Shown piece by piece: positions 1-64,000 of a stretch of 64,000 bases of DNA. Each line of letters begins with the position of its first letter. Positions within the stretch are counted from its first letter, which is position 1. Position numbers and translations under genes: made by a program. The notes below the pieces were generated by a model. It was not told the origin of the DNA. It searched no databases and worked only from the letters and a program-made list of their open reading frames with translations. The stretch is from assembly GCF_900167535.1 (NCBI RefSeq), contig NZ_FUYE01000013.1, positions 62,001-126,000 on the forward strand. Direction: 5' to 3'. The stretch comes from Prosthecobacter debontii. Its GTDB lineage: Bacteria > Verrucomicrobiota > Verrucomicrobiia > Verrucomicrobiales > Verrucomicrobiaceae.

Positions 1-2
1 CT

Positions 3-1151
3 ATTTTGTCGATCCTGCGGAGTGACCATCGACGGTTTTTGCACTTTGTTGAAGGAACTCGTTCCAACGAAAACGGAAGGCTTTGGGAGGACCTTGAAAT
101 CTCTGAGGAGGATATCGCGAAGACTGCGGCAAGGCTACAGACTTTGCAAAAACACACGGATGCAAAGGCACTGATCAGGCAAATGTTGGAGATGGCTCCT
201 CATGAAAAAGTCCTCGGACTTTGGGGGGCGTTGGAACGTGGAGGCGTTCAGGTGGCCCTCGACGAGTGTAAAAAACAGAACACCGATGCTTGGTCAGAGG
301 ACAGCGTGATTCAGTTGAACAACGTCTGCCATGCCATCTTTAAGCGGTTGAATCGAGAAAATCAGTCTGAGGAAGTCGTGGCACAGGAAAAAGTAAATAA
401 AGTTAGGCCGAATGAAGATGAACTGTTGAAATATCGCCAGAGGGTCAGCGAGTTAGGATCTGATGATAGCCGTCTGGGAGGGAATCCTTTTGTGATTGTT
501 GATCCAGAATCTTCGAAAGCCTGGAATGCTGCAGTGGAAAACCTTGTTGCGTATGATCCTGATTTTTTGGTGGCCATGTTGATCGCTTGGCCTCGGAGTG
601 ATGATGCAGCTGCTTGCAAGCATGTGCTGATCCGGCTGTGCTTCGCTGCGCAGGGAGATCGGGCAGAGCTATTCATGCGATTGCAAGAGGCCCGTGATCC
701 ACTTATTCAGGTCATGGCAGCCATTTACCTCTGTTTTGAGAATCAAGACGAAGGGCTGAAGCGTCTGCGACAGCATAGCCAGCTGCCTGGTGTTGCAGGA
801 GCTTGGGCGGCATTGACTTTGGCCAGACGCGGGGAAAAAGGGGCCATGCCGCGGGTGCTGGAGGTTTTCGCTCCCTTGGATGAGGGGGCGAAAAATCTGA
901 TTTTCGATCCAGATCAACTCAGGTTCATTCTTCAGCAGAGGCTGCTGGTCCTTTTGTCAAACTCAGCCAAGAACAGCAATGTCCCAAGATTCTTCTTTGA
1001 GAACTACACCACCTTCTATCCTGAATTTGGCGAAGGCGGAGTTCGAGAGCGGCAACTCAAGGCTCTCAAAAAATGGTGGGCAGAGCATGCCGATGCCATT
1101 GAACTTCATGACCCATGGAGAGGTGTTTTAGAGCAAGAAAAAAAGGACTGA
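3..1151 (+). CDS. hypothetical protein, probably 5'-truncated by the window edge
   Basis: An open frame runs from the first complete codon to a TGA at 1149-1151. The first possible start is a TTG at 6, but no in-frame stop precedes it, so the true start may lie outside the window. The roughly 381-residue product has no signal peptide and no clear membrane segment. Its second half looks alpha-helical with short repeated helix pairs (for example around LIQVMAAIYLCF and GAWAALTLARRG), which resembles HEAT/TPR-like solenoids, but I do not recognise a family. The DNA is more A/T-rich than the genes that follow. The next gene is convergent and ends 22 bp away. Confidence 0.6.
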   Translation: MLSILRSDHRRFLHFVEGTRSNENGRLWEDLEISEEDIAKTAARLQTLQKHTDAKALIRQMLEMAPHEKVLGLWGALERGGVQVALDECKKQNTDAWSEDSVIQLNNVCHAIFKRLNRENQSEEVVAQEKVNKVRPNEDELLKYRQRVSELGSDDSRLGGNPFVIVDPESSKAWNAAVENLVAYDPDFLVAMLIAWPRSDDAAACKHVLIRLCFAAQGDRAELFMRLQEARDPLIQVMAAIYLCFENQDEGLKRLRQHSQLPGVAGAWAALTLARRGEKGAMPRVLEVFAPLDEGAKNLIFDPDQLRFILQQRLLVLLSNSAKNSNVPRFFFENYTTFYPEFGEGGVRERQLKALKKWWAEHADAIELHDPWRGVLEQEKKD

Positions 1152-1173
1152 TATGGATCTCGCGGCATGAGAG

Positions 1174-3546
1174 CTAGGCAGAGGGCGCTGCTGCTTTGAG
1201 CGGCTTCTTGGTCAGCATGATCTGCGCGATCCGGCGGATGACGGTCTGCACGTTGGTGCCTGAGCAGGTGCTGCCTTCGACGGCACTCTTTTGCCAGTAG
1301 CCGGGCGTTCCCAGGATACCTTCTTCGACACAGGTCATCACGGCTTCATCGGCGGGGCGTTGCGGTTGGAGACTGCGCGCGGTGTTTTTCAAAAGGATGC
1401 CGACGTTCTTGCCCGAGCAGGTGGAGTTTTCCGTGGCGTGGGCGATCCAGTAGTCAAACGAGCTGATGAGCTTGTGGTCGATCAAGACACGCAGGTCCGC
1501 GGCGAGTTGCGGAGAGATTTCGGCGAGGTCAATCGGCGTGGGCGTGCGTGGGGCGGGCCAAGCGAAGGTTTGCGGGGTCTGGGTTTGACGAGCTTGGGCG
1601 AGTTTGACAAGGCCCTGAGCCATCAAGTCGGCGGCTTCGCGTCGTGTCATCGCCTGGCTTGTTTTCGCGAGGTTATCCAGTCCCGTCAGGGTGACTTGAT
1701 GCTCAGCCAGGGCCTTTTTCAGCTTCTCCGCAAACACGGTCGGAGTGACCGGGGTGGGAAACTTCACGGCTTGGTCAAAGGCGCACTTGAAGATCTGGGC
1801 GGCGGCCTCGGGAGTGAGCGGTTGGTCAGGCAGAAACTTGCCTTCTTTCAAACTCATCAGCCCCCGCACCGTCACCATCTGCGCCGGCTGCCATTCCCAG
1901 CTTGTTTTGGCGATGTCCTTCAAGGGGGTGATCTGGAGCGTGTCACCGGTTTTGAGAAGCGTGTCTTGGACGAGGATCGGGTCGAGCTGACGAGGCTGGA
2001 CCTGGTTCTGAATTGCGAGCGCAGCGATGGCTCCGGCGGCCTGGCCCATCAGCATGGTGCTGGGTTGCAAACGAGTCGCGCCATTGGCGAGGCGAGACTG
2101 AGAGATGTTCTTCTCAGCGGGGATAAAACCATCCACGGTCTCAGGAATGAAGCACTCGAAGGGAATGGCAAACGGGCCGGTGCCGTGACTGCCAAAGCTG
2201 CCCTGAGGGATATCTTCGACGGGGTCGAGATCCAGCTCCAAAAGTTCCGGCTTCTTGGAGCCATGCAGATCCACCGCATAGTCACCCAGCGCGATGGTGT
2301 TGATGAACTCCGTCGGTTGGCGCGGCTTACGTTCGATCTCGCGGGCTCTCAGCGTATGCAGGCCCACGATGCGGCGGCTCTCACGCGCATACGCCATGAT
2401 CGAGAAGTGGTAGAGGATGTCCCGATACGGGGCCAGCTCCGGTTGATCTGCGATCCAGGCGTCCATCTGCGCACGATTGTAGGGCGTGTCGTAGCCCTCA
2501 TCATTCGCGACGCTCCAATCCGTTTTCCCGATCGTGTGCTGCACGTAATAGAGCAGGTGCAGCGTTTTCAGCATCGCCGAGCGCAGCGTCTTTTGGCGGG
2601 AGGTCAGATCTTCGACATCGCCAATCGTGGTCGGGTGGTCATTGTTAAAATTCATGTGTGTGCGCGTGATGACACCCACTTTGTTAGGCTGCTCACTGTT
2701 TGGCATGCCGCGATACCGGATGAACCGCTCAAAGCTCCAAGGCGCCTCTTTTGAGAGAATGTCATCGCCTGCTGCCAGCGTGCGCACAAAACCCTGATGC
2801 ACCGCCGGAGTGTAGCCGGGAGGTGCTTCATGGATCACCAACTCATCAGGGACGCCCTGCGGATACTCTTTGATCACCGCCGTCCAGGTCAGGTCTTGGA
2901 TGCGTCGCTTCATATCCACGTTGTCATTGAAGCAATTCCCCACGCGATAGCGTGCACCCGTGAGCGGGATGACATCGCCCCACTCCGTGGCGTCCATCAG
3001 GATCTTGCTCTGGATCGTGCGGGTTTTTTTCCCCGACGTGATTTTCACGCCCGTCACCGCATTCCCCTCCTTCAGCACTTCGGTGACTTGGGCTTGCAGC
3101 GTGATGTCCAGCGCCTTCGTATGCGTGCGGGCCTCCGCCAGCATGTCGTAGAGGATCTGTTGGCCCACGTGCGGCTCCATGCAGATGTGGCGGAAACCAT
3201 AGGCGGTTTCCGCGCTCATGCCCAGCTTGTTGTAGTGGGCATTCACCGCATCGACAAACTCATGATACAGCCCGCGCTCCCGCACGATGATGGGCCCTTC
3301 ATCCATGGAGGTCACCGCCGCCGCATTCATCTGCCCGCCGATGTAGTCCGTCTCCTCCAGCAGCAGCACCGTGGCCCCCATCCGCGCCGCCTGCATGGCC
3401 GCGCCAAAGCCCCCCGTGCCCGCCCCTGCAATGACCACATCGTAGCTCTCCTGCAGGGCTTTGAGAGGCTTCGGGCTCGCTTCCTGCGCGAGCAGAGTGG
3501 AGGTGATCAAAAGCAAAAGGCTAGGCAGGCAAAAACGCAGAAACAT
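1174..3546 (-). CDS. secreted FAD-dependent oxidoreductase with C-terminal SLH-like repeats
   Basis: The 790-residue product begins with a signal peptide (hydrophobic stretch about residues 4-20, then AQEA). A Rossmann dinucleotide motif, GAGTGG at residues 41-46, is followed by the acidic strand end LLLEETDYIGGQM, typical of the FAD_oxidored family (PF12831) common in Planctomycetes and Verrucomicrobia. The substrate is unknown; such proteins are usually extracytoplasmic and near carbohydrate genes. The C-terminal 200 residues look like SLH-type modules, and the last 110 hold two related segments, each with a YW followed by STCSG. The start at 3546 was chosen because it opens the signal peptide; an ATG at 3576 is an alternative. 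A frame open to 3969 runs into repeat DNA and is rejected as coding. Confidence 0.85.
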   Translation of the reverse strand: MFLRFCLPSLLLLITSTLLAQEASPKPLKALQESYDVVIAGAGTGGFGAAMQAARMGATVLLLEETDYIGGQMNAAAVTSMDEGPIIVRERGLYHEFVDAVNAHYNKLGMSAETAYGFRHICMEPHVGQQILYDMLAEARTHTKALDITLQAQVTEVLKEGNAVTGVKITSGKKTRTIQSKILMDATEWGDVIPLTGARYRVGNCFNDNVDMKRRIQDLTWTAVIKEYPQGVPDELVIHEAPPGYTPAVHQGFVRTLAAGDDILSKEAPWSFERFIRYRGMPNSEQPNKVGVITRTHMNFNNDHPTTIGDVEDLTSRQKTLRSAMLKTLHLLYYVQHTIGKTDWSVANDEGYDTPYNRAQMDAWIADQPELAPYRDILYHFSIMAYARESRRIVGLHTLRAREIERKPRQPTEFINTIALGDYAVDLHGSKKPELLELDLDPVEDIPQGSFGSHGTGPFAIPFECFIPETVDGFIPAEKNISQSRLANGATRLQPSTMLMGQAAGAIAALAIQNQVQPRQLDPILVQDTLLKTGDTLQITPLKDIAKTSWEWQPAQMVTVRGLMSLKEGKFLPDQPLTPEAAAQIFKCAFDQAVKFPTPVTPTVFAEKLKKALAEHQVTLTGLDNLAKTSQAMTRREAADLMAQGLVKLAQARQTQTPQTFAWPAPRTPTPIDLAEISPQLAADLRVLIDHKLISSFDYWIAHATENSTCSGKNVGILLKNTARSLQPQRPADEAVMTCVEEGILGTPGYWQKSAVEGSTCSGTNVQTVIRRIAQIMLTKKPLKAAAPSA

Positions 3547-3755
3547 GGGGAGAAAAACGAGGCAATGAGGCGGCATATTGCCAGCGAATCGACTCGACCG
3601 AAACAGCCTCGTCGCCCCGGCCATCTGCCCCCCCGGCAGTCCCGGCCCTTCAAGGTCCGTATCGAGGTCGCTTTTAGTCCCGTCGATATCGCGATGCCTA
3701 CATGAGGATCGGGATGCATCGTTCGAAGTTAATTTCCAGTCACCACGATGGACAC

Positions 3756-3847
3756 AACCCCGTTGGGGTTGCTCTGCAAATTCCCGCATCATACATGCAA
3801 CCCAGGGTTGGGGCAACCCTGGGCTCAATGACGCAAGCCCTTTGGGC
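3756..3847 (-). repeat. three-hairpin REP-like element (reverse copy 1)
   Basis: Three palindromes lie in order: AACCCCGTTGGGGTT at 3756-3770, CCCAGGGTT...AACCCTGGG at 3801-3823, and GCCC-TTT-GGGC at 3837-3847. The same order occurs at 5077-5171 and 5595-5689, and inverted at 4399-4500 and 5428-5530. The outer hairpins have three-base loops. This copy has a decayed third palindrome (CCCTTTGGG instead of CCCGTTGGG). Confidence 0.85.
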
Positions 3848-3870
3848 TTGGCCCTGGAGCGGGCCGGTTT

Positions 3871-3990
3871 GAGGTGATGATACGCGAGCATGGTTCGACG
3901 TGGAGCCTGCGTGTGAGTGTGGAAACACCGGATGAGGCAATGACACGCAGCCATGGTGTGGCAGGACACCCCCCGGTCCCATACGATCCT
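3871..3990 (+). repeat. 63-bp tandem repeat, first block (about 2 units)
   Basis: A unit starting GAGGTGATGATACGC at 3871 is followed exactly 63 bp later by GAGGCAATGACACGC at 3934. The unit core is a GACACGCAG-like start, TGGTTCGACG, and a GTGGAAACAC end. The second unit diverges after TGGTGTGGCAG and leads into the hybrid hairpin element, just as the last unit of the second block does. Confidence 0.8.
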
Positions 3991-4004
3991 GCATCCCCTC
4001 CAAT

Positions 4005-4115
4005 GCCAACGGCATTGTGTCTTTCAGCCCAGGGTTCTCTGAACCCTGGGTAGCGTGCACGAGGGTGTTTGAAATCCCGGGCAACCCTGGGCTCAACGAC
4101 GCAAGCCCGTTGGGC
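4005..4115 (+). repeat. hybrid three-hairpin REP-like element
   Basis: The left half matches the forward element (GCCAACGGC at 4005-4013, CCCAGGGTT...AACCCTGGG at 4028-4050, then TAGCGTGCACGAGGG). The right half matches the end of the reverse element (AACCCTGGGCTCAACGACG, then GCCCGTTGGGC at 4105-4115). It reads as a recombination product between one forward and one reverse element. Confidence 0.75.
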
Positions 4116-4137
4116 TTGGCCCTGAATTGGTTGGTTA

Positions 4138-4389
4138 GAGGCTATGACACGCAGACATGGTGCGACGCGGGGCCCGGGCGTAAATGTGGAAACACGGGAT
4201 GAGGTGATGACACGCAGGTATAGTTCGACGCGATGCCTGGGCGTGAATGTGGAAACACGGGATGAGGTGATAACACGCAGATATGGTTCGACGTGATGCA
4301 CGGGCATGAATGTGGAAACACCGGATGAGGTGATGACATGCAGACATGGTGTGGCAGAACACGCGCACGGTGCCATGGGGTTCTGCATA
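4138..4389 (+). repeat. 63-bp tandem repeat, second block (about 4 units)
   Basis: Units begin at 4138, 4201, 4264 and 4327, each exactly 63 bp apart. All share GAGG..ATGACACGCAG near the start and GTGGAAACAC near the end; the middle two are nearly identical. The last unit carries the TGGTGTGGCAG variant and passes into the forward hairpin element at 4399. Since 63 is a multiple of three, frames stay open through the array, but none has a credible start or neighbour, so I treat it as non-coding. Confidence 0.85.
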
Positions 4390-4398
4390 CCTCTCAAT

Positions 4399-4500
4399 GC
4401 CAACGGCATTGTGTCCCTCAGCCCAGGGTTCTCAGAACCCTGGGTCGTCTGCGTGTGAGTATTTCGTGGGGCGGGCAACCCCAACGGGGTTGCGTCCATC
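4399..4500 (+). repeat. three-hairpin REP-like element flanking the RAYT 3' side
   Basis: GCCAACGGC (4399-4407), CCCAGGGTTCTCAGAACCCTGGG (4422-4444, written here as two stems around CTCAG) and AACCCCAACGGGGTT (4477-4491) are followed by GCGTCCATCG. This is the reverse complement of the element at 5077-5171, so the transposase gene lies between an inverted pair. The element ends about 36 bp from the transposase stop codon. Confidence 0.85.
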
Positions 4501-4536
4501 GGGGTGAGTGGACACACTCTCCCGAATGGTGCCTTT

Positions 4537-4992
4537 CTAATCCCACACGTAGGCTTCATCCCACTTCTGGCCATGCTTACGCAGAAGGGCACGATATTCA
4601 TCCTGAAAGGTCACGCCACGATGATGCGCTTCTTGATCTTCAATGTAACGTGTCACGGGTGGAAGCTGCGATTCTGAGACGGAAAAGACACCATATCCTG
4701 CCTGCCAATGGAAGTTGCAAAATTCTTGCCCCTGATTCTGAATCCAATGGGTGGAACTGCGTTTGACCTCTTTCACCAAGTCCGCGATGCAAAGCGTGCG
4801 CGGTAATGTGGCCAGTAGATGCACGTGATCACTGACTCCCCCAATGATGAGAGGCTGACTGTCTAACGTTTTTAAACACCCGCCCAAATAGGCATGGACC
4901 TCTTGGCGAAAACTGGGGTTTTGAAAAGAAGGCATGCGGTCTTTTGTCGAGAAAACCGTGTGCAGAATGACGCGGGCGAGGGACTGCGGCAT
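4537..4992 (-). CDS. REP-associated tyrosine transposase (RAYT), Y1/IS200-like
   Basis: The 151-residue protein belongs to the Y1_Tnp (PF01797) HUH single-strand nuclease fold. The metal-binding motif is DHVHLL (HxH), and the candidate nucleophile is the tyrosine in WQAGYGVFSVS, a sequence typical of RAYTs. N-terminal ARVILHTVFSTKDR is also usual. RAYTs are believed to recognise and mobilise REP hairpins. The match is reinforced by inverted three-hairpin elements on both sides (4399-4500 and 5077-5171). The start at 4992 (MPQSL) was chosen because it opens the conserved fold; the longer open frame to 5094 crosses the hairpin element. The gene has no partner protein and appears intact. Confidence 0.9.
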   Translation of the reverse strand: MPQSLARVILHTVFSTKDRMPSFQNPSFRQEVHAYLGGCLKTLDSQPLIIGGVSDHVHLLATLPRTLCIADLVKEVKRSSTHWIQNQGQEFCNFHWQAGYGVFSVSESQLPPVTRYIEDQEAHHRGVTFQDEYRALLRKHGQKWDEAYVWD

Positions 4993-5076
4993 GGGGCATC
5001 GTGAACGATCACGCTGGAATTGGCAAGAGGCGACGAAGGCGAGATGAGGAAGGGAATTTGTTTTACCGGTGGACGG

Positions 5077-5171
5077 AACCCCGTTGGGGTTCACCGCGAT
5101 GCGTGGCGGTGGGGGCCTGCGAGACCCAGGGTTGTGCCAACCCTGGGCTCAATGACGCAAGCCCGTTGGGC
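5077..5171 (-). repeat. three-hairpin REP-like element flanking the RAYT 5' side
   Basis: AACCCCGTTGGGGTT (5077-5091), CCCAGGGTT-GTGCC-AACCCTGGG (5125-5147) and GCCCGTTGGGC (5161-5171) occur in that order, with CTCAATGACGCAA between the last two. It lies about 85 bp upstream of the transposase start and is inverted relative to the element at 4399-4500. Confidence 0.85.
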
Positions 5172-5427
5172 TTGGGAGGGAAGCGGCAACAAGGCATGGT
5201 GAAAACCGCGAGTGATGCGAACTGTTTCCAGAGCCATTGCGTGATTTGATGCATCAGGTTCAAGACCATAGGCTTTAAGATATGGGGCCATTATTCATGA
5301 AACTAGCCGTGTGGGACATCCCTCCCCATTGGATTCCCTGATCCCTGCCGATGGCCTTACGATATGAATGCTGTTCTTCGTGAAACCCCTAGCTCACATC
5401 CATGCTCTATTGGGTGTCTGCATCAAT

Positions 5428-5530
5428 GCCAACGGCATTGTGTCTTTCAGCCCAGGGTTCTCTGAACCCTGGGTAGCGTGCACGAGGGCGTTTGAGATCC
5501 TGGGCAACTCCAACGGGGTTGCGTCCATCG
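5428..5530 (+). repeat. three-hairpin REP-like element (forward copy)
   Basis: GCCAACGGC (5428-5436), CCCAGGGTT...AACCCTGGG (5451-5473) and AACTCCAACGGGGTT (5506-5520, one stem mismatch) precede GCGTCCATCG. It pairs with the reverse copy 65 bp downstream. Confidence 0.85.
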
Positions 5531-5594
5531 TCGGGTGGTCGTTGAGGGTGGTTTTATCTCCGCACCTCATGTTAGACCGAGCCTTCATGGACAG

Positions 5595-5689
5595 AACCCC
5601 GTTGGGGTTCGCCGACATTCATGGTGGTGGGGTTCTGCGAAACCCAGGGTTGGGGCAACCCTGGGCTCAATGACGTAAGCCCGTTGGGC
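5595..5689 (-). repeat. three-hairpin REP-like element (reverse copy 3)
   Basis: AACCCCGTTGGGGTT (5595-5609), CCCAGGGTT-GGGGC-AACCCTGGG (5643-5665) and GCCCGTTGGGC (5679-5689). It ends about 12 bp from the stop codon of the beta-propeller gene on the minus strand, so it may also serve as that gene's transcript 3' end. Confidence 0.85.
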
Positions 5690-5700
5690 TTGGGGGGAGG

Positions 5701-6606
5701 TCAGCGCAGGATTTGACCCTGGGTCACATCACCAGTGACATCGAGGACTTGGATTTGATTGATGTCTTTGAAGTGGGCGTGGTCGGCGGATTCCCAAACG
5801 ACTTTTTTGTCGGGAGTGACCTCGAAGACTTGGGGTTGCTCGCCGAGATGGCCGTGGCCGAGGTAATTACAAAAGACGGTGTTGCCGTTGGGCAGGCGCT
5901 GGCAACCGGCCATGAGGCGGAGGGTGTTGCCGGGGAGGTCGTTTTCGTTGAGCTCCCAGACGACTTGGCTGTCGGGGGCGATCTCTTGGACTTTGTGCCC
6001 GTCGCCACAGGTGATGAGGAGGTTTCCGCTGGGGAGGGGCACGACTTCATGGGGATCTCCCGGCACGGGGATCTCGCGGAGGACTTGGCCGGTGGGGTCG
6101 AGCTCGACGACTTTGCCCTCACCTTTGAAGGTGACGAAGTAGTGGCCGTTGGCGGTTTTACGGGCGCCGCGGAATTGGTTGTGAATCTTTTCGCAGGTGG
6201 TGACGAGCTTGATTTCTTTGGCGATCTTTCCGGCGCGGTTGACCTCGATGAGGCGGCTGGTGCCGCATTCGACGATCAAGACGTCGCCATTGGGGAGGGG
6301 CTGGCAGGCATGGCACTCGACCTTGGTGTCGGTGGGGGCTTTGTATTCCCAGACGACTTGTTTATCGCGGGTGATCTCCTGGGCACCGTCGAGGTAGGCG
6401 AAGAGGATGTTGCCATTGGGCAGGAGCCAGCAGTCCTGCGGGCGTTTGGTCTCGATTTGCCACTCGATCTGGCCGCTGGGGGTGACGATGCTGATGGTAT
6501 TACCACCATAGTCACAGCAGAGAAAGGGACGTGAAGGGGAGTCGGCGTGGCTGGTGAGGGTGAGGGCCACGATGGCGATGCTGAGGAGGCGGGGAAGGAG
6601 ACGCAT
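5701..6606 (-). CDS. secreted beta-propeller repeat protein
   Basis: The 301-residue product starts with a signal peptide (MRLLPRLLSIAIVALTLTSHA). The rest consists of about six repeats of 40-45 residues carrying LPNGN/LPSGN and VVWE-type motifs (DCWLLPNGNILFAYLDG, PLPNGDVLIVECG, PLPSGNLLITCGDG, RLPNGNTVFCNYLG). This pattern is seen in PQQ-like and arylsulfotransferase-like propellers. No catalytic residues can be assigned, so a binding or scaffold role in the periplasm or outside the cell is an inference. The gene stands alone between the RAYT repeat field and a MITE-like element. Confidence 0.8.
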   Translation of the reverse strand: MRLLPRLLSIAIVALTLTSHADSPSRPFLCCDYGGNTISIVTPSGQIEWQIETKRPQDCWLLPNGNILFAYLDGAQEITRDKQVVWEYKAPTDTKVECHACQPLPNGDVLIVECGTSRLIEVNRAGKIAKEIKLVTTCEKIHNQFRGARKTANGHYFVTFKGEGKVVELDPTGQVLREIPVPGDPHEVVPLPSGNLLITCGDGHKVQEIAPDSQVVWELNENDLPGNTLRLMAGCQRLPNGNTVFCNYLGHGHLGEQPQVFEVTPDKKVVWESADHAHFKDINQIQVLDVTGDVTQGQILR

Positions 6607-6623
6607 GAGTAGCCTACAACGAT

Positions 6624-6895
6624 AGGGTGTGTTTTAAAATTCGGGAGAGGCTCGCCCGCGAGAAGGAGCTCAAGAGCAAGGCGAACGCCGACGGGGTTAT
6701 GGAGACATAACTCCGAGGCGTTCAACGCGGCTATTCGGCTCCTTCTTGCGGGCCCTTCGGGTTGAGTGAGAACGAAGGCCATGGCGGCGTTGCTGCGCTG
6801 GGCCAGTATCGCAGAGGATACAGGCACGGCGCTCGCGCCTGGCCCTGACCTCCGTTCTGACTCAACGAGCCCTCCCCAATTTGAAAACACACCCT
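6624..6895. mobile_element. MITE-like element, about 272 bp, with roughly 30-bp terminal inverted repeats
   Basis: The left end reads AGGGTGTGTTTTAAAATTCG followed by GGAGAGGCTCG. The complement of the right end reads AGGGTGTGTTTTCAAATTGG followed by GGAGGGCTCG, so the termini match over about 30 bp. Inside are further nested inverted repeats: GCCCGCGAGAAGGAGC against GGCTCCTTCTTGCGGGC, GAACGCC against GGCGTTC, and GTTGAGTGAGAACGAAGG against its near complement ending at 6866. No transposase is encoded. A target-site duplication is not obvious at the borders, which argues either for age or for a different boundary. Confidence 0.7.
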
Positions 6896-6897
6896 TT

Positions 6898-6925
6898 AAA
6901 AAGCCCTGATCACTCAGGGCTTTTT
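6898..6925. terminator. bidirectional intrinsic terminator downstream of fumarase
   Basis: AAGCCCTGA-TCAC-TCAGGGCTT forms a perfect 9-bp stem bordered by A and T tracts on both sides. It lies just after the fumarase stop on the minus strand. Confidence 0.85.
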
Positions 6926-6944
6926 CGTTCGGGCTTGCCTTGGC

Positions 6945-8585
6945 TCAATGCTTCACGGAGCAGCCGGGGCCGACGCTCTGGAAGAAGTCATTGCCCTTGT
7001 CATCCACGAGGATGAAGGCGGGGAAGTCCTGGACTTCGATCTTCCAGATGGCTTCCATGCCGAGCTCGGGGAACTCGACGACTTCGACTTTCTTGATGTT
7101 CTCTTTGGCCAGGATGGCGGCGGGGCCGCCGATGCTGCCAAGGTAGAAGCCGCCGTGTTTTTTACAGGCGTCGGTGACTTGCTGCCCCCGGTTGCCTTTG
7201 GCGATCATCACCATGCTGCCGCCGTGGCTCTGGAAGAGATCGACGTAGCTGTCCATGCGCCCGGCGGTGGTGGGGCCGAAGCTGCCGCTGGGCATGCCGG
7301 CGGGAGTCTTGGCCGGGCCGGCGTAATAGACGGGGTGGGCCTTGAAGTAGTCGGGCAGCTCGCCACCGGCATCGAGGCGCTCCTTCAGCTTGGCGTGGGC
7401 GATGTCGCGAGCGACGACGATGGAGCCATTCAAAAGTAGGCGGGTGGTAACGGGATGCTTGCTCAATTCAGCGCGGATGGCCTCCATCGGCTGATTCAGG
7501 TCGATGCGCACGGCGTTGGTATCCTTGCGGTGGCGCAGTTCTTCCGGGATGTATTGGAGCGGATTGGTCTCCAGTTTCTCGATGAAGACGCCATCGCGGG
7601 TGATCTTGCCCTTGGCTTGGCGGTCGGCCGAGCAGGAGACACCGATGCCGATGGGCAGGGAGGCTCCGTGCCGGGGCAGACGGATGACACGCACATCAAG
7701 CGCGAAGTATTTGCCACCGAACTGAGCGCCGATGCCGCAGGTGCGGGCGGCCTCCAACATTTGGGCCTCCAGCTCCACATCGCGGAAGGCGCGGCCGTGC
7801 TCGTTACCGGTGGTGGGCAGGTTGTCGTAATACTTGGTGGAGGCGAGCTTGACGTGCTTCATGGTCGCCTCGGCTGAGGTGCCGCCGATGACGAAGGCGA
7901 GGTGATAGGGCGGGCAGGCGGCGGTGCCGAGGGTGAGCATCTTGTCCGTGAGGAACTTGACGATGCTTTTCGGGTTCAGCACGGCACGAGTTTCCTGATA
8001 CAGGAAGGACTTGTTGGCGGAGCCGCCGCCTTTGGAGATGAAGAGGAACTTGTAGGCGTCGCCTTCGGTGGCGTAGAGATCGAACTGGGCCGGCAGGTTG
8101 GTGCCCGTGTTCTTCTCATCATACATGTTCAGCGGGGCATTCTGAGAGTAGCGCAGGTTGTTCTCCGTGTAGGCTTCATAGACACCTTTGGAGAGGGCTT
8201 CTTCATCGCTGCTCCCCGTCCAGACCTGCTGGCCTTTTTTGCCCATGATGATGGCGGTGCCGGTGTCTTGGCAAAAGGGCAGGAGCCCGGCGGAGGCGAC
8301 GTCGGCATTCTTCAACAAGGTCAGGGCCACCATGCGGTCGTTCTCGCTGGCTTCGGGGTCGTCGAGGATGGCCGTGACCTGCTTCAGGTGCTTGGGGCGG
8401 AGGAAGAAGTTGATGTCATGAAAGGCCTGATTGGCCAGGAGAGTGAGGGCCTGCGGCTCCACGCAGAGGACTTCTTTTCCATTGAAGGTCTGAACGCTGA
8501 CGTGCTCCTTCGTGAGGAGGCGGTATTCCGTGTCGTCCTGTCCGAGTTCGAAGAGTTCCTGGTAATGAAAGGGAGGCGTAGGCAT
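6945..8585 (-). CDS. fum: class I (iron-sulfur) fumarate hydratase
   Basis: The 546-residue product matches the length of E. coli FumA/FumB and carries the class I pattern. N-terminal alpha-domain motif [18 protein letters not shown] supplies one cluster cysteine, followed by the GGGSANK stretch, the [12 protein letters not shown] segment, and the [21 protein letters not shown] segment. The C-terminal beta domain has [13 protein letters not shown] and KGNRGQQV. It catalyses reversible hydration of fumarate to L-malate in the cytoplasm, in the TCA cycle, using an oxygen-sensitive 4Fe-4S cluster. The start at 8585 (MPTPPFHYQ) is preferred over an upstream in-frame ATG because it matches family length. 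The leader is pyrimidine-rich with no Shine-Dalgarno. Confidence 0.95.
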
Positions 8586-8661
8586 GGGGGTGGGTGGATA
8601 CTGTGAAAAGCATACGCTGAGGGGCAAACGCGAATCCATTTCGCGTCACAGAATCGATGAA

Positions 8662-8690
8662 TTGACATCACTGCACCACTGCACCATTTT
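8662..8690 (+). promoter_or_regulatory. candidate promoter and operator of the toxin-antitoxin pair
   Basis: TTGACA at 8662-8667 is followed after 17 bp by CATTTT (8685-8690), a weak -10 match. Between them is a perfect tandem direct repeat, ACTGCACC at 8670-8677 and again at 8678-8685, a plausible site for the ribbon-helix-helix antitoxin. The antitoxin ATG follows at 8696, which would make the transcript nearly leaderless. This is pattern-based inference. Confidence 0.35.
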
Positions 8691-8695
8691 GATGC

Positions 8696-8941
8696 ATGCG
8701 GCTTACCGTGAATTTAGAATCGGATCTTTACGCATTGGCTAAATCCTTGGCCAAGGCAGAGGACTGCACCATCAGCACGGCTATCAACCGACTTTTGAGG
8801 CGGTCATTGCCAGGAGGTAAAACCCCCAAAGCCAAGGCTGACTCTCCGGGGGTGCGCAATGGTTTTCAAATATCCCGAGGTGCCGCCATCATTACACCTG
8901 AGATGGTGAAACAGTTAGAAGCGGAGGACGACGAATCGTGA
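8696..8941 (+). CDS. ribbon-helix-helix antitoxin (VapB-like)
   Basis: The 81-residue protein has an N-terminal ribbon-helix-helix segment: the strand MRLTVNLESDLY, then helices around ALAKSLAKAEDCTISTAINR and LLRRSL. The C-terminal half (TPEMVKQLEAEDDES) is acidic and probably wraps the toxin. It overlaps the downstream PIN-domain gene by 4 bp (GTGA), the usual antitoxin-first layout that couples translation. Antitoxins of this kind neutralise the toxin and repress the operon; the ACTGCACC direct repeat just upstream is a candidate operator. Confidence 0.8.
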   Translation: MRLTVNLESDLYALAKSLAKAEDCTISTAINRLLRRSLPGGKTPKAKADSPGVRNGFQISRGAAIITPEMVKQLEAEDDES

Positions 8942-9342
8942 CTTGGCTTTTGGACGGCAACGTCTTGTTGGCGTTGCAGATCGATTCTCACATTCACCAT
9001 GACCGCGTTCATCGCTGGTTTGGCCAATTGAAGAAGGATCGGTTCGCCACCTGTGCGATTACCCAGGGCACGTTGATCCGGATGCACATGCGGACTGCTG
9101 TGGATACGAGCAGCGTTGCCGCGTGGACAGCGCTGGAGCAAATCATCCAGCACCCCAAGCATGAATGGTGGGGCAATGATCTCAGCTATCTGGAAGTGCC
9201 TCATCGCCATTTACAAGGAAGTGGTCAAGTCACGGATGCTTGGCTGGCGGAGTTAGCCCGTCGGTATGGTGGCAAGCTCGCGACGATGGACAGCGGTCTC
9301 TCCACACTGCATCAGGATGTCGCAAAGCTGATTCCTCTGTAA
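8938..9342 (+). CDS. PIN-domain ribonuclease toxin (VapC-like)
   Basis: The 134-residue product is a PIN domain: D6 in WLLDGNVLLAL, D100 in VTDAWLAELA and D118 in LATMDSGL are three of the acidic metal ligands. The position that is usually glutamate after strand 2 (ITE...R) is Q43 in ITQGTLIRM, which is unusual and could lower activity or mean another residue takes over. VapC toxins cleave tRNA or rRNA. It starts with GTG at 8938, overlapping the antitoxin stop, and ends three bases before the convergent esterase gene. Confidence 0.85.
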   Translation: MTWLLDGNVLLALQIDSHIHHDRVHRWFGQLKKDRFATCAITQGTLIRMHMRTAVDTSSVAAWTALEQIIQHPKHEWWGNDLSYLEVPHRHLQGSGQVTDAWLAELARRYGGKLATMDSGLSTLHQDVAKLIPL

Positions 9343-9345
9343 ATT

Positions 9346-10965
9346 CTACCGCGCTCCTGCCTTCAACACCTCTTGAAAGGGGGAGGTCACACCCATGGTG
9401 CTGGGGATGAACTCATCGGTGCGGAAGCAGCTGGCAGGCAGGCCTTCGGCATTGATCAGGTTGGCTCCCTCGGGGAAAGCTGCCCAGGCATAGCGCACAC
9501 CCACAGGCTGGGTCACATTGGGGCTAGCGACGATGATTTCATCGCCTTCGATGCGGGCTTCTGCCCAGAACCACTTTTGATCGGCCCCGGCGATCTGGAA
9601 GTGTTTCAAGGGACCACCGTCGCGGGTTTTCAAACCGCCGCCGACGTAGTCAAACTGGAGGTGCACCTGATTACCCTCGATGACGCTGTTTTTAAACAGA
9701 GGTCCGCTGGGCACAGTGCTGGTGCGAGCGTAATCTTTGGCCAAGGCCCACAGGGCGAGTCGGCGCCCCACTTCCTGTTTGTTCTTGGGGTGAATGTCCT
9801 TTTCTTCACCGATGTCGTTGGTCACAGCCAGGCCGGTTTTGGCCAGGGTGGTGGCGGTGAGATATTGGGCTTCTTGCAGCTCCGCCCAGGTGTCGGGAAC
9901 GCCCGCGTCCTGCGTGATGGGAAGGCCATTGCCGAAGCTGGCGAGCTGGACGATGTAGAAGCTGAACTCGTCATTCCAGCGGGTGCGCCAGTCATTGATC
10001 ATGTTAGGCAGCAGCTCCTGGTATTGGAAGGCGCGCTTTTGGTTAGACTCGCCCTGATACCAGATGGCGCCCTGCATCGTGTAAGGAATGAGCGGGGCCA
10101 CCATGGCGTTGAAAAGAACGGCGGGATGGTGGGGAGTGCGGTTGGGATCATCCGGGGGACGCGGGGCCGGGGGAAGTTGCTTCTTTTGATCGGCAGGCAG
10201 CTTGGCATTGTCTGCGGTGACGGTTTTCACCTGGGATTGCCACTCGGCCTTGGCCACTTCGAATTTGGCGTTTTCTTCCTTGGCATTCCAGCTTTCGCGG
10301 ATGCCATTCCAATCACTCAGCATTTGGGCCGCGCAGGGCCGCTCTTTCAGGGATTCGAGACTGGTCCAGGCTTCAATGCGGGTGCCGCCCCAGGAGGTGT
10401 TGATGAGGCCGACGGGCACCTTCAGCACCTGATGCAGATGCCGGCCGAAGTAGTAGGCCACGGCCGAGAATTGTCCCACATTCTCAGGGGTCGAGGCTTT
10501 CCAGGTGCCTTTCACATCGGTGGCAGGTTCCATGGCCGTGGAGCGCTCCACGGAAAACATGCGGATCTGGGGGAAGGTGGCTGCCGCCATTTCCTGCTCC
10601 GCGTTGGCAGCTTGAGAGACGGTCCACTGCATGTTGGATTGACCTGAGCAGAGCCAGACTTCGCCGACGAGCACGTCTTTGAGGGTCATGGTATTGTTTC
10701 CCTGAAGGGTCATCTCCGCCGGGGTCGCATTGGCGGGAAGGGGGTCCAGGGTGATGCGCCATTTCCCATCCAGATCCGCCTGAGTGGCTTTGGTTTGTCC
10801 GGCGAAACTGACGCTGATCTTTTCATCCGCAGAGGCGGTGCCCCAGATGACGCTTGGTTTGCCTTGCTGTAAAACCAGACCATCAGTGAAGAGGGCAGGC
10901 AGGCTGATATCTGCCAGGGCTGGCAGAGCCGAAACGACAAAAATGCAGGCAAGGAGACGCTTCAT
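9346..10965 (-). CDS. secreted sialate O-acetylesterase (SGNH/SASA family)
   Basis: The 539-residue product has a signal peptide (MKRLLACIFVVSALPALA), an N-terminal beta domain (DGLVLQQGKPSVIWGTA), and an SGNH hydrolase domain. The nucleophile is S110 in LCSGQSNMQW, with AIWYQGESN as a second block and DIHPKNK as the catalytic Asp-His pair. SASA-family enzymes (PF03629) remove acetyl groups from sialic acid or other O-acetylated sugars, and are often amplified in Verrucomicrobia that degrade glycans. The ATG at 10965 opens the signal peptide; a TTG four codons upstream is less likely. It is monocistronic and convergent with vapC. Confidence 0.9.
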   Translation of the reverse strand: MKRLLACIFVVSALPALADISLPALFTDGLVLQQGKPSVIWGTASADEKISVSFAGQTKATQADLDGKWRITLDPLPANATPAEMTLQGNNTMTLKDVLVGEVWLCSGQSNMQWTVSQAANAEQEMAAATFPQIRMFSVERSTAMEPATDVKGTWKASTPENVGQFSAVAYYFGRHLHQVLKVPVGLINTSWGGTRIEAWTSLESLKERPCAAQMLSDWNGIRESWNAKEENAKFEVAKAEWQSQVKTVTADNAKLPADQKKQLPPAPRPPDDPNRTPHHPAVLFNAMVAPLIPYTMQGAIWYQGESNQKRAFQYQELLPNMINDWRTRWNDEFSFYIVQLASFGNGLPITQDAGVPDTWAELQEAQYLTATTLAKTGLAVTNDIGEEKDIHPKNKQEVGRRLALWALAKDYARTSTVPSGPLFKNSVIEGNQVHLQFDYVGGGLKTRDGGPLKHFQIAGADQKWFWAEARIEGDEIIVASPNVTQPVGVRYAWAAFPEGANLINAEGLPASCFRTDEFIPSTMGVTSPFQEVLKAGAR

Positions 10966-11072
10966 GGCAGATGACAAAGGGAGTCAGGACAGCGGAATCA
11001 ACGGCTGTAGATAAGCCCTACGTAACAACCATCTGCCTGTGACACAAGCGAAGGTGTCCGGCGATCTAGAAA

Positions 11073-11100
11073 GCCCAGTCGCAAGTTTGAGCGACTGGGC
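11073..11100 (-). terminator. hairpin downstream of the alcohol dehydrogenase
   Basis: GCCCAGTCGC-AAGTTTGA-GCGACTGGGC is a perfect 10-bp stem 14 bp beyond the dehydrogenase stop on the minus strand. The T-tract is short, so termination may be weak. Confidence 0.65.
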
Positions 11101-11114
11101 GGATCCGGCTAAGC

Positions 11115-12269
11115 CTAGGCTTCTGGAGTGAGCACCACTTTCAGAAGGCCTTCCTTATTGTCGTAAAGACGCTTGAACCAATCGGCACCGTCTTGGAGCG
11201 GAGCGACGGCGCTGAGCAGCGGCTCGACCTGGATGCTGCCGTCTTCGATGCGGCGGATGGCTTCCGGGTATTCACCGGCGCAGGAGCAGGAGCCTTTCAG
11301 GGTGATCTGACGCGTCACCACTTCCTGAAGAGGGAAGGGGGTGGAGGGCTGGAGGTTGCCGATCAGGACCACCTGACCGCCTTTACGCACGCAGCGGATG
11401 GCGAGATCAATCGGAGCGGCGGCACCGACGACTTCGAAGCTGGCGTCGGCTCCGTCACCACCGCAGATGTCCCGCAGGTGCATGGCCAGGCCTTCCTGCT
11501 TGGCATTGAAGGCATCGTCAGCCCCCAGGGTTTTGGCCAGTTCCAGACGCTTATCGTCCAGATCCACCGCGATGACACGCTCCCAGCCACGAGCTTTCAG
11601 AGACTGGACCACCAGCAAGCCGATCAAACCGGCACCCACAACGACAGCGACGCCTCCCCGGATGTCTTCGGCCCCGTGATCATGAGCATGGTCGTGCTCT
11701 TCCTCACCTTCGTGATCGCAGCCACAGCCTTCACAGCCGGCACCACAATCTTCGGCAAAGGCTTCTCCCACCTCGATGCCATCCGCCAGATTCACGGCGT
11801 GGAGGGCGATGGCCACAGGCTCGGCAAAGGCGGCTTTTTCAAAGGGCAGTGCTTCAGGGATGCGATACAGGATGCGCTCTGGCAGCACGATCTTTTCCGC
11901 AAAGCAGCCGTGACGGCGATAGCTGCCTGGAGAGACGCCGAGAACTTTGCGATCTGGGCACAGGTTCACATAACCGGCCTGACACTCCTCACACTCACCG
12001 CAGTATTCGGTGGAGTCGAAAGTGACGCGCTCGCCGACTTTCCAGTCGGTGACACCTTCACCCACTTCGATGATTTCACCGGCCGCCTCATGGCCCATCA
12101 CGATGGGCATCTGGCGGCGACCACTGCGGCCATCCATGCCATGAATGTCACTGCCGCAGATGCCGCAGGCTTTGATTTTGACCAGCACCTCTCCGGCTCC
12201 CGGTGTGGGGTCAGGGAAACCGATGTCATAATTGAATTCGCAAGGGGCGGTGAGAACGAGGGCTTTCAT
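11115..12269 (-). CDS. zinc-dependent alcohol/polyol dehydrogenase (MDR) with a Cys/His/acidic insertion
   Basis: The 384-residue protein is a medium-chain dehydrogenase. Catalytic zinc ligands are C38, H60 and E61 (CGICGSD, GHEAAG). Structural zinc ligands are C90, C93, C96 and C104. The NAD-binding motif is GAGLIG at about 212-217, with an acidic strand end (VIAVDLDDKR) that favours NAD over NADP. It resembles threonine or sorbitol/butanediol dehydrogenases; the substrate is unknown. Between the two domains, residues about 169-203 form an extra loop with a CGAGCEGCGC cluster followed by Glu/Asp/His alternation (EEEHDHAHDHG), which looks like a metal-binding segment and is absent from ordinary family members. 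The start at 12269 matches the family N-terminus (MKALV). Confidence 0.9.
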   Translation of the reverse strand: MKALVLTAPCEFNYDIGFPDPTPGAGEVLVKIKACGICGSDIHGMDGRSGRRQMPIVMGHEAAGEIIEVGEGVTDWKVGERVTFDSTEYCGECEECQAGYVNLCPDRKVLGVSPGSYRRHGCFAEKIVLPERILYRIPEALPFEKAAFAEPVAIALHAVNLADGIEVGEAFAEDCGAGCEGCGCDHEGEEEHDHAHDHGAEDIRGGVAVVVGAGLIGLLVVQSLKARGWERVIAVDLDDKRLELAKTLGADDAFNAKQEGLAMHLRDICGGDGADASFEVVGAAAPIDLAIRCVRKGGQVVLIGNLQPSTPFPLQEVVTRQITLKGSCSCAGEYPEAIRRIEDGSIQVEPLLSAVAPLQDGADWFKRLYDNKEGLLKVVLTPEA

Positions 12270-12368
12270 GAAAGTGAAGACAGAGACGAGGTTGGGGTGA
12301 GCCGATGATGGAAAGCGAAACCGCCACGGCAAGGACGGATTGTGGAACGATGAAACGAACGGGCGGTT

Positions 12369-12716
12369 TCAGCCCACGTATTGGGTGATGAATCCCTCAT
12401 TGCCTTCAGGATCGCGGTAGCGTCCGAGTAGGATCGGTTCGCCTTCGCGCTGGTTGGGGGCATCGACAATCTTGCCTCCGGCTTTTTCAACCAGTGCGGC
12501 CACCTCGAAGACATCGGTAAACTGCAAGCTCAGACCGGTGGGATTGATCGTGCCATCATGGCCTCCATGAAGAGCTAGAATGGCATCTCCAAAGGCCAGC
12601 TCAGACCAGAACTCACTGACGAACACTTCGGTAAAACCAAAGACCTGAGTATAGAAGCGGACTGCACGAGTCATGTTCGTGGCCAGCAGCATGAATTTCA
12701 CTTTTTCAGGGCGCAT
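12369..12716 (-). CDS. VOC/glyoxalase-like protein
   Basis: The 115-residue product has the vicinal oxygen chelate layout: beta-alpha-beta-beta-beta starting KFMLLATNMTRAVRFYTQVFGF and a second module ending in RYRDPEGNEGFITQYVG. The DPEGN motif is the usual VOC end. A role in glyoxal detoxification, dioxygenation or resistance cannot be told apart from sequence. It is divergent from the mutT-like gene; only 42 bp separates the two chosen starts. Confidence 0.8.
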   Translation of the reverse strand: MRPEKVKFMLLATNMTRAVRFYTQVFGFTEVFVSEFWSELAFGDAILALHGGHDGTINPTGLSLQFTDVFEVAALVEKAGGKIVDAPNQREGEPILLGRYRDPEGNEGFITQYVG

Positions 12717-12758
12717 GGCGGGAGTATGGGGAATCTCCGTCCCACGTCAGCTAAAATC

Positions 12759-13166
12759 ATGTCTGTCTCTGCTGCTCCTATCGATGTCGTGTGCGCCATC
12801 ATCCGGCGGGGAGACCAGATTCTTTTAGCCCAAAGGCCGCCGGGTAAAAGTCTGGCGGGGATGTGGGAGTTTCCAGGGGGTAAGATTGATCCTGGCGAAA
12901 CCGCCGAGGAAGCCTTGCATCGTGAACTGATGGAGGAGCTGGGATGTCAGGTTGTCATCTTAGCGGTAGGTCCACCCGTCGTTCATGCCTATGAATGGGG
13001 GCGCATCTGCCTGCATCCCTTCTTATGTGAGCTAGCATCGGCAAGCCCAAAACCCACTGCACATGAGCACAGCGAGCTCGCCTGGGTTTTTAAAAAAAAT
13101 ATTTTGTGCCCCGATCTTGCTCCAGCAGATGTGGCTGTTGTGGCTTGGGTCGAAAACTTGGCCTGA
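12759..13166 (+). CDS. mutT: MutT-type Nudix hydrolase (8-oxo-dGTP diphosphatase-like)
   Basis: The 135-residue product has a full Nudix box, GGKIDPGETAEEALHRELMEELG (23 residues shown by its ends GGKID and MEELG), matching GX5EX7REUXEEXGU. The upstream VCAIIRRGDQILLAQRP and WEFPGG segments are typical of MutT, which removes oxidised guanine nucleotides from the pool. The start at 12759 (MSVSAAP) gives the standard length; an ATG at 12726 adds eleven residues that do not match the family. Confidence 0.85.
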   Translation: MSVSAAPIDVVCAIIRRGDQILLAQRPPGKSLAGMWEFPGGKIDPGETAEEALHRELMEELGCQVVILAVGPPVVHAYEWGRICLHPFLCELASASPKPTAHEHSELAWVFKKNILCPDLAPADVAVVAWVENLA

Positions 13167-13357
13167 CTCCTGCGTTGTAACCTGCTGGTTACAAGAGTGT
13201 TGCGTAGTTAGGGTAGCGATGAGGTGGGACCTCAAGCTATGCTAATTACGGCGATATTTAAGACTTATTTATATTTTCACATTTTAAATAAATATCATAA
13301 ATATTTGATGTTTGATAGTATCTATGACAAAATCCTGACAACTGTTTGAAATTTGCC

Positions 13358-13873
13358 ATGCACACTCCCGCACCGCTTGCCAGTTCCGAAGTCGCTTTCG
13401 CCAGCTTTGATCTTGTCAGTTTTGGAGAAATCCTGGTGCCAGATCATCCGCTGCGCTTTGGCTTTCAATATGACGTGGTGCCTTCCCAAACAGGAAGTCA
13501 GAATATTATTCTCGCCCTAACAGCCGTGGCAAAAATCCCTGGGACCGAACAGTCTTGCACCCGAGGGTTCGCGGTGAAGGTGGATCTCGTCACTGGAGAG
13601 GTTTGGGATCTGTTGAACGACAGTGGCCTCGTCGGCTGGATTGAGCGCCCCATGGACACATTTACCGACGAAGAGCCCATGCTGCTGAACTGGGAGGTGG
13701 AGCACTATGGGGCGGCCTTGATCCCGAAACTTCAAATCGGTGGCGAAGTTTTCCTCTATCCTGCCCTCCGTTACACGGATGGGATGGTCATGGATACGGT
13801 CGCTGGGCTGGATATTGGCCAAGATCCGGCCTCGACGTTTATGCATCCGGCCGTGTGGAAAGAGTCCCTGTAA
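13358..13873 (+). CDS. hypothetical protein
   Basis: The 171-residue soluble product has no signal peptide and I do not recognise it. It seems rich in beta strands, with tryptophans at EVWDLLND and GWIERPMD and acidic loops. It starts after an A/T-rich stretch (13250-13340) that probably holds its promoter. TTG at 13346 is an alternative start. The base composition is a little lower in GC than its neighbours. Confidence 0.65.
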   Translation: MHTPAPLASSEVAFASFDLVSFGEILVPDHPLRFGFQYDVVPSQTGSQNIILALTAVAKIPGTEQSCTRGFAVKVDLVTGEVWDLLNDSGLVGWIERPMDTFTDEEPMLLNWEVEHYGAALIPKLQIGGEVFLYPALRYTDGMVMDTVAGLDIGQDPASTFMHPAVWKESL

Positions 13874-13982
13874 GACAGCAAACCTGACCCGCAGCGGACG
13901 AATCGAGGCATATTCTATTCTAGGTCGAGGGGATAGACAGGAGGCGTCCCAATGCCGCTGTTTTCACTAGCTCCAGAGCCAC

Positions 13983-14017
13983 AAAAAACCGGATTTCTCG
14001 AGGAGAAGCCCGGTTTT
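13983..14017 (-). terminator. intrinsic terminator of the delta-60/Ig gene
   Basis: Read on the minus strand, AAAACCGG and CCGGTTTTTT flank an inner TTCTC/GAGAA stem, giving a long interrupted hairpin with a T-tract. It lies 26 bp past the gene's stop. Confidence 0.85.
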
Positions 14018-14042
14018 GATGGAGTTAGGAGATCGCGCTTGA

Positions 14043-17000
14043 TCAGTGATTCGAATAGATTGAGACGGGATAAGAGACTTTCAGTTTGATCGTTTTCTCC
14101 AACTCGTCGAAGTACTGCCATTCATCAAGCAGACTGAATCCTCCTGCGGATGAACCTAGACTGTCCGGTTCACGGATGACGAGGCCTTCACAAGTATGAG
14201 AGCGGACCAAAGGCTTGTAATAGGGTTCCCCGGTTTCTTCGTCATAATATTCGTTATATTCGATGAATTTCCCGGAGCCGGAAAAGAGTCCTGTCGCCGC
14301 ACTGAATTTAACCGACCTCATGCCCGCCGGATTGACTTCTTCAGAGGGATCGAAACGAATGGTATGAGAGGAAGTAAGGGTCGCTGTGGTGGAGCCATAA
14401 GGCCCATCGATATAGACATTGAGGGGAGCCTCCACCAAGTTCATCATCAGCCCGCCCAATTCAGGATGGGTTGGTTTGAGGTATTTACCACCGCCAGTGA
14501 TCGACTGCTGACCATCGAAACTGAGTGGATAATTTTTTTGGCCTTTAAACGACAGGAAGTTTTTCCTCCATCGGAATGAACCGGCGACGGAAGCATTCAA
14601 ATACTCAGGGCCAGAGGTTCCTGGAAGAAGCTGGAAATCATAGGAATAGCGTCCTAAGTTTTTGTATAGAAAGGTAATGCCGTAGGAGGTGAAATCCTTG
14701 GTGACAGGTCCGGACGTGGTGAAGGAAGTGCCGTCGGCCAGTTTGCCTGTTTGGGAAAGAATTCCAGCCGCAGTTGTCGTGACTCGTGCATAACCCGTGC
14801 CCTCGGGCATGCTGCCATAGTAGGAACGCGGCATGTTGATATTGAAGACACCCAGATGGGCTGCTCCGAGAGGCGAAGACTTTTGCCAAGGACAATGAAG
14901 TGTATAGAAACTTGCAGAGTCCGTCTCAAGGTAACCATCGGAATCATAAGGAATGTCCATGTCTCCAGACAGGGCTTCGGGGGTGACGGAGATGCGTATC
15001 GTCGCCAGTCCCGTCTTGGCGTAATAGCCTTTGAGTGAAAGTTCACTGGTTCCTGTGTAAGCATTCGGTTCCTCTCCGGTTGGTACGGAAGTGGTTAACT
15101 GCCCTTTGAAAGAGGACTTGATCACTTGGCCATACATTTTGCTCAGGCTGAGTTTACCCGTATAGGCACCCGAGGCTGTGATTTGGATGTCAATCATCCC
15201 CTCAGCCTCGCCGGTGTTGAGTGGACCATAAAAGCGTCCACTGATACCATCGCGCAATGGCATGACGTTGAGATTAGTCTTGATCGTGGTTGAACGTCCG
15301 ATCGGGTTGATGGCGGTGATGGACACCTGGGCCGTGCCCACCTTGGTCGGCACGCCAGAAATGGCTTGTGTTTCCTGGGAAAAGCTGAGTCCTGCCGGCA
15401 AGCCTTTCACCTCCAATCCGCTGGCCGTTTCCGGCAAGGGGAGCGGCCATTCATAAGCGACGCCGATGTAAGCGTCGGGCAGGGAAAGTTCATCGAGTGT
15501 CGGAACTGAATCGACCACTTTGAGGGTCTGTACTTCCGTGATGAGTGTCTTCTCTCCCAGCCAGATCTGGCAGGTGTAATTGTCGGCATCGACTTCCTCC
15601 GCCGTTGTGAAATCAAGTTGCGGTGTGCCAGCTTTGAGACCGGTCACAGGGGTGCTTCCTTTGAACCACTGAAAAGTAAGGCCGGAACCTGCGGTTGGGA
15701 TGGAAAGGCTGAACTTTTTGCCTTTGCTGGCCACCCATGTCTTGGCTCGGGGATTCACGATGGCCACCTGCATTGGATCACTTTCGGCAGAGCCGACGAG
15801 TGTTTTGATGATGGCCTTGTAGTTGCCTGCATCGGCGAGGCTGGCTTCGGAAATGTAAAAGCTGGCTTCGCTCGGCGTTTGGGACTTAATGGCCTTCCCA
15901 TTTTTTGTCCAAGAAAGGCGATACTCGTAGCGGGTGAGAAAAGTTGGGGAAAGAAAGATCGGCTCTCCAAGGGTAATTAAGACGTCTTGCTCGCCTGCGA
16001 CGGAGGGATCTGGCAAGACTTTTACCGTGGCAGTCTCACTCGTCTGTTCCCCATCGCTGTTGCTGATCACCACATGATAGGAGCCTTCAATGGAGGGCGT
16101 CACATTGGTGAAGCTGTAATTCGAATAGCTAAAATACATGGGTCCCTGGGTGGAAACCAGCTCGTTGTCGCGATACCAGCGGTAAGTGAAGGGCTGGCGA
16201 CCTGTGACAACGACCGTCAAGCTTGAACTGGAGTTCTGAAGCAGCCCGACTTCTCCCTGAGGGAAGCTGCTGAGGTTCGGCGGCTGACGCACGGTGAGGG
16301 TGGCTGTGTTGCTGATTTTTTTGCCCTGACCATTACTCACTTCGACATGATATGAGCCTTCGTTGGAGGTCGTCACCGAGTTAAAAGTATAGCTCGATTG
16401 ACTCCCGCGGCTCAGCAATGTGGTGCCGTTTTTATACCAGGAATAGATCACAGGAAGGATGCCCGCATGATCCACCGTCACGTCCAAGGTCACGGAGGAA
16501 CCTACATTGACCGATTGAGACTGGGGCGATTGCGTGATGGTCAGGGCCAGTTCAGGCACGGGGGCTCCAGGATTTAGTCGCAGGGCCGCTAACCCCTGGA
16601 GGAAACTCCCCTCGGTCGCCTGGCTGGCGATAACCACTCGCTGAGCCGAGTCTAAGGCGGCCTCGACGACCAAGGCTGCCCCAGTCCCGACCGTGTGAGC
16701 CGATAAACCATCGGTGCCCCAGGTGGTATCGACATCACCATTCCATTCAAATCGGCGCAATTTCACTTGGGCTGTGAGGACCCCCGAAGGCTGTCGCCCC
16801 ACCACCAGAATGCGTCCGTCGGCTTGAATGAGGAGATCGGTGGGCTGGCTCTCACTCCCGCCCAGGGTAGTGACGAGAAATCCATCCTCTGAGAAGGTCG
16901 CATCCACGGCTCCATTTGAGCTTCGCCGCGTCAGCACCACGTCGTTGGCTTCTCCTGTCGCAGCATTGGCCACCAGCACCATGATGTTGCCATTGTTATC

Positions 17001-17843
17001 GAGCGTGAGCGCTTCTACGGATTCCGTGCCCACAGAGGACGCAGAGACGACCATTCGGCCATTGCTGGTGCCCCAGGTTGTATCCGCGATTCCAGCAGTG
17101 GTTAACCTGCCTATATAGTGATTGATGCCGCTGCTGGTGCCGCCATAGAGGATCTTACCGTCGGCCTGGAGGCAAACGCAGCGCGCTGTTTGCAGGCCGG
17201 CCCCACTGAAAATGTAATAGCCTACGGAGTTCGCAAAGCTGGACTCGTGTGTGCCTCCAGAGGAGAACCGAAGGATCACTCCATCCGTATCTCCGCTGGA
17301 GCGGTAGAGATCCGCACTCACCACGATTTTGCCATCGCTTTGGAGGGCCATGCCCGTCACGGTTGGCGCAAAAGTGAAGCTGTAAGAATTGAATGAGAAG
17401 GAGCTGTCTATCTGCCCATTACTGAGAAAGCGGGCCACAAACACCGATGTACCGTAATCGCCTGCGACGAGAATCCTTCCCGTTGAAAGCACTTTCACCG
17501 CACGGATGGTGTAGTTGTTTGCAGGCAAGGGACTATACAGGGCATAACCATTCGAACCAAACTCGGTGTCGAGATCTCCATTCGATTTGAATTTGGCCAA
17601 GACCATTTTGTAACCGGCTCCACCAGCCCAGGAGTGGCCCGCGACGATCACACTATCATCGGGCAAAACAGCGAGCGCTTGTGCTGAGGAGGTGTAGCCT
17701 GGCAGGGTGGCGATGGCCTGACCATCCGAGCTAAAGGTGGTATCCGCAGTGCCCGCCGCAGGGGTCTGGCCATAGGTGCTCATCGTAACGAGGCTACAGG
17801 CAAATAGACTGAGCAGTGTGCGGAGAGGAGAAAGGCTTCTCAT
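14043..17843 (-). CDS. large secreted delta-60 repeat and Ig-like domain protein
   Basis: The 1266-residue product starts with a signal peptide (to about residue 25, TYGQ). Residues about 30-430 are delta-60 repeats: each has DSVIVAGHS-, GRILVAGDYG- or GKIVVSADLY-like strands followed by a D-x-x-F/W-x-x-x-G end (DTEFGSNGYA, DTTWGTSNGR, DATFSEDGFL). Residues about 430-800 hold four Ig-like modules with the pattern YSWYKNG...NEGSYHVEVSN. Residues about 800-870 look like a cadherin-like/He_PIG putative-Ig module (YEWPLPLPETASGLEVKGLP). The last 390 residues are beta-rich and repeat a short motif. It is likely extracellular or surface-attached; no catalytic site is seen. Such proteins are common in Verrucomicrobia. 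Confidence 0.85.
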   Translation of the reverse strand: MRSLSPLRTLLSLFACSLVTMSTYGQTPAAGTADTTFSSDGQAIATLPGYTSSAQALAVLPDDSVIVAGHSWAGGAGYKMVLAKFKSNGDLDTEFGSNGYALYSPLPANNYTIRAVKVLSTGRILVAGDYGTSVFVARFLSNGQIDSSFSFNSYSFTFAPTVTGMALQSDGKIVVSADLYRSSGDTDGVILRFSSGGTHESSFANSVGYYIFSGAGLQTARCVCLQADGKILYGGTSSGINHYIGRLTTAGIADTTWGTSNGRMVVSASSVGTESVEALTLDNNGNIMVLVANAATGEANDVVLTRRSSNGAVDATFSEDGFLVTTLGGSESQPTDLLIQADGRILVVGRQPSGVLTAQVKLRRFEWNGDVDTTWGTDGLSAHTVGTGAALVVEAALDSAQRVVIASQATEGSFLQGLAALRLNPGAPVPELALTITQSPQSQSVNVGSSVTLDVTVDHAGILPVIYSWYKNGTTLLSRGSQSSYTFNSVTTSNEGSYHVEVSNGQGKKISNTATLTVRQPPNLSSFPQGEVGLLQNSSSSLTVVVTGRQPFTYRWYRDNELVSTQGPMYFSYSNYSFTNVTPSIEGSYHVVISNSDGEQTSETATVKVLPDPSVAGEQDVLITLGEPIFLSPTFLTRYEYRLSWTKNGKAIKSQTPSEASFYISEASLADAGNYKAIIKTLVGSAESDPMQVAIVNPRAKTWVASKGKKFSLSIPTAGSGLTFQWFKGSTPVTGLKAGTPQLDFTTAEEVDADNYTCQIWLGEKTLITEVQTLKVVDSVPTLDELSLPDAYIGVAYEWPLPLPETASGLEVKGLPAGLSFSQETQAISGVPTKVGTAQVSITAINPIGRSTTIKTNLNVMPLRDGISGRFYGPLNTGEAEGMIDIQITASGAYTGKLSLSKMYGQVIKSSFKGQLTTSVPTGEEPNAYTGTSELSLKGYYAKTGLATIRISVTPEALSGDMDIPYDSDGYLETDSASFYTLHCPWQKSSPLGAAHLGVFNINMPRSYYGSMPEGTGYARVTTTAAGILSQTGKLADGTSFTTSGPVTKDFTSYGITFLYKNLGRYSYDFQLLPGTSGPEYLNASVAGSFRWRKNFLSFKGQKNYPLSFDGQQSITGGGKYLKPTHPELGGLMMNLVEAPLNVYIDGPYGSTTATLTSSHTIRFDPSEEVNPAGMRSVKFSAATGLFSGSGKFIEYNEYYDEETGEPYYKPLVRSHTCEGLVIREPDSLGSSAGGFSLLDEWQYFDELEKTIKLKVSYPVSIYSNH

Positions 17844-17978
17844 GGGATAGGTGTCCGCCCGTAAAGGATAATTTCAGTGAGGGCAAGATAATTCATTATC
17901 CATGTCACAACTCCGCAATCTTCGCCATCCGCTCACCCGTATCTTGCAAACTTGGGCAGTCCTCGCTATCCCCTTGGG

Positions 17979-18983
17979 ATGACCCTTACCCCTGAAAGCC
18001 GCATTCTCGTCACCGGTGGCGCCGGATTCATTGGCAGCGCCCTTGTCTGGGAGCTCAACCGCCGCGGCTGCGAAAACATCATCGTTTCAGACCGTCTCTG
18101 CACGGACGAGAAGTGGAAAAATCTCGTGCCGCTTCGCTTCCATGATTATGTGGATGGTGGGGATCTGGAGAAGCACATCCGCACCTCCCCCGACAGCCTG
18201 GGCCACTTCGATGTGATCTTGCATCTGGGCGCCTGCTCGGCGACCACCGAGAAGGATGCGGACTACCTGATGCGCAATAACTATGAGCTGACCAAGATCC
18301 TGTGTCAGTGGGCCCTGAGCCATGGCACGCGTTTCGTGTATGCCTCCTCAGCCGCTACCTATGGCGATGGTGAGTGCGGGATGGATGATCAGATGGCGGA
18401 CCTGCATTGCCTGCGCCCGCTGAACATGTATGGTTATTCCAAGCACCTCTTCGACCTGCACGCCAAGCGCACGGGCATGCTCAACCAGGTGGCGGGCATG
18501 AAATACTTCAATGTCTATGGCCCGAACGAAGACCACAAAGCCGACATGCGCAGCGTGGTGCATAAGGCCTATGGGCAGATCCTCAACACCGGAAAGGTGC
18601 AGCTCTTCAAATCCCATCGCCCCGACTACAAGGACGGGGAGCAGATGCGTGACTTCCTCTATGTGAAGGATGCCATCCAGATGACCCTCCATTTGGCTGA
18701 AAACACCGGAGCCAACGGTCTCTTCAATCTTGGCTCCGGCCAAGCCCATACGTGGGTGCAACTCGTGCAGGCCATCTTTGCCGCCCTGGGTAAGGAGCCT
18801 AACATTGAGTTTGTGGAGATGCCGGAACACCTCAAATCCAAATACCAGTATTACACCTGTGCAGACATCGCCAAGCTGCGCAGTTCCGGTTACACCCAAG
18901 AGCTTTACACTCTGAATGAAGCTGTGCGCGACTATGTGCAGGGCTATCTGATCGGTGACAAGCGCCTCGGTGACGAGGCCTGA
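17979..18983 (+). CDS. hldD: ADP-L-glycero-D-manno-heptose 6-epimerase
   Basis: The 334-residue short-chain epimerase has GGAGFIG at residues 13-19 for NADP binding, the catalytic tyrosine and lysine in Y151-G-Y-S-K155, and the HldD-specific segments HLGACSATTEKD, YASSAATYGDG and FNVYGPNEDHKADMRSV. It converts ADP-D-glycero- to ADP-L-glycero-D-manno-heptose for the LPS inner core, implying an LPS-bearing outer membrane. The other heptose genes are not in the window. The start at 17979 was chosen because it gives the usual N-terminus directly before the Rossmann strand. Confidence 0.93.
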   Translation: MTLTPESRILVTGGAGFIGSALVWELNRRGCENIIVSDRLCTDEKWKNLVPLRFHDYVDGGDLEKHIRTSPDSLGHFDVILHLGACSATTEKDADYLMRNNYELTKILCQWALSHGTRFVYASSAATYGDGECGMDDQMADLHCLRPLNMYGYSKHLFDLHAKRTGMLNQVAGMKYFNVYGPNEDHKADMRSVVHKAYGQILNTGKVQLFKSHRPDYKDGEQMRDFLYVKDAIQMTLHLAENTGANGLFNLGSGQAHTWVQLVQAIFAALGKEPNIEFVEMPEHLKSKYQYYTCADIAKLRSSGYTQELYTLNEAVRDYVQGYLIGDKRLGDEA

Positions 18984-18987
18984 TCCT

Positions 18988-19839
18988 CTAACGCTGCGGT
19001 TGCTCGTCCCGTTGAGGTTCGGGCCTTGGTTTCACATCTGGCGAACCTGGGCCTGGACCACCGTCCTTATTGCCATCGGCGGCACGACGCTCGCGGGCGT
19101 TTTGGAACTCTTTGAAAATCGCTTCCCGATACACCTCGCGCAGCTTCTGGGTGGCTTGGACGCGTTCTTCGCCTGTGGAGCTTTCCAGCTTGGCCAGGGC
19201 TTCCTGCACCTGGGGGAAGGTCATCACGCGCTCATGCAGCTTGCGGGTTTCGTCCCGGCGTTCAGGTCGGGAAAAACTCTGCAACTCCATGCCCATGCGC
19301 CGCACCATCACCTTCGGAAAGTCAGGGGAGTCGGTGGCGGGGAGTCGAGGCAGCTCTCGCGGATCGAAGTGATCTTTCGGCTCGATGCGTTCGAGGATCG
19401 CCGCGGCTTCGGGGTCGATCTTGGTTAGGGATTCCCGGATCGTATCGCGCATCTCCTCATTGGCACGCATGGCCTTATCTTTGGCCGCGATCACCTCGGG
19501 GCGGCTCCAGACTTTATCCAGGGCCTCACGCACGCGCTTTTTATCTTCTTCCGGGAGTTTATCAAAGGCGTCATGGCGCATCGGGGGGCGGCCACCAAAG
19601 CCGGGCATGCCACTGCCGCCTCCACCACGTCGGTCGCCACGATCCCCCCCTCGGTCCCAGTCCCGCTTGGAGTCACGCTCGCCGCCTTTTGGGGGCCCGA
19701 AGTGGGGCGGCGGTGGGGGCATGCCTTCACGGTCCCCCTTCGGCGGTGCGGCCGGTGGTTCGGCGTGCAGAGCCGTCGCAGTCAGAAGCGTCAGCAGGGC
19801 AGGGAGAGCCAGGAGAGATTTCATGCGGGTAGTTTTCAT
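18988..19839 (-). CDS. periplasmic Pro/Gly/Arg-rich protein, unknown function
   Basis: The 283-residue product has a signal peptide (MKSLLALPALLTLLTATALHA after MKTTR), then a low-complexity Pro/Gly/Asp/Arg stretch (residues about 30-90, including PPPPPHFGPP and GGDRGDRRGGGGSG). A charged helical domain follows, with several R/E-rich helices (EEDKKRVREALDKVW, RDETRKLHERVMTF). The C-terminus is again Pro-rich. The helical part recalls periplasmic Spy/CpxP-like proteins, but no LTxxQ motif is visible, so this is only a resemblance. It is convergent with hldD, with a 4-bp gap. Start at 19839 or 19824. Confidence 0.7.
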   Translation of the reverse strand: MKTTRMKSLLALPALLTLLTATALHAEPPAAPPKGDREGMPPPPPHFGPPKGGERDSKRDWDRGGDRGDRRGGGGSGMPGFGGRPPMRHDAFDKLPEEDKKRVREALDKVWSRPEVIAAKDKAMRANEEMRDTIRESLTKIDPEAAAILERIEPKDHFDPRELPRLPATDSPDFPKVMVRRMGMELQSFSRPERRDETRKLHERVMTFPQVQEALAKLESSTGEERVQATQKLREVYREAIFKEFQNARERRAADGNKDGGPGPGSPDVKPRPEPQRDEQPQR

Positions 19840-19961
19840 GGGATCGCTAGGGGTGCAACCTCGGAACCCGAGTTCCCGAAGTTCAGTCTCCATGAACCCG
19901 GCTCAGTCCTCAGAGTTGCGCAGGGTCTGACTCTTTCTGCCACGGCACCGGCCCGAAGAAA

Positions 19962-19987
19962 AAGCCGCGCTCGTTCAAGCGCGGCTT
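19962..19987 (-). terminator. intrinsic terminator of the isomerase/epimerase gene
   Basis: AAGCCGCGCT-CGTTCA-AGCGCGGCTT is a perfect 10-bp stem; on the minus strand it is followed by a T-tract. It lies 37 bp past the stop at 20024. Confidence 0.85.
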
Positions 19988-20023
19988 CAGGTGGCTGTCG
20001 TCGTCAGACGTCGGCCCGAGGGA

Positions 20024-20941
20024 TCAGCCCAGCTTGGCGCCTAGCTTGTTCAGCATGGCTTCGAGCTGCTTGCCGTATTTGATGTAGCTGTCGTATTGCT
20101 CCTTGGCCTTCTGCTCAGGGGAGAGATCATCGGCGGCACCGGCTCCGTGGAAGACTACGGCCACGTGGGGCTCGATGCTGATGTAGCCTTCATAGCCGGT
20201 CTCCACGAGGTCCTTCATGATGCGCTCCGTCTGGCCTTCGCCTTCGCCTGGGTAGGTGTAAACCGCGTCATTTTTGGCCTTGTCCCAGATGCCATCTTTC
20301 ACGTGTACGTGTGCCATGAAAGGCTTGATTGCCTGATACATGGCCCAGGCGTCCTGCTTCTGGCCGGGGCGATCACGGTCATCGATGAAGACCGGGTTAC
20401 CGGTATCAAACACCCACTTCATCCCTGGCACCGCCTCGGCCATGCGCTGCACGTAGGTCGGGCTCATGCCACCCCAGTTCATGCAGTTTTCGTGAACGAC
20501 GGTCAGACCGGCATCGGTAAAGCGCTTGTTGATCTCGATCATGCGTTTGATGCGCTCCGGAGCGAATTGCTCTTCTAGATCCTTGCCCGCGTCGTCCTTG
20601 CAGACGGCATAGGACATCACGCGAATCAGCTTGGCCCCCAGCTTCTGCATGCGTGGGATGGCGCGGCTGATCTCCGCCTCGGTGATGCTGAAGTCATCGG
20701 TGATCTTCTTGGCCCAGTTACCGATCAGGGAGCCAAAGCCGCTCACCTTCATGTTCTTCTCGGCCAGGCGTGCCACGACTTTGTCGAAAACCGCGTCAGG
20801 GATCTCATGCAGGTTCCCCTTCACACCGTCGAACTCCACCACACGGGCCTCGATGCTGTCCCAGCCAAGTTCCTGGTGGGCCTGGATTTGCACGTCCAGA
20901 GACGCGCCTGCTTCATCTGCGATGCCGGTGAGTTTGATCAT
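20024..20941 (-). CDS. sugar phosphate isomerase/epimerase (xylose-isomerase-like TIM barrel)
   Basis: The 305-residue cytoplasmic protein fits the AP_endonuc_2/xylose isomerase-like fold (PF01261). Metal and active-site positions are seen in VVHENCMNWGG, MKWVFDTGNPVF, FMAHVHVKDGI and GYEGYISIEPHV, giving the usual E, D, H, E ligand set. Members act on hydroxypyruvate, inosose or keto-sugars; the substrate cannot be named. It has no signal peptide, unlike the second homologue at 53678. Start at 20941, next to a C-rich leader. Confidence 0.85.
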   Translation of the reverse strand: MIKLTGIADEAGASLDVQIQAHQELGWDSIEARVVEFDGVKGNLHEIPDAVFDKVVARLAEKNMKVSGFGSLIGNWAKKITDDFSITEAEISRAIPRMQKLGAKLIRVMSYAVCKDDAGKDLEEQFAPERIKRMIEINKRFTDAGLTVVHENCMNWGGMSPTYVQRMAEAVPGMKWVFDTGNPVFIDDRDRPGQKQDAWAMYQAIKPFMAHVHVKDGIWDKAKNDAVYTYPGEGEGQTERIMKDLVETGYEGYISIEPHVAVVFHGAGAADDLSPEQKAKEQYDSYIKYGKQLEAMLNKLGAKLG

Positions 20942-21185
20942 GGTTTAGAAAAACGGGGGTTGGGGGTGAACTGAAAGGATACGAAAGGAAAGGGAACCCA
21001 TTCTTTAGAGGCATATACGCCCCCTGGCAAGTCACCGTGGCAATACAGAAAGCGCCTGAAGGTGTCGTTTGGTGTTGGGAGCCCAGACCAAACCCTTGCG
21101 CTTTTGGGGCTGGGGCGGTGATTTTTGGAGTGAGTTAACTCCTCCGACTAATCTGTATACGGGCTGTGCAGGCTACTTTCGGGGA

Positions 21186-24065
21186 TCACATCTTCCTCCG
21201 TTTCTCTACGGCTTTGCGGATGGAGCCTTCGACTTCCACCCATGCTGTCGATGGGTGATCGAAGTGAAAGATACACTTGGCATCTCGGGTAGCGCATTGG
21301 AGCTTCTTGAGTTGGGATTCCAGGGCGTGAGTAGTATCTAAATCGGAGCGTTCCAGCGGCACCCAGATCACGCTGCATTCGTTTTTGTCGGAGCGTTCCA
21401 GGGCAATGCGTAGTTCCGTTTCCTGGATGAATTTCGAGACTCTCGCGGCGGTGGTATAAAACAGCAGCACGATATCGGCTTTGTTCAGGGCATCGAGTAT
21501 ACCTGTCTCCCAGCATTCCCCGGCGATGAGATCGCGATCCTGCCAAACCTGGATGTAACCGCGCTGGCTCAGTAGCGTCAGGTGCGGCTTGATCGGAGCG
21601 ATCTCCTTTTCATTCGCATGGGCATAGCTGATGAAGAGTTGCATGCGCTTCTCGGGTTCGGGCCCGGTGGCGATGCGCGACTCTTTGCTTTCCACCGTGT
21701 CCAGGGTTTCCACAACGGGCAGCTTGATGCGTTTGGCTTCGGCTCCTTCGCCCACGGTGATCTTCATCGTGTCGTCTTCATCTCGCTCAGCCAGTCGCAG
21801 GTCTTGCATGGCGACCCACTTTTCCGGGTCATTCACCGCCTGCACTTCCTCGACTGCGGGCACCTTCCCATGCAAGGTCACGAGATGGGATCGGATGATG
21901 TCAAACAAACCCTGCCTCTGCTCATCGGGGCCGCCGATCACTTCCACGGTGGTTTGCCTTTGCGAGCGATCCAGCCGCACCAGAGCTTGGCAACCATTCC
22001 ACACCAGCACCACGCCACTGCGCCAGCGCCATTCGGGGTGAGGTTGGCTCAGTTCATGGGTGCGCACGATCAGGCGAGGCAGCAGCCCTGGTGGCAAAGC
22101 TTCGGGGTAGGTATAGCGCAGTCTCTTGACGTCTTTGCCACGGAACTCCATGAACGCCGCAGGCTGAACCTCCGGCAACAGTTCGGGAATGAGCCAGCGC
22201 GTTGGCTCGGCGTCTTTGGTTGTAGGCAGGGCAAAGGCCACTTCAAATTTCTCCATCAGCTCCAGCACAAAGCCATGTTTCTCGGCGGGGTAATCCTTGG
22301 CCAGTAGTGCTTTCGCTAACCAACTCTTCTCCAACACGCCGCAGCAGTCTTGCTTCTGCGCATAACGTAGCAGGCCGTAAATGCCCTCCGTCACCCACTG
22401 CGGTTTCAGCACGCTGGTGTGTTTCAGCCGATGATGATCGCGGAAGTTCAGGGCAATGCCTAGCCGGTGCAGGTTTTGGGCGAGGCTGTCCTGCTGATCC
22501 TCTTCGGGCACATCGTGCCTAGTGCAGAGCTTTTGATAATCCTTGTAGTCCAGATAGCTCTCCTCAGTCTGCCCCAGCTCTTCTTTGATTCGGTGCCACT
22601 TTTTAGGCACGCCTGCCCACACATGCTCCATCTGATCCACGGTCTTCTCCAGCGAGGTGCGCAGTTCCTGGATACCTAACCGCGTCTTCGCATCGGTTTC
22701 GACAAAACCGACGATCTGCGGGCAGCGTTCTTGCAGACGGAAACGATCTACGGAGAAGGGGTGTGAGGCATACTTATTCAGCACCACCAGGACCGGACTA
22801 TCCCCACCGAAGCTCTGGATGAAACGCAGCCAGTAGTCCGTCTCCAGCTCCCAATTCCCATCCCGCCCTTCCAGCACCAGCACGTACACACAGCGCTCGC
22901 TCAGGAAGATCTGATGCGTGCCGTGCAGAAACTCCTGGCCGCCGAAGTCCCAAGTGTGCGCTGTGGCTTCTCCCTGAGGACAATTCACGGGTAGGGGAAG
23001 TACGGTGATTCCCGGAGTTTCTTGTTCATTCCGGTCATGCGGCTTATCGCGCAGAGCTTTAAGCAAGGAGGTCTTCCCCACCCGTCCCCTTCCTACCATC
23101 AGCAGCCGCACTTCCTGCATCGGCTCGGTACCTTGGGTTTGCTGGGCGAAGTAGTAATCCAGAATCGCCTTCGGGGAGGCTGAAGGCATTTTCAGCATGA
23201 CAACTTCGTCCCACCTCGGACCCAGCACTTCTGAGGGCAGACTCAGGCCAGGATTACCATGTAGATAGAGACGTTTTAATGACTCAATTTGGTATAGCTC
23301 CGCTGGGAGTTTGGTCAGTGCCATATTTTGCAGCCACAGTTCTGAAAGAGCTGTGAGATTCCCCATCTCTGAAGGTAATCTATGGACTGGATTGTCGGAA
23401 ATGTTGAGGTTGGCGAGCTTCTTTAATCGCCCAATATCTTCTGGGATTGTGGTGATCTGATTGTCAGCGGGCCAGAATGTTTGCAGTTTTGTAAGATTCC
23501 CAAGTTGAGGGGGAAGTGACGTGAGCTTGTTAAACTGGATGTACAACGTCTGTAGAGATACGAGTTTTCCGATCTCCGGCGGCAGTCTTGTAAGCTGGTT
23601 GTCTGGGACGTCAAGCCTCCTCAGAGACTCGAGTTTTCCGATCTCTGGCGGCAGGCTCGTGAGCTGGTTTTCAGTGAGATTAAGTGTCGCCAGAGACTCG
23701 AGTTGACCTATCTCTGGCGGCAGACTCGTGAGCTGGTTTTGGGAGACATTAAGCGTCGTCAGGGATTGGAGTTTTCCGATCTCTGGTGGCAGGCTCGTGA
23801 GTAGATTGTTTTGGAGGTCAAGCCGCTTTAGAGCCTGAAGTTTTCCAATCTCCGGCGGCAGGCTCGTGAGCTTGTTCCTTTGAAGATGAAGCGTCTTCAG
23901 AGCGCGTAGCTCGCAAATCTCTGGCGGAAGTCGAGGAAGATTAAGGTCGCTTAAATCAAGTTGAGTTCCATGTTCCCCTTCACTCTTACAGTGCTCAATC
24001 CATAAAAATGCTTTGTTATAAGCTTCCAGCTCCCAAGAATTCATCGGTGCTTCCGGTGTCGCCAT
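21186..24065 (-). CDS. LRR-Roc-COR GTPase with a C-terminal TIR domain (prokaryotic Roco protein)
   Basis: The 959-residue product has ten or so 23-residue leucine-rich repeats (about 35-280, each with the LTSLPPEIGKL pattern). A Roc GTPase domain follows (about 318-480): P-loop GRGRVGKTS at 325-333, G3 WDFGGQE with D373, G4-like NKYA at 430-433. A COR region spans about 500-740 (EESYLDYKDYQKLC, LKPQWVTEGIYGLL). A TIR domain occupies about 806-955, starting LFISYAHANEKE and carrying GECWETGILDALNKADIVLLFY; E884 is the candidate NADase glutamate. The domain order makes a regulated NTP switch controlling an NAD-cleaving or signalling TIR output plausible, as in immune proteins. It has no operon partner. 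M1 or M8 may be the start. Confidence 0.88.
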   Translation of the reverse strand: MATPEAPMNSWELEAYNKAFLWIEHCKSEGEHGTQLDLSDLNLPRLPPEICELRALKTLHLQRNKLTSLPPEIGKLQALKRLDLQNNLLTSLPPEIGKLQSLTTLNVSQNQLTSLPPEIGQLESLATLNLTENQLTSLPPEIGKLESLRRLDVPDNQLTRLPPEIGKLVSLQTLYIQFNKLTSLPPQLGNLTKLQTFWPADNQITTIPEDIGRLKKLANLNISDNPVHRLPSEMGNLTALSELWLQNMALTKLPAELYQIESLKRLYLHGNPGLSLPSEVLGPRWDEVVMLKMPSASPKAILDYYFAQQTQGTEPMQEVRLLMVGRGRVGKTSLLKALRDKPHDRNEQETPGITVLPLPVNCPQGEATAHTWDFGGQEFLHGTHQIFLSERCVYVLVLEGRDGNWELETDYWLRFIQSFGGDSPVLVVLNKYASHPFSVDRFRLQERCPQIVGFVETDAKTRLGIQELRTSLEKTVDQMEHVWAGVPKKWHRIKEELGQTEESYLDYKDYQKLCTRHDVPEEDQQDSLAQNLHRLGIALNFRDHHRLKHTSVLKPQWVTEGIYGLLRYAQKQDCCGVLEKSWLAKALLAKDYPAEKHGFVLELMEKFEVAFALPTTKDAEPTRWLIPELLPEVQPAAFMEFRGKDVKRLRYTYPEALPPGLLPRLIVRTHELSQPHPEWRWRSGVVLVWNGCQALVRLDRSQRQTTVEVIGGPDEQRQGLFDIIRSHLVTLHGKVPAVEEVQAVNDPEKWVAMQDLRLAERDEDDTMKITVGEGAEAKRIKLPVVETLDTVESKESRIATGPEPEKRMQLFISYAHANEKEIAPIKPHLTLLSQRGYIQVWQDRDLIAGECWETGILDALNKADIVLLFYTTAARVSKFIQETELRIALERSDKNECSVIWVPLERSDLDTTHALESQLKKLQCATRDAKCIFHFDHPSTAWVEVEGSIRKAVEKRRKM

Positions 24066-24889
24066 GGGGGGATTTTGCAGGGGGCGGGTTGGGGTGGCAA
24101 GGGAAGAAGAATGACGAATGACGAATGATCCCGCATGCGGGAACGAATGATCCCGCGTGCGGAGGGCGGAAGATGGACGATAGAAGTCGGGATTCTCAAT
24201 AACTCGGTTTTCCCTTCATTTTGAAGGGCTTTGGGTCTCAAGAAGAGGCCACCACGTTTTTCCCACGCCAGGTGGACTGGCAATGCTGAGGGGTGGACGG
24301 CCCGTGCTGACGAGGGGAGTGATCAAGCAGCGAAGGGGAGGGCTGAGGCTGTGAAGGGGAGTCCAAACAGCGGAGGGGACGAGCCCGGGAGCGACGTGGA
24401 GTGCGCCGCCAGAGAGGTGGAGCGCCTGAGCAGGGGCGTGGAGGCCTGAAAAAGCAAGGTGGAGGGATGCTCCAGCCGAGGGGAGTGGGTGGGCGGAACC
24501 GGAGCGCACGCGTCTCGCGTGCAGACAGCGGCGTCCTCGCGGCTGTCCGTTCTAGCAAGTGGCGGCGAGTAGGACTGGCGCAGGAGTGAATGCGTGTCCT
24601 CACGGGATGATGAACCACTTATAGGCACTTATGGACACTCATGATTCTGGGACAGTATCCATTATTAGTGTCGATCCGTGACGACGCGTGGTTTGCTGCC
24701 TTGAATCCTGGGATCATGCCTCTGGGGAGGGTTTCCCCTCAAGGACGTCGGAAACGGCAAGCGAGACGCCCGCACTCCAGGTCCCGCCGCTGGCCGCTAT
24801 CTCCAACACGCTTCATCGAGCCTGCTTTTTTTGTTAAGCCTGTGTAAATCCCTTCTCACAACCGCAGGAGCACCTTTACAATAATCCCT
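24066..24889. other. 824-bp intergenic region with palindromes and a G-rich periodic tract
   Basis: No credible gene. Contents: two direct copies of GAATGATCCCGC-TGCGG near 24122-24164, the first containing CCCGCATGCGGG; a purine-rich tract with GGGGA at 24314, 24335, 24356 and 24375 (about 21-bp spacing); two adjacent hairpins at 24506-24547; and promoter space for the response-regulator operon before 24890. Open frames here have unlikely Pro/Ser/Arg-rich composition. Confidence 0.6.
24506..24547. repeat. pair of adjacent hairpins
   Basis: GCACGCG-TCT-CGCGTGC (24506-24522) is a perfect 7-bp stem with a three-base loop. It is followed at once by GACAGC...GCTGTC (24524-24547) with an inner CG/CG stem around TCCT. 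They are too far from both genes to be simple terminators and look like a dispersed palindromic repeat. Confidence 0.6.
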
Positions 24890-25660
24890 ATGTTTGCGGA
24901 TGTGGATCAGAGAGTTGGGCTGGCAGGTGAGCCGGGGAGGGGTGTGCCTGCAGAAGGGCTGACGCAGGTGCTGGTGATCGATGATGATAAGAAGCTCTGT
25001 GCGCTGATCCGCGACTACCTAACCCCGCTGGGCTATGCGGTGGAGATGGCCCACACGGGGCCGGAGGGGGTGGTGCGGGCACTGGAGCGGCCTTGGCATG
25101 CGGTGATCTTGGACCTGATGCTGCCGGGCTGTGATGGTTATGAGGTGCTGAAGCAGGTGCGGGCGAAGTCTCTGGTGCCGATCCTGATGCTGACGGCCCG
25201 TGGTGATGAGGCGGACCGGATCGTGGGCCTGGAGATGGGGGCGGATGATTACCTGCCAAAGACGTTTTCTTCCCGGGAACTGCTGGCGCGGCTGCGGGCG
25301 GTGACACGACGGGTGGCGCTAGCTCAGGCTGGCGCACCTGTGGAAAAGCCGGTGCGTGAACTGGTGGGCGGCCCGGTGCGGTTGAATCTGGATGCGCGGG
25401 TGGCCAGTCTGGAGGATCAGCCGCTGGTGCTGACGCCGGTGGAGTTTGACATCCTGGCGGCGCTGATGAAGTCGAAGGGGCGCATCCGCTCCAGAGAGGC
25501 TTTGATCGAGTCGCTCCGAGACCGGGAGTATGAGGTCTTTGATCGCAGCGTGGATGTGCACATCGCGGCGCTGAGGCGGAAGCTGGGGGATGATGCCCAT
25601 GAGCCGCGCTTCATCCGCACGGTGCGCAGCGCAGGCTACATGTTCATCGCGTCGGTTTGA
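24890..25660 (+). CDS. OmpR/PhoB-family response regulator
   Basis: The 256-residue product has a receiver domain (about 26-140): acidic pocket D31/D32 in VIDDD, phospho-acceptor D75 in AVILDLMLPG, T102 in LTARG and K124. The usual KPF is KTF here. A winged-helix effector domain fills the C-terminus (LTPVEFDILAALMKSKGRIRSREAL, then VDVHIAALRRKLGDD and IRTVRSAGYMF), typical of CpxR/OmpR regulators. The sensor kinase begins 55 bp downstream, forming one operon. The first 24 residues precede the fold; a GTG nearer the receiver domain (around 24948) is another possible start. Confidence 0.9.
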   Translation: MFADVDQRVGLAGEPGRGVPAEGLTQVLVIDDDKKLCALIRDYLTPLGYAVEMAHTGPEGVVRALERPWHAVILDLMLPGCDGYEVLKQVRAKSLVPILMLTARGDEADRIVGLEMGADDYLPKTFSSRELLARLRAVTRRVALAQAGAPVEKPVRELVGGPVRLNLDARVASLEDQPLVLTPVEFDILAALMKSKGRIRSREALIESLRDREYEVFDRSVDVHIAALRRKLGDDAHEPRFIRTVRSAGYMFIASV

Positions 25661-25715
25661 ATCCTGAAAACAAAGCTCAAGACTGATTACTGGAAACCGA
25701 TCCTGACTTTCCCTC

Positions 25716-27296
25716 ATGAGACCCCGCTCGCCCAATCTCTACATGCGCATCTTGATGTGGTTGCTGGTGAATGTGGCGGTGCTGGCGCTGGGGTTTGCCC
25801 TGGTGCTGTGGTGGCAGTTCCGAGATGGGTTGCAAGGGGCGCTGGGAGGCATTGCGGGGGATCGTCTCCAGGCGATCGGCCAGGAGATGTATAGTGCGCT
25901 GAGTGACCGCCCGCGTGGGGAGTGGGACACGGTGTTAAAAGGGCTGGGCACAGAGCATGGGGTGAAGGTGGCGCTGCTGAAGCCGCCGGATGCCGTGGTC
26001 ATGGGGGAGAGCCTGGAAATCCCGGACAAGCTGCGGGAGCAACTCGTGTCCATGACGCCGGATCTGCAACGCCGAGGCAGACCGGAGGGTCCCGGTGGCG
26101 CTGGAGATGGCCCCGATGGACGCCGCCCACCACCGCCCCAGCGGGATGCGCTGGAGGAGTTTTTGTTTGGCGATTCACTGCCGCCTCCGCCGCCGCCTTG
26201 GGAGCGCGGTGAGGGTCCTGAACCTGAGCAACGCGAGGGGGGCGGACGGGCGGGGATGCCGCTGCGTATGGGTACCTTTTTGATCAAAGCTGGGGAGCCG
26301 GCTCTGTATTACGCGGGGATCCGGCTGCCTCCGCCGACTGGTTGGCCGCGTCGGAATGGACCGCTGATGCTGTTGATCGCCTCGCCGTCGATGACGGGCG
26401 GAGGTCTGTTCTTTGATACGAAGCCCTGGCTCATTGGGCTGTTTGGCGCGATGGGCATCTCCGCGCTGCTTTGGCTGCCGTTTGTCAAAAACATCACCGG
26501 GAGCATCCGGGCGAGCATGCATGCCACGGAGCAGATCTCAAAGGGGCGCTTCGAGGTGCGGGTGCCCGAGACACGTGGGGATGAACTCGGACGTCTCTCC
26601 CACGCCATCAACCAGATGGCGGGGCAGCTCGATGGTCTGGTGCGTGGGCAGAAGCGCTTCCTCGGCGATGTGGCGCATGAGCTGTGCGGCCCGATCTCGC
26701 GCATGGAGATGAGTCTCGGCATCCTGGAGACGCGGGTGGATGGGGCGGATGCTTACCGCCTCAATGATGTGCGTGATGAGCTGCGGCAGATCTCGGCGTT
26801 GGTGGATGAGCTGCTGTCGTTTTCCAAAGCGGCTCTGGGGCAGCGTCTCCAGACACCGGAGCCGGTGGCCCTGCATGCCCTCATTGACGGGGTGGTGGAG
26901 GTGGAGGGCGTGCCGATGAACCGGGTGCAGCTCAGCGTGCCGGAGGAACTCCAGGCGATGGTGGTGCCCGATCTTCTGCGTCGGGCGATTGGGAACGTGC
27001 TGCGCAATGCCAGCCTGCATGCGAAGGATTCACAGATCGAAGTCAAAGCCGCGAGGTCGAAGGATACGGTCACACTCACCATCGCCGATGCAGGACCTGG
27101 GGTGCCCCATGAAAGCCTGCCGCGTTTGTTCGAGCCCTTTTATCGAGTGGATGTGGCCCGTTCACGCGAAACCGGAGGCACCGGTTTAGGGCTATCCATC
27201 GTGAAAACTTGTGTGGAGGCCTGTGACGGGGCGGTTTCTGCCCAAAACAGAATCCCCCATGGATTGATCATTACCTTCGAGCTTCCTTGTGCTTGA
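25716..27296 (+). CDS. sensor histidine kinase, CpxA-like architecture
   Basis: The 526-residue membrane kinase has TM1 at about residues 10-34, a periplasmic region to about 225 containing a long Pro/Gly-rich stretch (GGAGDGPDGRRPPPPQRD and PPPPPPWERGEG), TM2 at about 232-255, a HAMP linker, a HisKA domain with H321 in AHELCGPISRME, and an HATPase with N box IGNVLRNASLH, G1 DAGPGVP and G2 GGTGLGLSIV. The H box differs from the common HELRTPL by C and G substitutions. It should phosphorylate the upstream regulator. The stimulus is unknown; the paired layout suggests envelope sensing. Confidence 0.9.
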   Translation: MRPRSPNLYMRILMWLLVNVAVLALGFALVLWWQFRDGLQGALGGIAGDRLQAIGQEMYSALSDRPRGEWDTVLKGLGTEHGVKVALLKPPDAVVMGESLEIPDKLREQLVSMTPDLQRRGRPEGPGGAGDGPDGRRPPPPQRDALEEFLFGDSLPPPPPPWERGEGPEPEQREGGGRAGMPLRMGTFLIKAGEPALYYAGIRLPPPTGWPRRNGPLMLLIASPSMTGGGLFFDTKPWLIGLFGAMGISALLWLPFVKNITGSIRASMHATEQISKGRFEVRVPETRGDELGRLSHAINQMAGQLDGLVRGQKRFLGDVAHELCGPISRMEMSLGILETRVDGADAYRLNDVRDELRQISALVDELLSFSKAALGQRLQTPEPVALHALIDGVVEVEGVPMNRVQLSVPEELQAMVVPDLLRRAIGNVLRNASLHAKDSQIEVKAARSKDTVTLTIADAGPGVPHESLPRLFEPFYRVDVARSRETGGTGLGLSIVKTCVEACDGAVSAQNRIPHGLIITFELPCA

Positions 27297-27336
27297 CCAA
27301 TAGACGCGTAGCAGTCAGCATTGCAATACCCACCCC

Positions 27337-27750
27337 ATGAAAATCAAGCTTACCCTCGCTGCTGTTGCTGCCGCATTCGCTGTGTCCACCGCCTCCGCTG
27401 AAGATGTGGATTTCGAAAAGCAGATCCTGCCGATCCTGAAAGACAACTGCTTCAAGTGCCATGAGAAAGAGCACGAAGACAACGGCCGCGTGAAGAAGCC
27501 CAAGGGCGGTCTGGCCCTGGACAGCGCTGCTGCCATCATGAAGGGTGGTAAGGAGTATCCAGATGCTAACGTCGTGGCAGGTAAGCCCGATGAAAGCTGG
27601 CTGCTGAAGACCATGGCGCTGCCTGAGTCTGACGAATACGCCATGCCTCCTGAAGGTAAGGGCGACCGCGTCAGCGCTGAAAACCAAGCTCTGATCAAGA
27701 AGTGGATCGAGTCCGGGGCTTCCTTCGGTGCTTGGAAAGGCGCTGAATAA
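27337..27750 (+). CDS. small periplasmic c-type cytochrome domain protein (PVC type)
   Basis: The 137-residue product has a signal peptide (MKIKLTLAAVAAAFAVSTASA) and one heme-binding motif, C38-F-K-C41-H42, near the mature N-terminus, in the order seen in planctomycete cytochrome C domains (PSC1, PF07635): QILPILKDNCFKCH, GGLALDS, GKPDESWLL and MPPEGKGD. It is likely an extracytoplasmic electron carrier or structural heme domain. It starts 40 bp after the histidine kinase and has its own terminator, so it may be part of the same transcript or separate. Confidence 0.85.
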   Translation: MKIKLTLAAVAAAFAVSTASAEDVDFEKQILPILKDNCFKCHEKEHEDNGRVKKPKGGLALDSAAAIMKGGKEYPDANVVAGKPDESWLLKTMALPESDEYAMPPEGKGDRVSAENQALIKKWIESGASFGAWKGAE

Positions 27751-27786
27751 GTTTCAGAAGACACTGGAAACGTGTCTGAAAATCTC

Positions 27787-27819
27787 AAGCGGTGTGACAG
27801 CAATGTCGCACCGCTTTTT
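27787..27819 (+). terminator. intrinsic terminator of the cytochrome gene
   Basis: AAGCGGTG...CACCGCTT forms an 8-bp stem with a 14-base loop, followed by a T-tract, 36 bp past the stop at 27750. Confidence 0.85.
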
Positions 27820-27851
27820 GTTAGGAAAACTGTCTTCGTTCTGCACTGATC

Positions 27852-28934
27852 ATGCCGCCGCCCTTCATCAATGCCCCGCATCCTTTGCTGCCGTCCATTG
27901 ACCGTGTTTACAAGGCGGAGGAGATCAATGCGTTTGGGAAGGATCGCGGCCCGGCTTTCTATGAAACCTGCCATCTCTATGCCCAGAGCCTCTGGCAGAT
28001 CGGCTTTCCGGCCAAATGCATCCTGTTGCTGAATCGGGCTCTGTCGGCACCTCTGCCGGGGAGTGAACCGGTGCTGCAAAGGCTACCGCTGCCGTATCAG
28101 GCCATGGCGTGGCTACTGCTGAATCGGCCGGAGGGACAATTCATCGGCAATCCGCGTCGGCATTGGCAGCATCTGGCCACGCGTATGGTGGAACCGGATA
28201 AAGACCTCCGCACCTGGCGGGCCTGGGCCTGCTGGTATCTGGCCACGGAGATCCTGCCCGAGTCTGAGTTTCCCAGTGATCTGGAACAGATCCGCGAAGA
28301 AGGCGTGGTGGAGCCCACCCGGGCGCAGATCATCGAACATCTGACGCGTCTTTCTCCGGCGGATGATGTGGAGCAATGGCACCGAGCTCTGGCATGGACA
28401 CATCAACAGTTAGGTCGGGAGCCAGCACAGCGCCTCGCCGTTCGCATCCGCCGGATCGGTGAAAGTGAACTACCCGTAGTGAAACGGCTGGGTCATGAGA
28501 TCTGGCGGAAGTGCTACCCGGGCATCATCTCGGAAGCGCAGATCGAATACATGCTAAGCATCTGGTATCAGCCCACGACAATGGCGCGTGAGATGGAGGT
28601 GAGGGGCACGTGGTTTGCCTTGATCGAGGCGGAGGCTCTGGGGCCAGTCGGCTACGTATCCTTTGAGAGATATCCGGAGAATGTGGCTTTCATCAATAAG
28701 CTGTATCTCCAGCCAGAGCTGCACGGACGCGGCGTGGGCTCGGCGGCTCTGACTTGGGTGGAGGAACGCGCCCGTGAGATGGGATGTCGCAGTGTGCAGT
28801 TACGCGTGAATAAGCACAATGCCGGAGCCATCCGCGCCTATCAGCGAGCCGGATTTGTCTTTGTGGAAGATGTGTGCTCGGACATCGGCAGCGGTTTTGT
28901 CATGGATGATTACCGGATGGAGAAGAAGATTTGA
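27852..28934 (+). CDS. two-part protein with C-terminal GNAT acetyltransferase domain
   Basis: The 360-residue product has an N-terminal helical region of about 200 residues that I do not recognise (Trp-rich, with LYAQSLWQIGFPAKCILLLNRAL). The C-terminal domain (about 215-355) is GNAT: VGYVSFERYPE, FINKLYLQPELHGRGVGSAALTW with the acetyl-CoA loop HGRGVG, and a final VNKHNAGAIRAYQRAGF motif. The fusion suggests that the N-terminal part supplies or holds the substrate. It is convergent with the sulfatase gene, 16 bp apart. Confidence 0.8.
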   Translation: MPPPFINAPHPLLPSIDRVYKAEEINAFGKDRGPAFYETCHLYAQSLWQIGFPAKCILLLNRALSAPLPGSEPVLQRLPLPYQAMAWLLLNRPEGQFIGNPRRHWQHLATRMVEPDKDLRTWRAWACWYLATEILPESEFPSDLEQIREEGVVEPTRAQIIEHLTRLSPADDVEQWHRALAWTHQQLGREPAQRLAVRIRRIGESELPVVKRLGHEIWRKCYPGIISEAQIEYMLSIWYQPTTMAREMEVRGTWFALIEAEALGPVGYVSFERYPENVAFINKLYLQPELHGRGVGSAALTWVEERAREMGCRSVQLRVNKHNAGAIRAYQRAGFVFVEDVCSDIGSGFVMDDYRMEKKI

Positions 28935-28944
28935 ATGGATGGTT

Positions 28945-28971
28945 AGGCCGTCATTCAGCGTCGGCCTTTTT
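28945..28971 (+). terminator. intrinsic terminator shared with the sulfatase 3' end
   Basis: AGGCCG-TCATTCAGCGT-CGGCCT with a following TTTTT closes the GNAT gene. The loop begins with the sulfatase stop codon (28951-28953 on the minus strand), so the hairpin lies across the end of the convergent gene. Confidence 0.75.
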
Positions 28972-30279
28972 ATTCTTCCGTTTCTTCTTCTCGCCCTGGC
29001 GGCGAGGTTCGCCGTTCCAGCGTTTGTCTTCCCAACGTGGCGACTGCATGGTAGCATTCCACTTGTCAAAGAGAGTGGTGAGTTCGGCTTTCTTCTCGGG
29101 ATGAGCTGCGCTGAGATCGTTTTGTTCGCCGGGATCCTGAGCTAGATTCACCAGCATGGGTTCCATGGCTTGGGAAGCTTTCACCAGTTTCCAATCGCCC
29201 TGTCTGACGGCATGCTGAACGCCGAAGCGGAAGTAGAGTTCACGCGGGGCGAGTTTTTCTTCTTGGCCTTCCAGCAGCGGCAGCAGATTCACGCCATCCA
29301 GCTCCACCTTCGGTTTCTCAGCCCCTGCGGCGGCAAGGGCGGTGGGCAATACATCCAATTGGATCACCGGATCATTCACCACACGGTTGCCAGGAATGGT
29401 GCCCTTCCATTGCGCGATCCAGGTGACACGGATACCTCCCTCCCAGACGAACCACTTGGAGCCACGCAGGCCCATTTGTTCCGCCTGGGCTGCGGCACCG
29501 CCGTTGTCACTGATGCAGAAGATGAGGGTGTTTTCCTCCAGAGCCAGTTCACGTAACTTCGTCATCACGGTGCCGATGGCTTCGTCCGCTTCGGCGATGA
29601 GGGCGGCATAGGCACCGGTGCGGCGGTCGAGGTCTTGGAACTTATCCAGCCACTTTTGCGAAGCGACATGGGGCGTGTGCACGGCGTTGAAGGAGAGGTA
29701 GAGAAAGAAGGGCTTGTCCTTGTTCGACTCGATGAAGCCACAAGCTTCTTTGGCATAGATGGGTGAGGTGATGGGTGCTCCGTCCAGCTCAGGGAGGAGT
29801 TCATTATCTCGGTAAAAGGTTGGGCCTTCACCTTCGCCGAGATTCCCCACGGTGCCCATGGCGAAATCAAAGCCCCGCGCCTGGGGCATGAACTGCGGGC
29901 TGGTATCGCCCAGGTGCCATTTACCGACGATGCCCGTGGTGTAGCCCGCAGGCTTGAGATGTTGGGCCATGGTGACTTCGCTCAGCAGCAGTTCACGGCC
30001 TTCACGTCCCACATTGGCATCATGACCGGTGCGGGATTGATAACGCCCGGTCATGAGTCCGACACGCCCTGGAGAACACACACAGGCGCTGGAGTAGCCG
30101 TTGGTGAAACGCACTCCGTTGGCAACGAGCGAGTCCATGTTCGGCGTCGGGGCCAGTTTGCCTCCATAAGCCCCCGGCTGCGCCCAGCCCATGTCATCCA
30201 GGTAAAAGATGACGATGTTAGGCTTTGCCCAAGCGGAGATGAACGGACCGAGCGCGAGAAGGAGGATGAGGAGTCGCAT
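28951..30279 (-). CDS. secreted sulfatase (type I, Cys-type)
   Basis: The 442-residue product has a signal peptide (MRLLILLLALGPFISAWA) and the sulfatase signature C68-S-P-G-R72 followed by VGLMTG, in which C68 is converted to formylglycine. Metal ligands include D28 and D29 in YLDDMG and the SDNGGAA segment, with GKWHLG as another conserved block. It hydrolyses sulfate esters, most likely on polysaccharides; subfamily and substrate are unknown. The C-terminus is Lys-rich (KKKRKNKK). A formylglycine-generating enzyme or anaerobic maturase is not in the window. An in-frame ATG at 30345 would add 22 residues before the signal peptide and is rejected. Confidence 0.9.
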   Translation of the reverse strand: MRLLILLLALGPFISAWAKPNIVIFYLDDMGWAQPGAYGGKLAPTPNMDSLVANGVRFTNGYSSACVCSPGRVGLMTGRYQSRTGHDANVGREGRELLLSEVTMAQHLKPAGYTTGIVGKWHLGDTSPQFMPQARGFDFAMGTVGNLGEGEGPTFYRDNELLPELDGAPITSPIYAKEACGFIESNKDKPFFLYLSFNAVHTPHVASQKWLDKFQDLDRRTGAYAALIAEADEAIGTVMTKLRELALEENTLIFCISDNGGAAAQAEQMGLRGSKWFVWEGGIRVTWIAQWKGTIPGNRVVNDPVIQLDVLPTALAAAGAEKPKVELDGVNLLPLLEGQEEKLAPRELYFRFGVQHAVRQGDWKLVKASQAMEPMLVNLAQDPGEQNDLSAAHPEKKAELTTLFDKWNATMQSPRWEDKRWNGEPRRQGEKKKRKNKKADAE

Positions 30280-30354
30280 GCCATCGCCAAAACGATGTGC
30301 TGAGGCGTTTTTATCGGTGATCTTCACTTCACCGATGCTGATCATTTCGTGGTT

Positions 30355-30504
30355 CTACCACGCCACCTCACGGCCCAGGGTCCGCATAGCATAAAGAGCT
30401 TCGATCTCGTCCTCGATGGTTAACTCAGATTCCCAGGCACCCGCAAGCGACGCCCAAGCATCGGCTTGGGCATTCACTCGATTGATGTCCCATTCTGAAG
30501 TCAT
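30355..30504 (-). CDS. small acidic hypothetical protein (49 aa)
   Basis: ATG at 30504 to TAG at 30355-30357. The product begins MTSEWDINRVNAQADAWASL and ends in EIEALYAMRTLGREVAW; it is acidic and apparently all-helical. Third-position bias and a sensible composition suggest that it is coding. It lies upstream of the sulfatase on the same strand, with 75 bp between. I do not recognise it; a small regulator or antitoxin remnant are possibilities only. Confidence 0.4.
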   Translation of the reverse strand: MTSEWDINRVNAQADAWASLAGAWESELTIEDEIEALYAMRTLGREVAW

Positions 30505-30571
30505 TCTTTTGATTCGTTGAAAGAAGAAGCTGTCTCAGGCAAGCTAATCTCTTTTGGTTAGGTCACAACTC

Positions 30572-33247
30572 TTACTTCAGACTCTTGATATACAGCACGA
30601 GGCTATCGATCTGGCTATCATTGAGAATCCCGGCATAGATGGGCATGCCGGTATCGAATTTCTCGAAGCCTTTCACAACCTTGGCGCTGGGGTTGACGAT
30701 GGACTCGCGCAGGTAGGCTTCATCAGCGATGACGGACTTGCCACCTTTGCCCAGGATGCGCTCCGTGCCGTAGATGCCTTTCCAGCTCGGACCGACCTTG
30801 CCGACGGTGCTGCCATCGATGCTGTGGCAGGCCATGCAGCCGATCATTTGATACAGCTTGGCGCCTTCCTCGACGGTGGGTTTGGCCAGGGCGACGGTCT
30901 CCGTTTTGCGCGGGGTGAGATCCACGGTGATGTTGCCAAAGCCTTCTTTCACGGGATCGAAAGTCGCCAACTCCCAGGGACTGAAATAGGCAGTGTTGGC
31001 GGCTTTGAGGCCATCCGCACTTTCCAGCCCCCAGCCGATGCGCATCTGATGCACCCCGGCTTTCATATCGGCAATACCCACCAGTACGCTCATGCCATCC
31101 TGGCTGAGGTAGGCGCTGCTCGGGGTGATCCATTCCTGGCCGGTGCTGCCGTCTAACTTTAAGTGTGGAGATCCGTAGTCGTGGGTGCGCTTGTAGTTCC
31201 AGCGTTCCGCACTGTAGTTGGCGGGATCGGTGGCCAGCTTTTCATTCAGCTTGGCATTGAAGTGCAGCAGCAGCCCCTTGTCTGTGGGCGTGACTTCTTT
31301 CAGCAACACACGCGGTTTGTCCGTGTAGCGCAGGCGCACCAGACCGCTCAGCTTTTTCGCGGTGGTGCCCCAGACTTGGAAACCCATGACGTAGAGCTGA
31401 CCATCCGCCGGGTTGACCGTGGCGTTGAGGGGGCCGAAATCGAAGTCGCGGCTGAAGCTCATGACCGCAGCTTGAGGACGCTGGAAACGTGTATTCATCA
31501 GCACACGGAAGAGTTCAGGTCGATTGTAGCCCACATGGATGAGTTCGCCATTCACGGGTCCCATCTTGGCATCCATGAGCCAGGTCTGGGTGGCACCGCT
31601 GGGGTTCACGGGATGGGGAATCCAGACCAGCGGCTCAGCAATCGGCTCCTTGTATTGTTCCTCTGGCGCAATGGTGGGGAGGTGACCGTAAAATTGGTTT
31701 TTCTCGATGATGTGGATCGGGGTCGAAGGCACGTAGTTGCCCTGCTGATCACTGGCGGTCACGAGGCCTGTTTTGGGATTCACGCCAATGAATGGCTGAC
31801 GCAGACCGTGGCCGATGACCTCGAAGGATTTGCCATCGGGAGCCACCTTCAGCACGGTGCCGTTGTGCTTGCCATAAGTGGTGCCTTCTTGGCCTCCTTT
31901 GGAGAGGTAAAAGGAGCCGTCAGGGCCGAGCTTCATCGAGTTCGGGAACTCGCGGGTTTCGGCCGTTTGCGCGAAGAGATTGCAGAAGGTCTCGTAGCGG
32001 TCGGCTTCCTGGTCACCGTTGGTGTCCACCAGCTTGATGATGCCATTGCGATCAAACACGAAGATCTCCCCCTGACGAGAGACGATGCTCATGGGCTCGT
32101 GCAAACCGGAAGCGAAGCGTTTCCAGGTGACTTTTTCCAGATCGCCTTTCAATCCGGACACCAACCAGACATCGCCATCGAAGGTGACCGCGGCGGCATC
32201 GCCCTGGTCGTTGAGGAACGCGAGATCGGCGAGACGCACATTGCGCTTCCAAGGATTCGGGACGGGCAGGGGAATCTCATCCACCACGTAGGCGTCGGGG
32301 GATTGGGAGAGGATGCCCTGGGTGGAGATTGCCGCTTTCCAGTCCGTCCTGCTTGACGCTGCTGATCCTTTGGCCGTTACGAGCCCGAGCTCGAAGCTTA
32401 ATTTAAAGTGGGGCTCCTTGCGGACAGTGTTCTTTGCTTGTGGGTCAAAAGGAAGCACCATTTCACCCTGCGGGCTGTAGAAAACGAGGGGTTGGTTGCG
32501 GACAATAAACTGCCCTTTTGGATTGGCCGATAAAGCCTTGCCTGGTGGCACAAACCAAAGCTTCTGGGGGTGGGCCGTGATCGTGCCCGAAGTTAGGAAG
32601 GATCCTTTGTCGTCATTGACCGTCACCTCAAATCGCTGCCTGATCGTGGCACCGTCCACTTCGATGAGAACAACAGGTTTGTGGTCGGTATCCAGTTCAA
32701 CGCCCAGGAATCTCCCCATTGCTGGCGGCAAACTCCCCCGTCCCACTTCCTCCGGGCTCTCGCTCGGTTCACGGGGATCGGTGAAGCTGGGCTTGTCGCC
32801 GATCTGCCAGCCGGGATAGATGCCGTTGGTGAGCAGGACCTTACCAATGGGCTTGGGCAGGTATTCTTGGCCGTCCTTGGTTTTTTGCCCAGCGATGTGG
32901 TAGGAACCAGGGGCGAGGGCATCGGGAGTGACGTGCGGTTTGCCTTCCTCACCCTGCCAGATGGCCGAAATGCGCAGGAGGTCGGTGTCAAAGCAGGCCC
33001 AGTAATTGTGGCCAAGATTGAGAATCAGACCCCGGGGGGTGAGATTGTCCTTGGGGAAACCTTCACCGAGGTCACGGCAATCCAGTACGCTGCTGAAAAA
33101 GGGGAAATCCTTCTCGAAGTAGTCACCCCAGGGGGTGTTAGCAGGAATGGCAGGTGCTTGAGGGGGGGCAGAAACTTTTTTGGCCTTTTGTTGAGCAAAG
33201 GCGGGGAGGAAACTGACAAAAAGGCACGCGGCGAGGGTGAAACGCAT
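30572..33247 (-). CDS. secreted DUF6797-like protein with C-terminal cytochrome c domain
   Basis: The 891-residue product has a signal peptide (MRFTLAACLFVSFLPAFA) and a beta-rich N-terminal domain (about 35-330) matching DUF6797-type proteins (WGDYFEKDFPFFSS, RGLILNLG). A beta-propeller resembling glucose/sorbosone dehydrogenase follows (about 340-650), with an EF-hand-like DTNGDQEADRYE calcium loop. At the end is a cytochrome c domain with C804-M-A-C807-H808. Members occur widely in Planctomycetes and Verrucomicrobia; the substrate is not established. It is probably a periplasmic dehydrogenase that passes electrons to its own heme. The start at 33247 opens the signal peptide; ATG at 33262 is an alternative. 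It is divergent from the amidase gene. Confidence 0.88.
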   Translation of the reverse strand: MRFTLAACLFVSFLPAFAQQKAKKVSAPPQAPAIPANTPWGDYFEKDFPFFSSVLDCRDLGEGFPKDNLTPRGLILNLGHNYWACFDTDLLRISAIWQGEEGKPHVTPDALAPGSYHIAGQKTKDGQEYLPKPIGKVLLTNGIYPGWQIGDKPSFTDPREPSESPEEVGRGSLPPAMGRFLGVELDTDHKPVVLIEVDGATIRQRFEVTVNDDKGSFLTSGTITAHPQKLWFVPPGKALSANPKGQFIVRNQPLVFYSPQGEMVLPFDPQAKNTVRKEPHFKLSFELGLVTAKGSAASSRTDWKAAISTQGILSQSPDAYVVDEIPLPVPNPWKRNVRLADLAFLNDQGDAAAVTFDGDVWLVSGLKGDLEKVTWKRFASGLHEPMSIVSRQGEIFVFDRNGIIKLVDTNGDQEADRYETFCNLFAQTAETREFPNSMKLGPDGSFYLSKGGQEGTTYGKHNGTVLKVAPDGKSFEVIGHGLRQPFIGVNPKTGLVTASDQQGNYVPSTPIHIIEKNQFYGHLPTIAPEEQYKEPIAEPLVWIPHPVNPSGATQTWLMDAKMGPVNGELIHVGYNRPELFRVLMNTRFQRPQAAVMSFSRDFDFGPLNATVNPADGQLYVMGFQVWGTTAKKLSGLVRLRYTDKPRVLLKEVTPTDKGLLLHFNAKLNEKLATDPANYSAERWNYKRTHDYGSPHLKLDGSTGQEWITPSSAYLSQDGMSVLVGIADMKAGVHQMRIGWGLESADGLKAANTAYFSPWELATFDPVKEGFGNITVDLTPRKTETVALAKPTVEEGAKLYQMIGCMACHSIDGSTVGKVGPSWKGIYGTERILGKGGKSVIADEAYLRESIVNPSAKVVKGFEKFDTGMPIYAGILNDSQIDSLVLYIKSLK

Positions 33248-33409
33248 CGTGTAAGAACACATGAAGAGCCCCCGCTCTGTCAACGTTCATGCACCGAGAT
33301 CGCATACCCATGTGACATCCGGTTTGCCAAACGTCTAAAAATGCCTAGTCTGTTATCTTTAGCCCCTGGCGGCCTAGCCGCGTCTTTTTCACGCAGTTTT
33401 GCTTCCCAC

Positions 33410-34861
33410 ATGAGATTCGTTCCGCTCGCTAAACATCGAATCATCTGCCGCACAGCCCTGGTGCTGGCGGTCTTGAATACTGTCGCGGCACAGGCCGATG
33501 TGGCCAAACCGGAGGAGGATAAGCCCGGTTTCATCGGTCGCGTCTTCAGTTTCGGTAAAAAGAAGGAGGAAGCGCCTCCGACACCTCCCCCCGCGCCCGT
33601 GGTGGAGGAAAAGCCCAAGCCTGCAACACCGGGGCCGAAACCCAAGGTGACGACGATCAAGCCGAAGTCCGGCTCGGGTTCCTCCTCTTCCTCCTCGAAG
33701 GGCAGTTCTTCCTCCACCGCCAAAAAATCCACCCCTGCGCCGACGACGGCTAAAAAAACGACTCCTGCCCCTGAGAAGGCGGTCGAAAAGCCGAAGGCAC
33801 CCGAAAAGAGTGTGGCGGATAGAGGCGATGGCGAATTTGGTCACTCCAAGGATGACGATAAGGCTGAAACACCCAAGTCTGAGCCGTCGAAGTCGGCTCC
33901 AGCGAAGCCTGAAGTGGCGACCCAACTGCCTGCCAATGCGGGCTGGCAGATCGTGAAGGTCAATGGCCGCGACTACATCACTGGCGAGAGCATGCACCAG
34001 TTTTACCGGTTCAACTCCTACAAGGTGGATGGTAAGCATGTCTGGTTCCGCTCCAACAACCTCATTTTGAAAGGGACGATTGGCAGCCAGGAACTGCTCA
34101 TCAACAACATCAAATTCATCCTGAGCTATCCCGTGCAGGAATCCGGTGGCCGGGCCCTGTTTTCACGGATCGACCTTTGCAAGCTGATCGACCCCGTCCT
34201 GCGTCCGACCTACATCACCGATGCCGAGCCCTTCGATACGGTGGTGATCGATGCCGGACATGGAGGGCACGATGCCGGGGCACGCGGTGTTTACGGTTAT
34301 GAAAAAGACTTCGCCCTGAAAATGGCCGGGGTGCTGCGCTCTGAATTGATGCGCCGTGGTTTCAAAGTGGTGATGACCCGCACGACGGATACCTTCATCA
34401 CTCTCGGTGGACGTGTGGCGGTGGCCAATGCCACGCCGAACAGCATCTTCCTCAGCCTGCATTTCAACTCGGGCTCCAGCAGTGTGGCGAGCGGGATCGA
34501 GACCTTCGCGCTGACTCCTCAAGGCAGCTCCGCGAGTCTGGAGCGCGGCGGCGGTTACAACGCCAATGGTCTGACGGGCAATACCCATGATTCCGCCAAC
34601 ATCGCCCTGGCAACCGCTGTGCATGCGATGGTGATCAGCAAGTTTAAGTTTGTGGATCGTGGCATCAAGCGCGCCCAGTGGAGTGTGCTGACGGGGTGCA
34701 AACGTCCCGGCATTTTGTTCGAAGGCGGTTTTGTGACCAATGGCAACGAGTGCCGCCTGATCGCCTCCGACACCTACCGCCAATCCGTCACCAGCGCGAT
34801 TGCGGACGCCGTGGTGAACTACCGCACGGCGCTGCGTGGAGCGATGACCAGAAATCGCTAA
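33410..34861 (+). CDS. secreted N-acetylmuramoyl-L-alanine amidase (Amidase_3)
   Basis: The 483-residue product has a signal peptide (to about residue 28, TVAAQADV), a low-complexity Lys/Pro/Ser linker (about 40-175, including SGSGSSSSSSKGSSSS), a middle beta domain (WQIVKVNGRDYIT), and a C-terminal zinc amidase. The ligands are H284 in VIDAGHGGHDAGARG, a glutamate in the YEKDFAL region, the histidine in FLSLHFNSG, and the catalytic glutamate in FEGGFVTN. It cleaves the amide between muramic acid and the stem peptide in peptidoglycan. The Pro/Lys/Ser linker probably spans periplasm or wall. A longer frame reaching back to 32681 overlaps the divergent gene and is rejected. Confidence 0.88.
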   Translation: MRFVPLAKHRIICRTALVLAVLNTVAAQADVAKPEEDKPGFIGRVFSFGKKKEEAPPTPPPAPVVEEKPKPATPGPKPKVTTIKPKSGSGSSSSSSKGSSSSTAKKSTPAPTTAKKTTPAPEKAVEKPKAPEKSVADRGDGEFGHSKDDDKAETPKSEPSKSAPAKPEVATQLPANAGWQIVKVNGRDYITGESMHQFYRFNSYKVDGKHVWFRSNNLILKGTIGSQELLINNIKFILSYPVQESGGRALFSRIDLCKLIDPVLRPTYITDAEPFDTVVIDAGHGGHDAGARGVYGYEKDFALKMAGVLRSELMRRGFKVVMTRTTDTFITLGGRVAVANATPNSIFLSLHFNSGSSSVASGIETFALTPQGSSASLERGGGYNANGLTGNTHDSANIALATAVHAMVISKFKFVDRGIKRAQWSVLTGCKRPGILFEGGFVTNGNECRLIASDTYRQSVTSAIADAVVNYRTALRGAMTRNR

Positions 34862-34930
34862 AACTGGTGCGCTTGTGATGCTTCAGGGACCGCTTTGACA
34901 GGAAAGGCGGTTTCGGACCGTGATGTCGGG

Positions 34931-37789
34931 ATGCGGCCTCTGAATCCTCTCTTCGCTCTCGCATTGCTTTCTGCCGGTTTTGACGTCGGTGTGGCCGCCG
35001 ATCTGCCGCCTGATCCAGGAAATACGGTGCCTACGAGCGCGGCACGTCCGGTCGTGATCGAGCGGTCAGGGGCTGAGAAAAGCGCACCAGAGCACACCTT
35101 GCCCGAGGGGTGGACCCTCCAGCAAGTGGCATCGTCACCTCTGGTCACCCATCCCATCATGGGCTGTGTGGATGATCAAGGTCGCCTTTACATCGGGGAT
35201 GCCGTCGGGGTGAACTGGAACCAAGCGCAACTGGACCAGAATCCGCCGAATCGCATCCTGCTGCTGGAGGATGAGGATGGCGATGGTGCGTTTGATCGCA
35301 GCACCGTCTTTGCCGACAAGATGACCTTTCCGCAAGGAGTGGCTTGGCTGAAGGGCAGCCTCTATGTGTGTAGCCCACCGGGACTCTGGAAGCTGACCGA
35401 TACCAATGGGGATGGCGTGGCGGATGAGCGGCAGATGATCGTCCGTGGCTTCGACTATACCGGGAATGCCGCCGATGTGCATGGCCCCAAGCTGCATCCC
35501 AATGGCCGACTCTACTGGTGCCATGGGCGCAAAGGGCACAAGGTCATCGGTAAAGAAGGTCACGTGGTCCACGAAGGCAAAGCCAGTGGCATCTGGTCCT
35601 GCCTGCCGGATGGTTCAGATGTGCAGTGGCATTCCCTGGGGTGTGCGGATAACCCCACGGGCTTAGCCTTTACGCCTCAAGGGGATATCCTCGGCACCTG
35701 CAATCTGTATTACAGCCAACCGCGTGGAGATACGTTGATGCATTGGTTGTTAGGTGGGGTGTATGAGCGGGCGGATCAGATGCAGGTCATCGCCGAACTG
35801 CCCAGGACCCTCAGCCGCATGCCGGTGGTGCATAACTTCGGCCATGTGGCGGTGAGTGGGTGCACGCTGGTCCCAGAGGAGACGGCCTCGGCGCTGTATG
35901 TCACTCACTTCAATACTCAGCGGCTGGTGCGCATGGATCTGGTTCCCTCAGGAGCTACCTTTAAAGCCGTGGAGAATGAGTTTCTGAAAATCCACAATCC
36001 TGATGTCCATCTCACGGATGTGATGGTGGATCATGATGGCTCGCTACTGGTCTTGAATACAGGCGGATGGTTCCGCATCGGCTGCCCGTCTTCATTGATG
36101 GCCAAGCCTGATCTCTTGGGGAGTGTCTATCGTCTGCGGGGACCGAAGGTCACGCCCGCCATTCAACCTCTGGCGTGGAAAGCGGATTGGCAACTGACGA
36201 GCCCGGCGGAGATCGTCCAGCAACTCACATCACCCGAGCCACGAGCCGTCCTGCATGCCCTGGCCGCCGCCGCCCGCCAGGGATCGTCCTCAGAGATCGA
36301 TGCAGGCCTGCGTGAGATGCTGGATCATCCGCTGGAGCCCGTCCTGGAGCACGCGCTTCTTCATGCAGTGAGGGTTTCAGGAGCGGTGATTGGTGTTCAG
36401 GATTTAGTGGAAACGAGGAGCCCTGTCGCCCTGCGCCGTCTCTTGGTCGGGTTTCAGCCTCAGGACGATGTTGAAGCTCAGCAAAAGCGTGATCTAGCCG
36501 CCCAGCATCTGGATGATGCCGATGTGGCGTTGGCTCAGGTCGCACTGGAAGTGATTGCCGCTGAACCAGAGGCCGCGGCACCCGTGACAGCACGCGTCGA
36601 GGCATGGCTGAGGGCGGATTCAATGCCGGAAACTCAGCTCAAGGCTTTGGAGGGCTATTTGAATGCCCTGCATGCCCAGCTCGGTGTGCAGGCCTTGTTG
36701 GGCCTGGCTTTGTCGCACCCACAAGCGGCGGTGCGGGAGGTTGCCCTCCGGGTGCTGGCGGATCAGCCGGGTGTTCCGGTCGCCAGCGAGTGGACGACGT
36801 CATTAGAGCCCAAGGCCGGACAGCCGCAGTTGCCTTTGATTCTGGCCGTCTTGAAGCGCCTGAAACAGCATCCGTTTGAAGTGCAATTGCAAGACATCGC
36901 CGATAACAGCTCTCTGGCGCTCTCTGTGCGTTTGAAAGCCTTGGATGCACGGAAGCAAAATCGGTTAACGCCAGAGACCTTGGCTTTCCTGCTGCAGACG
37001 CTCACCGACATGGCAGCTCCGTCCGCAGCCCGTATTCAGGCGGCCAGCATGCTCGGCGCCGCATCCGTGACACCGGAGCTGATTCAGGGGCTGGCTCCGG
37101 CTTTGGCTACTGCTGGGCCGGTGGAGCTTGAGAAATTGTTGCCCCTGGTGCGCCGGGTGAAGTCTGAGGAGGATGCCCGTCTGCTCGCTCAAAAGCTGGC
37201 GTTGAACCCAGCGCTCTTAAGCCAGCAGGAAAGCTTTTACCGCACCTGCTTCAGTCATCTGCCTCCAGCCATTTTTGAAGGCATCGTCTTGCCTGCCCGG
37301 CAGAAGCTGGAGCAGCAGATGGATGAAAAGAAACGCCAGCTCGGCAGCCTCGCGGAAAAGGTCGGGCAGAGTGGTCATGCTGAGGACGGTCAAAAGAACT
37401 TTGCCATGGGGAAAGGCACCTGCATCGCTTGCCATAAGATCGGCGAAACAGGCCGCGCCATCGGTCCCGATCTCTCCCACATCGGCAGCATTCGCACCGA
37501 GCGGGATTTGCTCGAAAGCATCCTGTTTCCCAGCAACACGCTGGCCCGTGATTACGAAGCGCACGTTTTTGAACTCAGCGATGGGCAGAGCGCCATGGGA
37601 GTGATCCGCAGCCATGCCGCCGAGGGTTTGATCATTCTGGATGTGGCAGGGCAGGAGCGCCTGCTGCCGCATGAGCAGATCGTTTCAGACACCGCCCTCA
37701 CCACCAGCCTGATGCCGATGGGGCTGGATATGACGCTCACCCCTCAGGAGTTGTTGGATCTGGTGGCTTACTTGCGCAGCCTGAAGTGA
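34931..37789 (+). CDS. membrane-bound-dehydrogenase-type propeller with HEAT-like region and cytochrome c domain
   Basis: The 952-residue product has a signal peptide, a beta-propeller (about 60-410; PEGWTLQQVASSPLVTHP, the calcium loop DEDGDGAFDR and the DTNGDGVADE loop), a helical repeat region (about 415-790) that looks HEAT-like, and a C-terminal heme domain with C831-I-A-C834-H835 followed by GPDLSHIG. This matches the PVC 'membrane-bound dehydrogenase/heme-binding' families. The substrate is probably a sugar or aldehyde, by analogy with sorbosone dehydrogenases. The start at 34931 opens the signal peptide; a TTG at 34895 is less likely. It follows the amidase gene by 69 bp in the same direction. 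Confidence 0.87.
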   Translation: MRPLNPLFALALLSAGFDVGVAADLPPDPGNTVPTSAARPVVIERSGAEKSAPEHTLPEGWTLQQVASSPLVTHPIMGCVDDQGRLYIGDAVGVNWNQAQLDQNPPNRILLLEDEDGDGAFDRSTVFADKMTFPQGVAWLKGSLYVCSPPGLWKLTDTNGDGVADERQMIVRGFDYTGNAADVHGPKLHPNGRLYWCHGRKGHKVIGKEGHVVHEGKASGIWSCLPDGSDVQWHSLGCADNPTGLAFTPQGDILGTCNLYYSQPRGDTLMHWLLGGVYERADQMQVIAELPRTLSRMPVVHNFGHVAVSGCTLVPEETASALYVTHFNTQRLVRMDLVPSGATFKAVENEFLKIHNPDVHLTDVMVDHDGSLLVLNTGGWFRIGCPSSLMAKPDLLGSVYRLRGPKVTPAIQPLAWKADWQLTSPAEIVQQLTSPEPRAVLHALAAAARQGSSSEIDAGLREMLDHPLEPVLEHALLHAVRVSGAVIGVQDLVETRSPVALRRLLVGFQPQDDVEAQQKRDLAAQHLDDADVALAQVALEVIAAEPEAAAPVTARVEAWLRADSMPETQLKALEGYLNALHAQLGVQALLGLALSHPQAAVREVALRVLADQPGVPVASEWTTSLEPKAGQPQLPLILAVLKRLKQHPFEVQLQDIADNSSLALSVRLKALDARKQNRLTPETLAFLLQTLTDMAAPSAARIQAASMLGAASVTPELIQGLAPALATAGPVELEKLLPLVRRVKSEEDARLLAQKLALNPALLSQQESFYRTCFSHLPPAIFEGIVLPARQKLEQQMDEKKRQLGSLAEKVGQSGHAEDGQKNFAMGKGTCIACHKIGETGRAIGPDLSHIGSIRTERDLLESILFPSNTLARDYEAHVFELSDGQSAMGVIRSHAAEGLIILDVAGQERLLPHEQIVSDTALTTSLMPMGLDMTLTPQELLDLVAYLRSLK

Positions 37790-37864
37790 GGCATTACTCA
37801 CAAGCTGCGTTTCTATAACACCCCCGAGCTTGCTCTCTGGGCCAGGCCCCCGTAGGCTGAGCCC

Positions 37865-38905
37865 ATGGCTGCCTCACGCCCTCCGAGTTTACCGTTTCCG
37901 AATCCATCGAACCTCAAGATCAATCCTGGCCGCATCCTTGGGGTGGTCACGGCCCTGATCGTGGGGATCGGCCTGTTCTCCAGCTTCTATCAAGTCCCCG
38001 CCAGCTCGGTGGCCGTGGTGCAGCGGTTTGGCAAATACCTGGACACCACCCAGCCGGGTTTGAACTTCAAACTGCCCTTCGGCATCGACGATGTGACGCA
38101 GGTGGAAATCCGGCGCCAGTTGAAGCTCGAGTTTGGCTATGGCACGCGCGGGGCCAACAATGAGTATCAATACAATGACGACTATGAAGAGATGGCGCGG
38201 GAGCGGAATATGGTGACGGGTGATCTCAACGCCGCTGTGGTGGAGTGGGTGGTGCAGTTCCACATCGCCAACGCCCGTGACTTTGTGTTTAATTTCATCG
38301 AGCCCCAGTCCACCCTTCGGGACATGTCTGAGGCGGTCATGCGTGAGGTGGTGGGAGATCGCTCGATCGATGAAGTGCTCACCGTCGGACGCCAGGAGAT
38401 CGAGATCAAAGCGCTGGAAGGCATGCAAAAAATAGCCTCGACGCTCAACATGGGCGTGCACATCGACCAAGTGCAGCTCGGCAATGTCAATCCTCCTGCC
38501 GAGGTCAAAGACAGCTTCGATGAAGTGAACCGCGCCCAGCAGCAGAAAGAGTCGGCGATCAACCAAGCCAATGGCGAATACAACCGGGTGATCCCCGAGG
38601 CTCGGGGCATCGCCGAACAAAATATCAGTCAAGCGGAAGGGTATGCCACGCAGCGCGTGAACCAAGCTCAAGGGGATGCCTCCCGTTTCACGGCGCTTTT
38701 GACCGAGTATCGGAAGGCCACTGAGGTGACCCGTAAGCGCATCTATCTGGAGACGCTGAGCGAAGTGCTGCCGACCATCCCCGGCAAAATCATCATCGAT
38801 GATCGGGTGCCCCAGTTTCTCCCTCTGATGAATCTCAAACCGAATCCGGCGGCGCAGGTCCCCTTCGCAGCGCCTAACACGAACTCCAGCCGTAACCCAC
38901 GATGA
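37865..38905 (+). CDS. hflK: HflK, SPFH/band-7 membrane protein
   Basis: The 346-residue product has a short N-terminal tail, one TM segment at about 23-43 and a prohibitin/SPFH domain (VPASSVAVVQRFGKYLDTTQPGLNFKLPFG). The HflK-type coiled coil includes RAQQQKESAINQANGEYNRVIPEARG. HflK and HflC form a complex that surrounds and modulates the FtsH protease. The N-terminal Gly/Pro-rich stretch of E. coli HflK is short here. hflC follows with a 4-bp ATGA overlap, so the two are translationally coupled. Confidence 0.92.
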   Translation: MAASRPPSLPFPNPSNLKINPGRILGVVTALIVGIGLFSSFYQVPASSVAVVQRFGKYLDTTQPGLNFKLPFGIDDVTQVEIRRQLKLEFGYGTRGANNEYQYNDDYEEMARERNMVTGDLNAAVVEWVVQFHIANARDFVFNFIEPQSTLRDMSEAVMREVVGDRSIDEVLTVGRQEIEIKALEGMQKIASTLNMGVHIDQVQLGNVNPPAEVKDSFDEVNRAQQQKESAINQANGEYNRVIPEARGIAEQNISQAEGYATQRVNQAQGDASRFTALLTEYRKATEVTRKRIYLETLSEVLPTIPGKIIIDDRVPQFLPLMNLKPNPAAQVPFAAPNTNSSRNPR

Positions 38906-39951
38906 AATCAGCCCTTTCCTTGATCATTCTGATCCTCGGCTTTGCCCTCTATATTCTGGGGAGCGCCAGCCTGTATTCGGTCAGTGAAACCGAGCAGGTA
39001 ATCATCACTCAATTTGGCAAGCCCGTGGGGGAAACCGTCAGCGATGCCGGCCTGCATGTGAAGATGCCCTTCATTCAAAAGGTGAACCGTTTTGAAAAAC
39101 GCATTCTCGAGTGGGACGGCCCTCCGGCGGATATGCCGACGAAGGATAAAGTTTACATCGCCGTGGATAACTTTGCCCGCTGGCGCATCAGTGATCCGCG
39201 CGTGTTCTTTGAAAATCTGAGGGACATCCGCACCGCCGAATCTCGACTCACCGACATCCTCGGCAGTGAAACGCGCAACGTCATCGCCAAGCATGACTTC
39301 ATCGAGGCCATCCGCACGACCAAGGATCGCAAAGTGGCGCGTGAAGCTGCCTCTGGAGCTTCGATTGCGGATTCGCGTATCGGTGTCTTGCCTCCAATCT
39401 TGAAGGGCAGGGCTGTTTTGGAGAAGGAAATCTTTACGAGCGCTGCTCCCAAAGTGAAAGGCTTTGGCATTGAGCTGATGGATCTGCGCTTCAAACGCAT
39501 CAACTACAATCAATCGGTCAGTCAGACCATCTTTCAGCGCATGGTCAGTGAGCGCACGCAGATCGCTGCGCGCTTCAAGTCCGAAGGGGCAGGGGAGGCC
39601 GCCAAGATCCTGGGCCAGAGGGAGCGCGATCTGAAGCTGATCGAGTCTGAGGCCTACCGAAAGGTGCAGGAGATCGAAGGTGAAGCGGACGCGAAGGCCA
39701 CCGAGATCTATGCCAAAGCCTACGACAGCTCACCGGAGTCCCGAGAGCTCTTTGAGTTCATCAAGACGATGGAAGCCTATAAGAAGATTCTGACGGCGGA
39801 CACGAGCCTGATTCTCAGCACGGATAGTGAACTACTTCGTTATCTGAAATCACCTGACAAGAAGCTGCCGCCCTCTCCTGCCGCCGCTGCGGGGGGAGAC
39901 GCCGATCCGCTGAATCGTCTGCCGACTCTCATGGACTTGAATCGCCAATAG
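38902..39951 (+). CDS. hflC: HflC, SPFH/band-7 membrane protein
   Basis: The 349-residue product has a TM segment at about 5-25 and an SPFH domain (SETEQVIITQFGKPVGETVSDAGLHVKMPF, NFARWRISDPRVFFENL). The helix region contains the HflC signature DLRFKRINYNQSV, then RMVSERTQIAARFKSEGAGEA. It starts inside the hflK stop (ATGA), and ends 10 bp before the nuclease gene, so hflK, hflC and the nuclease gene are likely cotranscribed. Confidence 0.92.
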   Translation: MKSALSLIILILGFALYILGSASLYSVSETEQVIITQFGKPVGETVSDAGLHVKMPFIQKVNRFEKRILEWDGPPADMPTKDKVYIAVDNFARWRISDPRVFFENLRDIRTAESRLTDILGSETRNVIAKHDFIEAIRTTKDRKVAREAASGASIADSRIGVLPPILKGRAVLEKEIFTSAAPKVKGFGIELMDLRFKRINYNQSVSQTIFQRMVSERTQIAARFKSEGAGEAAKILGQRERDLKLIESEAYRKVQEIEGEADAKATEIYAKAYDSSPESRELFEFIKTMEAYKKILTADTSLILSTDSELLRYLKSPDKKLPPSPAAAAGGDADPLNRLPTLMDLNRQ

Positions 39952-39961
39952 CCCTGCAACC

Positions 39962-42772
39962 ATGGCGACTTTGACACGCCACTTTTGGGGCTGGGACAGG
40001 CCTGTCCTGGACAATGCCGTGCGTTATCTCACGCAGGGGCATACGGGGCCGACGGCGTTGGACCTGAGTGATACGCTCCTGATCGTCCCCACCTCGGAAG
40101 CTGGGAGGCGTCTGAAGGAAGGTCTGGCCCGCGCCATTTCCGCCGGGGCTCTGGTGCCGTGGGTGTGGACCTCCGAGCAGGCTCTCCTGCCTGCGGCGAT
40201 GCGGAAGACGGTGGCGACGCCCATCCAATCTCAAATGGCTTGGCAGCAGGCGGTGCGGCAGATGGACGTGACGGGGCTGAGTTCCCTCTTTCCACGTTTA
40301 CCGGAGGAGAGAGGTTGGCTTTGGGAGCTGGAATTGGCACGCTTACTCGGGGAGTTGCATTCGTTGTTGGGGGCTGCTGGGCTGGACTTCTCCGATGTGA
40401 CGGAGCAAGCCGGAACTGAAAGCGGGCGCTGGCGGGATCTCGAGAAGATCGCTCAAAGCTATCAGGCTGAATTGGAGGCGGTGGGCCTCGTGGACGCTCA
40501 AGCGGCGAGGCTGAACTGCGCCCGTGCCCCTCAGTTGCCGGAGGGCGTCCAGCGGGTGATCGTTTTGGCAGCACCGGACCTGCCGCCTTTGTTTTATCGT
40601 TGGTTAAGCCAATGCCCCGTGGAGGAGACTGTGGTGGCCATTCAGGCAGCGACGGATCTGGCGGAGACGTTTGACGAGCTGGGGCGTCCCTTACCGACTC
40701 AGTGGGGCCAGGAGGCAGACCTGATTCTACCTCTCACCGAAGATCAACTGCATCTCTGTCATGATGCCTCCGCTCAGGCAGAGCGTGTGACGGATCTGCT
40801 GAGGGATCTCGCCCCTCACCTGCGTGTGGCCGTGGGGGTGGGCGATCCTGAGGTCGGGGCGGTTTTGCATGAGCGGCTGGATCTGGAAGAGGTGCGGGTG
40901 TTTGAGCCCGGCGGGGTGGCTCCGCAGCAGACGGGCTTGTGGCACGTGCTCCAGCAGGTCAAGCGACTGGTGGAGAGCCGCTCGTGGAGAGCCTTCGCTT
41001 CGTTACTGCGGGTTTATGAGGTGAGAAAAGCCTGGGCCGAGCAGAGCCGGGGCGGTTTGTCTTTGATCGAAGAGGCGGATGCCTTTGGCCAGGAACATAT
41101 GCCGGTGACGATCGATCACGCGGTAGAGTTGCTGGAGGGACGCACGGTTTCCCCAGAGCTGCATCGGGCTCTCCTGGCGGCGCAGAGGATGGTGAGTCAT
41201 CTTCAAGAAGATGACCTGACGGATGCCGCCCGGCATGTCCTCATCCAGCTTTATGGGGAGCGCGAATTTGCGCCGGATGCTCCACAGGATCAGTGGGTGA
41301 CGGCCCTGGGGGATGCGTGGCTGGACTGCTGCCGTCAGGTGAGTGAAGAGGCACGGCGCTTTGACCTGAAGCCGACCCCTGAAGAAGCTCTGGCCCTCTC
41401 CCTGGAGGCGCTGGCCAGGACCGCCTTGTCGGAAAATCGTGGTGAGGTGGATCTGGTGCTGCAAGGCTGGCTGGAACTGCTCTGGGAGCCGGCACCTGCG
41501 CTGGTCGTCGCAGGCCTGAATGAGGAGTATGTGCCGGGGATCTTGATCTCGCATCCTTTTCTCCCCGACCAATTGCGGGAGCAGCTCGGCCTGCCTTGTC
41601 AGGCATCGCGCTTTGCCCGTGATGCCTACACCCTGCGGGCCTTGACGGAGCAGCGCGCCCATGCCGGGGCTCTGCATTTGCTCTGTGGGCAGTGGAGTGA
41701 TCGGGGGGAGGCCCTGCGTCCCTCGCGGTTGCTGTTTCTGTGTGCCGATGACCATCTGCCGCTGCGGGTGAAGCATCTCTTCCCCAAAGATGAAGTCGCT
41801 GAAAATGGCGTGCAGGAGCCCGTGCGCACCGTCGCGTGGCCGCTGCACCCACGGCAGGTGAAGCTGAAGCTGGAGACGATTTCTCCCTCTCGCCTCAGGT
41901 CGTATCTGGACTGCCCGTTTCGGGATTATCTCAGTCAGGAACTGCGCATGGAGGCGGTGGATGCGGAGAAGCGTGAGCTGGATCCGGCGGAGTTTGGCAC
42001 GCTGATCCATCACGCTTTGCAGCAGCTCGCCCATGACGAGCGCCTGAGCCGCAGTGTGGATGCGAATGAGATCGGGGATTTCTTGGTCGAGATGGCGATG
42101 AAACAAGCGCGGATGCTCTATGGGCAACGGCCCGCGCCCTTGATCGGACTGCAACTGGAGAGCCTGCATCAGCGGCTGCGCTATGCGGCTGAAACCGAGG
42201 CCGCTGAACGTGAACAGGGCTGGATGATCTATCGCGCTGAATGGGAACCCTCCGCAGACACACCGCTGCTCATCGAAGGCGCACGATTGAAGTGCAAAGT
42301 GGACCGCATCGACCGCCATGCTCGCAGCGGACACATCCGGGTCTTGGACTTCAAAACCTCCGACCGCATGACCGAGCCACTGGCCGCCCATACGCGCAAG
42401 CTCTCGGGGCGCTCGCGCATTCCAGAAGCCGAGGTCTGGAAATGTTTTGAAACGAGAGATGGCAAGGCTTGGCAATGGAAAGACCTTCAATTGCCTCTCT
42501 ATGCAGCGGCGCTGCGGCTGCATGGGTTGACGCCTCAAGAAGTGGGATACTTCACTCTGCCGAAAAGTGTGCAGGACACCAAGGTGCTGATCTGGGAAAA
42601 CTTCACGGAAGAGTGGGTGGATAAGGCCCTGGAATGCGCGGAAGAGATCGTGCGCCGGATGCGCTCGGGCATCTTCTGGCCACCGGGAGATAAAGCACGG
42701 GATCGCGGCTTTGATGAAATCTTCCTCGGGGATCTGAGCGCCAGTGTAACGTGGGCCAGCGAGACAGAGTAA
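39962..42772 (+). CDS. AddB-like protein with C-terminal PD-(D/E)XK nuclease domain
   Basis: The 936-residue protein resembles the AddB family. Its N-terminal region (LLIVPTSEAGRRLKEGLARAI) is like a degenerate helicase domain without a Walker A motif. The C-terminal RecB-like nuclease has D781 in KCKVDRID, D796-F-K798 in VLDFKTSD, and the LQLPLYAAAL QxxxY-type helix. Only one cysteine of the AddB iron-sulfur set is visible (YLDCPFRDYL); the usual C-terminal cysteine group after the nuclease is absent. AddB normally acts with AddA in double-strand break repair, but no AddA lies nearby. The next gene is a HerA-like ATPase, 73 bp downstream. Confidence 0.82.
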   Translation: MATLTRHFWGWDRPVLDNAVRYLTQGHTGPTALDLSDTLLIVPTSEAGRRLKEGLARAISAGALVPWVWTSEQALLPAAMRKTVATPIQSQMAWQQAVRQMDVTGLSSLFPRLPEERGWLWELELARLLGELHSLLGAAGLDFSDVTEQAGTESGRWRDLEKIAQSYQAELEAVGLVDAQAARLNCARAPQLPEGVQRVIVLAAPDLPPLFYRWLSQCPVEETVVAIQAATDLAETFDELGRPLPTQWGQEADLILPLTEDQLHLCHDASAQAERVTDLLRDLAPHLRVAVGVGDPEVGAVLHERLDLEEVRVFEPGGVAPQQTGLWHVLQQVKRLVESRSWRAFASLLRVYEVRKAWAEQSRGGLSLIEEADAFGQEHMPVTIDHAVELLEGRTVSPELHRALLAAQRMVSHLQEDDLTDAARHVLIQLYGEREFAPDAPQDQWVTALGDAWLDCCRQVSEEARRFDLKPTPEEALALSLEALARTALSENRGEVDLVLQGWLELLWEPAPALVVAGLNEEYVPGILISHPFLPDQLREQLGLPCQASRFARDAYTLRALTEQRAHAGALHLLCGQWSDRGEALRPSRLLFLCADDHLPLRVKHLFPKDEVAENGVQEPVRTVAWPLHPRQVKLKLETISPSRLRSYLDCPFRDYLSQELRMEAVDAEKRELDPAEFGTLIHHALQQLAHDERLSRSVDANEIGDFLVEMAMKQARMLYGQRPAPLIGLQLESLHQRLRYAAETEAAEREQGWMIYRAEWEPSADTPLLIEGARLKCKVDRIDRHARSGHIRVLDFKTSDRMTEPLAAHTRKLSGRSRIPEAEVWKCFETRDGKAWQWKDLQLPLYAAALRLHGLTPQEVGYFTLPKSVQDTKVLIWENFTEEWVDKALECAEEIVRRMRSGIFWPPGDKARDRGFDEIFLGDLSASVTWASETE

Positions 42773-42845
42773 ACTTTGTTTTGCCCCCTTGGACACTTTT
42801 TGCTGGTGTCCTTGTCTGTGGCTGCTTTGTAATCTCCACCTCGCC

Positions 42846-45308
42846 ATGACCATCTCCCCAGACCAATACGAGAAGCTCGGTGCCTTTTACCTCGGACGTG
42901 GCTACGACCTCGCCACCAAGCAACTCCAGGATGACCTGATCATGTATGACTCCAAGGATCTGGTGACGCATGGCGTCGTCCTGGGCATGACGGGGTCTGG
43001 CAAGACGGGGCTCTGCCTCGCCTTGTTGGAGGAGGCGGCCATGGATGGGGTGCCCCTCATCGCCATCGATCCGAAAGGGGACATTGGCAATGCACTGCTC
43101 ACCTTTCCGAACCTGAGTGCGGAGGAATTCAAACCCTGGGTGAATGCCGACGATGCCCGGCGGAAGGGCATCAGCGTGGATGACTTTGCCGCACAGCAAT
43201 CGAGCTTGTGGACTAAGGGGCTGGGCGATTGGGGGCAGAGTGCCGAACGTATTCGTAAGCTGCGCCAGACCGTGAATATGGCCATCTACACGCCGGGCAG
43301 CAGTGCTGGGCTTCAGGTGTCCATCCTCAGTTCTCTGGATTGCCCTCCGGCTTCCGTTTTGGAAGATGCGGAGGTGCTGGCGGATCGCATCGAGAGCACC
43401 GTGTCCTCGTTGCTCGGTCTGATGGGTATTGAGGCCGATCCTGTGCAATCTCCAGAGCACATCCTGCTCTCGAACATCGTGGCCTTCTGCTGGAAAAAAG
43501 GCCAGAACATCTCTCTGGAAAACCTCGTGCGTCACATCCAGCAGCCGCCGCTTCGGAAGATCGGTGTGGTGGATATCGAGACCTTCTGCCCGGAATCCAA
43601 GCGCACGGCGCTGGCCATGAAGCTGAATAACCTCATCGCCTCGCCCGGCTTTGCGACTTGGTTGGAGGGGGAACCGCTGGACATCCAGCGCATGTATTAC
43701 ACACCGGAGGGAAAACCTCGGATCACGATCTTTAACATCGCGCACCTCAGCGACACGGAGCGGATGTTCTTCGTGTCCTTGCTGTTGAACCAATTGTTAG
43801 GCTGGATGCGCAGTCAGCAGGGCACCACGTCCCTGCGGGCGCTGTTTTACATGGATGAGATCTATGGCTACCTGCCACCGACCGCCATGCCGCCGTCGAA
43901 GAAGCCGATGATGATCCTGCTCAAGCAGGCGCGTGCCTTCGGGCTCGGTCTGCTCCTGGCCACCCAGAACCCGGTGGACCTGGATTACAAAGCCCTGGCC
44001 AACATTGGCACCTGGTGGATTGGTCGCCTGCAAACGGAGCGTGATAAGGCGCGCCTGCTCGATGGTCTGGAAGGGGCCATCAGCAGCAGTGGTGGCAGTT
44101 TTGATCGCAAGACCCTGGAGACGACCATCTCCGGACTGGGCAACCGTGTGTTTCTGATGAACAACGTCCATGAAGATGGTCCCGTGGTGTTCCATGTGCG
44201 CTGGATCATGAGTTACCTCAGCGGCCCTCTGGCGCGAGATCAGGTGAAGCGGCTGATGGACCCCATTCGCCCGGCGAAGTCCTCCGGAGCCGCTGCTTCT
44301 GGTGAGGACGATGGTTTCCTACCCCCCGGTGCCTCGGCGGCTCCTGCGGGCGCTCGCAACACGGTCAAACCGCGTCTGCCTGAGGGCACGGCGGAGGCCT
44401 TCGTGGCTAGCACCGTGGGCGTGTCAGCCGACAGTCTCTGCTACGTGCCGGCCATCCTGCGCAGTGCCGAAGCGAATTTCGATGATCCCAAACGGAAGAT
44501 CACCGGAAGCAGTCGAGTGACCTTGGTGAACCCGATCGATGTCGAGAACCAGCGTGTGCTTTGGGATAAGTTTGTGCAGTTACCCCGCGATGCAAATCCC
44601 GACAGTTGGGAAAGCCAGCCTGTGGATGGTGCCGAATACACGGACCTCCCCGGTGCCGCCATGAAGTCCAGCACCTACACCAGTATCCGCAAAGACTATG
44701 TCGATTGGGTGTATGCCAATCATGTGCTGGAGGTGAGCTTCAGCCCTTTGCTGGAAGCCTATTCCAATCCTGGTGAGAAGGTGGATGAGTTCCGTGCCCG
44801 CATCACTCAGACTGCGCGTGAGCTGCGGGACCAGGCCATCGAAACCCTGCGTGAGAAGACCGCGAAGGCTCTGAAATCGCTTCAGGAAAAAGCCATCAAA
44901 GCTCAGGTGAAGGTGGATACGCAGAAGTCCCAAGCCACCTCGGCCAAGCTCTCCACCGCCATGTCCATTGGCAGCAGTTTGTTAGGCGCGTTCTTCGGTC
45001 GCAAAGGCGGCATCGCCTCTGTGGCTAAGGCGAGCACCGTGAACAGTGCGGCCCGGGTCATGCGTGAGCACCAGGAAGCTGCCGCTGCTGAGGCCGAGCT
45101 TGGTCGCATCCAAGCCGATATCGCCGATCTGGAAAAACAGCTCGCCGATGAAACCCAACGCATCCGCGATCAATACGACCCTGCCGTCCTCGTCTTCGAA
45201 ACCACCCGCCTCACTCCCGTGAAGTCGAAGATCCAACCCACCGCCATCGGCATCCTCTGGCTCCCTCATGAGCGCGTGGGTGGGGAATTGAGAAAGGCCT
45301 GGGAGTAA
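42846..45308 (+). CDS. HerA/DUF87-like ATP-binding protein
   Basis: The 820-residue protein has Walker A GMTGSGKT at about 47-54 and Walker B ALFYMDE with D337-E338, plus sensor-like LLLATQNPVDLDY. It fits the HerA/VirB4 (DUF87) P-loop group. The C-terminal third is a long coiled-coil region (QTARELRDQAIETLREKT, DIADLEKQLADETQRIRDQY) with a Gly/Ala-rich hydrophobic hairpin between (SIGSSLLGAFFGRKGG). It may pump DNA or protein as a hexamer; the substrate is unknown. The start at 42846 gives the normal N-terminus; a frame open to 42789 is not supported. The neighbour upstream is an AddB-like nuclease. Confidence 0.85.
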   Translation: MTISPDQYEKLGAFYLGRGYDLATKQLQDDLIMYDSKDLVTHGVVLGMTGSGKTGLCLALLEEAAMDGVPLIAIDPKGDIGNALLTFPNLSAEEFKPWVNADDARRKGISVDDFAAQQSSLWTKGLGDWGQSAERIRKLRQTVNMAIYTPGSSAGLQVSILSSLDCPPASVLEDAEVLADRIESTVSSLLGLMGIEADPVQSPEHILLSNIVAFCWKKGQNISLENLVRHIQQPPLRKIGVVDIETFCPESKRTALAMKLNNLIASPGFATWLEGEPLDIQRMYYTPEGKPRITIFNIAHLSDTERMFFVSLLLNQLLGWMRSQQGTTSLRALFYMDEIYGYLPPTAMPPSKKPMMILLKQARAFGLGLLLATQNPVDLDYKALANIGTWWIGRLQTERDKARLLDGLEGAISSSGGSFDRKTLETTISGLGNRVFLMNNVHEDGPVVFHVRWIMSYLSGPLARDQVKRLMDPIRPAKSSGAAASGEDDGFLPPGASAAPAGARNTVKPRLPEGTAEAFVASTVGVSADSLCYVPAILRSAEANFDDPKRKITGSSRVTLVNPIDVENQRVLWDKFVQLPRDANPDSWESQPVDGAEYTDLPGAAMKSSTYTSIRKDYVDWVYANHVLEVSFSPLLEAYSNPGEKVDEFRARITQTARELRDQAIETLREKTAKALKSLQEKAIKAQVKVDTQKSQATSAKLSTAMSIGSSLLGAFFGRKGGIASVAKASTVNSAARVMREHQEAAAAEAELGRIQADIADLEKQLADETQRIRDQYDPAVLVFETTRLTPVKSKIQPTAIGILWLPHERVGGELRKAWE

Positions 45309-45703
45309 AAGATGATGAGCTGAGTTGAGCTCATTCAAAGCCAGCACCTTTATGCAAGTAAGGCCTCTTGGAAGGAGGCGAGATATTAGCCGGGGGTGGC
45401 GAGAGCGAAGCGAACAAAACCCCCGGTCGAAGAAGCCATGCGTGTTATTTGCAGGCCGCCCCCTGGATGGGGGCGAGAGGTCTACACTATGTTCTACCGC
45501 TCATTGGCCCTAGCTTGAATCCGCTACTTCTCGCGCACCTCCGGCGCGTGGCATTGACCTGAATGTCCTGGGGTATGCATCCCCGGGTTCTCGCTCACTG
45601 CGTTCGCTTCACCCGGGGCTAATGGCTCGCCTCCCTTCAGGATGTCCTGTTAAGGCCATGGCTAAACGGGCATCTGCATCTTACCGTCATGACGTGCATT
45701 CAG
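45309..45703. other. 395-bp intergenic region filled by an inverted-repeat element
   Basis: No gene. The bulk is the inverted-repeat element at 45359-45657; the rest is spacer on both sides. Confidence 0.75.
45359..45657. repeat. large inverted-repeat (MITE- or REPIN-like) element
   Basis: The left arm TAAGGCC...GGAGGCGAGATATTAGCC matches the complement of the right arm (GGCCTTAA...GGAGGCGAGCCATTAGCC). Each arm is itself a hairpin: CCGGGGGT...ACCCCCGG (45390-45426) and CCCCGGGT...ACCCGGGG (45581-45618), with GCGAAGCGAAC or GAAGCGAACGCAGTGAGCGAG in the loops. A GCCGCCCCC...GGGGGC hairpin sits between them near 45455-45475. No protein is encoded. Confidence 0.75.
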
Positions 45704-46000
45704 TTAGGTTGGGGGATGCAATTCGGTCGGATAAAGGCGAAAACTCGGACTGCACCAACCGACGATAAAATCCATCGAATCGAGAACGGCATCGTAATAG
45801 GTCTCGTCCGTGTCGTTCGCATGTTTAGCGCGGAATTCATCGAACAGTTGATGCATCTCGATCTGGCTCATCCCTTCGTCGCGGAGGGCAATCGCAAGCG
45901 CGTGAACGGCGCGACTTGGTTCCGAATCTTGAAGCGCATTCTCAAGTCGTGCGCGGGGTGAGTTCATATCATGAGAAGTTTCGTCATCGAGAGAAGACAT
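45704..46000 (-). CDS. small acidic hypothetical protein
   Basis: The 98-residue product (from MSSLDDETSHD at 46000) is acidic and helical, with RLENALQDSEPSRAVHALAI, GMSQIEMHQLFDEF and DAVLDSMDFIVGWC. I do not recognise the family; the size and acidity resemble immunity-type proteins, which is only an impression. It overlaps the upstream zinc-ribbon gene by 17 bp, so the two are coupled. MNSPRAR at 45967 is another possible start, and a frame open to 46144 is less likely. The DNA is more A/T-rich than surrounding genes. Confidence 0.6.
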   Translation of the reverse strand: MSSLDDETSHDMNSPRARLENALQDSEPSRAVHALAIALRDEGMSQIEMHQLFDEFRAKHANDTDETYYDAVLDSMDFIVGWCSPSFRLYPTELHPPT

Positions 46001-46364
46001 CTTTGTGAAGTGTTTCGTCCGGAGAAAAACTATCCAGTCGCGATGAATCTCCTCGGCACTCCACGTGAATGCGGCCACAGTTTGAGCACTGGTAAACGTC
46101 TCGATTTCCCTGTGATAGGTGACGTGTGATGATGTCATGAACAACGTCAGAGTCTTTGTTGCAAGGGTATCCTTTTAAAAAAGATTGGCCAATCCATTCG
46201 CGCTCTCGACCAGCCACGCGTGCCTCAATGAAGTCGGTAATTTCTTCGGTGATCTTGTCAATGATATCGAAATACTGGGTGTCAGCGAAGAAATAGCCCT
46301 TGTATGGTAGCCGGTCACTCTGATCGTAGATAATCTCTCCGCATGAACACATGAATTTGCTCAT
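45984..46364 (-). CDS. small hypothetical protein with zinc-ribbon-like cysteines
   Basis: The 126-residue product has CSC near the N-terminus (MSKFMCSCGEIIYD) and CSNC in DVYQCSNCGRIHVEC, a probable two-knuckle zinc ribbon with an inserted helical stretch. No function is known to me. It lies in a short A/T-richer segment with two other orphan genes and an adjoining inverted-repeat element, and overlaps the next gene by 17 bp. Confidence 0.65.
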   Translation of the reverse strand: MSKFMCSCGEIIYDQSDRLPYKGYFFADTQYFDIIDKITEEITDFIEARVAGREREWIGQSFLKGYPCNKDSDVVHDIITRHLSQGNRDVYQCSNCGRIHVECRGDSSRLDSFSPDETLHKDVFSR

Positions 46365-46504
46365 AAGATGTGCGCCCTAGATAAGATGTTTGAATGTGGA
46401 AGGGCGTTGGAGCATCCCTTTGCAATCGAGTCAGGATTGTAATGAAAGGGAGTCTTTGACGTCAAGACGCGGTAGTTTGTTCTCGGCCTTGAATGCATTG
46501 AATT

Positions 46505-46963
46505 TTACAGATGTTGAGAGTTGCTGAGCAACTCCTCCATGACCTGCATTTCAGCATCGCTGAGCGGGTATTCTCCATCCTGGTTAAGATGCTCAGCGGT
46601 GTATTTGAACTCCGGTTCAATTCGGATCTCGATCCTGTGCTCATCAAACTCTTGGCGAAGATAAAATAACTCTGCCGCCTTCCGAGTGATTAAAGGCAGC
46701 GACGTGTCGTCTTTGTAGGCTCTGGCTTGGGTGACGGGGATATTGAAACGGTTCCCAAGCCATGCCACAGCAGGCAGCCAATTTTCGGGGAGCCGTTCCA
46801 CATAGCAGGTGTAGTCAACCATGTCGGATTTGAAGGCGGAAAAATGGCTGGTGACAAAGCCCACTTCACATCCTGCAACTTTGCATGCGACTCCTGCAGA
46901 TGAGCCTTTTATGAAGGCGTAAAGGTTGCCGCAATGAGGGCAATTGTGTGAGCCGAGCTTCAT
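46505..46963 (-). CDS. hypothetical protein with N-terminal zinc ribbon
   Basis: The 152-residue product has a CPHC...C...C set at the N-terminus (NCPHCGNLYAF, then GVACKVAGCEVGF), a probable zinc ribbon. A mixed domain with DYTCYVERLPENWLPAVAWL follows. I do not recognise the family. It lies 140 bp upstream of the smaller zinc-ribbon gene on the same strand. A 10-bp palindrome TTGACGTCAA at 46456-46465 lies between the two genes and could be an operator. Confidence 0.65.
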   Translation of the reverse strand: MKLGSHNCPHCGNLYAFIKGSSAGVACKVAGCEVGFVTSHFSAFKSDMVDYTCYVERLPENWLPAVAWLGNRFNIPVTQARAYKDDTSLPLITRKAAELFYLRQEFDEHRIEIRIEPEFKYTAEHLNQDGEYPLSDAEMQVMEELLSNSQHL

Positions 46964-46991
46964 CTCTTGAGGATAAGCTCTTATGAATGTC

Positions 46992-47363
46992 TCACTCCCA
47001 CCAATGAAACCACTGGTTCATCCAGCCCACGGCGGCGGCCAGGGAGGTGATGACGACGCCGAGCTCGATGAGGAGGGCCATGCGGCGGCGTTTGGCGGCC
47101 TTGAGTTGGTGCAGGGGTTTACGCTGCGGAGAGCGCAGGGCCTTTTTGCTGAACATGCTTTCGGGAGCGGGCAACACGTCTTTTGTGGCCAAGCGTTGGC
47201 GACGGATCGTGTGAGGGGCGGCCACGATGGCGCATTCCAGGGAGTGGATTTCTTCCTGAAGAACGCGGGAACGACTCTTGATCTGTTTCAGCTTGGCTGG
47301 GCGTTGCTCGATGGCCAAGTCGTGAACAGATTTCGGACGGCGGGTTGCGACGCGCTTGTTCAT
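46992..47363 (-). CDS. tail-anchored small membrane protein, hypothetical
   Basis: The 123-residue product is very basic (RRPKSVHDLAIEQRPAKLKQIK, SPQRKPLHQLKAAKRRR) and helical, with a single C-terminal TM helix (MALLIELGVVITSLAAAVGW) and a Trp-rich tail. A small coiled-coil membrane partner of the upstream gene is likely: it starts 17 bp after the other gene's stop, and both are tail-anchored. Function unknown. Confidence 0.65.
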   Translation of the reverse strand: MNKRVATRRPKSVHDLAIEQRPAKLKQIKSRSRVLQEEIHSLECAIVAAPHTIRRQRLATKDVLPAPESMFSKKALRSPQRKPLHQLKAAKRRRMALLIELGVVITSLAAAVGWMNQWFHWWE

Positions 47364-47380
47364 GGATTCAGGGAAGTGAG

Positions 47381-48088
47381 TTAAAACATCAGCTTGGCCA
47401 GGATCAGGGTGATGAGGATGGTGGCCATGAGGGGCAGCGTGAAGGCAAATCCACGACGAACCCAGGTGCCCAGATCATCCGACCCGGAAAGGACATTGGC
47501 TAAACGGCTGTTGCCTGCATAGCCCTCTTCATCTTCTTCCTCGTCGGGATTCAGATGCAGGGGGGAGGTCTCCACCGGGCGGTGGGAGGTGATGCGGCGG
47601 ATGCCTTTTTCAAAGGATGTTTCAGCCTCGATGAGGGAGGAGATGGCGCGGTCCAGCTCCTGATCGAGCTGACTGCGGTGCCAGCGCTCAGGCAGGAACA
47701 TTTTCAGCTCTTCCAGGCGTTCCCGGAAGTCTTCCTGCGTGGTGGCCAGGTCCTCGACGCGGCGTTGGGCGTCTTCGAGATCTTCGGTGATGGCGCGCAG
47801 GCTGCGCTCCAGTTTTTCCGTGATGTCTTTGCGCCCAGCGATGAAGCGTTCTTGTTTTTGCTTCAGGTTTTCCAGGATCTTCCGCTGATGTTCCAGCTCC
47901 TCCTGCTCAGCGCGGAGGCGGCTGAGTCTCTGCTGGGCTTCACGGACCTGCTGGTCCATGTCTTCCATGGGAGATTCATCGGAGTGACCGAGGTTGAATT
48001 CGGGGGCTTCGTCGAAGCGGAGGATGTTGTTGTCCTCTGAGGCAGGGACCGAAGCGAGAGCGGGAGAGCGGCGGACCATGGCAGTCAT
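47381..48088 (-). CDS. tail-anchored coiled-coil protein, hypothetical
   Basis: The 235-residue product has a long coiled coil (about 40-130; DQQVREAQQRLSRLRAEQEE and KDITEKLERSLRAITEDLED), a middle helical region with EEDEEGYAG, and a C-terminal TM helix (LPLMATILITLILAKLMF). The N-terminus is probably cytoplasmic. I do not recognise the family. The likely partner is the gene just downstream (46992-47363). Start at 48088 (MTAMVRRSP) or 48079. Confidence 0.7.
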   Translation of the reverse strand: MTAMVRRSPALASVPASEDNNILRFDEAPEFNLGHSDESPMEDMDQQVREAQQRLSRLRAEQEELEHQRKILENLKQKQERFIAGRKDITEKLERSLRAITEDLEDAQRRVEDLATTQEDFRERLEELKMFLPERWHRSQLDQELDRAISSLIEAETSFEKGIRRITSHRPVETSPLHLNPDEEEDEEGYAGNSRLANVLSGSDDLGTWVRRGFAFTLPLMATILITLILAKLMF

Positions 48089-48113
48089 TGATATTACTTC
48101 AGCCCCAGTAATA

Positions 48114-49856
48114 TTACAGCTCTTTTAAATAATCTAGACTTTTCGTGCGCTTTTTCGCCAATCCATACGGAATTCCCCCAAAAATCAGGGAAAAGAACAG
48201 CACCGCCCCCAGGGCAGAGAGGTCTTGCATGAGGATAAGGGTTGATGATGGGGGAGCTCCGGCGACTTGGGCCTTCCAGCGTAGGGCCTCAGGCAGGGCC
48301 AGGGCAGAGGCGCTGAACAGGATATAAAGGAAGCTGCTGATGAGACACAGGGTGCCGCCGAAGCCGGAGATGATGCGGGCGGGGTTGGGCTCGCGGAAAT
48401 TCGGCAGCAGGGCTCCAAGCGAGAGCGCCAGGGCATTGAGCCCATAACTCTGCATGAGCACCGCGGCGCAGAAGAAAACGGTGCGCTGCCAGGGGAGAGA
48501 AAGCGAGAGGCTGGAGACGAAGACGAGGCAGGTGGTCATGAGGCCCATGACACCGGCACTAAGGCGGAGCTTGAGGCTGAGGACCCGCTCCAGAGACAGG
48601 GGGGAGAGGCCAATGATCCAGAGGCGCTGACCCTCCATGCTGAACTGGGGGAAGATGAAGCGGGTGGTGAGGGTGGAGAGGGCGAGGCAGCAGACGAGGA
48701 GATTCAGGTGGCTGATCACCATCACCCAAAACGGACTCTGAAGGTCGTAGCCCAGGCGCCTCAAGTTCGAGGTATACATGAGCAGCAGGCCAAAGATGAG
48801 CAAGCTCTGCCCCCATTGAGTCGGCTCGCGCAGAAAGGTGCGGACGTCCTTCAGGATCGCGGCGTATTCCGGTCGGTTCAGACCCCAGATACGGGCGCTC
48901 CAGCTCCGTTTCAGGAAGCGCTCAGGATGGTGAAACCACAGCTCTAGGGTCGATGGCGCCAGGGCGAGGGGTACGGCACTCATCACCCGCTGCCAGGCGG
49001 GATAAAAGAGCCTGCCGCCGAGGAGGGCGGTGATGGTGAGGGCAAAGAGAGCATTGGCCAGCAGGGCAGAGCTGAAAAACAGCGCCTGAGCGGTGAGGCC
49101 GCGCCCGGAGGCGAAGATGACCTCCGCGACCCAGGAACTGGGCAGCAGCGGATGCATGCAGATCTCCGTGTGCTTTAAGACACTGTGCAGGCTGGAGACG
49201 ATGTCATTCCCCTGCAGTTCCTCCGGCTCTCCCGTGGAAAGAAAGCGGTAGATGGAGACGCCTAGCAGCCAGACCCCGAAGAGGGCGATGGGACGCCACC
49301 ACCAGCGTTTGGCATGCTTCACCAGAATGAGCAGCACCCAGGAGGAGAGATTGGCCGAGATGGTGACGAGGCAGAGCAGGGCCGGGGCACCGAACAAATA
49401 AAAGGAGGCTCCCACATCATAAAGCCGACCCAGCGCCACCAGGATGGGAGCACTGAGCACGAGCAGGCCCCAGCTCGCCAGCGCCATACCCTCCAGCGTC
49501 TTCCAGATCACCAGACTGCGATAGGGGATGGGGAGGGCCACCTGCCAGTCCATATCCTTTCGGCGAAACATGCCCATGCCAGTGATGGTGGCATTGGAGA
49601 TGACCAGCATGACGAAGAAGAAAAAGAACAGCAGATAAACCAGCCGCTCCAGCAGCAACGGGCCAAACAGCGGCATGCGGCTGACGAACTCTAAACCGCG
49701 TGATACCAGCACATACGCCGCTACGCAGTAAAGCCCGAGAAAGGAGCCGATGGTGAGCAGCAGCAGGCGATTCGTCTCCAGCCCTTCGGCGACGCGATGT
49801 TTCAGCATCTGCCAGTAAACCTGGGCCTGCAGCAGCGTAGCGGTGGCGGAGGACAT
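48114..49856 (-). CDS. ABC-2-like membrane permease, hypothetical
   Basis: The 580-residue protein has about twelve predicted TM helices in two sets, with the pattern of a large ABC-2 type permease (for example LFFFFFVMLVISNATITGMGMFRRKD, where a cytoplasmic loop follows a helix). No ATP-binding cassette gene is adjacent. The start at 49856 (MSSATATLL) gives an N-terminal amphipathic helix, as usual; the frame open to 50066 crosses the pilT terminator and is rejected. It is distinct from the pilT genes upstream, which have their own terminator. Confidence 0.75.
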   Translation of the reverse strand: MSSATATLLQAQVYWQMLKHRVAEGLETNRLLLLTIGSFLGLYCVAAYVLVSRGLEFVSRMPLFGPLLLERLVYLLFFFFFVMLVISNATITGMGMFRRKDMDWQVALPIPYRSLVIWKTLEGMALASWGLLVLSAPILVALGRLYDVGASFYLFGAPALLCLVTISANLSSWVLLILVKHAKRWWWRPIALFGVWLLGVSIYRFLSTGEPEELQGNDIVSSLHSVLKHTEICMHPLLPSSWVAEVIFASGRGLTAQALFFSSALLANALFALTITALLGGRLFYPAWQRVMSAVPLALAPSTLELWFHHPERFLKRSWSARIWGLNRPEYAAILKDVRTFLREPTQWGQSLLIFGLLLMYTSNLRRLGYDLQSPFWVMVISHLNLLVCCLALSTLTTRFIFPQFSMEGQRLWIIGLSPLSLERVLSLKLRLSAGVMGLMTTCLVFVSSLSLSLPWQRTVFFCAAVLMQSYGLNALALSLGALLPNFREPNPARIISGFGGTLCLISSFLYILFSASALALPEALRWKAQVAGAPPSSTLILMQDLSALGAVLFFSLIFGGIPYGLAKKRTKSLDYLKEL

Positions 49857-50042
49857 GACGGGATGAAGGCAAGCAGGCTTTAAACCGATATGAAAAGGAA
49901 ACTCGATCCAATGATGCTTTACGGCCACAAAGGATAAGGCAACCGTATCGCACGATGGTCTATGACAAGCTTCACCCTGGAGATGCTGAATTGTCTGGCA
50001 GATCGGCCTTAGAAAGTCAGCTCGCGCCTCTTTGAAACCAAA

Positions 50043-50070
50043 ACGGGTGTGACCTTTCAGCCACACCCGT
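50043..50070 (-). terminator. intrinsic terminator of pilT
   Basis: ACGGGTGTG-ACCTTTCAGC-CACACCCGT forms a perfect 9-bp stem; on the minus strand it ends in a T-tract. It lies 10 bp past the pilT stop and separates pilT from the permease gene. Confidence 0.9.
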
Positions 50071-50080
50071 TGTTAGACTT

Positions 50081-51184
50081 TTACTTCTTCGATTCACCGC
50101 CGCCGGCATTGGCGATGGCTTGCTCTTCAGGGGGCAGGAAGGCTTTGAAGCGGCCTTTGTCGATGGCTTTCATGTAGGCCTCCATCGGGCTCACATAACC
50201 ATCGCGCAGTTTTTGCCAGATGGAGTCGTCCATGAACTGCATGCCCTGGGCCTTACCGCCGATGATGACGTCGTAGAGCTTCTGGGTGGCGCCTTCACGG
50301 ATGATGGCGCCGACAGCCGGGGTGGAGATCATGATCTCGTTCACGGCGGCACGGCCTTTGCCATCGGCCTTCTTCATGAGAAGCTGGGCGACCACGCCTT
50401 TGAGCGAGGCGGCAAGCATGGTGCGCACCTGGCTCTGCTGATCGGCAGGGAATACGTCGATGATACGGTCAACGGTTTTACGGGCGTTGTTGGTGTGCAG
50501 GGTGCCGAAGACCAAGAGACCGGTCTCCGCAGCCGTGAGGGCCAGAGAGATGGTTTCAAGGTCACGCATTTCCCCCACCAGCACGATGTCGGCATCCTGA
50601 CGGAGAGCGGCACGCAGACCATCGGCGAAGGTCGGAGTCTGGATGGGCACTTCACGCTGGGTGATGATGCTCTTCTTGTTCTTGTGCACGAACTCGATCG
50701 GCTCCTCGACGGTGATGATGTGGCGGCGGAAGTTGGTGTTGATGTAATCCAGCAGGGCGGCCAGCGTGGTGGACTTACCGGAACCGGTGGGGCCGGTGAC
50801 CAGGACGAGACCGCTGCGCATGTGGCCGAACTCTTTTACCACCGGTGGGATGCCGAGCTGCTCCAGGCTGGCGATCTTGGTCGGAATGATACGGAAGACG
50901 GCACCGAAGCCGTGCTGCTGGCGCAGGTAGTTACAGCGGAAGCGGTGCTCGGCATCCATCTCATAGGCGAAGTCGAGGTCACCTTTTTCGATGTAGCGAT
51001 CCCAGGCGCGAGGCTCGCAGATCTCACGCATCATGGTTTCCATGGTGGTCTCCGTGAGGATCTCACTGGAGATGGGCTTGATGCTGCCGTGGACACGCAC
51101 TTTAGGCGGCTGGCCTTGGCTGAGGTGAAGGTCAGAACCTCCCAGGTCGATCAGTTGCTGGAAGAGATTGTCAATGATGGGCAT
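50081..51184 (-). CDS. pilT: PilT twitching-motility retraction ATPase
   Basis: The 367-residue product has the PilT fold: N-terminal SDLHLSQGQPP, Walker A GPTGSGKSTT at 131-140, Asp box ITVEEPIE, Walker B DIVLVGEMRDLETI, His box GTLHTNNARKTVDRI, and the AIRNLIRE-like motif (AVGAIIREGAT). It drives depolymerisation of type IV pili. It starts 44 bp after the pilU-like gene; both probably share one transcript that ends at the terminator at 50043. No pilin or pilB gene is in the window. Confidence 0.95.
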   Translation of the reverse strand: MPIIDNLFQQLIDLGGSDLHLSQGQPPKVRVHGSIKPISSEILTETTMETMMREICEPRAWDRYIEKGDLDFAYEMDAEHRFRCNYLRQQHGFGAVFRIIPTKIASLEQLGIPPVVKEFGHMRSGLVLVTGPTGSGKSTTLAALLDYINTNFRRHIITVEEPIEFVHKNKKSIITQREVPIQTPTFADGLRAALRQDADIVLVGEMRDLETISLALTAAETGLLVFGTLHTNNARKTVDRIIDVFPADQQSQVRTMLAASLKGVVAQLLMKKADGKGRAAVNEIMISTPAVGAIIREGATQKLYDVIIGGKAQGMQFMDDSIWQKLRDGYVSPMEAYMKAIDKGRFKAFLPPEEQAIANAGGGESKK

Positions 51185-51228
51185 GGCGTAACAAAAAGGA
51201 TTGAAAGGGTGGGACGGATGGGGGTGCC

Positions 51229-52329
51229 TCAGGAGTTGAAGAAGGCGCGCATCTGCTGCTTGTCTTCCGCGCGGGATTCACATTCTTCACGGCTGATGAG
51301 GCCTTTGGAGTAGAGGCTCCGCAGGGAATCATCCATCGTGATCATGCCCACATTTTTACCGGTCTGCATCACGCCATTGAGCATGTAGGTTTTACCATCG
51401 CGGATACAGGCGGCGGTGGCCGGGGTATTGACGAGCAATTCCAGAGCCATCGCACGGCCATTGCCATCCGTTTTAGGCACCAACTGCTGGGAGATGATGC
51501 CACGCAGAGATTCCGACACCATGATGCGGATCTGGTCACGTTGATCGGGCGGGAACACGTCCAGGACACGGTCCAGGGTGCGGGCGGAGTTACCGGTGTG
51601 CAGGGTGCCGAGCACCAAGTGACCGGTTTCCGCAGCGGTGATGGCCAGGGAGATGGTCTCCAGGTCGCGCATTTCACCGACCATGATCACATCTGGGTCT
51701 TCACGGAGAGCACCACGGAGAGCGGCGGCGAAGGAGTCGGTGTGGGTGCCCACTTCACGCTGGTTCACGTGGCAGCCTTTGGGCTCGATCACGTATTCGA
51801 TGGGGTCTTCCAGCGTGATGATGTGGTCTTGACGCTCTTTGTTAATCTCATCCACCAACGCGGCCAGGGTGGTGGATTTACCGCAACCCACGGGACCGGT
51901 CACCAGCACGAGGCCGTTGTGATAGCGGATGAGGGTGCGGACGGTATCCGGCAGGCCGAGCTGCTCTACGGAGCGGATGTTCGTGCTGATGATGCGGAAG
52001 GTGATGTCGATGCCCAGACGCTGCTGGACGACGGAGGCACGAAAGCGGCCAAACTCCGGGGAGTAGGCAAAGTCCACATCACCCCGGGTTTCCAGCTCAT
52101 GGATCTGTTTTTCCGTGAGGAAGCTGTAGGCGAGGCGGCGGGTATCCTCGGGGGTCATTGCCACGGCATTGCCCCAGATGGGGGTCAGATTGCCGAAGCG
52201 TCTCCAAATGGGCTGGGCTGCCGTGGCGAGGTGGAGGTCGGAGGCCTCATACTGCATGCAGAAACGCAGATAATCATCCACGTGGCCCAGCACGGGCACT
52301 AGATCTTGGGGGGCGGCTTGGTCGGACAT
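51229..52329 (-). CDS. PilU-like second retraction ATPase (PilT paralogue)
   Basis: The 366-residue paralogue has YEASDLHLATAAQP, Walker A GPVGCGKST at about 145-153, ITLEDPIEYVIE, DVIMVGEMRDLETI and GTLHTGNSARTLDRV. The AIRNLIRE-like motif is replaced by AACIRDGKTYML, as in the PilU-like group that assists PilT. It lies just upstream of pilT. ATG at 52329 gives the family start; an ATG at 52344 would add five residues. The yqjK-like gene ends at 52341, so this start lies 11 bp past its stop. Confidence 0.92.
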   Translation of the reverse strand: MSDQAAPQDLVPVLGHVDDYLRFCMQYEASDLHLATAAQPIWRRFGNLTPIWGNAVAMTPEDTRRLAYSFLTEKQIHELETRGDVDFAYSPEFGRFRASVVQQRLGIDITFRIISTNIRSVEQLGLPDTVRTLIRYHNGLVLVTGPVGCGKSTTLAALVDEINKERQDHIITLEDPIEYVIEPKGCHVNQREVGTHTDSFAAALRGALREDPDVIMVGEMRDLETISLAITAAETGHLVLGTLHTGNSARTLDRVLDVFPPDQRDQIRIMVSESLRGIISQQLVPKTDGNGRAMALELLVNTPATAACIRDGKTYMLNGVMQTGKNVGMITMDDSLRSLYSKGLISREECESRAEDKQQMRAFFNS

Positions 52330-52340
52330 GAGAAGGGTGA

Positions 52341-52718
52341 TCACGCACGCGGGCGTTCACCCTCGTGCTGAGAGAGATGTTGGGTCAGGTAATTTTGAAG
52401 AAAATGGCGGCCATATTTCCACGCCTCCTGCCGCACCATGCCAAGCACAGGAGACAGAATTAGCGCAATAAGGCCGCCTTTTGTAGCGGAAGCGCCCAAG
52501 TTGTCACGCTCAATCTTACTGCGAGGAGAAGGCATGAGACTGCGGACCAATAAAAGGCCGCCTAATGCCGCTGCTCCCACCCAAATCCAAGGATGTTCAC
52601 GCACGGAGCGGCTGATCATCACCTTCGGGTTCAGGTCCTCCGTCGCGAGGTGGAGGTGGGCACCGAGTAGAGTTCTGGCCCGTTCCAGGTCTTTGATGGC
52701 CTGCTGTTTAGCGGTCAT
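52341..52718 (-). CDS. YqjK-like small membrane protein
   Basis: The 125-residue product has a helical N-terminus (QQAIKDLERARTLLGAHLHL), a TM segment at about 47-62 (WVGAAALGGLLLVRSL), and a second hydrophobic stretch near GGLIALILSPVLGMV. The HPWIWVGAAALGG pattern occurs in proteins linked to YqjD/ElaB. It overlaps the upstream gene by 4 bp. The order yqjD-yqjE-yqjK matches the E. coli cluster, and this small protein is named by that layout more than by sequence. Confidence 0.6.
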   Translation of the reverse strand: MTAKQQAIKDLERARTLLGAHLHLATEDLNPKVMISRSVREHPWIWVGAAALGGLLLVRSLMPSPRSKIERDNLGASATKGGLIALILSPVLGMVRQEAWKYGRHFLQNYLTQHLSQHEGERPRA

Positions 52719-53101
52719 GAGTCGTGTGGATTGTTACCGATCCATTCGCGGTCACGCCGGAATTGATGGAAGGTCTCCTCAAAGACACGCAGCTTTTTCA
52801 GGCGGACTTTGAGCGAGATGAAGAAGATAAAAGCAAACAACAAGTGACCGCCTGCCGTCCACAGCGCCACCTTCCACCAGGGTAAGCCCTGAGTTTCTGC
52901 GACGACCCACACCAAGGCGGGTAGGGCGAGCATCCAGCCAAAGAGCAGGCAGCCAATGAGGACGGCCACCAGGACCAAGATCTCACTGAGTTTGACCCCG
53001 GCCTCGCGGGCCTCGATCTGGAATAAGTGGCCGCGTGCCTCCGCATAAAGCGCCAGAGCACGCAGCAAGGATCTGACCCGGGAGACCTCGATATCCATCA
53101 T
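52715..53101 (-). CDS. YqjE-like/phage-holin-type membrane protein
   Basis: The 128-residue product has two TM helices (about 38-68 and 78-100) between an amphipathic N-terminus and a basic C-terminus, matching the Holin-X/YqjE family (PF07332): LFQIEAREAGVKLSEILVLV and LFAFIFFISLKVRLKK. It overlaps the next gene by 4 bp (ATGA). In E. coli, YqjE lies between the membrane-anchored YqjD and YqjK; a role at the inner membrane is plausible. Confidence 0.75.
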   Translation of the reverse strand: MMDIEVSRVRSLLRALALYAEARGHLFQIEAREAGVKLSEILVLVAVLIGCLLFGWMLALPALVWVVAETQGLPWWKVALWTAGGHLLFAFIFFISLKVRLKKLRVFEETFHQFRRDREWIGNNPHDS

Positions 53102-53125
53102 GGGCTGGCAGTCGGTCCGGAAATT

Positions 53126-53512
53126 TTAACGGCGGAGAATCAGCCCGACCACGAGGCCGATGCCAAAGGCGGTGATGAGGGCCTGGCGAGGCTTTTCACG
53201 AGCCATCTTTTCCGCTTCGTCCACGAAGTTTTGGCAGGTGTCACGAGCATGCTCCAGGGCATCATCCGCATAGTGGCGGATGTCGCTGGCTTTGTCGGTG
53301 AGTTCAGTCTTCAGGGCAGCGGCTTTTTGTTCCGCAGCGCTTTTGAGCTGTTGAGCCCGGCTTTCCGCGGCATCGCGGAGTTCAGCGGCTTTTTGAGCAG
53401 CAGCGGCGCGGAGTTCTTCAGCGGCTTTCATGGCGCTGGCTTTAGCGGCCTGAAAGGGATCGTTAGCGGTCGTGCCGCCGAGGCCAGGATTAGGGAGGTT
53501 AGGCTCGTTCAT
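53126..53512 (-). CDS. YqjD/ElaB-like (DUF883) membrane-anchored protein
   Basis: The 128-residue product has an Ala-rich coiled region (AAAQKAAELRDAAESRAQQL) and a C-terminal TM helix ending GIGLVVGLILRR, the hallmark of the DUF883/ElaB/YqjD group. In E. coli such proteins bind ribosomes at the inner membrane in stationary phase. It heads a run of minus-strand genes (yqjD-, yqjE- and yqjK-like, pilU-like, pilT) that could be one transcript. Confidence 0.8.
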   Translation of the reverse strand: MNEPNLPNPGLGGTTANDPFQAAKASAMKAAEELRAAAAQKAAELRDAAESRAQQLKSAAEQKAAALKTELTDKASDIRHYADDALEHARDTCQNFVDEAEKMAREKPRQALITAFGIGLVVGLILRR

Positions 53513-53677
53513 GGGCAGAAGATAAGTTCGAGGGTGATTTAAAGCTGACTGACTGCGATGGCGAATGGAAAGATGACAGTTTCTTATAGCACAGCGCTTG
53601 AATTGAAATCGTCTCCGGAGGGCTGGAGTGGCTGTGTCAAAGTGCCTGATCTCGTTAGCCCATTGTGACTAAAGCCC

Positions 53678-54541
53678 TCACCAGCGGATGCTCTGGAGGA
53701 ATTTTACGCTCTTGGGGATCTGGCTTTCGGACGAGGAGCTTTCGTCTTCGATGAAGTAATACTTCACGCCCACCTTTTGCGCGGTCGCCAGGATTGCGGC
53801 CCAGTTCATTTGGCCGGTGCCGAGCGTGACGTCATTGTTCACATCCGTTTGGCCGCTCAGGCTGCCTGTGGCCACACCTTGTTTCAGGTCTTTGAGGTGC
53901 ATCAGGTCCCAGCGGTTGGGGTATTTCTCCAGCAGCTTGACGGGGTCTTGCCCGGGAAACACGACCCAGAGGGTATCCATCTGGAATTTCACCTGCTCGG
54001 GGTTGGTTTCCTGAATGATCAGATCCGCCAGCGTTTCCCCCTTTTTCCAGGGTTGATACTCAAAGCCATGCAGATGGTAGAAGAACTTGATGCCGACCTT
54101 GGCCAGGGCAGCACCGGCTTGGTTGAAGGTGGCGGCGATCTCCCGCGCCTGGGCTTCGTCCATGGGGCTCTTGTGATCGGCCCAGGCACATCCGGCATAC
54201 TCCAGGCCCAGTTCCTTGGCCTCTTGGGCGACGGCATCCGGCTCGGTCTGCCAGCGTTTGTAGGGATAGTGGGCGCTGACGGCCTTCAGGCCACGGCTTT
54301 CCAATTCCTTTTTAAATTCGGGGATCGGCATCTCGTGGGTGCCAGCCAGTTCGACGAGCTGAATGCCGAAGGATTTAACCGTATCGAGGGTGCGGGACAC
54401 GCCCTTCAGCTTGAACTGAGAGCGCAGGCTGTAGAGTTGGAGTCCGGGGCTGGCGGTGAATTTTCCTTCCTCAGCGTGCGTCAGAGCGCTGGTTGTCAGA
54501 AAAAAGGCGGTAACTGTGAAAGCAATTCTGGAAAAGCTCAT
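53678..54541 (-). CDS. secreted sugar phosphate isomerase/epimerase-like TIM-barrel protein
   Basis: The 287-residue product has a signal peptide (MSFSRIAFTVTAFFLTTSALTHA) and a xylose-isomerase-like barrel: PGLQLYSLRSQF, FFYHLHGFEYQP, VKFQMDTLWVVFPGQDP, DLMHLKDLKQG and YYFIEDESSS, giving the E/D/H metal set. Similar secreted homologues are frequent in PVC bacteria, and their substrates are unknown. The start at 54541 opens the signal peptide; the frame open to 54655 is rejected. It is divergent from exbB. Confidence 0.85.
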   Translation of the reverse strand: MSFSRIAFTVTAFFLTTSALTHAEEGKFTASPGLQLYSLRSQFKLKGVSRTLDTVKSFGIQLVELAGTHEMPIPEFKKELESRGLKAVSAHYPYKRWQTEPDAVAQEAKELGLEYAGCAWADHKSPMDEAQAREIAATFNQAGAALAKVGIKFFYHLHGFEYQPWKKGETLADLIIQETNPEQVKFQMDTLWVVFPGQDPVKLLEKYPNRWDLMHLKDLKQGVATGSLSGQTDVNNDVTLGTGQMNWAAILATAQKVGVKYYFIEDESSSSESQIPKSVKFLQSIRW

Positions 54542-54686
54542 AGGAGAATGGAAGCTGAGACTTTCTTTATGGAAAAGCCAAATTCGGGATAAACTGGCAG
54601 TTTTTTTGCCTGTATTCTGCGCCGAAAGCTCCAGCTTTAGCCTCGACTCTTGCATCCTTCACCCTCGTGCCTACTGTCCACCGCCC

Positions 54687-55523
54687 ATGCATCGCCCCAC
54701 TTTTTTCGTTTTAACCCTCCTGACCTGCTTGATGTCATGGATCGCTCCGGTGGTTCAAGCCCAGACTGTTAGCCCTACAGAAACCGCGACTCCGAGCGGA
54801 GTGGTGACGGAGGCTCCCGCTGGCGCAGAGGACAATCCCTTTGGCCAAGCGCTGACCCTGGAGGGCTTCATCAAGAGCACGGGGGTGATGGCTTACCCCC
54901 TCATCGTGCTCTCCATGGTCACCGCCTTCCTGATCGTGCTCTTCACTGTCACGGTGCGTCAGGGCACAGTGGTCAGTGATGCCTTCATGAACTCGGCTGA
55001 CGCGCTGATCCGCAAGCAAGATTACCTGGGCCTGCTGGCGGTGTGCAATCGCCGCAATGAGTGCATCGCCCGCATCACGGCGAAGACCCTGGACTTCGCC
55101 ACCCGGAACCCGACCGCGAGCTTTGAGGAAGTCAAAGAAGTGACCGAGGCGGAGGGAAATCGCCAATCCAGCCTGCTGTTGGCACGCATCGCCTATCTCG
55201 GGGATGTGGGCGCCGTGGCTCCGATGCTGGGCCTGCTGGGCACCACGCTGGGGATGATCACCACCTTCCACGCCATTTCCGGTAAGGAATACGGCGGCTC
55301 CAATCAGCTCGGTCTGGCCCAAGGGGTGTCTGAGGCGCTGCTGTGCACGGCCTCCGGTCTGGTCATCGGTATCCCGGCGCTGATTTTCTACGCCATCTTC
55401 CGGGGTAAGGTGAACCGCCTGATCTCGGAGATGGAAGCCGCCACCACCCACCTCATGGCCCTTCTGGCCGTGCAGTATAAGCGGGCCGCCCGCGCTGCCA
55501 CCTCCGGTCGTGTCGGGGAATAA
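54687..55523 (+). CDS. exbB: ExbB/TolQ/MotA-type proton channel protein
   Basis: The 278-residue product has a signal-like first helix (MHRPTFFVLTLLTCLMSWIA), a second helix at about 70-92 (VMAYPLIVLSMVTAFLIVLF), then the ExbB pore helices (DVGAVAPMLGLLGTTLGMITTF and ALLCTASGLVIGIPALIFY). With ExbD it forms the inner-membrane proton-driven motor that energises outer-membrane transport or envelope tethering. exbD follows 25 bp downstream. The extra N-terminal helix is usual in this subgroup. Confidence 0.9.
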   Translation: MHRPTFFVLTLLTCLMSWIAPVVQAQTVSPTETATPSGVVTEAPAGAEDNPFGQALTLEGFIKSTGVMAYPLIVLSMVTAFLIVLFTVTVRQGTVVSDAFMNSADALIRKQDYLGLLAVCNRRNECIARITAKTLDFATRNPTASFEEVKEVTEAEGNRQSSLLLARIAYLGDVGAVAPMLGLLGTTLGMITTFHAISGKEYGGSNQLGLAQGVSEALLCTASGLVIGIPALIFYAIFRGKVNRLISEMEAATTHLMALLAVQYKRAARAATSGRVGE

Positions 55524-55548
55524 CAATGCTTTTGCCGACTGAATCCTC

Positions 55549-55983
55549 ATGAACTTTCGCAAACAGCATTCCATTGAGCCCACGCCCATGCAGCTCGCGC
55601 CGCTGGTGGATGTGCTGTTCCTGCTGGTGATCTTCTTTGCCGTGACCTCGCACTATGCGAAGAACGAGCAGGTCATGGACATCAGCGTGCCGGCGGCCGA
55701 TGAAGGCCAGGAGAAGGAATCCCGCAATGTCGGGGAGATCATCATCAACATCAAAACGGAAGGTGAAATCATCGTCAACGGACAGCAGATCACGGAAGAA
55801 GAACTGCTGGTGAAGCTGCGGAACATCGCCTCGATCTACAAGGACCAAGCCGTCATTCTGCGTGGGGATGAAGTGGCCGATTATAAATACGTGATCAATG
55901 TGCTCAATACCTGTCAGAAGGCCGGCATCTGGAACATCGCCTTTGCCACGCGTAAGCCCGAAACAGAAGCCCCGAAGAACTGA
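55549..55983 (+). CDS. exbD: ExbD/TolR biopolymer transport protein
   Basis: The 144-residue product has the ExbD layout: a short N-tail, one TM helix with the key aspartate (QLAPLVDVLFLLVIFFAVT, D25), and a periplasmic domain ending NIAFATRKPE with VILRGDEVADYKYVINVLNTC. It is cotranscribed with exbB and a TPR gene, which begins one base after its stop codon. Confidence 0.92.
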   Translation: MNFRKQHSIEPTPMQLAPLVDVLFLLVIFFAVTSHYAKNEQVMDISVPAADEGQEKESRNVGEIIINIKTEGEIIVNGQQITEEELLVKLRNIASIYKDQAVILRGDEVADYKYVINVLNTCQKAGIWNIAFATRKPETEAPKN

Positions 55984-55984
55984 G

Positions 55985-58447
55985 ATGCGCCGTCCTGATC
56001 TGTCCCTCATTGTCGCCGTCTCCCTGCTCGGGGTCGTCACTTCCGCCATCGGGCAAGCCGTGCCTCGTGCCGTGCCTGTGGAGGACGAAGAAGTCCAGAA
56101 GCCGATCCCCCGGGCCATCCCGGTGAATCCCAATGAAGTGCCCCCCGCTCCGCCCAAGCCCAAAGGCCCGGACCAGGATCTCTTCGACTACGCCAGCATG
56201 GTCTATGAGCGGGGCGAGTATGCCATCGCTGTGCAGTCCTTTGGTGAGTATCTGCAAAATTATCCCTCCGGCTCCCAGGTGCCGCTGGCGCTGTTCCGCA
56301 TCGCCGAGTGCTACATGAAGCAGAACCAGCTCAAGGTGGCGGAGACCTATTACCAGGAAGTGGTCAGCCGCTATCCGAACTCCGAGGGCGCACCCTCGGC
56401 GGCCTATCGTCTCGGAGCCATGCGCTTCAATGCCAAAGACTTTGAGGAATCGGCCCGCCAGTTTGCTTTCTGCGAGACGAAGAGCACCCTGCCTCAGGTC
56501 AGGCTGGCCGCCTCTTACAACAAGGCCCGGGCTTATCAGATGCTCGGAGATACCGCACGTCAGGTCGCCGCTTTGCAAACGGTCATCTCCACAAAGACGG
56601 ACAACCCTTATCGCGAAGCCGCCCTTTTGACCCTGGGCACCGTTCTTCTGGCGCAGGATAAGAAGGCGGAAGCTCTGCCTTTGTTCCAAGACTTGCTCAA
56701 GGAGAGCAAGGACAACGCCGTGCTGTCCGAGGCCAGTGTTAAAGCCGCCGTGCTGCTGGCGGAGACGGGCAAGCCCGATGAAGCAATCCCGCTCTTTGAA
56801 CGGGCGCTCGCCATTCCGGAAACCTCTCCGCTCAACCGTGGCATCGCCTTGGTCGGCGTGGTGCAGGCCCTGTTTGCCAAGGGGAATTACGACGGCGTGA
56901 TCGATAACTACAATCGCAACTCCGGTGTGCTGCCTGAGGGCGAGACACGGCCGAAGATGCTGCTGCTGGTGGGCAATGCCTACCGCATGAAGAAGGCCTA
57001 TGCCCGGGCGGTGGAGGTCTATCTGATGATCGAACAAGGCTACCCCGGTTCCGATCAAGCCTTCGAGGCCGGTTACTGGAAGCTGTATTGCTTTTACCTG
57101 CTTGATGACAAGGACCTGGGCGAGTTTGCCGCTGCGTTCATCCAGAAGCATTTGCAAGATCGCGCTCAGCATGAGTTTCTCAACCTGGCGCGCCTGATCC
57201 GTGCGGACTTCTATTTTAACAAAGGCGATTATGCCAACGCGGCCAACAGCTACAGTGACGTGCAGATCGATAAACTGCCCGTGAAGCTGCAGCCCGGCAC
57301 CCTCTTCAACAAAGGCTGGGCCCTGGCGGAGGCCGGACGCCATCAGGATGCCATCAGCGCCTTCAGTCAGTTCTTAGCTCAATTCCCCGCGCATGAGTTC
57401 ACCGCGAAAGCCTTGGCTCGTCGGGGGCTGGCCTATCGCTCGGCCAAAGACATCGTCAAAGCGGTGGCAGACTTCCAGCGGGTGGTGAAGGAGTACACCA
57501 ACTCGGATGCCGCTGAGGTGGCCTACCTTCAGCTCGGCCTTATCGCTATGGAGCAGCGGGATTCGAAGGCCATGATCGCCGCCTTTGAAATGCTGGTGAA
57601 GAAGTATCCACGCAGCCAAGCCGCAGGCCAGGCCTGGTATGGCATCGGGCGGGGTTACTTTGATCTGAAGGACTGGGAAAAAGCTGTCCCGGCTCTGGAA
57701 AAGGCCATCGAGGTGGATAAGACCGCCAATCTGGATCGTGCCAGCCAGATGCTGATGCTGGCCCACTACGCTCAGCAGAATGTGGATGGCCTGTCTCAGG
57801 CGATCGATAACTATCGCAAGGCCAATGAGAACGCCGTCATCCCGCCCAACGTGGTCTCCTGGTTAGGCCTCAAGCTCTATGACATGAAGCTGTATGCTCG
57901 GTCCACGAAGTATCTCAGCCTGGCCACCACGCCCGATGCCCCTGAGAACACAGACCCCCGCGTCTGGAACTACCTCGGCATGGCCTTCCTGGAAACCAAG
58001 GACTACGAGGCCAGCATCAAAGCTATCGATCATTTCCTGAAAGTGACCCCTGAAAGCGCGGTCAAAGCTCGCGGTCTCATGACCAAAGGACGGGCCTTGC
58101 TCGGTCTGGGTAAAATCCAAGAAGCCGAGAAAGTGGCTCAGGAAGGGTTGGGCTTCGCCAAGGATGGCAAACCCCAGGCGCTCTTGCTGATTTTGGAAGG
58201 CGACATTGCCATGGCCGCCGGAAACGAGCTGGAGAAAGCAGGCGATGCCAGCGGCGCTTTGGAGAAATACAAAGCGGCGGCGGGCAAGTTCATGTATCCG
58301 GCGCAGTTTTTTGACGATGGTGAAGTGACTCCTGAGGCCATGGACAAGGCGGCAAAAGCTCTCGAAAAAGCCGGTCAGGCGGAGAAAGCGGGCGATTTCC
58401 GCAAGAGCCTGAAGGATCGCTATCCGAGCTACAAGGCCGAGAATTGA
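55985..58447 (+). CDS. secreted TPR protein of the exbBD operon
   Basis: The 820-residue product has a signal peptide (MRRPDLSLIVAVSLLGVVTSAIG) followed by a Pro-rich linker and about eighteen tetratricopeptide repeats (for example DYASMVYERGEYAIAVQSFG, QVPLALFRIAECYMKQNQLK, AEVAYLQLGLIAMEQRDSK). It resembles YbgF/CpoB-type proteins of the Tol-Pal system, much enlarged. Its place directly after exbBD suggests a periplasmic partner of the proton motor. The start at 55985 opens the signal peptide; the longer open frame from 55898 overlaps exbD. Confidence 0.88.
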   Translation: MRRPDLSLIVAVSLLGVVTSAIGQAVPRAVPVEDEEVQKPIPRAIPVNPNEVPPAPPKPKGPDQDLFDYASMVYERGEYAIAVQSFGEYLQNYPSGSQVPLALFRIAECYMKQNQLKVAETYYQEVVSRYPNSEGAPSAAYRLGAMRFNAKDFEESARQFAFCETKSTLPQVRLAASYNKARAYQMLGDTARQVAALQTVISTKTDNPYREAALLTLGTVLLAQDKKAEALPLFQDLLKESKDNAVLSEASVKAAVLLAETGKPDEAIPLFERALAIPETSPLNRGIALVGVVQALFAKGNYDGVIDNYNRNSGVLPEGETRPKMLLLVGNAYRMKKAYARAVEVYLMIEQGYPGSDQAFEAGYWKLYCFYLLDDKDLGEFAAAFIQKHLQDRAQHEFLNLARLIRADFYFNKGDYANAANSYSDVQIDKLPVKLQPGTLFNKGWALAEAGRHQDAISAFSQFLAQFPAHEFTAKALARRGLAYRSAKDIVKAVADFQRVVKEYTNSDAAEVAYLQLGLIAMEQRDSKAMIAAFEMLVKKYPRSQAAGQAWYGIGRGYFDLKDWEKAVPALEKAIEVDKTANLDRASQMLMLAHYAQQNVDGLSQAIDNYRKANENAVIPPNVVSWLGLKLYDMKLYARSTKYLSLATTPDAPENTDPRVWNYLGMAFLETKDYEASIKAIDHFLKVTPESAVKARGLMTKGRALLGLGKIQEAEKVAQEGLGFAKDGKPQALLLILEGDIAMAAGNELEKAGDASGALEKYKAAAGKFMYPAQFFDDGEVTPEAMDKAAKALEKAGQAEKAGDFRKSLKDRYPSYKAEN

Positions 58448-59709
58448 TCCTCGGCCTTGGGATGAACCTTTGAGCGATTCAGATTCCTCGGTTGCGTGAG
58501 ACCTGTTCACGCAGCCGTCTCCGGCGGGATTGGAGCCCTGGGGAGTCATCGCGAATCTGTCGTTAGGGACAGTGCAGACCGTGTGCTGGAGTCGGGGCAG
58601 GGAGGCTACGGAGCTGCGTGCTTTCGCCTCGCCAAACGTTCTTGCTGATTTGCATTCGATTCCCATGCGGAACCTGGGTGAATCACTCGCCGAGATGTCA
58701 AACGAATTGATTCGTTTGTTTGACTTTTGGTTAGTCGGGAGCGAGCTGAACTGGATTCACCCTCTCCTCACCCTTGGGGGTAAGGGGGATTGTTTCTGTT
58801 TATGTTTCTGATTCTGATTGGTTTTGTTTAGCTTTGGTTTGCTTAAGCTGAGAAAAGCTGTGGGTTTCCTGGAGCTAACCTGTAGCTTTCAGGTGTGATC
58901 CCTCACGATGCGACCGCGGGCCCGTGATAGTGATGCGGTCACTCTTGGCCGCAAGGAAGTCCAAGCGAGATCCCTATCCACATCAAGCCCTGAAGATAGG
59001 CCTGCGACTGCGGCCAGGAGTGGCCGCATCACTCTTGGCCGCATGGAGGTCCAAGCGAGCTTCTTATCCACATCCAGCCCTGAAGATGGGCTCTCCAGGA
59101 CTTCGAGGTCGTCAGAAGACGAGGCATGTCGTTCAGCCTGCGACTGCGGGCAGGAGTGGCCGCATCACTTTTGGCCGCAAGGAAGTCCAAGCGAGATTCT
59201 TATCCACATCCAGCCCTGAAGATAGGCTCTCCACGACTTCGAGGTCGTCTGAAGACGAGGCACGTCCGCTCGGCCTGCGACTGCGGGCAGGAGTGGCCGC
59301 ATCACTTTTGGCCGCAAGGAAGTCCAAGCGAGCTTCCTATCCACATCCAGCCCTGAAGATAGGCTCTCCACGACTTCGAGGTCGTCTGAAGACGAGGCAT
59401 GTCGTTCGGCCTGCGACTGCGGCCAGGAGTGGCCGCATCACTTTTGGCCGCATGGAGGTCCAAGCGAGATTCTTATCCACATCAAGCCCTGAAGATAGGC
59501 TCTCCACGACTTCGAGGTCGTCTGAAGACGAGGCATGTCGTTCGGCCTGCGACTGCGGCCAGGAGTGGCCGCATCACTCTTGGCCGCAAGGAAGTCCAAG
59601 CGAGATTCTTATCCACATCAAGCCCTGAAGATAGGCTCTCCACGACTTCGAGGTCGTCTGAAGACGAGGCACGTCGCTCGGCCTGCGACTGCGGCCAGGA
59701 GTGGCCGCA
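58448..59709. other. 1.26-kb intergenic region with hairpin, unclassified DNA and a tandem-repeat array
   Basis: A hairpin lies at 58490-58516 past the TPR gene. Between 58520 and 58930 I see no credible gene; a 93-codon frame at 58530-58811 has a strange composition. From 58934 a 136-bp tandem array runs into the next gene. Frames inside the array are repeat by-products. Confidence 0.7.
58490..58516 (+). terminator. hairpin past the TPR gene
   Basis: GGTTGCGTGA-GACCTGT-TCACGCAGCC pairs over 10 bases with one G-T wobble. A T-tract is lacking, so it may be a transcript-end stabiliser more than a strict intrinsic terminator. It lies 43 bp past the stop. Confidence 0.5.
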
Positions 59710-59717
59710 TCACTTTT
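58934..59717. repeat. tandem array of a 136-bp repeat, about 5.7 copies
   Basis: CCTGCGACTGCGG recurs at 59001, 59137, 59274, 59410, 59546 and 59682, so the unit is 136 bp (137 once). A partial unit precedes 59001. Each unit carries a TGCGGCCA-GGAG-TGGCCGCA-type hairpin, a GAAGTCCAAGCGAG block, a TTATCCACATC block and a GACTTCGAGGTCGTC block. Copies differ by scattered substitutions. The last copy stops at GCATCACTTTTG, which includes the stop codon of the alpha-2-macroglobulin gene. Confidence 0.9.
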
Positions 59718-62700
59718 GAAACCCTAACTCCACGAGCAAAGCCTTACATCCCACGGCGTTGCCTTTGAGTTCGGGGGCATACATGGCCTCGACTTTCGTG
59801 GGCAGGGCGCTGAAGCGACCGGGGATCTCGGCTTTCACACGGTAGCTGAGGTTATGGGTGCCGCGAGGCAGGCGCTCGGCAAAGAAGGCCACTTTTTCAT
59901 CGCGGTATTCCTTGTAGGAGGTGAGGCCTTCGTAGCTCCAACCGCTCTGAACTTCGATGGGTTCAAAACCGGCGGGTTTCAGGTCTTCGATGAGCACATA
60001 CTCATAGTCGTTCTTGCTGTCGATGCTCAGCTCCACTTCGATGAGGTCACCACTCTTGATGGGGCTATCGCTGGCGATTTCCTCGCGACGATATTTCAGG
60101 CCCTGCTGAGTGACCACCTGACCGCGTGCTCCAGCCACTTGCTGGTCCTGTTTCTCCTCGATGAGCTTGTAGAACTTGCGGCGGGCTTTCACTTCCAGGC
60201 CGGCGGCAGGGATGGGATCTTCCTGACTGAAGACGGTGAGGTAGGCATTGGCATAGAGCGGGGATTCACCCAGCTTACGCAGCTCCAGGGTGTGCTCACC
60301 GGTGGTGAGTTCATCGCCTTCCAGCACCAAGGTGCCATCGAAGGTGAAGAGGTTCTCGCGGGTGATCTCGACCTTCTTCAGCGACTTGCCATCCAGCAGG
60401 ATTTCCACCGTTTGGTTAGGCTTGGATTCGCCGCTGGCTTTCACATAGGCGGCCAGGGCCTCGATGACGGCGGCGGTGTCCTTGGTGCTGTTCCAGTAGG
60501 TGCCGTTGCGGCGATTGTTGAGCAAGTATTTGGCAATGCGTGGGGCCAGTTCACCCTTGGGCTCTGCAGCCACGAGCAGGCGCAGGAAAGCGGCCTGGGT
60601 CTCGATCTGATCTTCATACCAATACCACCACCAACCGCCCTGCGGCAGATCCAGATAGGCGGTCTGGTTTTCATCGTCCTGCTTGAGGAACTGCTTCAGA
60701 TTGCGCAGGCACATATCGCGCCGTTCAGTTTCGCCTGCGGCATCACAGGAGAGGCCGAGCAGGGCGAGATTGTAGCGGGAGAGTTTGGCGCGGTTTTCAT
60801 AAAGCCGATCCCGCATCTCCTTCTCACCCATCTTATGCCCCATCAGCACGCTGTGGATGAGGGCGTCCAGATTGTCGGGTGCGGCTTTATGGTTCTTCTC
60901 TTTGGGGTCTAGGCGCAGACGATTCAGTTCCTGAGCTTCATGTTGCTTGAGCCACTCCATGCCTTCATTGACGAGGCCGTCATTGATGTCCAGACCAGTT
61001 CGTGCGGCGGAGATCAGACCATGCAGCACCACAGCGGTGATGTGCGGGGAAGACTCACGGCCACCTGGGAACCAGCCCCAGCCGCCGTCATCGTTCTGCA
61101 TGGCTTGCAGGCGAGCCAGTCCGGTCTTGGCCATCTTCTTGACTGCGTCTTCGTCAAAGACCGCGTTCTTTTTCGGATCGTTCTGCCAGCGTTTCGCGCG
61201 ATCCTCCGGCTTGCCAATTTCCTGCGCGTTGAGGTTGGTGCGCTTGTCTTTGATGTCCTTGAGGTTCACCTTCAGATCCTTGAGCAGACCCAGGGTGAGA
61301 ACGGTAGGCACAAAGCGATTGAGCGTCTGCTCGGTGCAGCCATAGGGGTAATCCGCCAGATAGGGCAGGGCATCCACCAGAGCCATGGCCAGGGTGGGGG
61401 AGTAGCGGATCTCCAGGCGGGATTGCTCGGGCTTACGCTCGGCAGGCACACGTAGCTTGATCGTGCCGCTGGCTTCAGTCGGGCGGATGGCGAGACTCCA
61501 GGCATCAGTCTTGAGGATGCCGTGGGTGTAAGCCGGGAAGGTCATTTCCATGGCATCGCTGTCCTTTTGAGCCAGGGCTTTGACGCGGATCTTGGGCTCG
61601 CCTTCGCCGGTGACTTTGACACGCCAGTCAAACCGATGCTCGCCATGGGCGGGGATGGTGACGGGGGCGAGGGCCAAGCTTGGAGCACCGCCTTGAGGCG
61701 GTTCAGTTCCGGCTGAAGCCGGGGCTCCAAACGCCAGCACGCCGCCTTCGAGTTCCAGCACGGCCTTCACGCTTTGCTCGACATCCATTTCGTTATGCAC
61801 GTTGGCTGAGATGACCACCTCATCCTTCTCCACGAAGAAGCGCGGGGCTTGCAGGCGGACCATGAGGTTCTTGCGAGTGATGACCTCCACACTGGCTTCA
61901 CCAACTTGCGTTTCGCTGCCCATCACCCAGGAGCGCAGCTTCCAGGTGGTGAGGTTTTCCGGCAGGTTGAAATGAAATTCGCCCTCACCCTGGGCATCCG
62001 TGGTGAAGTCGGCGATCCACACCGCGCTGTCGGCGAGGTTGCTGCGGATCATCGGCTGCGGGCCTTCTTCGCTTGCGCCTGCGGCGTCGGCTTCCATGGC
62101 CACTGCGGCGACACCTGCAACCGGACTTGGTGCAGCCATCTCAGCCATCGGGGCTGGGGCGGGAGCCCCCGGTGCCATCTTCATGGTCGTGTAAGTTACT
62201 CCGCTGGCCGAACCTGCTCTCATGACTGCACCACTCGCAAAAGGATCTCCAGCAGACTCATCCGCCACACTACCGCCAAACGCTCCCAAGGTGTTCATCC
62301 ACGCCTCGCCTTGTTTTTGCAGGCCGGTTTCCAGGGCATGCAGGGAGTCGGTGACTTGAGGATAGTGGCTGCGTTTCCAGCCCCAGAAGAAGGGGCGGAT
62401 GTCTTCCTGATTGCTGCCGCCGGAGATGTATTCCAGGGCTTTGTCATAGGCCGTCAGCACGACCTTGCCAGTGAAGGGTTCGCCGTTTTGATCTCGCACT
62501 TTCACCTTCACCTTGGAGCCTTGGCCAGGCAGGTAGGTGGTGCTGTCAGGGGTGAGTTCGACACTGGCGATGCGCTTGCTCGGTGGCACCAGGATCTGAC
62601 GCGTGACCTGATGCACTCGGGCCTCGGCGACGGTGTAGGCCTCGATGAAAATGTTGGGCTGATCCTTCTCTTCAAGTTTGAAGCGGTAGGTGGTGCTCTT

Positions 62701-64000
62701 ACCTTCTAGCTTGAGCCAAACCGGTCGCTGGTAAACACTGTTCTGCGGGCGCAGAAACAACGCCACGGTGCTGCCGGGGCGATTCGTGTTCACGGTGATT
62801 TCCACCTCGTCACCGGGGGCATACTCATCCTTCTGCACCAGCAGTTCCAGATCATCGAAGCGGAAGTCTTTACCTTCGTCGAAACCCTGACCGCGCACGG
62901 TGAGGAAGGTCACGCCTTCGATCTCGTGGCCCGCTTCATCCTTCAGCTTAGCCGCAGCTCGATACTGCCCGCCTTTGGGGAAGGAGAGACGCAGCTTTTG
63001 CCCCGAACCGGAGGGATCGGGCAGGGAAAGGGCGGCGGTATGCACGGCCTCCTCAGTGGGTTTGCCTGCGGCATCGTAGGTGATGCGATAGATGGTTAGG
63101 CTGCCGGTGGCTTTGACATCGCGACCGTCCAGCGTGCGGGCATGCACTTGGATTTCGCCCTCTTCACCGGCCTGATAGTAGCCGCGATTCGGGGACACAT
63201 AGACCTCGAAGGGACGCCGTGCGGCCAGCACGCTGCCTTTGCCAAAGATGGTGCGGCGGGAGGCATCGGTGACTTCCGCCTCGATCTCATAACGATGGTC
63301 TTCATTACCATGCAGTTCCTTGGCCAGGGTGGTATCAATCTTGATCGTGAAGGTGCCATCGGCATTCAGGGGCGACTCGCCTTCAGCCACGAGTTCCGGT
63401 GGATCACTGTTCCAGCGCACCCAGGGATAACGAGGAATGCAGAAGCACCAGCGTTCCGATCCGGGATACCAGGAATAGTAGGTAGCGCGCCAGCCGTAGC
63501 CTTTGCCAAAGAGCCAGTCCCAGGGGCCGATGGGGAACCAACGATCCGTGTGGGCACTGCGCTGCACCTTATACTTCACTTTCCCCTGTTTCACGGGCCC
63601 GCCGAAGTAGTAGTCCGCCTTCACCTTGGCCTCGAAGCTATCACCCAGCGCCACGGGTGTGCTGGGCGCATCCACCTGCACTTCAAACTCCGGCTTCTTG
63701 TATTCTTCCACGCGGAAGCTGTGCTGGCCGAGGTGCTCATTGCCGCCGATCAGACGCACATGCTCCAGGCTGATCGCATAGGCCCCGAGCGTGGCCTCTT
63801 CGGTCAAAACCAGCACATCATCAATGGCCCCGGATTCATCGGCCTTGTAGTCCTGCTCATGGATCTTCTCGCCGCGTGGGTCCGTGATGGTGACGCGGAT
63901 TTTGGCCCCACGATAAGCATTGGTATTGAACTTGGAATCGTAACCCACTTTCCGAGCCCAGGCCTTCCACTTCACCTCCTGCGCGGGGCGATAGACGGGG
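59710..64000 (-). CDS. alpha-2-macroglobulin family protein, N-terminus beyond the window
   Basis: At least 1421 residues continue past the right edge; the frame upstream of the first in-window Met reads PVYRPAQE, the typical MG-domain segment, so the start is outside. The C-terminal part has the thioester motif GCTEQ (about 61327-61341), the terpenoid-cyclase-like alpha domain around GGWGWFPGG, and a receptor-binding-like end. Earlier are MG domains with a Gly/Ala/Pro-rich insert (about 62000-62260). Bacterial alpha-2-macroglobulins trap proteases in the periplasm and are often paired with pbpC-type glycosyltransferases, which are not seen here. The stop codon lies in the last copy of the 136-bp repeat. 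Confidence 0.9.
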   Translation of the reverse strand, partial: PVYRPAQEVKWKAWARKVGYDSKFNTNAYRGAKIRVTITDPRGEKIHEQDYKADESGAIDDVLVLTEEATLGAYAISLEHVRLIGGNEHLGQHSFRVEEYKKPEFEVQVDAPSTPVALGDSFEAKVKADYYFGGPVKQGKVKYKVQRSAHTDRWFPIGPWDWLFGKGYGWRATYYSWYPGSERWCFCIPRYPWVRWNSDPPELVAEGESPLNADGTFTIKIDTTLAKELHGNEDHRYEIEAEVTDASRRTIFGKGSVLAARRPFEVYVSPNRGYYQAGEEGEIQVHARTLDGRDVKATGSLTIYRITYDAAGKPTEEAVHTAALSLPDPSGSGQKLRLSFPKGGQYRAAAKLKDEAGHEIEGVTFLTVRGQGFDEGKDFRFDDLELLVQKDEYAPGDEVEITVNTNRPGSTVALFLRPQNSVYQRPVWLKLEGKSTTYRFKLEEKDQPNIFIEAYTVAEARVHQVTRQILVPPSKRIASVELTPDSTTYLPGQGSKVKVKVRDQNGEPFTGKVVLTAYDKALEYISGGSNQEDIRPFFWGWKRSHYPQVTDSLHALETGLQKQGEAWMNTLGAFGGSVADESAGDPFASGAVMRAGSASGVTYTTMKMAPGAPAPAPMAEMAAPSPVAGVAAVAMEADAAGASEEGPQPMIRSNLADSAVWIADFTTDAQGEGEFHFNLPENLTTWKLRSWVMGSETQVGEASVEVITRKNLMVRLQAPRFFVEKDEVVISANVHNEMDVEQSVKAVLELEGGVLAFGAPASAGTEPPQGGAPSLALAPVTIPAHGEHRFDWRVKVTGEGEPKIRVKALAQKDSDAMEMTFPAYTHGILKTDAWSLAIRPTEASGTIKLRVPAERKPEQSRLEIRYSPTLAMALVDALPYLADYPYGCTEQTLNRFVPTVLTLGLLKDLKVNLKDIKDKRTNLNAQEIGKPEDRAKRWQNDPKKNAVFDEDAVKKMAKTGLARLQAMQNDDGGWGWFPGGRESSPHITAVVLHGLISAARTGLDINDGLVNEGMEWLKQHEAQELNRLRLDPKEKNHKAAPDNLDALIHSVLMGHKMGEKEMRDRLYENRAKLSRYNLALLGLSCDAAGETERRDMCLRNLKQFLKQDDENQTAYLDLPQGGWWWYWYEDQIETQAAFLRLLVAAEPKGELAPRIAKYLLNNRRNGTYWNSTKDTAAVIEALAAYVKASGESKPNQTVEILLDGKSLKKVEITRENLFTFDGTLVLEGDELTTGEHTLELRKLGESPLYANAYLTVFSQEDPIPAAGLEVKARRKFYKLIEEKQDQQVAGARGQVVTQQGLKYRREEIASDSPIKSGDLIEVELSIDSKNDYEYVLIEDLKPAGFEPIEVQSGWSYEGLTSYKEYRDEKVAFFAERLPRGTHNLSYRVKAEIPGRFSALPTKVEAMYAPELKGNAVGCKALLVELGFQK

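Follow-up and report, generated by a model that had tools for sequence, protein, structure and literature searches.

A Y1 transposase gene between inverted three-hairpin modules in Prosthecobacter debontii, with gene-less module pairs dispersed in the same genome

Several described systems combine a Y1/HUH transposase gene with palindromic DNA; their published accounts are used here in part, and what is said of them extends to those parts. In REPtrons, the RAYT-REPIN systems of E. coli, Pseudomonas and Stenotrophomonas (TnpAREP class 2), the gene lies between inverted palindromic repeats, extragenic inverted pairs are dispersed, and the repeat family is tied to the enzyme. The motif NP(L/V)(R/K)xG is described as peculiar to RAYTs (PMC2817692). 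The tnpAREP genes are described as mostly single-copy, without evidence of mobility in the portion of that account used here (PMC8266576), and the ends of an IS200-like ancestor are a possible origin of REPINs (PMC3116915). TnpAY1 subclass 1.2 has the motifs DH[IV]H, WQ and Y---Q--HH, a length of about 150 aa and a low copy number, and the portion of its description used here presents it mostly from Cyanobacteria and Bacteroidetes and without REPs (Quentin et al., 2018, PMC6006769); the automatic REP search of that work required GTAG or GTGG. Two further systems are described in Di Nocera 2013 (PMC3733652). One is the CGTC-tagged REPs, short palindromes with a one-sided CGTC/TGTC tag, a stem of 8-9 bp and a loop of 4-5 nt (Table 1 there), mostly found as inverted dimers and said to be without a dedicated transposase. 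The other is the TIRtron, in which a Y1 gene (TIRYT) lies between long terminal inverted repeats, some of them self-complementary and repeated in the genome. TIRYT enzymes are mostly of class 2.1 (20/26), with a C-terminal extension (PMC6006769).

The locus analysed here shares features with each of these systems. It lies in a 64,000-nt stretch of the P. debontii genome (G000), called the window, in which a coordinate is the genome coordinate minus 62000. Bit scores refer to a covariance model, R1, introduced below.

4537..4992, minus strand: Y1/HUH transposase gene, 151 aa, motifs DHVH, WQ and YIEDQEAHH
4392..4509, plus strand: three-hairpin module lying 3' of the gene (102.9 bits), with H1 at 4395-4411 plus TGTC, H2 at 4422-4444, H3 at 4476-4492 plus CGTC
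5059..5177, minus strand: inverted three-hairpin module lying 5' of the gene (106.1 bits), with H3 at 5076-5092, H2 at 5125-5147, H1 at 5158-5174
3738..3853, minus strand: another full module, with no full partner next to it (104.2 bits)
3992..4121, both strands: hybrid module, forward H1-H2 fused to reverse H2'-H1', from R1 and the sequence (65.2 bits at 3998-4106, plus; 47.9 bits at 3992-4121, minus)
5421..5538, plus strand: left member of an inward-facing module pair that encloses no gene (101.6 bits)
5577..5695, minus strand: right module of the same pair (100.5 bits)

An earlier note had placed the gene between two three-hairpin elements, one forward and one reverse, with four further copies, one of them hybrid, within 2 kb. 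Its sequence, hairpins and coordinates were recovered when the DNA was read again, and the covariance-model matches fall at all six places. The two modules that flank the gene face inward, with H3 nearest the gene on both sides, and 38 nt separate the matches of the gene-less pair. H1 is related to H3, and both hairpins have the same orientation. In the module alignment, stems are 7 bp and loops 3 nt, the tag YGTC lies 3' of both H1 and H3 (GACR on the other strand), and AGCC is found at H2. The hairpin pattern CAANNCCAACGGNNTTGNGTC occurs 12 times in the window at up to 2 mismatches, always within 3751-5692, while in 100 shuffles it appeared 0.06 times on average and never more than once.

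The claim of three hairpins per unit is supported, and the stems covary. In 43 aligned modules from G000 and its relatives, 97.0% of cells are paired, and both sides have changed in 10 of 23 pairs (72 cells), a level reached by 0 of 500 shuffles. Compensatory changes are present in all three stems. A chance origin of the hairpins is excluded by the shuffles and also by the covariation. An Rfam search of 3600-5800 gave no match at E<=0.1. R1 was built on 43 modules, 21 in G000 and the other 22 in G001, G002, G005, G008, G018, G020, G022 and G023, and R1 matches in these genomes are therefore expected by construction.

We consider it likely that the locus is an IS200-class REPtron, and that the gene-less paired modules are its REPIN-like passengers. 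This reading draws on the anatomy, the compensatory changes, the dispersal as inward-facing pairs, the recurrence across phyla, the ends of homology at or near H1 in two of three sets of paralogous units, and one small test of the co-occurrence of module and enzyme. The discrete unit of about 0.7 kb would consist of a subclass 1.2 HUH/Y1 gene between two inverted three-hairpin modules. The modules would fold in single-stranded DNA, for example on the lagging-strand template, where a transposase dimer would recognise the hairpins of its own module family and make its cut close to the outer side of H1, by way of a 5'-phosphotyrosine. Rejoining of the strand at another place would then transfer either the complete unit or inward-facing pairs that lack the gene, REPIN- or MITE-like. 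We infer that the enzyme acts on the modules, and the correlative support for this is now greater than before. The transposase may be active at present; the family may also be inactive now, because the G000 copies have clearly diverged.

The modules are not confined to the gene. G000 holds 22 strong R1 copies (E<1e-19), 17 of them outside the window; 21 of the 22 had gone into R1, and other, independent searches also found copies. At up to 1 mismatch, CAANNCCAACGGNNTTGNGTC occurs 25 times genome-wide, against 0 for the reversed pattern. Outside the window, copies share 72-84% identity with the window element, and a single 24-nt piece reaches 96%. Neighbours within -30 to 60 nt, among the 150 matches listed, are arranged inward in 30 cases, outward in 5 and in tandem in 0. 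G000 itself contains eight inward-facing pairs, 16-47 nt apart, which are extragenic and inverted as in a REPIN; the one that was folded, a gene-less pair of 255 nt, is predicted to form a single long hairpin (z -6.4). All ten dispersed elements examined in G000 lie between larger frames, and neither of the two longest frames overlapping an element (370 and 203 aa) has a Pfam or NCBIfam match.

That whole units may move is suggested by paralogues within one genome, to which the argument from unit ends is restricted. Intergenic DNA and gene order are unconserved between genomes, so that sharp unit ends there are not taken as proof; nor do differing contexts alone prove transposition, because gene order is poorly kept. 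Three same-genome sets were found. In a trio in G005 (86-88% identical) and a pair in G012 (85%), homology extends 130-157 nt upstream of the gene and 126-152 nt downstream, and no farther, its edge lying at or near H1. The third set, L089/L092 of G005 (76%), does not fit, with 324-326 nt shared upstream and 21-23 nt downstream. Paralogues of the whole unit in one genome also set this system apart from tnpAREP. The trio's module has 28 matches in G005 and 0 in six other genomes; the enzyme of G018 is 62% identical to the trio, yet G018 has no match to the trio's module. G036 gave 14 partial matches (35-45 nt), and its enzyme is the nearest elsewhere, at 69%; this test was small, and G036 was picked for it with knowledge of its same-clade enzyme.

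To look for empty sites, the gene pairs next to two dispersed module pairs, with the Pfam names tRNA_U5-meth_tr/ZnuA and GlcNAc_2-epim/DUF1553, were traced in 22 genomes each, G000 included. Of the relatives, 0 of 20 that could be assessed (a 21st locus stops at the gene) and 0 of 13 kept the neighbouring gene pair, and no empty site, and with it no direct sign of movement, could be read because synteny is missing. G020 and G001 are about 92-93% identical at the enzyme locus; for a strong dispersed copy of G020, the left flank matches G001 at 93% and the right flank matches elsewhere at 77%.

The alternative that survives best, although we think it unlikely, is that the modules are selected cis structural elements, such as terminators or RNA-stability hairpins, belonging to the gene and to other intergenic regions. 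They would have spread long ago or otherwise, and the enzyme would be domesticated or regulatory and would not move them. By eye, several of the ten G000 elements do sit between convergent genes, and TnpAREP genes are described as housekeeping-like (PMC8266576). Strong modules (at least 73.8 bits) also occur in eight genomes without a homologue of the window enzyme of at least 65% identity, among the matches listed: ten in G015, four in G009, two each in G006, G016 and G011, and one each in G007, G004 and G013. Both this and the converse count against the REPtron reading: G001, G020, G022 and G002 have the enzyme and yet no more than 2-3 strong copies, most of them beside the gene, among the matches listed. 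Against static elements stand the absence of one clade's module family from six genomes, the ends at or near H1 in two of the three paralogous sets, and the inward-facing pairs, which repeat the geometry of the gene unit.

Relatives with a close homologue carry the module as well. Together with the copies away from the gene, this means that neither of the two observations named in the earlier note as refuting it was made. Seven other genomes have enzyme homologues of 65-70% identity with the same kind of module, and in six of them (G001, G002, G005, G008, G020, G022) inward-facing modules stand on both sides of the gene. The arrangement in G018 is partial: only the right module is in place, while on the left the closest module, at a distance of about 130 nt, has the opposite orientation, and the closest one that faces inward lies at about 260 nt. 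In a broader sample of relatives (99 matches, 90 loci fetched, 81 used after removal of two duplicates, six partial proteins below 137 aa and one short flank), strong inverted flank repeats (score>=14) were found at 52/81 genes against 5/316 shifted positions, and cross-paired flanks reached this score in 31/648. A wide scan, seeded with one peptide pattern and using the best 80 of 581 stretches, of which 77 had full flanks, gave 58/77 against 7/281 shifted controls. Other genes of the same order (36 loci, 34 with full flanks) gave 0/34. At least three hairpins per 190-nt flank were found in 120/319 flanks against 9/498 controls, and 0/68 flanks (150 nt) of other genes had three or more. The strong repeat is absent from 29/81 and 19/77 homologues in the two samples, which counts against the REPtron reading. 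In favour of that reading, the G000 copy in which the catalytic Tyr is replaced by His (L132) has no strong repeat at its flanks (score 8).

A second alternative, which we regard as very improbable, is an ordinary, highly mobile IS200/IS605 insertion sequence with TnpA and hairpin ends. The enzyme does belong close to this group. It matches Pfam Y1_Tnp (1.4e-19), an alignment with 31 homologues shows the HUH and Tyr catalytic residues, and a PDB profile search finds ISDra2 and IS608 TnpA, with E. coli TnpAREP not found at E<=0.01. Its AlphaFold2 model (pLDDT 91.9) has IS608 and ISDra2 TnpA as the top folds, with TnpAREP 4er8 in 30th place after the IS200/IS605 enzymes, and its NCBIfam transpos_IS200 score (47 bits) is slightly below the cut-off of 55. 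The hairpin ends of IS200/IS605 elements are on the same strand. Here, in contrast, the ends are inverted, with three hairpins at each, and IS200/IS605 elements are described as having no terminal inverted repeats in the relevant part of PMC2817692. No tnpB was seen by eye among the frames of 1-12 kb in the window. G000 also lacks a pattern of near-identical multiple copies, the other four copies of the enzyme being 38-50% identical to the window protein.

Slightly less probable still is that another Y1 protein moved the dispersed pairs and that the window enzyme is a passenger. G000 has ten Y1_Tnp matches, five of them related to the window enzyme (itself included) and five class 2-like with NHVH and Y..xNP. 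Of these ten genes, none except the window gene adjoins a strong R1 match, and one (C13:24618) comes with a different module family of its own, also dispersed. Least credible is that the enzyme is a canonical class 2 RAYT whose REPs are unusually elaborate: the REP-gene-REP layout and dispersed inverted pairs are as described in PMC2817692 and PMC3116915, but with NCBIfam REP_Tyr_transpos (the RAYT model) the enzyme reaches 20 bits where the cut-off is 80, it has YIEDQEAHH in place of an NP motif beside the catalytic tyrosine, and the hairpins have no GT(A/G)G head at their 5' foot in the module alignment.

The name RAYT given in the earlier note is thus not supported, whereas its picture of a Y1 gene between inverted multi-hairpin elements that are also dispersed still stands. 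By motifs and length, the transposase appears to fit TnpAY1 subclass 1.2. Among 162 collected proteins, Y...NP is found in 0, strict Y...Q..HH in 154 and DHxH in 157, the wide-scan half having itself been found by the pattern WQxGYGxF. As compared with RAYT-REPIN, the enzyme is class 1-like, with Y---Q--HH rather than Y---NP, and each repeat has three hairpins with set linkers rather than one. As compared with the published subclass 1.2, modules flank many of the members tested, which contradicts its no-REP description rather than the placement of the enzyme.

On the likely reading as an IS200-class REPtron, partner DNA is assigned to an enzyme subclass reported without any, and an IS200-class enzyme shows both faces, namely whole-unit copies within one genome and dispersed gene-less pairs. 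It is a more tentative suggestion, and one we hold at somewhat less than even chances as a whole, that subclass 1.2 is a living intermediate between IS200/IS605 and RAYT/REPIN, in which whole units still move and seed enzyme-specific gene-less inverted pairs, and whose enzymes recognise three hairpins with set linkers as one compound substrate. We know of no described Y1 transposase with such compound recognition. The many enzyme/module pairs, several per genome, would suit tests of how Y1 enzymes read multi-hairpin substrates. An origin is also offered for a class of intergenic palindromes in several phyla; if the suggestion of an intermediate is true, the system may explain many such palindromes in Verrucomicrobiota, Planctomycetota, Acidobacteriota and part of the Bacteroidota.

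The YGTC tag prompted a comparison with the CGTC-tagged REPs, and identity with them was rejected on the stems of 7 bp and loops of 3 nt. The tag here is 3' of the hairpin, and in the CGTC-tagged REPs it is reportedly 5'. The three-hairpin module also differs from the TIRtron, for which the part of Di Nocera 2013 used here describes none.

The layout of hairpin, 10-11 nt, AGCC-hairpin, about 21 or 30 nt, and hairpin recurs in Verrucomicrobiota, Planctomycetota and Acidobacteriota, and less often in Bacteroidota. Module-flanked members are chiefly in the first two, and the wide-scan phylum counts are not frequencies because of the one-pattern seed and the use of only the best 80 of 581 stretches. 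Without filtering, the H1-H2 linker is 8-14 nt in 90/108, and of the H2-H3 linkers (n=110), 48 measure 17-25 nt and 51 measure 28-35 nt. Helical phasing of these two classes, about 10 nt apart, was considered and dropped because centre-to-centre distances lack a 10.5 periodicity (R about 0.1, against 0.56 for linker length; counted for flanks with linkers of <=20 and <=45 nt only, 78 flanks, 33 of 100 protein clusters). By eye, the YGTC tag is not common to the modules of other enzyme clades. Counting against the REPtron reading, the AGCC hairpin points to the gene in only 1/12 flanks of Bacteroidota, and outward AGCC hairpins, directed away from the gene, occur above all in Acidobacteriota (7/16 flanks).

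The Y1 transposase gene lies between two blocks that are mirror images of one another, each consisting of three hairpins:

4392-4509, plus strand: three-hairpin block on one side of the Y1 gene
4537-4992, minus strand: Y1 transposase gene (151 aa; Pfam Y1_Tnp, E 1.4e-19)
5059-5177, minus strand: three-hairpin block on the other side of the Y1 gene

The earlier note described inverted three-hairpin elements around the gene together with four further copies, one of them a hybrid, and this is indeed the arrangement found, with three more full blocks and one hybrid within 2 kb of the gene. Twelve matches to the tagged hairpin pattern were counted in the window (0.06 expected), and all of them fall within 3751-5692. 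The order within a block (here called a module) is H1-H2-H3, and in the two blocks beside the gene H3 lies nearest to it. H1 (CAANNCC-AAC-GGNNTTG) and H3 (CAACCCC-AAC-GGGGTTG) are related sequences in the same orientation, each followed by YGTC; H2 (CCCAGGGTT...AACCCTGGG), led by AGCCC, takes the middle position. A 63-bp tandem array (4144-4351; 3.3 copies, 86% matches) fills the gap that separates the hybrid from the module 3' of the gene. The window also holds a tandem array of a 136-bp unit (58999-59718; 5.3 copies, 94% matches) and a 69-bp tandem repeat (23554-23876; 4.7 copies), which from its appearance may be a leucine-rich-repeat coding stretch.

The stems of the modules are kept as stems. 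In 43 aligned modules from this genome (G000) and its relatives, bases are paired in 97.0% of cells, and in 10 of the 23 pairs both partners have changed (72 cells). The values of the five measures used are not attained, for any one of them, in 500 shuffles, and pairing falls to 57–63% when the partners are slid by one column. Folded with DNA parameters, a 255-nt module pair forms one long hairpin (z -6.4).

The name RAYT, which the earlier note gave to the enzyme, does not hold. NCBIfam REP_Tyr_transpos scores 20 bits against a cut-off of 80, and the NP motif, a RAYT criterion (PMC2817692), is absent. The motifs DHVH, WQ and YIEDQEAHH instead match TnpAY1 subclass 1.2, an IS200-class type whose motif is given as Y---Q--HH in PMC6006769; the placement, a probable one, is based on motifs. 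A PDB profile search returned ISDra2 and IS608 TnpA, and these also rank first against the predicted fold (pLDDT 91.9), with TnpAREP (4er8) 30th. The strict form Y...Q..HH is present in 154 of 162 collected proteins, and Y...NP in none of the 162. A better label than RAYT is a subclass 1.2-type (IS200-class) enzyme, which seems to work in a RAYT-like manner.

By its layout the system is a REPtron (an enzyme gene with flanking REPs) with REPIN-like pairs, and its enzyme is IS200-like by class; what sets it apart from both is that each end carries three hairpins separated by linkers of set length. Table 1 of the 2018 survey (PMC6006769) lists subclass 1.2 without REPs. The automatic REP search of that survey demanded GTAG or GTGG, which are absent from hairpins of the type found here. 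No later paper tying subclass 1.2 to repeats was found in the open-licence literature searched, a body that leaves most subscription papers and preprints outside, and the part of PMC4853749 covered holds nothing relevant to this link.

Homologues are present in 28 of 37 genomes of the order to which G000 belongs. Strong inverted flank repeats, defined by a score of at least 14 between 150-nt flanks, accompany 52 of 81 genes in the relatives, compared with 5 of 316 shifted positions at those loci and 31 of 648 cross-paired flanks, a set that includes some orthologues. For control genes of the order (tRNA methyltransferase and epimerase homologues) the figure is 0/34, with two hairpins in 4 of 68 flanks and three in 0 of 68. 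A wider scan took one genome per species (84,980 species) and kept the best 80 of 581 stretches as loci; among these, 58 of 77 genes have strong flank repeats, against 7 of 281 controls. Such repeats are lacking from 29/81 family members in the relatives and 19/77 in the best-80 set. At least three hairpins within 190 nt are found in 120 of 319 flanks and 9 of 498 controls. Within the order itself, 90 of 163 flanks hold an AGCC-led hairpin directed at the gene. In the best 80 of the 581 stretches, with phyla assigned from record titles, the counts are 45/70 flanks for Verrucomicrobiota, 26/43 for Planctomycetota, 8/16 for Acidobacteriota, 1/12 for Bacteroidota and 8/16 for other phyla; the figure for control segments is 29 of 965. 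At some Bacteroidota loci, such as one in Labilibaculum (L197), the three-hairpin layout can be recognised by eye. Of 108 H1-H2 linkers, 90 measure 8–14 nt. Those between H2 and H3 form two length classes, 17–25 nt (48/110) and 28–35 nt (51/110); duplex phasing as their cause was unsupported.

The element is not confined to the neighbourhood of the gene. With one module as query, blastn finds 17 places in the 6.29-Mb genome, and the hairpin pattern finds 25 (reversed pattern, 0). R1, a covariance model built from 21 modules of this genome and 22 from relatives, gives 33 matches at E<=0.01, of which 22 are strong (E<1e-19), 17 of them outside the window. The finding of the earlier note is real, and more general than could be seen there. 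The copies have diverged. Eight module pairs face inward with H3 in the middle, 16–47 nt apart, in the same geometry as around the Y1 gene; among the 150 R1 matches listed, neighbours separated by -30 to 60 nt are inward-facing in 30 cases, outward-facing in 5 and tandem in 0. All ten dispersed elements examined lie between larger frames, and several of their neighbours are named by Pfam; of the frames that overlap an element, the two longest, with 370 and 203 aa, have no counterpart among the Pfam and NCBIfam families.

The ends of the unit are indicated by copies within one genome. Three paralogous units in G005 (86–88% identical) share 153–157 nt upstream and 131–152 nt downstream of the gene, and two copies in G012 share 130 and 126–128 nt respectively; in both sets the common stretch breaks off close to the outer H1 edge or exactly there. 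In one test of co-occurrence, the module of the G005 trio matched G005 itself in 28 places and G036, which carries the nearest enzyme outside G005 (69%), in 14 short stretches (35–45 nt), whereas G000, G001, G008, G011, G018 and G020 had no match. The nearest enzymes collected from these six genomes are at most 45% identical to the trio, except in G018 (62%). This G018 enzyme runs against a simple picture of units and specificity, as does the pair L089/L092 (76%, same genome), with 324–326 nt in common upstream and 21–23 nt downstream. A second enzyme of G000 (C13:24618) has its own module family: 8 matches were found, not all of them complete, and they include inward-facing pairs on C12 and C29. 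The homologue at C31:10832-11266 (L132) has His for the catalytic Tyr and lacks a strong inverted flank repeat (score 8), which would fit a dead unit.

We hypothesise that the enzyme would act on single-stranded DNA, by analogy with its IS608 and ISDra2 relatives, that it would bind the hairpins of its own module family, and that it would cut near the H1 edge and rejoin. What is copied or moved in this way may be the complete unit or else an inward-facing pair without the gene, perhaps still at present. The data themselves show the anatomy, the dispersal, the ends of the unit and one case of co-occurrence; binding, cutting and movement today are inferred. Several findings run against this reading: the divergence of the G000 copies, the family members without a strong flank repeat, the pair L089/L092 and the G018 enzyme. 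In the search for empty sites, no relative assessed keeps together the gene neighbours of a dispersed pair (0 of 20 for one pair, 0 of 13 for a second). Eight genomes have strong modules (at least 73.8 bits) without a homologue of at least 65% identity: G015 (10; assembly 81% complete), G009 (4), G006, G016 and G011 (2 each), and G007, G004 and G013 (1 each). G001, G020, G022 and G002 have the enzyme, yet just 2–3 strong copies. Enzyme loss, incomplete assemblies or use of the modules by other enzymes could account for such mismatches.

Some further observations may be added. A neighbour of the unit common to G001 and G018 (L054 697-1286; L059 2746-3332) is found on one side in the first and on the other side in the second, with its orientation reversed, which looks like an inversion of the unit between its own modules. 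One module site differs between G020 and G001 (L324, L319) by a few hundred nt just outside the module, a stretch with no module sequence by eye. Five other Y1 proteins of G000 (L006-L010, on C7, C14, C11 and C6) have NHVH and Y..xNP and are class 2-like. Among the four whose flanks were scored, inverted flank repeats of other sequences accompany L006 (score 23) and L008 (20), with scores of 13 for L007 and 14 for L009. GTAG, a feature of classical REPs, is present in the palindromes of L008.
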